This document shows positions 1 to 11,358 of a stretch of DNA of 11,358 nt, one piece after another (the stretch's first letter is position 1; each line of letters begins with the position of its first letter). The stretch lies in NCBI GenBank assembly GCA_030431355.1, contig JAUIJG010000156.1, positions 1 through 11,358 on the forward strand. Reading direction: 5' to 3'. The position numbers were made by a program, and so were the translations under genes. The notes beneath the pieces are model-generated. The model was not told where the DNA came from, ran no database searches, and was given only the letters and a program-made list of their open reading frames with translations. Source of the DNA: a bacterium (GTDB taxonomy: Bacteria; Cyanobacteriota; Vampirovibrionia; Obscuribacterales; Obscuribacteraceae).

Positions 1-806
1 CCCGAGAGATAGGTATAGGAGCCCAGTTCGGAGGCAAATATTTCTGCCACGACGTAAGAGTAATCCGACTGCCGAGACATGGTGCCAGTCTTCCCATAGG
101 CATCGGTGTCTCTTGCAGCGCAGACAGACAAGCAAAAGCCAAGATAACCAAAGATGGCATTTGGCTCGAGAAACTTGAAAACGATCCGGCTCGTTTCCTA
201 CCTGAAGTTAAGGAGCAAGAGCTGGGAGAGAAGACTGTTCATGTCGATCTCGACAAGCCGATGAAAGAGGTACTTGCCTCCATGAAAGGTACTGCTGTGG
301 GTACCAGATTGATGCTGTCAGGCACCCTGATAGTGGCAAGAGATATAGCCCACGCTCGCTGGAAAGAGATGGTGGACAGGGGAGAGAAACTACCGGAATA
401 CACCCAAAATCACCCGGTCTATTATGCTGGACCAGCTAAAAAGCCGGACGGCTACGCATCCGGCTCCTTCGGACCGACCACCGCAGGCCGCATGGACTCC
501 TATGTCAATCTCCTGATGGAGAACGGAGCCAGCATGATTATGCTTGCTAAAGGAAACAGAAGTGAGCAGGTAAAAGAAGCTTGTGGAAAGTGGGGTGGCT
601 TCTATCTGGGCACTATAGGTGGTGCAGCAGCCAGACTGGCTCAAGATGCAATTAAGAAAGTGGAAGTAATAGATTTCGAAGAGTTGGGAATGGAAGCTGT
701 GCACAAAGTCAAGATCGAGAATTTCCCGGCTTTTGTGGTGATTAACGACAGCGGGGATGATTTTTACGCCGGAGTAAAAGATAGGCTGGTATCGATAGAG
801 AAGTAA
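1..806 (+). CDS. Class I fumarate hydratase (fumarase), 3' part
   Basis: Partial gene, open from the window edge (first full codon at 3); 267 codons remain of a family usually about 500-550 residues, so the N-terminal half lies outside. The enzyme interconverts fumarate and malate in the TCA cycle in the cytoplasm, using an oxygen-sensitive 4Fe-4S cluster. Visible family motifs, from memory of E. coli Fum[10 protein letters not shown] (fragment residues 6-14), [10 protein letters not shown], then GVSCSAD, whose Cys38 matches the third cluster cysteine. The C-terminal swivelling domain starts near [11 protein letters not shown] and contains [47 protein letters not shown] and [10 protein letters not shown], ending with [14 protein letters not shown]. 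All are intact, with no frameshift. The stop is TAA and no clear terminator follows. L-tartrate dehydratase is a related alternative, but the fused alpha-beta layout and close FumA similarity favour fumarase. Confidence 0.95.
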
Positions 807-1129
807 TATCTCTCCCTGGAGCGAGCGCTAATTCTAAGTCGACCGTTTTCTAAGTCGATCTCTTTATAGAGTTCGAGTTCTCTCTAGTTCGACCAAGCGT
901 CAATACGCCATAGCCTTTCATTACATAGAACGAATCAGAGAGATGCAAATCGTCAAAAGACCGATAGACGAAATATATATGGCTATCAAAAGAGCCTCTG
1001 AAACATGGTCTGACTTTCTTGTATCGCTATTTCTCATTGAGAATGCCTCTGTATCTGGTGAATCTTTCTTGTGTGTGTGTGTGGGGAAGGGTATTTTATC
1101 TCTCTCTAACATTCCTAAACTGCAAATCT
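807..1129. other. Gene-free gap with short degenerate repeats and a GT tract
   Basis: No convincing gene. An 11-bp direct repeat TTCTAAGTCGA occurs at 832-842 and 848-858 (16-bp period), followed by looser relatives around 872-892 (GTTCGAG, TAGTTCGACC). Arms TCGATCTCT (855-863) and AGAGTTCGA (868-876) can pair with a single T-T mismatch around a TTAT loop. A (GT)6 tract lies at 1071-1082, followed by GGGG, and a CT-rich run at 1099-1107. Short open frames exist on both strands, but they run through the GT tract and show no recognisable protein character. No U-tract terminator was seen for the fumarase gene. Confidence 0.6.
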
Positions 1130-1570
1130 TCACTGTCCCTTGATCCGGGACCAGGTGCGTTCTGCCCGGTCTGCAACAAAGGGATTTTGGTCTCGCATCA
1201 AAATTTGAATAACCTCGCCGTCTAGATTATGATTTTCCGCCAGGTAATAGCGGATATCAACATCAGGATCAACAGCCAAGTTCAACAAGATTTCTCTGGG
1301 GGTGCTGAGATTATCAATCACCGCTTCTTTGACCCGGGATTCATAGTGTTCGCTCAACTCCGCCAACACATCAATGGGTGTGGACGGGTTTCCTGCCACC
1401 TTCTCAAGAATATCGGTATCCGAACTTATCAGAAACAACTCCAGTATAGCCCTGGGGGTTCCAGGATCCGATGCAATCAAACCAGGTGAAAATGATTCGA
1501 TCTCGAAAGGTAAATGGGTATCTACTTGAATCATGTATTCGCTCATGAAATTTTTTACTTTGGGATTCAT
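1130..1570 (-). CDS. Small LRV/HEAT-like repeat protein
   Basis: A 146-residue soluble protein built almost wholly from about 24-25-residue helical repeats of the variant leucine-rich repeat (LRV) type. The consensus is close to NPxTPxxxLxxLAxDxDxxVRxxVA. Examples are VAGNPSTPIDVLAELSEH (58-75), VIDNLSTPREILLNLAVDPD (84-103) and LAENHNLDGEVIQILMRD (110-127). A more degenerate first copy begins near SDPGTPRAILELFL (34-47). There is no signal peptide, membrane segment or cysteine, so it lacks the Fe-S cluster seen in the Azotobacter LRV protein. Such repeats normally form a protein-binding superhelix; the partner is unknown. The ATG at 1570 is chosen over later in-frame ATGs because a nine-base perfect SD lies 10-11 bases upstream. 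The gene stands alone between two long gaps. Its leader can fold over the SD. Confidence 0.8.
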   Translation of the reverse strand: MNPKVKNFMSEYMIQVDTHLPFEIESFSPGLIASDPGTPRAILELFLISSDTDILEKVAGNPSTPIDVLAELSEHYESRVKEAVIDNLSTPREILLNLAVDPDVDIRYYLAENHNLDGEVIQILMRDQNPFVADRAERTWSRIKGQ

Positions 1571-1575
1571 TTGCC

Positions 1576-1625
1576 AACAACCTCCTTAATGAATTTTGGG
1601 TTAGTAAGGAGCCAGGAGGGTTGTT
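1576..1625 (-). promoter_or_regulatory. Leader hairpin able to sequester the LRV gene's SD
   Basis: On plus coordinates the arm AACAACCTCCTTA (1576-1588), which contains the SD complement, is contiguous. Its partner is split: TAAGGAG (1605-1611), an 8-base bulge (1612-1619), then GTTGTT (1620-1625). In the minus-strand mRNA this gives 13 base pairs with a 16-base loop and hides the whole SD. A competing pairing uses the bulge itself: AGGAGG-GTTGTT (1614-1625) can pair with 1576-1586 with one bulged base. Two mutually exclusive anti-SD segments therefore lie upstream. The pairing is seen directly; control of translation is inferred. Confidence 0.5.
1580..1588 (-). promoter_or_regulatory. Perfect Shine-Dalgarno of the LRV-repeat gene
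   Basis: On the minus strand this reads TAAGGAGGT, a full match to the 16S rRNA 3' end, nine bases before the ATG counting from the final T (10 from GGAGG). It fixes the start at 1570 and is far stronger than any other ribosome site in the window. Confidence 0.8.
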
Positions 1626-1728
1626 TTGAGAGCTACGGATCTCACATCTGAACCCATAAGAGAGTTAATCAGTTCACAAAGATGTAGCAGACTACTTCGG
1701 ACTTGCAATGAACTCCGAAGAAGATCAA

Positions 1729-1797
1729 TTTAGATAGTGCCTATGGAACAGCACTATGGGTGATGCCGGGATAACCGGGCTCAGCGTAAAATCTAAA
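1729..1797. other. Possible structured RNA element (three-way junction)
   Basis: A perfect 7-bp closing stem, TTTAGAT (1729-1735) with ATCTAAA (1791-1797), encloses two hairpins. The first is AGTGC/GCACT (1736-1740/1751-1755). The second is TGA-bulge-GCC-mismatch-GG closing an ATAA loop (1761-1783). The folding strand is not determined: a plus-strand RNA would lie in the leader of the DUF1963 gene, a minus-strand RNA in that of the LRV gene. It matches no riboswitch family that I recognise. Seven-base inverted repeats arise by chance in a region this long, so only the nested arrangement is suggestive. Confidence 0.3.
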
Positions 1798-2059
1798 AGC
1801 CCACAATTTTTCGAACTACTATTTGATAGCCCTAATTCTCGGCTCTGATACCGGAATGGAACTCAATGTAAAATTAAATCTCTGGAACCCGGAATCAGGA
1901 TTGGTGGATAGTTTGGTGCCTCTACCATTATAGATCAAAGGATCTATAGTTCATCGCATAAATGCATTGTGGTTTTAGTATAAACAATTCCAAACTGGTA
2001 AACTACTAGACTACAATTCTAGAATCTGAATTCTGACCATTGGAAGCATAGAAGACAAA

Positions 2060-2938
2060 ATGTTCTCCGGCGAACGCGCGATTAAACACTATGTGGACAA
2101 GCGAGACCTGAAAGGGTTAATCGGCTATTTTGGCCTGGCAAACTTCCAGGAAGAGATCCTTTCCATGGCCAGACCTTCCAAAAGGATGTTTGCCACCAGA
2201 ACCGATAATCCCCAGAAGCTCTCCCGTCTTGGCGGAAAGCCGGTAGTACCAGGCGATTTTGACTGGCCTGTGTCCACCGCGGGTCTACCTCTCTCCTTTA
2301 TTTGCCAAATTGATTTAAACGAGTTCGGCTTCTGGGCGGAGGAGAATCACTTACCGCCGGAGGGCAGCCTGGCGCTTTTTTATGATGCCAGAGAGCAACC
2401 CTGGGGCTATGACTCTTCAGAAAAATATGGGTGGCGGGTTTTTCACTTTGATGAAGAAAAGAGCTCTCTGGAGCTGGACTTTCCACTGAACTTAGATGAA
2501 AACTTTTGTTTTCCCCATTGTTCTCTAGAGTTTAAAGACGAGCTCACTTTTCCGGATTTCCAGGACCTGCTTTGCGAGAACCTGAAGTTTGCCGAATCAG
2601 AGTCTTACACTGAATTTTGCAATTCCTGGTACCAGTATGGAGATGACAGCTGCCACAGATTACTCGGCTATCCCCAACTGATTCAAGGAGATGTAAGAGC
2701 TGAGTGCAACCGGTCTTTTTACGGAATTTTCGACCAGGATCCTGATGGAAGAGCGATGGACAGAGACAGAGAGATAGAAGAACAGGCGAAGAGTTGGGAC
2801 CTATTGCTTCAAATCGACAACGATGAAGAATCCGGAATGATGTGGGGGCATCAGGGAACGCTCTATCTTTGCATGCCCCAGGATAGAATCCGAGAAAGAA
2901 AGTTTGAAGACTGCTGGCTGATACTACAGTGCCTCTGA
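2060..2938 (+). CDS. DUF1963 (YwqG-family) protein
   Basis: A 292-residue soluble protein of the DUF1963/YwqG family, whose biochemical role is not established. The family's landmark segments are present in order: SRLGGKPVVP (55-64) with DFDWP (67-71), SFICQIDLNEFG (79-90), GSLALFYD (102-109), HRLLGYPQLIQGD (199-211), DLLLQIDNDEESGMMWGHQG (247-266) and the C-terminal WLILQC (286-291). The length is normal for the family. There is no signal peptide or membrane segment. The region 110-170 is rich in acidic and aromatic residues. The ATG at 2060 has a weak GAAG site 5 bases upstream; the next in-frame ATG (2165) would still retain the conserved core. It stands alone, with a 490-bp upstream gap and no evident partner gene. 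Family membership is secure, function is not. Confidence 0.85.
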   Translation: MFSGERAIKHYVDKRDLKGLIGYFGLANFQEEILSMARPSKRMFATRTDNPQKLSRLGGKPVVPGDFDWPVSTAGLPLSFICQIDLNEFGFWAEENHLPPEGSLALFYDAREQPWGYDSSEKYGWRVFHFDEEKSSLELDFPLNLDENFCFPHCSLEFKDELTFPDFQDLLCENLKFAESESYTEFCNSWYQYGDDSCHRLLGYPQLIQGDVRAECNRSFYGIFDQDPDGRAMDRDREIEEQAKSWDLLLQIDNDEESGMMWGHQGTLYLCMPQDRIRERKFEDCWLILQCL

Positions 2939-3014
2939 CCACCATGACTAAAGTAATCCTGCAAGCCGATAAGTAGACCTTTATTGAGATTTCCGGAGGA
3001 CCTACTGACGTCAG

Positions 3015-3033
3015 AACCGGTCACATTCCGGTT
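3015..3033. repeat. Short inverted repeat after the DUF1963 gene
   Basis: AACCGG and CCGGTT pair perfectly around a 7-base loop. A few T residues follow only about 20 bases later, so this is at best a weak terminator for the plus-strand gene ending at 2938. Confidence 0.25.
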
Positions 3034-3153
3034 ATTCATGACTGCTAAATTTTAAGAGTACCAACTCGGAATTTTGCATGGAACGGCGTGCAAGTTCTTA
3101 AGAAAAAAATTGGCGACAAGCATCGAGCATCAAAAAAGGCAACTACTTTTACC

Positions 3154-3522
3154 ATGGCTATTTTCAGTGAACCGGAATCAAACCCGATAGAGAAACAGAG
3201 CAATAGCGCTCCACCGGAAAGTCCACCAGATGTAAGACTCCATCTATCAGCATGTTTTGATGTCTACGAGCTTCCATCCGGAGATTCATTACTTTTCGCG
3301 AAAGATGACTACAGAATTGATTGTATCCCCGCCCTGGTAACGAAAGAAGGAGATGTCCTTGGTCTGGCATTTACCTTCAAAACAAGGGGAGGTCTGGAAG
3401 AGGGCACCCATAAATTCGCAAACGGTGCCAGAGGAATTCTGAGAAAAGGCGAAAACAAATACTTGTACTGTGATGCCACAGGCGGAATCATCAATATCGA
3501 CTTAAAACATCCTATACTATAA
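3154..3522 (+). CDS. Hypothetical small protein, family not recognised
   Basis: I do not recognise this protein. From the ATG at 3154 it has 122 residues: a disordered, Pro/Ser-rich N-terminus (about 1-27), then a compact stretch of alternating hydrophobic and charged residues that looks beta-rich, from DVRLHLSACFDVYELP to GGIINIDL. It contains three cysteines and the glycine-rich runs KTRGGLEEGTHKFANGARG and DATGG. There is no signal peptide or membrane helix. A GTG at 3088 would add 22 mostly basic, low-complexity residues. Neither start has a strong ribosome site (GGAA 4 bases before the GTG, AAAGG about 14 bases before the ATG), so the start is uncertain. It follows the DUF1963 gene by about 215 bp on the same strand, but no operon is evident. 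Codon use resembles its neighbours and supports a real gene. Confidence 0.6.
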   Translation: MAIFSEPESNPIEKQSNSAPPESPPDVRLHLSACFDVYELPSGDSLLFAKDDYRIDCIPALVTKEGDVLGLAFTFKTRGGLEEGTHKFANGARGILRKGENKYLYCDATGGIINIDLKHPIL

Positions 3523-3608
3523 TGATTTCCAATTTGAGATTTCGATTTTGGCCCAAGTTCGAGTCTATTATTGCCCCGGCAAAGACTTGTCTTCATGATG
3601 CGAGCTTA

Positions 3609-3626
3609 GGGCAGGGCAGGGAAGGG
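3609..3626 (+). other. G-quadruplex motif in a convergent intergenic gap
   Basis: Four GGG runs separated by exactly two bases each (CA, CA, AA) at 3609-3611, 3614-3616, 3619-3621 and 3624-3626, followed by further GG pairs. This satisfies the strict G3N2 quadruplex pattern on the plus strand. It sits in the 144-bp gap between the stops of two convergent genes, where it could pause polymerases. Formation in the cell is inferred. Confidence 0.5.
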
Positions 3627-3666
3627 AAGGTCAGGTCTGGTCAGGCAAGTCGAAGAGGCGAGGCGG

Positions 3667-5403
3667 CTATCTTGTGGTAGTCGGGATAGCGCTGGTTGAA
3701 GGCAATATAGCACCGTCGAGGAACTCAGCAAAATCGCTTTTAAACTGTTTCAGCGAATCTTCCTTCACATACATCATGTGACCGCTGCGATAAAAACAAT
3801 GGCTCACGTTATCTCTGACCGAGGGATCGAGATACATGTGGTTTATGGTCTTCTTGGATGCGAAATAGGGAGTAGCAAGATCATAGTAGCCTGAACAAAT
3901 CAGCACCTTCAAGTATGGATTGCGGGTCATGGCTTTTCGCAAGTCTTCCGCCACGTTAAGATAGCGATTCTTAGCTCTGTTGTACTTCCATGGATTTACG
4001 TCAGCCAGAATTTCGTACGGCAACTCACTTTCAAACTGCAATTCGTTCTTCACATAGTGATTGAAAGTTGCAGTAAAGGGACCAGACACAGCCTCGAAAC
4101 TTGGATCATAATCATATCTCTCCGTACCGGGGAAGTACCTCAGACCGGTGTAGCGACTATCGAATCTGCCGATCTTACGATTTGAATTCATCAGCACGTG
4201 ATTGAAGTAAAGATCCGCAGAGACCCTGTAATTTAGCTGGGCTACATAATCGGGATCCAGCCCAATTAAACCTGCCAGTCTCCTGGAGATTGACCTCTTG
4301 CGCTCATCACTGATGGTGTCACCCTCATGAAGGGCTGATAGATAGTCATTGGAAGCGAACTCTTCCGCTTCTTTCAAAACAGCCTCAAGGGACTTACTCT
4401 GTAGATCAGGAGTGAGCTTTTTGTGATACCAGGCCGTCGCGGTATAAGAAGGCAGGAACATCACGAAGGGAAGATCGTTTCCTGGAGCGAAATCCAGGTT
4501 GGCAAAGTTGAGCACCGAAGAGACAAGAACGATTCCGTTCAAATAAATCGAGTAGCGATTTTGTAGATAGTTACTCAGTCCGGCCGCTCTTGTCGTACCG
4601 TAACTCTCACCTACAATAAACTTAGGCGACTGCCAACGATCGTACTTTGTAAGGTAGAGCCGAATAAATTCTCCCACGCTCTCAATGTCCGCTTTGTAGC
4701 CATGGTAGTTTTTGGGATCTTCATCAGGCTCTGAGCGGCTGAAACCGGTAGAGACAGGATCTATAAAGACAAGGTCAGTTTTGTCCAGCCAGGAATATGG
4801 GTTCTCTTCTAAACGATAGGGCGGAGGTGGAGCTTCTCCTGCGCTCGTTAGAACGGCTTTTTTCGGACCAAGGGCACCCATGTGTAACCAGACCGATGCC
4901 GAACCGGGACCACCGTTAAATGAAAATGAGACAGGTCGCCTGTCCGCCTTGTCTGAGCCCACTACTTCATAAGCAATAAAGAAAACCCGAGCCTTCTTCT
5001 TATGCTCTTCTTTACCAGAAGCTTTCTTGGCGCTAGAACCCTTATCGTCGTCGGAATCCCTGGCTCCGGAATTCTTCTTGGGATCCGGCTGATAGTCTTT
5101 CAAAAACATATAGCCGGCGGTGGCACGATAGTTGACCTTCTTTCCGTTGATTATCACTGAATGCTCGGTGACGGAGATCTTAGAATCATCTTTGTCGTCG
5201 CTCTTTTCAGAATCTTTGGCAATAGAGTTATCTTTATCTCTGCTTCCCGATGATCCGACTTTCTTTTTCAGGGAATTGGAAGCGCCCAGCGCATCGGGCG
5301 ACAATCCGATTTGAAAAATCAGGACGAAAGAGACAAGGAAGCTTCTCAAACTTTTCGACTTGAGAAGATGAAATAGTTTCACGGGAAAAGAAGTTGAATA
5401 CAT
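3667..5403 (-). CDS. Secreted serine carboxypeptidase, peptidase family S10
   Basis: Alpha/beta-hydrolase serine carboxypeptidase of 578 residues, predicted to trim C-terminal residues from peptides outside the cytoplasmic membrane. A signal peptide is clear: basic residues to 20, hydrophobic core 21-34, likely cleavage after ALG at 40. The oxyanion-hole segment FSFNGGPGSAS is at 160-170. The triad is complete: Ser267 in GESYG, Asp508 in SGYYDLATP and His542 in RSGHMMY. DPVSTGFS (215-222) is another S10 hallmark. Two Lys/Ser/Asp-rich low-complexity stretches (about 42-76 and 106-137) precede the core and look disordered. A longer frame begins with TTG at 5436, but the ATG at 5403 is preferred: it has GGAG six bases upstream and places the signal peptide normally. 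The gene is monocistronic, convergent with the small gene ending at 3522. Confidence 0.92.
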   Translation of the reverse strand: MYSTSFPVKLFHLLKSKSLRSFLVSFVLIFQIGLSPDALGASNSLKKKVGSSGSRDKDNSIAKDSEKSDDKDDSKISVTEHSVIINGKKVNYRATAGYMFLKDYQPDPKKNSGARDSDDDKGSSAKKASGKEEHKKKARVFFIAYEVVGSDKADRRPVSFSFNGGPGSASVWLHMGALGPKKAVLTSAGEAPPPPYRLEENPYSWLDKTDLVFIDPVSTGFSRSEPDEDPKNYHGYKADIESVGEFIRLYLTKYDRWQSPKFIVGESYGTTRAAGLSNYLQNRYSIYLNGIVLVSSVLNFANLDFAPGNDLPFVMFLPSYTATAWYHKKLTPDLQSKSLEAVLKEAEEFASNDYLSALHEGDTISDERKRSISRRLAGLIGLDPDYVAQLNYRVSADLYFNHVLMNSNRKIGRFDSRYTGLRYFPGTERYDYDPSFEAVSGPFTATFNHYVKNELQFESELPYEILADVNPWKYNRAKNRYLNVAEDLRKAMTRNPYLKVLICSGYYDLATPYFASKKTINHMYLDPSVRDNVSHCFYRSGHMMYVKEDSLKQFKSDFAEFLDGAILPSTSAIPTTTR

Positions 5404-5409
5404 CCGGGT

Positions 5410-5414
5410 CTCCA
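5410..5414 (-). promoter_or_regulatory. Ribosome binding site deciding the S10 peptidase start
   Basis: The minus strand reads TGGAG, six bases before the ATG at 5403. This spacing is near ideal, whereas the upstream TTG at 5436 has no such site. Confidence 0.6.
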
Positions 5415-5533
5415 GATCGCTTTGTATTACCAGCAAGAAGGGCTAGTCCCAGCCTTCTCTTGACAGCGTCTCCGGCAGCACCGTAGACGAGAGTGAGGAC
5501 GATGGGACAGAATACAGCCTTATGGAAGAAGAG

Positions 5534-5561
5534 ATTATCATTCCAGCTTCCGGGAATTCAA
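5534..5561 (-). promoter_or_regulatory. Candidate sigma70-type promoter for the S10 peptidase gene
   Basis: On the minus strand, TTGAAT (5556-5561) and GATAAT (5534-5539) are separated by 16 bp and match the -35 and -10 consensus at 4 and 5 of 6 positions. The implied leader is about 120 nt. The call rests on sequence similarity alone. Confidence 0.3.
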
Positions 5562-5641
5562 CTATTCAGTTATCTTTGCCTGGGTTGCCCTGTAGAAGTC
5601 GCTCAAGCAAAATCAACTTTCCACCCCATGGGAAAATTACC

Positions 5642-5677
5642 GGTCTTGTTTTAGGTCTTGTTTTAGGTCTTGTTTTA
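5642..5677 (+). repeat. Triple 12-bp tandem repeat abutting the YchJ-like gene
   Basis: Three perfect copies of GGTCTTGTTTTA lie in a row, followed by a partial fourth (GGTTTTGG), ending 11 bases before the ATG at 5689. The junction of the last full and partial copies supplies TAGG, the only plausible ribosome-binding bases for the gene. The 12-bp unit preserves reading phase. The frame upstream of the ATG stays open through the array back to a TAG at 5593, but contains no start codon. Confidence 0.85.
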
Positions 5678-5688
5678 GGTTTTGGTCC

Positions 5689-6093
5689 ATGAATAAATAC
5701 AATCCCTGCCCCTGCAACAGCTCCAGGCTCTACCATAAGTGCTGCGCCCCCTTCCATGAAGGTGAATCTCCGGATAACGCACTGAAGCTGATGCGTTCTC
5801 GCTACTGCGCTTTCGCTCTGGGTCTCACCGATTATCTGGTGAGAACCACCCATCCGGACAATCCGGAAAGAAAAGATGATGAAGAGGTCTGGAGAAAAGA
5901 TCTAGCAAGAATCACTGAACAAGCCAGATTTGACGGACTAAAAGTAATTGAATTTCTGGAAGGAGAAGACTCTGCTTCAGTCACTTTCACCGCTTTCATT
6001 AGCCGGGGCGACGAAGACCTTTCCTTCTCGGAAAGAAGCCACTTTGTCAAAGAGAATGAAACCTGGCTCTATAAAGAAGGGCAAATTCTCTAA
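5689..6093 (+). CDS. YchJ/UPF0225-family SEC-C protein
   Basis: A 134-residue cytoplasmic protein. The N-terminus carries a SEC-C zinc-binding motif, CPC-x8-CC (Cys7, Cys9, Cys18, Cys19), like the zinc site at the C-terminus of SecA. The signature LMRSRYCAFALG follows at about 34-45, with DYLVRTTHP, then an NTF2-like core ending in ERSHFVKENETWLY. This order matches the YchJ family, whose cellular role is not firmly known; zinc-dependent binding to proteins or ribosomes is only an inference. It ends where E. coli YchJ continues into a second C-terminal SEC-C motif (as I remember that protein), so only one zinc site is present; there is no sign of a frameshift. The ATG at 5689 is the only start in the open frame. 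Initiation depends on a weak TAGG within the tandem repeats. It converges on the coiled-coil gene, 48 bp away. Confidence 0.88.
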   Translation: MNKYNPCPCNSSRLYHKCCAPFHEGESPDNALKLMRSRYCAFALGLTDYLVRTTHPDNPERKDDEEVWRKDLARITEQARFDGLKVIEFLEGEDSASVTFTAFISRGDEDLSFSERSHFVKENETWLYKEGQIL

Positions 6094-6141
6094 AGTCCAG
6101 GCATGGCTGTTGCCGAATGAGATATCCGGCTTTCAGGTTAT

Positions 6142-6516
6142 TTATTCGGACTTTTGTTTTTTCTTCTTCTGCCCATCTGATTTTGAACCGGACTCTTCTT
6201 TGCAACAAGCTTCCGGAGACTCCTTCAGGTACTTCAATTTCATCTCAGCTTTGTACTTTTCAACCCTGGCCCAGGCAGTTCTCGCCCTTGCTTTTTCAAT
6301 CTCCGCCACTGCTTTCTCTCGCTTGGCCTGTTCTCTTGCAATGGCAGCCTCTAGAGATACAAGCTTTGAGATCTTCATCAACTCTTCTATCTGCTCGGGA
6401 ATACTTTGAGCCTGTTCGGCTTCTTTCGCCATTCCAGGCAACTGAACCCAGGCTGAAAACAGGCAAGCACCGACAACAAGCGTCAGGTTTCTTTTTACTT
6501 TTACAGTCTTGTTCAC
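6142..6516 (-). CDS. Small exported coiled-coil protein
   Basis: A 124-residue protein with no recognised family. The N-terminus is an export signal: basic residues to 9, then a hydrophobic stretch 11-28. Two maturation routes are possible. One is signal peptidase I cleavage after GMA (residue 30); the other is lipidation at Cys18 in VGAC, a loose lipobox. Residues about 38-99 are Glu/Lys/Ala-rich with regular heptad character and should form a long coiled coil; a Cys-Cys pair (104-105) and a very basic Lys/Gln tail follow. Translation starts at GTG (6516): AGAGGA lies 10 bases upstream (6527-6532), and no in-frame ATG precedes the signal sequence. A structural or envelope-associated role is plausible but unproven. 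The gene is divergent from the TPR gene and has its own candidate promoter. Confidence 0.72.
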   Translation of the reverse strand: MNKTVKVKRNLTLVVGACLFSAWVQLPGMAKEAEQAQSIPEQIEELMKISKLVSLEAAIAREQAKREKAVAEIEKARARTAWARVEKYKAEMKLKYLKESPEACCKEESGSKSDGQKKKKQKSE

Positions 6517-6562
6517 TTTGTTCAGGTCCTCTCAGAACTTTCTCTTCCCAATGAAAGACTGC

Positions 6563-6593
6563 ATTATAACCGCTTCTTCATCGGACATGTCTC
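6563..6593 (-). promoter_or_regulatory. Candidate promoter of the coiled-coil protein gene
   Basis: The minus strand carries an exact TATAAT (6563-6568). The best -35 match, GAGACA (6588-6593), is 19 bp away, slightly wide. The start of transcription would lie about 40 nt before the GTG. Confidence 0.4.
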
Positions 6594-6597
6594 ACTC

Positions 6598-6623
6598 TGA
6601 CAACCGGAGCCCCGGTATTGTCA
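6598..6623. promoter_or_regulatory. Ten-base-pair dyad in the divergent promoter region
   Basis: TGACAACCGG (6598-6607) pairs with CCGG (6612-6615) and TTGTCA (6618-6623) around an AGCC loop, with a 2-base TA bulge. No U-tract follows on either strand, so it is not a standard terminator. It lies just upstream of the minus-strand -35 and about 45 bp upstream of the plus-strand -35, as expected for an operator serving both genes. Confidence 0.4.
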
Positions 6624-6667
6624 ATGGCATCATCAGAGAGACATTGCAAAGCATTTGTGCTGATTCA

Positions 6668-6696
6668 TTCCAATACAATTAGAAATTAAATATAAT
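6668..6696 (+). promoter_or_regulatory. Candidate promoter of the TPR protein gene
   Basis: An exact TATAAT (6691-6696) lies in an AT-rich stretch, with a weak -35, TTCCAA (6668-6673), 17 bp upstream. The implied leader is about 45 nt. Confidence 0.45.
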
Positions 6697-6747
6697 AGAG
6701 TCCGCTTCGCTGATCTGTTTCCCAAAAGAAGTGTCAAGGATACGAGC

Positions 6748-8487
6748 ATGGTTCGAAAAGCCTCCCTGGAGAAAGCCAGCAAACAGTGGCTGAAATACAA
6801 GGAATCCGCTGACAAAGCGATTAGTGAGGGTAATTATGAACTGTCCGAGTCCGTTCTCTTTGCGGCATTGACTGAAGCCCAGGACTATTTCAATGAGACT
6901 GATTTTCAGTATTTATACACCCTGGAGAAGCTTGTCCAGTCCTTATGGTTTCTTGGGCGCTTCGATGAAGCCATTGAGCACTGCCAGAAACTTGTAGACA
7001 TTCATGAGAAAAATGCGAATGAAGTAGAGCCTGTATCCAGGCTGAGCTATACCATCAACCTTGCCATGGTTTATCATGCCGCCAGAGAATATTCCTTGTC
7101 CGATGCCTGTTACGATAAAGCCACCAACCAAGGTATTGAAATTTTTGGTGGAAGCCATGTCATTGTTGAGAAAATAATGGGTCTGCACGCAGACTTGCTG
7201 GACAAAGCTGGTATGCAGGAGAAACTTGCCAACCTGGGAACGATACCGAAAGTAATCACCACAAGTGATTGGCTTCCCAGTGAGGTTCTGCGAATGATCA
7301 AAGATTCCCTTGGTCAGGAAGTAGTTCAACAACAGCCAAGCTCCGGTTCTGCCGGCTCGGACTCATCGGCACTGAGATCGGCACCACCGTCTCTCAGACA
7401 AAATGGCAGCCCCTTTAAATTGCCTCCAAGTTCCACAGACATAAAACCGCAATCGCCTCCTCCTCCTCCGCAGATCAAGGAGACAATCGGTTCAAGCAAC
7501 CAGTCCGGCAACATGATAGAGAGACTGCAAAGGGTCTCCGGACAGTCCCGCTCTCAAAACACACCTCCTCCGCTGCCGGACGCGGACGATAACTCAGCAG
7601 AAGAGATAGAGACAAATCTGCCACCAACATCATATACGGTATCAGTCAATCCTGGTCCCGGAGAGATCGCTGTTTGCTTGTCAAAGGCAGAGGCGGAAGC
7701 AATATTTTTGAGCAATCAACATACAGCCAGGTCGAACCAGGACTCCGGCGATATAGAAGTTGCGGTCCTTTTACATTCCATAAATTTAAAACTTTTGGAC
7801 AGATTAGGTTTGAAGAATGAGATGCTTCTAGAAACCATAGACGCGCTCATACAATTGAAGCAGCATATGGGTCTGAACAAAGAGGCGGTCGACCTGGCCA
7901 GATCATCTTTCGAACTAAAAAAAGACCTTCTCTCCGAAGAGAATATCGAAGTGGCCCATTCCGCCAACAAGCTGGCCGGCCTATATTACAGCCTCGGCTA
8001 TTTGGAAGAAGCGGTCGAGTTGTCGGAGTACTGCCTCAAACTTTATACCGATCTGCTGGGTGTTGAGCATGCCAGTGTGGCAAGCAGTCTGCACAATTTG
8101 GCCACTCTTTATCACGTACAAAAAAAATACGAGTTGGCTGAGTCTAAATACAAAGAGTGCCTGGAGCTGAAAAATAGGATCTTCGGGTCCAATCATCCAT
8201 CCACATCCAGACTTTTGAAAAGCTACGCGGAGCTGTTACGTGAAACCCATAGAGAAGCAGAAGCGGAGCATATGAGCACCATGGCCATGGGCATGATTAC
8301 CGGTTCCTGGAAATCAATTACAGAAGAAGACCTTGCCCAGAAAGACAACGCGCCGGCCGCCACCGGCGAAGCAGAAGAAGAGCTTTGTGAAAATTGCAAA
8401 CTTCCCACGGAAGGTCAGGCTACATGCAAGATCTGCGGTCATAAATCCAGAAGACGATCCACGGCCTCATTCGGCGACCTTAAGTAG
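6748..8487 (+). CDS. TPR protein with Pro-rich linker and C-terminal zinc ribbon
   Basis: A 579-residue soluble protein with no signal peptide or membrane helix. An N-terminal helical TPR block spans about 5-160 (for example LVQSLWFLGRFDEAIEHCQK). A low-complexity Ser/Pro/Gln linker spans about 193-300, including five consecutive prolines near 237-241. A second TPR block of kinesin-light-chain type spans about 335-515; its repeats are typified by VEHASVASSLHNLATLYHVQ and KYELAESKYKECLELKNRIFG. The C-terminus has a zinc ribbon, Cys547-x2-Cys550-x9-Cys560-x2-Cys563, then a basic tail. TPRs bind peptides or proteins, so an adaptor role is likely; the partner is unknown. The ATG has AAGGA seven bases upstream and a candidate promoter. 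The pseudokinase gene follows 168 bp downstream on the same strand, making it a candidate partner. Confidence 0.85.
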   Translation: MVRKASLEKASKQWLKYKESADKAISEGNYELSESVLFAALTEAQDYFNETDFQYLYTLEKLVQSLWFLGRFDEAIEHCQKLVDIHEKNANEVEPVSRLSYTINLAMVYHAAREYSLSDACYDKATNQGIEIFGGSHVIVEKIMGLHADLLDKAGMQEKLANLGTIPKVITTSDWLPSEVLRMIKDSLGQEVVQQQPSSGSAGSDSSALRSAPPSLRQNGSPFKLPPSSTDIKPQSPPPPPQIKETIGSSNQSGNMIERLQRVSGQSRSQNTPPPLPDADDNSAEEIETNLPPTSYTVSVNPGPGEIAVCLSKAEAEAIFLSNQHTARSNQDSGDIEVAVLLHSINLKLLDRLGLKNEMLLETIDALIQLKQHMGLNKEAVDLARSSFELKKDLLSEENIEVAHSANKLAGLYYSLGYLEEAVELSEYCLKLYTDLLGVEHASVASSLHNLATLYHVQKKYELAESKYKECLELKNRIFGSNHPSTSRLLKSYAELLRETHREAEAEHMSTMAMGMITGSWKSITEEDLAQKDNAPAATGEAEEELCENCKLPTEGQATCKICGHKSRRRSTASFGDLK

Positions 8488-8521
8488 TTTCACTGAATCC
8501 AATACCAGACCCTCAAAAATT

Positions 8522-8554
8522 TATGGGACCCTCGTTAAAAATCGCGGTCCCATA
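8522..8554. repeat. Perfect 9-bp inverted repeat between the TPR and pseudokinase genes
   Basis: TATGGGACC (8522-8530) and GGTCCCATA (8546-8554) are perfect complements around a 15-base loop. No T-run follows the right arm, so a classical intrinsic terminator is not supported; it may be an mRNA-stabilising 3' hairpin or an operator. The upstream bases GACCCTC and AAAAAT recur inside the element. Confidence 0.5.
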
Positions 8555-8580
8555 GGCACAGTGCGGTGTTGCAGGCTCTA

Positions 8581-8609
8581 TGAATATATTCTGCTAGATT
8601 GAATATATT
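8581..8609 (+). repeat. Duplicated TGAATATATT box upstream of the pseudokinase
   Basis: The ten bases TGAATATATT occur at 8581-8590 and again at 8600-8609, 19 bp apart, 47-75 bp before the preferred ATG. They may be two AT-rich protein-binding sites or part of a promoter. No well-spaced -35/-10 pair was found here. Confidence 0.4.
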
Positions 8610-8655
8610 AAGGGCACAATTATCTATAAGAAATAACTATTTTAGTTTTTTGAAT

Positions 8656-11325
8656 ATGGCAGGCAGCGAAGACAATCTCCAGGACGCTGAGACTCAAACG
8701 GAGTCTTCCTATGACGTTCGCTATGAAATCAAGACAGCCGATTTGCCCGAAGGCGTTATCGAAGCCTTTGACAGCGAAACTCGTCAGTTAGTCCATATAA
8801 AACCTCTCCCTGAATTCAGCCAGGAGGAGGCGGAAGAAGATTTCCTCCCCCAGGCGGAGCTGGTGGCAAAGTTGAAGCACCAGAATCTCATCCGCGTAAT
8901 GGACTATGGCATCAATGCTGACAGAGTCGCCTTCCTTGTCTTCGAGAAATTTGAAGGGACAAATCTCCGTGATTTCATTAAGGACAACGGTCCCCTGGAG
9001 ATTGAGAAGGCTATTGATTTTTCCATAAAAGCGATCGAAGGACTCAAATACCTTCATGGCAAAGGCGTTATGCACGGCAGCATTTCTCTTCTCAATGTCC
9101 ACCCGTTCAGGGAATTGAAGAGCATGCCCTTGAATCTTAAAATCAGCGGACTACTCGATATCTATCCAAACGAGTATCGCGAGTACGAAGAAGATTCCCT
9201 TACCGTAGAACCTTTCTACAGTCCGGAGCAACTGGAGACAGAGCAGGCCGATTTCAGAACTGACGTATTTTCACTCGGCTGTTTGATCTACTCGGTGATC
9301 ACAGGACACAGTCCGGACATGGAAGCCCTTTATCAGGCCAATGATAGCGAAGAGATCCTGGCGGTAGTTCAAAGTGAGCAGATACCGACAGGACTGGAGA
9401 GCATCATTGAAAAGTGTGTCGCCAGAGAACCAGATGAGCGCTTCCAGGATCTCAGCGAGTTATTGGGAGCATTGAAAGCGGTAAAGCTCTCCACTAAGAA
9501 AAAGTCAGCTGGGGATAAGATTGAGAAGCCTTCGAAAAAAGAAGACAATGAGAATGAAAGTTCAATCGAAGTCCCACAAATAGATGATCTACTCGCTCTA
9601 GATGAACTGGAAGATGAGCAAATTGTAGATGACAAACAAGTTTCAGATGATGTCGTCGATGAATCCGAAATTAAAGAGGAAGGCGATGCTCCAGTTCAAG
9701 AAGAGGCAAAAGAGGCAAAAGAGCCAGAGAATCTTGAAGAAGAAGATGATGATGAAGGATCTAAGGAAGATTTACCAGAATCCGATGAGCTTGAATTAGA
9801 AGCCGAGGATACAACATTCTCCGAGGAGGCAGAAGCCGATTCAGAAGAAGAAAGCGAAGAAGAATCACCAAATGAGTCTTCAGATAAGTCTTCAGATGAA
9901 TCGGGGTCCGAAGGGGCCGTAGAAGATGTCGAAGAAGAAGTATCGAAAAACAATACCATAGAAGATTTAAAAGATGATATCGAAGAAGAGTCTGAATCGG
10001 CAAAGGAAACAGATTCGCTGCAAGAATCGTACGATAGAGACGATAAGGAAGATCAAGAAGAGCTTATTGAGCTTGACCAGGACAAGCCGGAAGAGCCAGA
10101 AAAAGAGGCAGAGTCCGAAACAGAGACAGTATTAGAAACCGAGTCGAAAGAAGAGGACGAGGACGACGGTGAACCAGGTCATTCAGTCGAAAAAGAGTTG
10201 GATGAAGAAGAGAAGAAAGTACTTCTAGCCAACCTGTTTGCCGGAGAAGCCGAATTTCCAGAAGAGCCCGAATTCGAAACTGAGTCAGATCCGGCCCATA
10301 AAGAAGAGAAAGTAGACGAGAAGGATCTGGAGAGCACCATCAAAGATATCTCGGTTCCTGCTGAAGCGCTGGATGAGCCCGAGGTAAAGAGCTCCGCCAT
10401 CGAAGAAGATTTAGATGAGAAAAAGCTAGAAAGTACCTTGATGGAGATTCCGGTATTTGAAGCGTCTCTAACAGAGAGCCTCTCGCCGGAAGAGCCTCAG
10501 GATCAACTGGAAGAAGAAATTGTCAAAAAATCTCCCGAAGTGGAAGAGCAAGAGAAGCTCGAAAGCACTTTGATGGAAATTCCTGTATTCGAAGCTCCGC
10601 TCACTGACTCATTAGTCTCCGACAGCGATTCCACTTCAATGAAAGAGGTAGAAGCCGGTAAAGAAGAAGACCTGTTATCGAAAGAAGAGCAGGAAAAGTT
10701 AGAGAGCACCCTGATGGAGATCCCGGTCTTCGAAGAATCACTCACCTCTGTCGCTCCACCGGATTCGCTGCTTAGTACAGATAAGACAGAGAAGCAGAAT
10801 CTCTCCGAGAATGAAAGAAGGCTGAGCAAGACCCTGACTGAAATTCCAGCCTTCGACGCTGAGCTTTCCCTCACCCAACCACCCCAACCCGAAGAGCAGG
10901 CACCGGTTAGGGAGCCGGCAAGCAACGTCAAAAATACCGGATCCTTGAGGAGCCTGATAGACAAAAGTGGCAAGCAAAGCTCTTCAACTATTAAAAAGTT
11001 CACCGGCAAACCAAGGGTAAACGCTGCCGGAATTCAAATAAATGATTCCGAACCGGAACCAGGCACTACCGGCGACGGGGTTCAGTTGACCCTTCCCCAG
11101 GAGATCGAAGACAGCACAAATAGTCTCGAAGACCAGATAAATCAAGATCGTCAGAAGTTGGAAGAAAGCCTCGAAGATTCGACAACGCCCGATCCGAACG
11201 CTTCGCCGGGTGCATCGCCCGCCGATCCGAATGCCCCACTAAGTCCGGTAGATGGTTCCGATATTCCGCAAACAAATGACGGAACGCAGACAACTCCGCC
11301 GCCGCCGTCAGACTCCGATATTTAA
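8656..11325 (+). CDS. Predicted Ser/Thr pseudokinase with long acidic repeat tail
   Basis: An 889-residue soluble protein. Residues about 20-280 follow the bacterial Hanks-type kinase fold: VHIK with Lys49, FLPQAELVAKLKHQNL (63-78), an SPE at the APE position (189-191), DVFSLG (203-208) and Arg262. The catalytic features are gone. There is no GxGxxG loop, the alphaC Glu is Gln66, HRD is HGS (140-142), the catalytic-loop Lys is Ser144, and DFG is replaced by residues without Asp near 164-167. About 290-720 is extremely Glu/Asp/Ser-rich and surely disordered. Five KLESTLMEIPVFE-type motifs begin at 557, 590, 634, 681 and 722. The end is Pro/Asp-rich. A TTG at 8599 would add 19 residues; the ATG at 8656 is preferred because the extension is AT-rich non-conserved sequence, though neither start has a good SD. 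Likely a binding scaffold. Confidence 0.82.
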   Translation: MAGSEDNLQDAETQTESSYDVRYEIKTADLPEGVIEAFDSETRQLVHIKPLPEFSQEEAEEDFLPQAELVAKLKHQNLIRVMDYGINADRVAFLVFEKFEGTNLRDFIKDNGPLEIEKAIDFSIKAIEGLKYLHGKGVMHGSISLLNVHPFRELKSMPLNLKISGLLDIYPNEYREYEEDSLTVEPFYSPEQLETEQADFRTDVFSLGCLIYSVITGHSPDMEALYQANDSEEILAVVQSEQIPTGLESIIEKCVAREPDERFQDLSELLGALKAVKLSTKKKSAGDKIEKPSKKEDNENESSIEVPQIDDLLALDELEDEQIVDDKQVSDDVVDESEIKEEGDAPVQEEAKEAKEPENLEEEDDDEGSKEDLPESDELELEAEDTTFSEEAEADSEEESEEESPNESSDKSSDESGSEGAVEDVEEEVSKNNTIEDLKDDIEEESESAKETDSLQESYDRDDKEDQEELIELDQDKPEEPEKEAESETETVLETESKEEDEDDGEPGHSVEKELDEEEKKVLLANLFAGEAEFPEEPEFETESDPAHKEEKVDEKDLESTIKDISVPAEALDEPEVKSSAIEEDLDEKKLESTLMEIPVFEASLTESLSPEEPQDQLEEEIVKKSPEVEEQEKLESTLMEIPVFEAPLTDSLVSDSDSTSMKEVEAGKEEDLLSKEEQEKLESTLMEIPVFEESLTSVAPPDSLLSTDKTEKQNLSENERRLSKTLTEIPAFDAELSLTQPPQPEEQAPVREPASNVKNTGSLRSLIDKSGKQSSSTIKKFTGKPRVNAAGIQINDSEPEPGTTGDGVQLTLPQEIEDSTNSLEDQINQDRQKLEESLEDSTTPDPNASPGASPADPNAPLSPVDGSDIPQTNDGTQTTPPPPSDSDI
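10324..10857 (+). repeat. Five spaced copies of a 13-residue coding motif
   Basis: Copies lie at 10324-10362, 10423-10461, 10555-10593, 10696-10734 and 10819-10857, spaced 33, 44, 47 and 41 codons apart within the acidic tail. Copies 2-4 encode exactly KLESTLMEIPVFE. Copy 1 is divergent (DLESTIKDISVPA) and copy 5 is RLSKTLTEIPAFD. Pairs of the three identical copies differ at 6-8 of 13 codons, all synonymously. The spacers between them are not conserved. Confidence 0.9.
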
Positions 11326-11337
11326 ATAGGTTTTATT

Positions 11338-11358
11338 ATGAAATATCAAAAAATTCTA
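11338..11358 (+). CDS. Possible start of a downstream gene (truncated by the window)
   Basis: An ATG twelve bases after the pseudokinase stop opens a frame of seven codons (MKYQKIL) to the window edge. TAGG lies 7 bases upstream as a weak ribosome site. The short spacing suggests co-transcription with the pseudokinase. Too little is visible to name the product. Confidence 0.35.

Follow-up and report, generated by a model that had tools for sequence, protein, structure and literature searches.

The DNA analysed here, a window of 11,358 nucleotides, carries towards its right end a 908-amino acid open reading frame on the forward strand (8599..11325; ORF list and alignment A1), whose true start is likely the ATG at 8656 (residue 20), the position at which the orthologues P0002 and P0003 begin. 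The encoded protein is composed of a kinase-fold domain lacking catalytic residues (residues 51-283; 8749..9447), a long acidic linker (residues 301-843; 9499..11127, delimited by composition), and a C-terminal stretch of 65 residues (11128..11322), all on the forward strand. Upstream and on the same strand lies a gene for a TPR_12 protein (6748-8487) whose middle is rich in Pro and Ser and whose C-terminal CxxC...CxxC arrangement looks like a zinc ribbon. Between the two genes there is a perfect 9-bp inverted repeat at 8522-8554 (TATGGGACC/GGTCCCATA, 15-nt loop), with no T run after it. The window also contains the end of a class I fumarase (3-806), an LRV-repeat protein (1130-1570, reverse strand), a DUF1963 protein (2060-2938), and a serine carboxypeptidase of family S10 (3667-5436, reverse strand; PF00450, E 1.4e-19), a family that is uncommon in bacteria.

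The N-terminal domain matches Pfam PF07714 (E 4.9e-23), and its structural model, with a pLDDT of 79.6, has a Foldseek match to PknB. The closest solved structures are PknB 3f61_A by sequence (E 7e-20) and 4eqm_A by fold (E 5.2e-16). We compared its residues with those of 35 kinases in alignment A3, which holds 35 of the 58 proteins obtained with a kinase-domain search; a further alignment of 41 sequences, A2, was dropped because its conserved kinase columns missed the window kinase domain. Two Gly-loop glycines are replaced by K and A, the alpha-C Glu by Q, the R-D of the HRD motif by G-S and the catalytic-loop Lys by S, all of these being positions that are kept in 34 or 35 of the 35 compared kinases, and no DFG was found at or near the aligned columns. 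The ATP-site Lys and the catalytic-loop Asn are retained. An active Hanks-type Ser/Thr kinase was rejected on the loss of the Gly-loop glycines, the alpha-C Glu, the HRD Asp, and the DFG. To judge from sequence and model, the domain is pseudokinase-like, that is, a kinase fold whose catalytic residues have been lost. This kinase fold is new relative to the original prediction, which dealt with the repeats in the tail.

The linker is an acidic chain, as had been proposed, with D and E making up 44% of residues 301-560 and 29% of residues 561-770. Five copies of a short motif lie at 10324..10857 on the forward strand, exactly where they had been placed. Copy 1 is diverged and lacks IPxF (core 10324..10362, by motif mapping); copies 2, 3, and 4 each sit in a 62-nt repeat unit (10411..10472, core 10423-10461; 10543..10604, core 10555-10593; 10684..10745, core 10696-10734); and copy 5 is diverged with TLxEIPxF kept (core 10819..10857, by motif mapping). 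The DNA repeat in copies 2-4 therefore spans 62 nt (21 amino acids) and not 13 amino acids. All five copies share the pattern L..T[LI].[DE]I, which copies 2-5 extend with P-x-F-[DE]; the shared pattern, which was defined after the copies had been seen, is expected 0.0038 times per shuffled tail. Relative to copies 2-4, copy 1 differs at 7/13 residues and copy 5 at 6/13. The core start-to-start distances are 33, 44, 47, and 41 residues, so that the regular spacing described originally holds only roughly. The helical hydrophobic moment of the motif stretches falls at percentiles 83-100 of the tail, and the spacers between copies 2-5 differ from one another at 15-18 of 21 residues within the protein.

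The cores of copies 2, 3, and 4 are identical at 13/13 residues, and their codons differ, always synonymously, at 6/13 (copies 2/3), 7/13 (2/4), and 8/13 (3/4) positions, in agreement with the initial description. Third codon positions account for 6/6, 5/7, and 7/9 of the nucleotide differences in these same pairs. A random draw from the gene's own codon usage would lead one to expect differences at 7.6/13 codons. Since the observed 6-8 differences are close to this value, the synonymous sites of copies 2-4 are near saturation, which bears out the proposed old duplication and led us to reject a recent duplication of the DNA. A comparison of dN with dS between copies, which had been put forward as a check, gave an answer in part: dN by NG86 is 0, 0, and 0.03 for pairs 2/3, 2/4, and 3/4, and dS is not computable at these sites. 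The value of 0.03 in a pair without any residue difference is presumably an effect of averaging over the paths of a two-step change.

A search with the motif region matched one protein at E 10 among 4870 candidates, P0001 (1294 amino acids), a close relative that is 83% identical and retains all five copies in the same order and place. Between the two proteins 62/65 core residues are identical, as against 91/114 (80%) in the spacers (Fisher p 0.004), 49/130 in linker residues 301-430, and 291/300 in the kinase part. The L, T, [LI], [DE], and I positions are kept in 10/10 copies of the two proteins taken together, and in 10/10 the Thr is accompanied by an acidic residue at +3. The purifying selection on the peptide that had been predicted is thus evident between species. 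The spacers had been thought to vary freely, a view we reject in view of their 91/114 identity to P0001: they too are constrained between species, less so than the cores. The peptide array is real, is under purifying selection and is a lineage-restricted form, the motif being known from two sequences only, the window protein and P0001, which are close to each other at 83%. It might be supposed that the array is a tolerated repeat expansion without function, as its lineage restriction and its low-complexity acidic surroundings would allow. However, three of the copies have saturated synonymous sites and not a single replacement, which, together with the conservation in P0001, speaks against this explanation, which was already disfavoured and which we regard as very improbable.

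The two kinase domains of P0001, used as queries, retrieved 58 and 89 proteins, the second search being limited in its scoring to the 7992 candidates with most words in common. P0001-P0004 alone stand out in both searches, the remaining kinases being about 22-36% identical. In the first kinase domain P0002 and P0003 are identical to the window protein at 159/262 and 156/262 residues, respectively; P0004 is truncated in this domain. The source label of P0004 reads Cyanobacteriota/Melainabacteria group, in which the window may likewise be placed. A loose form of the motif, which requires IP and so misses copy 1, was found besides the window in 1 of the 143 retrieved proteins, namely P0001, and the motif is absent from 3/3 further orthologues (P0002-P0004; alignment A1). 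The original prediction had counted homologues without the motif against it, and this objection holds in part, with the nearest, P0001, keeping five copies and the other three having none. No orthologue was found among 257 candidate stretches in a scan of genome contigs, and a second such scan (78 stretches) gave no orthologue and only one Planctomycetota kinase, 29% identical. Among 139 stretches of viral contigs there was no orthologue and there were 0 exact matches to the back-translated core. Searching the motif region by tblastn gave nothing in plasmids and nothing in phages, and a PDB sequence search with copies 2-4 returned a single match that looks like chance (E 0.21).

Beyond the linker, P0001-P0004 have a second kinase domain, each protein having two Pfam stretches, and HGNLRPSN and LDFG are present in 4/4; the hydrophobic stretch after this domain may be a membrane helix. 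These relatives are the basis for the two-domain layout, because the window reading frame ends before a second kinase domain. Within the same linker, each of P0002-P0004 carries DF[KR] three times (DF[KR].I in two of the three), and 0/5000 shuffles reach three in each. Because we selected this pattern by eye, and because the three proteins are closely related, the DF[KR] array counts as one observation. With both kinase domains kept on either side of it, the linker thus looks like a home of repeated motifs. It is possible, although we hold it only tentatively, that the scaffold swaps whole multivalent motif arrays between lineages, five L..TL.EIPxF units in one and three DF[KR] in the other, each with its own set of partners. 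If so, the L..TL.EIPxF unit would be an undescribed class of linear motif; we know of no description of it, the literature consulted being on related themes rather than on the motif letters.

Co-linear patches in the linkers of P0002-P0004 resemble the window linker, with the window patches falling singly below the 95% shuffle level, and a cruder patch scoring gave the same outcome as the shuffle-tested one. The patch NESSIEVPQIDDLL (9553..9594, forward strand) has a counterpart in P0002-P0004 and is found in the best six linker matches of all three comparisons, below the 95% shuffle level. The patch DEEEKKVLLANLFA (10201..10242, forward strand) matches P0003 and P0004 below the shuffle level, and its region, residues 531-560, is identical to P0001 at 29/30 positions. 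The patch TGDGVQLTLPQEIE (11068..11109, forward strand; alignment A1 and linker comparison) precedes the place of the relatives' second kinase domain. In the comparisons of linker patches between clades, PQEIEDSTDSIGIA of P0001 is the sole patch above the 95% shuffle level, in 3/3 comparisons. After residue 843 the window protein parts from P0001, to which its last 65 residues are identical at only 12/65 positions, and then stops; either the gene is split at this point or the contig end misleads. The last nucleotides of the window (11338-11358) hold seven codons of a next frame, MKYQKIL, which resembles NSYQKLQ, where the second kinase domain of P0001 begins, and are too few to judge. The AlphaFold2 model of the whole protein, built from 5 sequences, places a short helix with low confidence at each of the five copies. 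This model is poor (mean pLDDT 38.4), and disorder of the tail and short helices at the copies are for that reason weakly supported.

The proposal that the peptide is a docking or phospho-acceptor motif seems to be supported as a class only. Within this class, we consider it somewhat probable (about 0.55) that the motif copies form an array for multivalent docking, carried by a pseudokinase scaffold that would collect several copies of one partner protein. The scaffold would be built on a kinase fold that, on its residues, is predicted to lack catalysis, and its acidic linker would carry five units of about 21 residues, each with a short amphipathic stretch that is probably helix-prone. Each unit would most likely bind one molecule of a common partner. 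In the relatives, two degenerate kinase domains flank the linker, and the apparent membrane helix comes after the second of them, so that the array may be exposed on the inner side of the membrane. Against a docking array stand the three further orthologues without the motif and the lack of the IPxF half in copy 1. Pseudokinase grooves are common docking places, and the motifs are on the same chain as the kinase fold, so that they might instead fold back onto the kinase-fold domains as an intramolecular regulation. The models gave no docking information, and one domain does not need five copies; we regard such self-docking as improbable. A docking array would be of interest in that the selection on a five-copy bacterial motif can be read within a single gene, and in that the sister clade, having the same domains but another array, offers a control ready to hand. 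To our knowledge, bacteria have been explored far less than eukaryotes for linear motifs and multivalent scaffolds, which are well charted in the latter.

The motif Thr may serve as a phospho-switch set by a different kinase, since the first kinase domain of the protein itself appears to be inactive. In a partner-specific form of the docking array, a kinase of the cell would phosphorylate the threonines and FHA-domain proteins would bind them. The acidic residue at +3 in all ten copies is in keeping with this, given an FHA1-pTXXD complex cited by title in PMC3146460, and there is a precedent in MviN, where PknB phosphorylates the pseudokinase tail and FhaA is recruited by it (excerpts of PMC12599244). 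However, the first kinase domain is degenerate, the hydrophobic residues of the motif are conserved as well as the Thr, and a limited literature search gave no published preference of bacterial FHA domains for an acid at +3; this form of the array is possible and rather doubtful. The TPR protein encoded just upstream (6748-8487), with its TPR_12 domains, could also be the partner for which the motifs are docking sites, its gene being adjacent and on the same strand. About 170 nt and the 9-bp inverted repeat separate the two genes, which makes co-transcription no more than a possibility, and we think this pairing unlikely.

With regard to known systems, the TPR pairing would resemble kinesin light chain, whose TPRs bind short acidic peptides of the W- and Y-acidic type (excerpts of PMC6214655), in having a TPR_12 neighbour upstream and acidic peptides. 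Known ligands of kinesin light chain centre on Trp or Tyr, whereas neither residue occurs in any of the five copies. A likeness to the FtsZ C-terminal peptide was also considered, in which the motifs would mimic that peptide and compete for, or gather, FtsZ-binding division proteins. Both are short conserved peptides in a variable linker, and [DE]IPxF occurs in 4/5 copies, as in E. coli FtsZ (LDIPAF), a match that arises once in 160/20000 shuffled tails; moreover, the FtsZ peptide is weak alone and strengthened by multivalency (excerpts of PMC12607630). However, the copies are internal and repeated, copy 1 is without [DE]IPxF, copy 5 has a Thr instead of a hydrophobic residue before the acid, and the copies read FEA, FEE, or FDA, where FtsZ has Leu-Arg-Lys after the Phe. 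The Leu and Lys, which are contacts in the FtsZ-ZapC model (excerpts of PMC12607630), are thereby replaced by acidic or small residues, and mimicry of FtsZ is hardly to be expected. The PASTA-type kinases PknB and Stk1 are the closest solved structures by sequence and fold, but they differ from the window protein in that the latter has lost the catalytic residues; its score of 100.6 bits is far below the PknB_PASTA_kin cut-off of 450 bits, and P0001-P0004 have no PASTA match at E 0.1. A MurJ/MviN part is absent from the Pfam hits of P0001-P0004 at E 0.1 and of the window protein, whose reading frame ends early, at E 0.001. The mycobacterial MviN, of the ActPs3 family, shares with the scaffold proposed here a dead Hanks-type fold, a membrane-associated protein and a tail serving as a recruiting platform (excerpts of PMC12599244). 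It differs in that the window protein keeps the ATP-site Lys, where a table of PMC12599244 gives VALT for MviN, and has a long acidic linker with five motif copies. By analogy, MviN would be the nearest published way of working for the multivalent docking array, a matter of likeness and not of membership.
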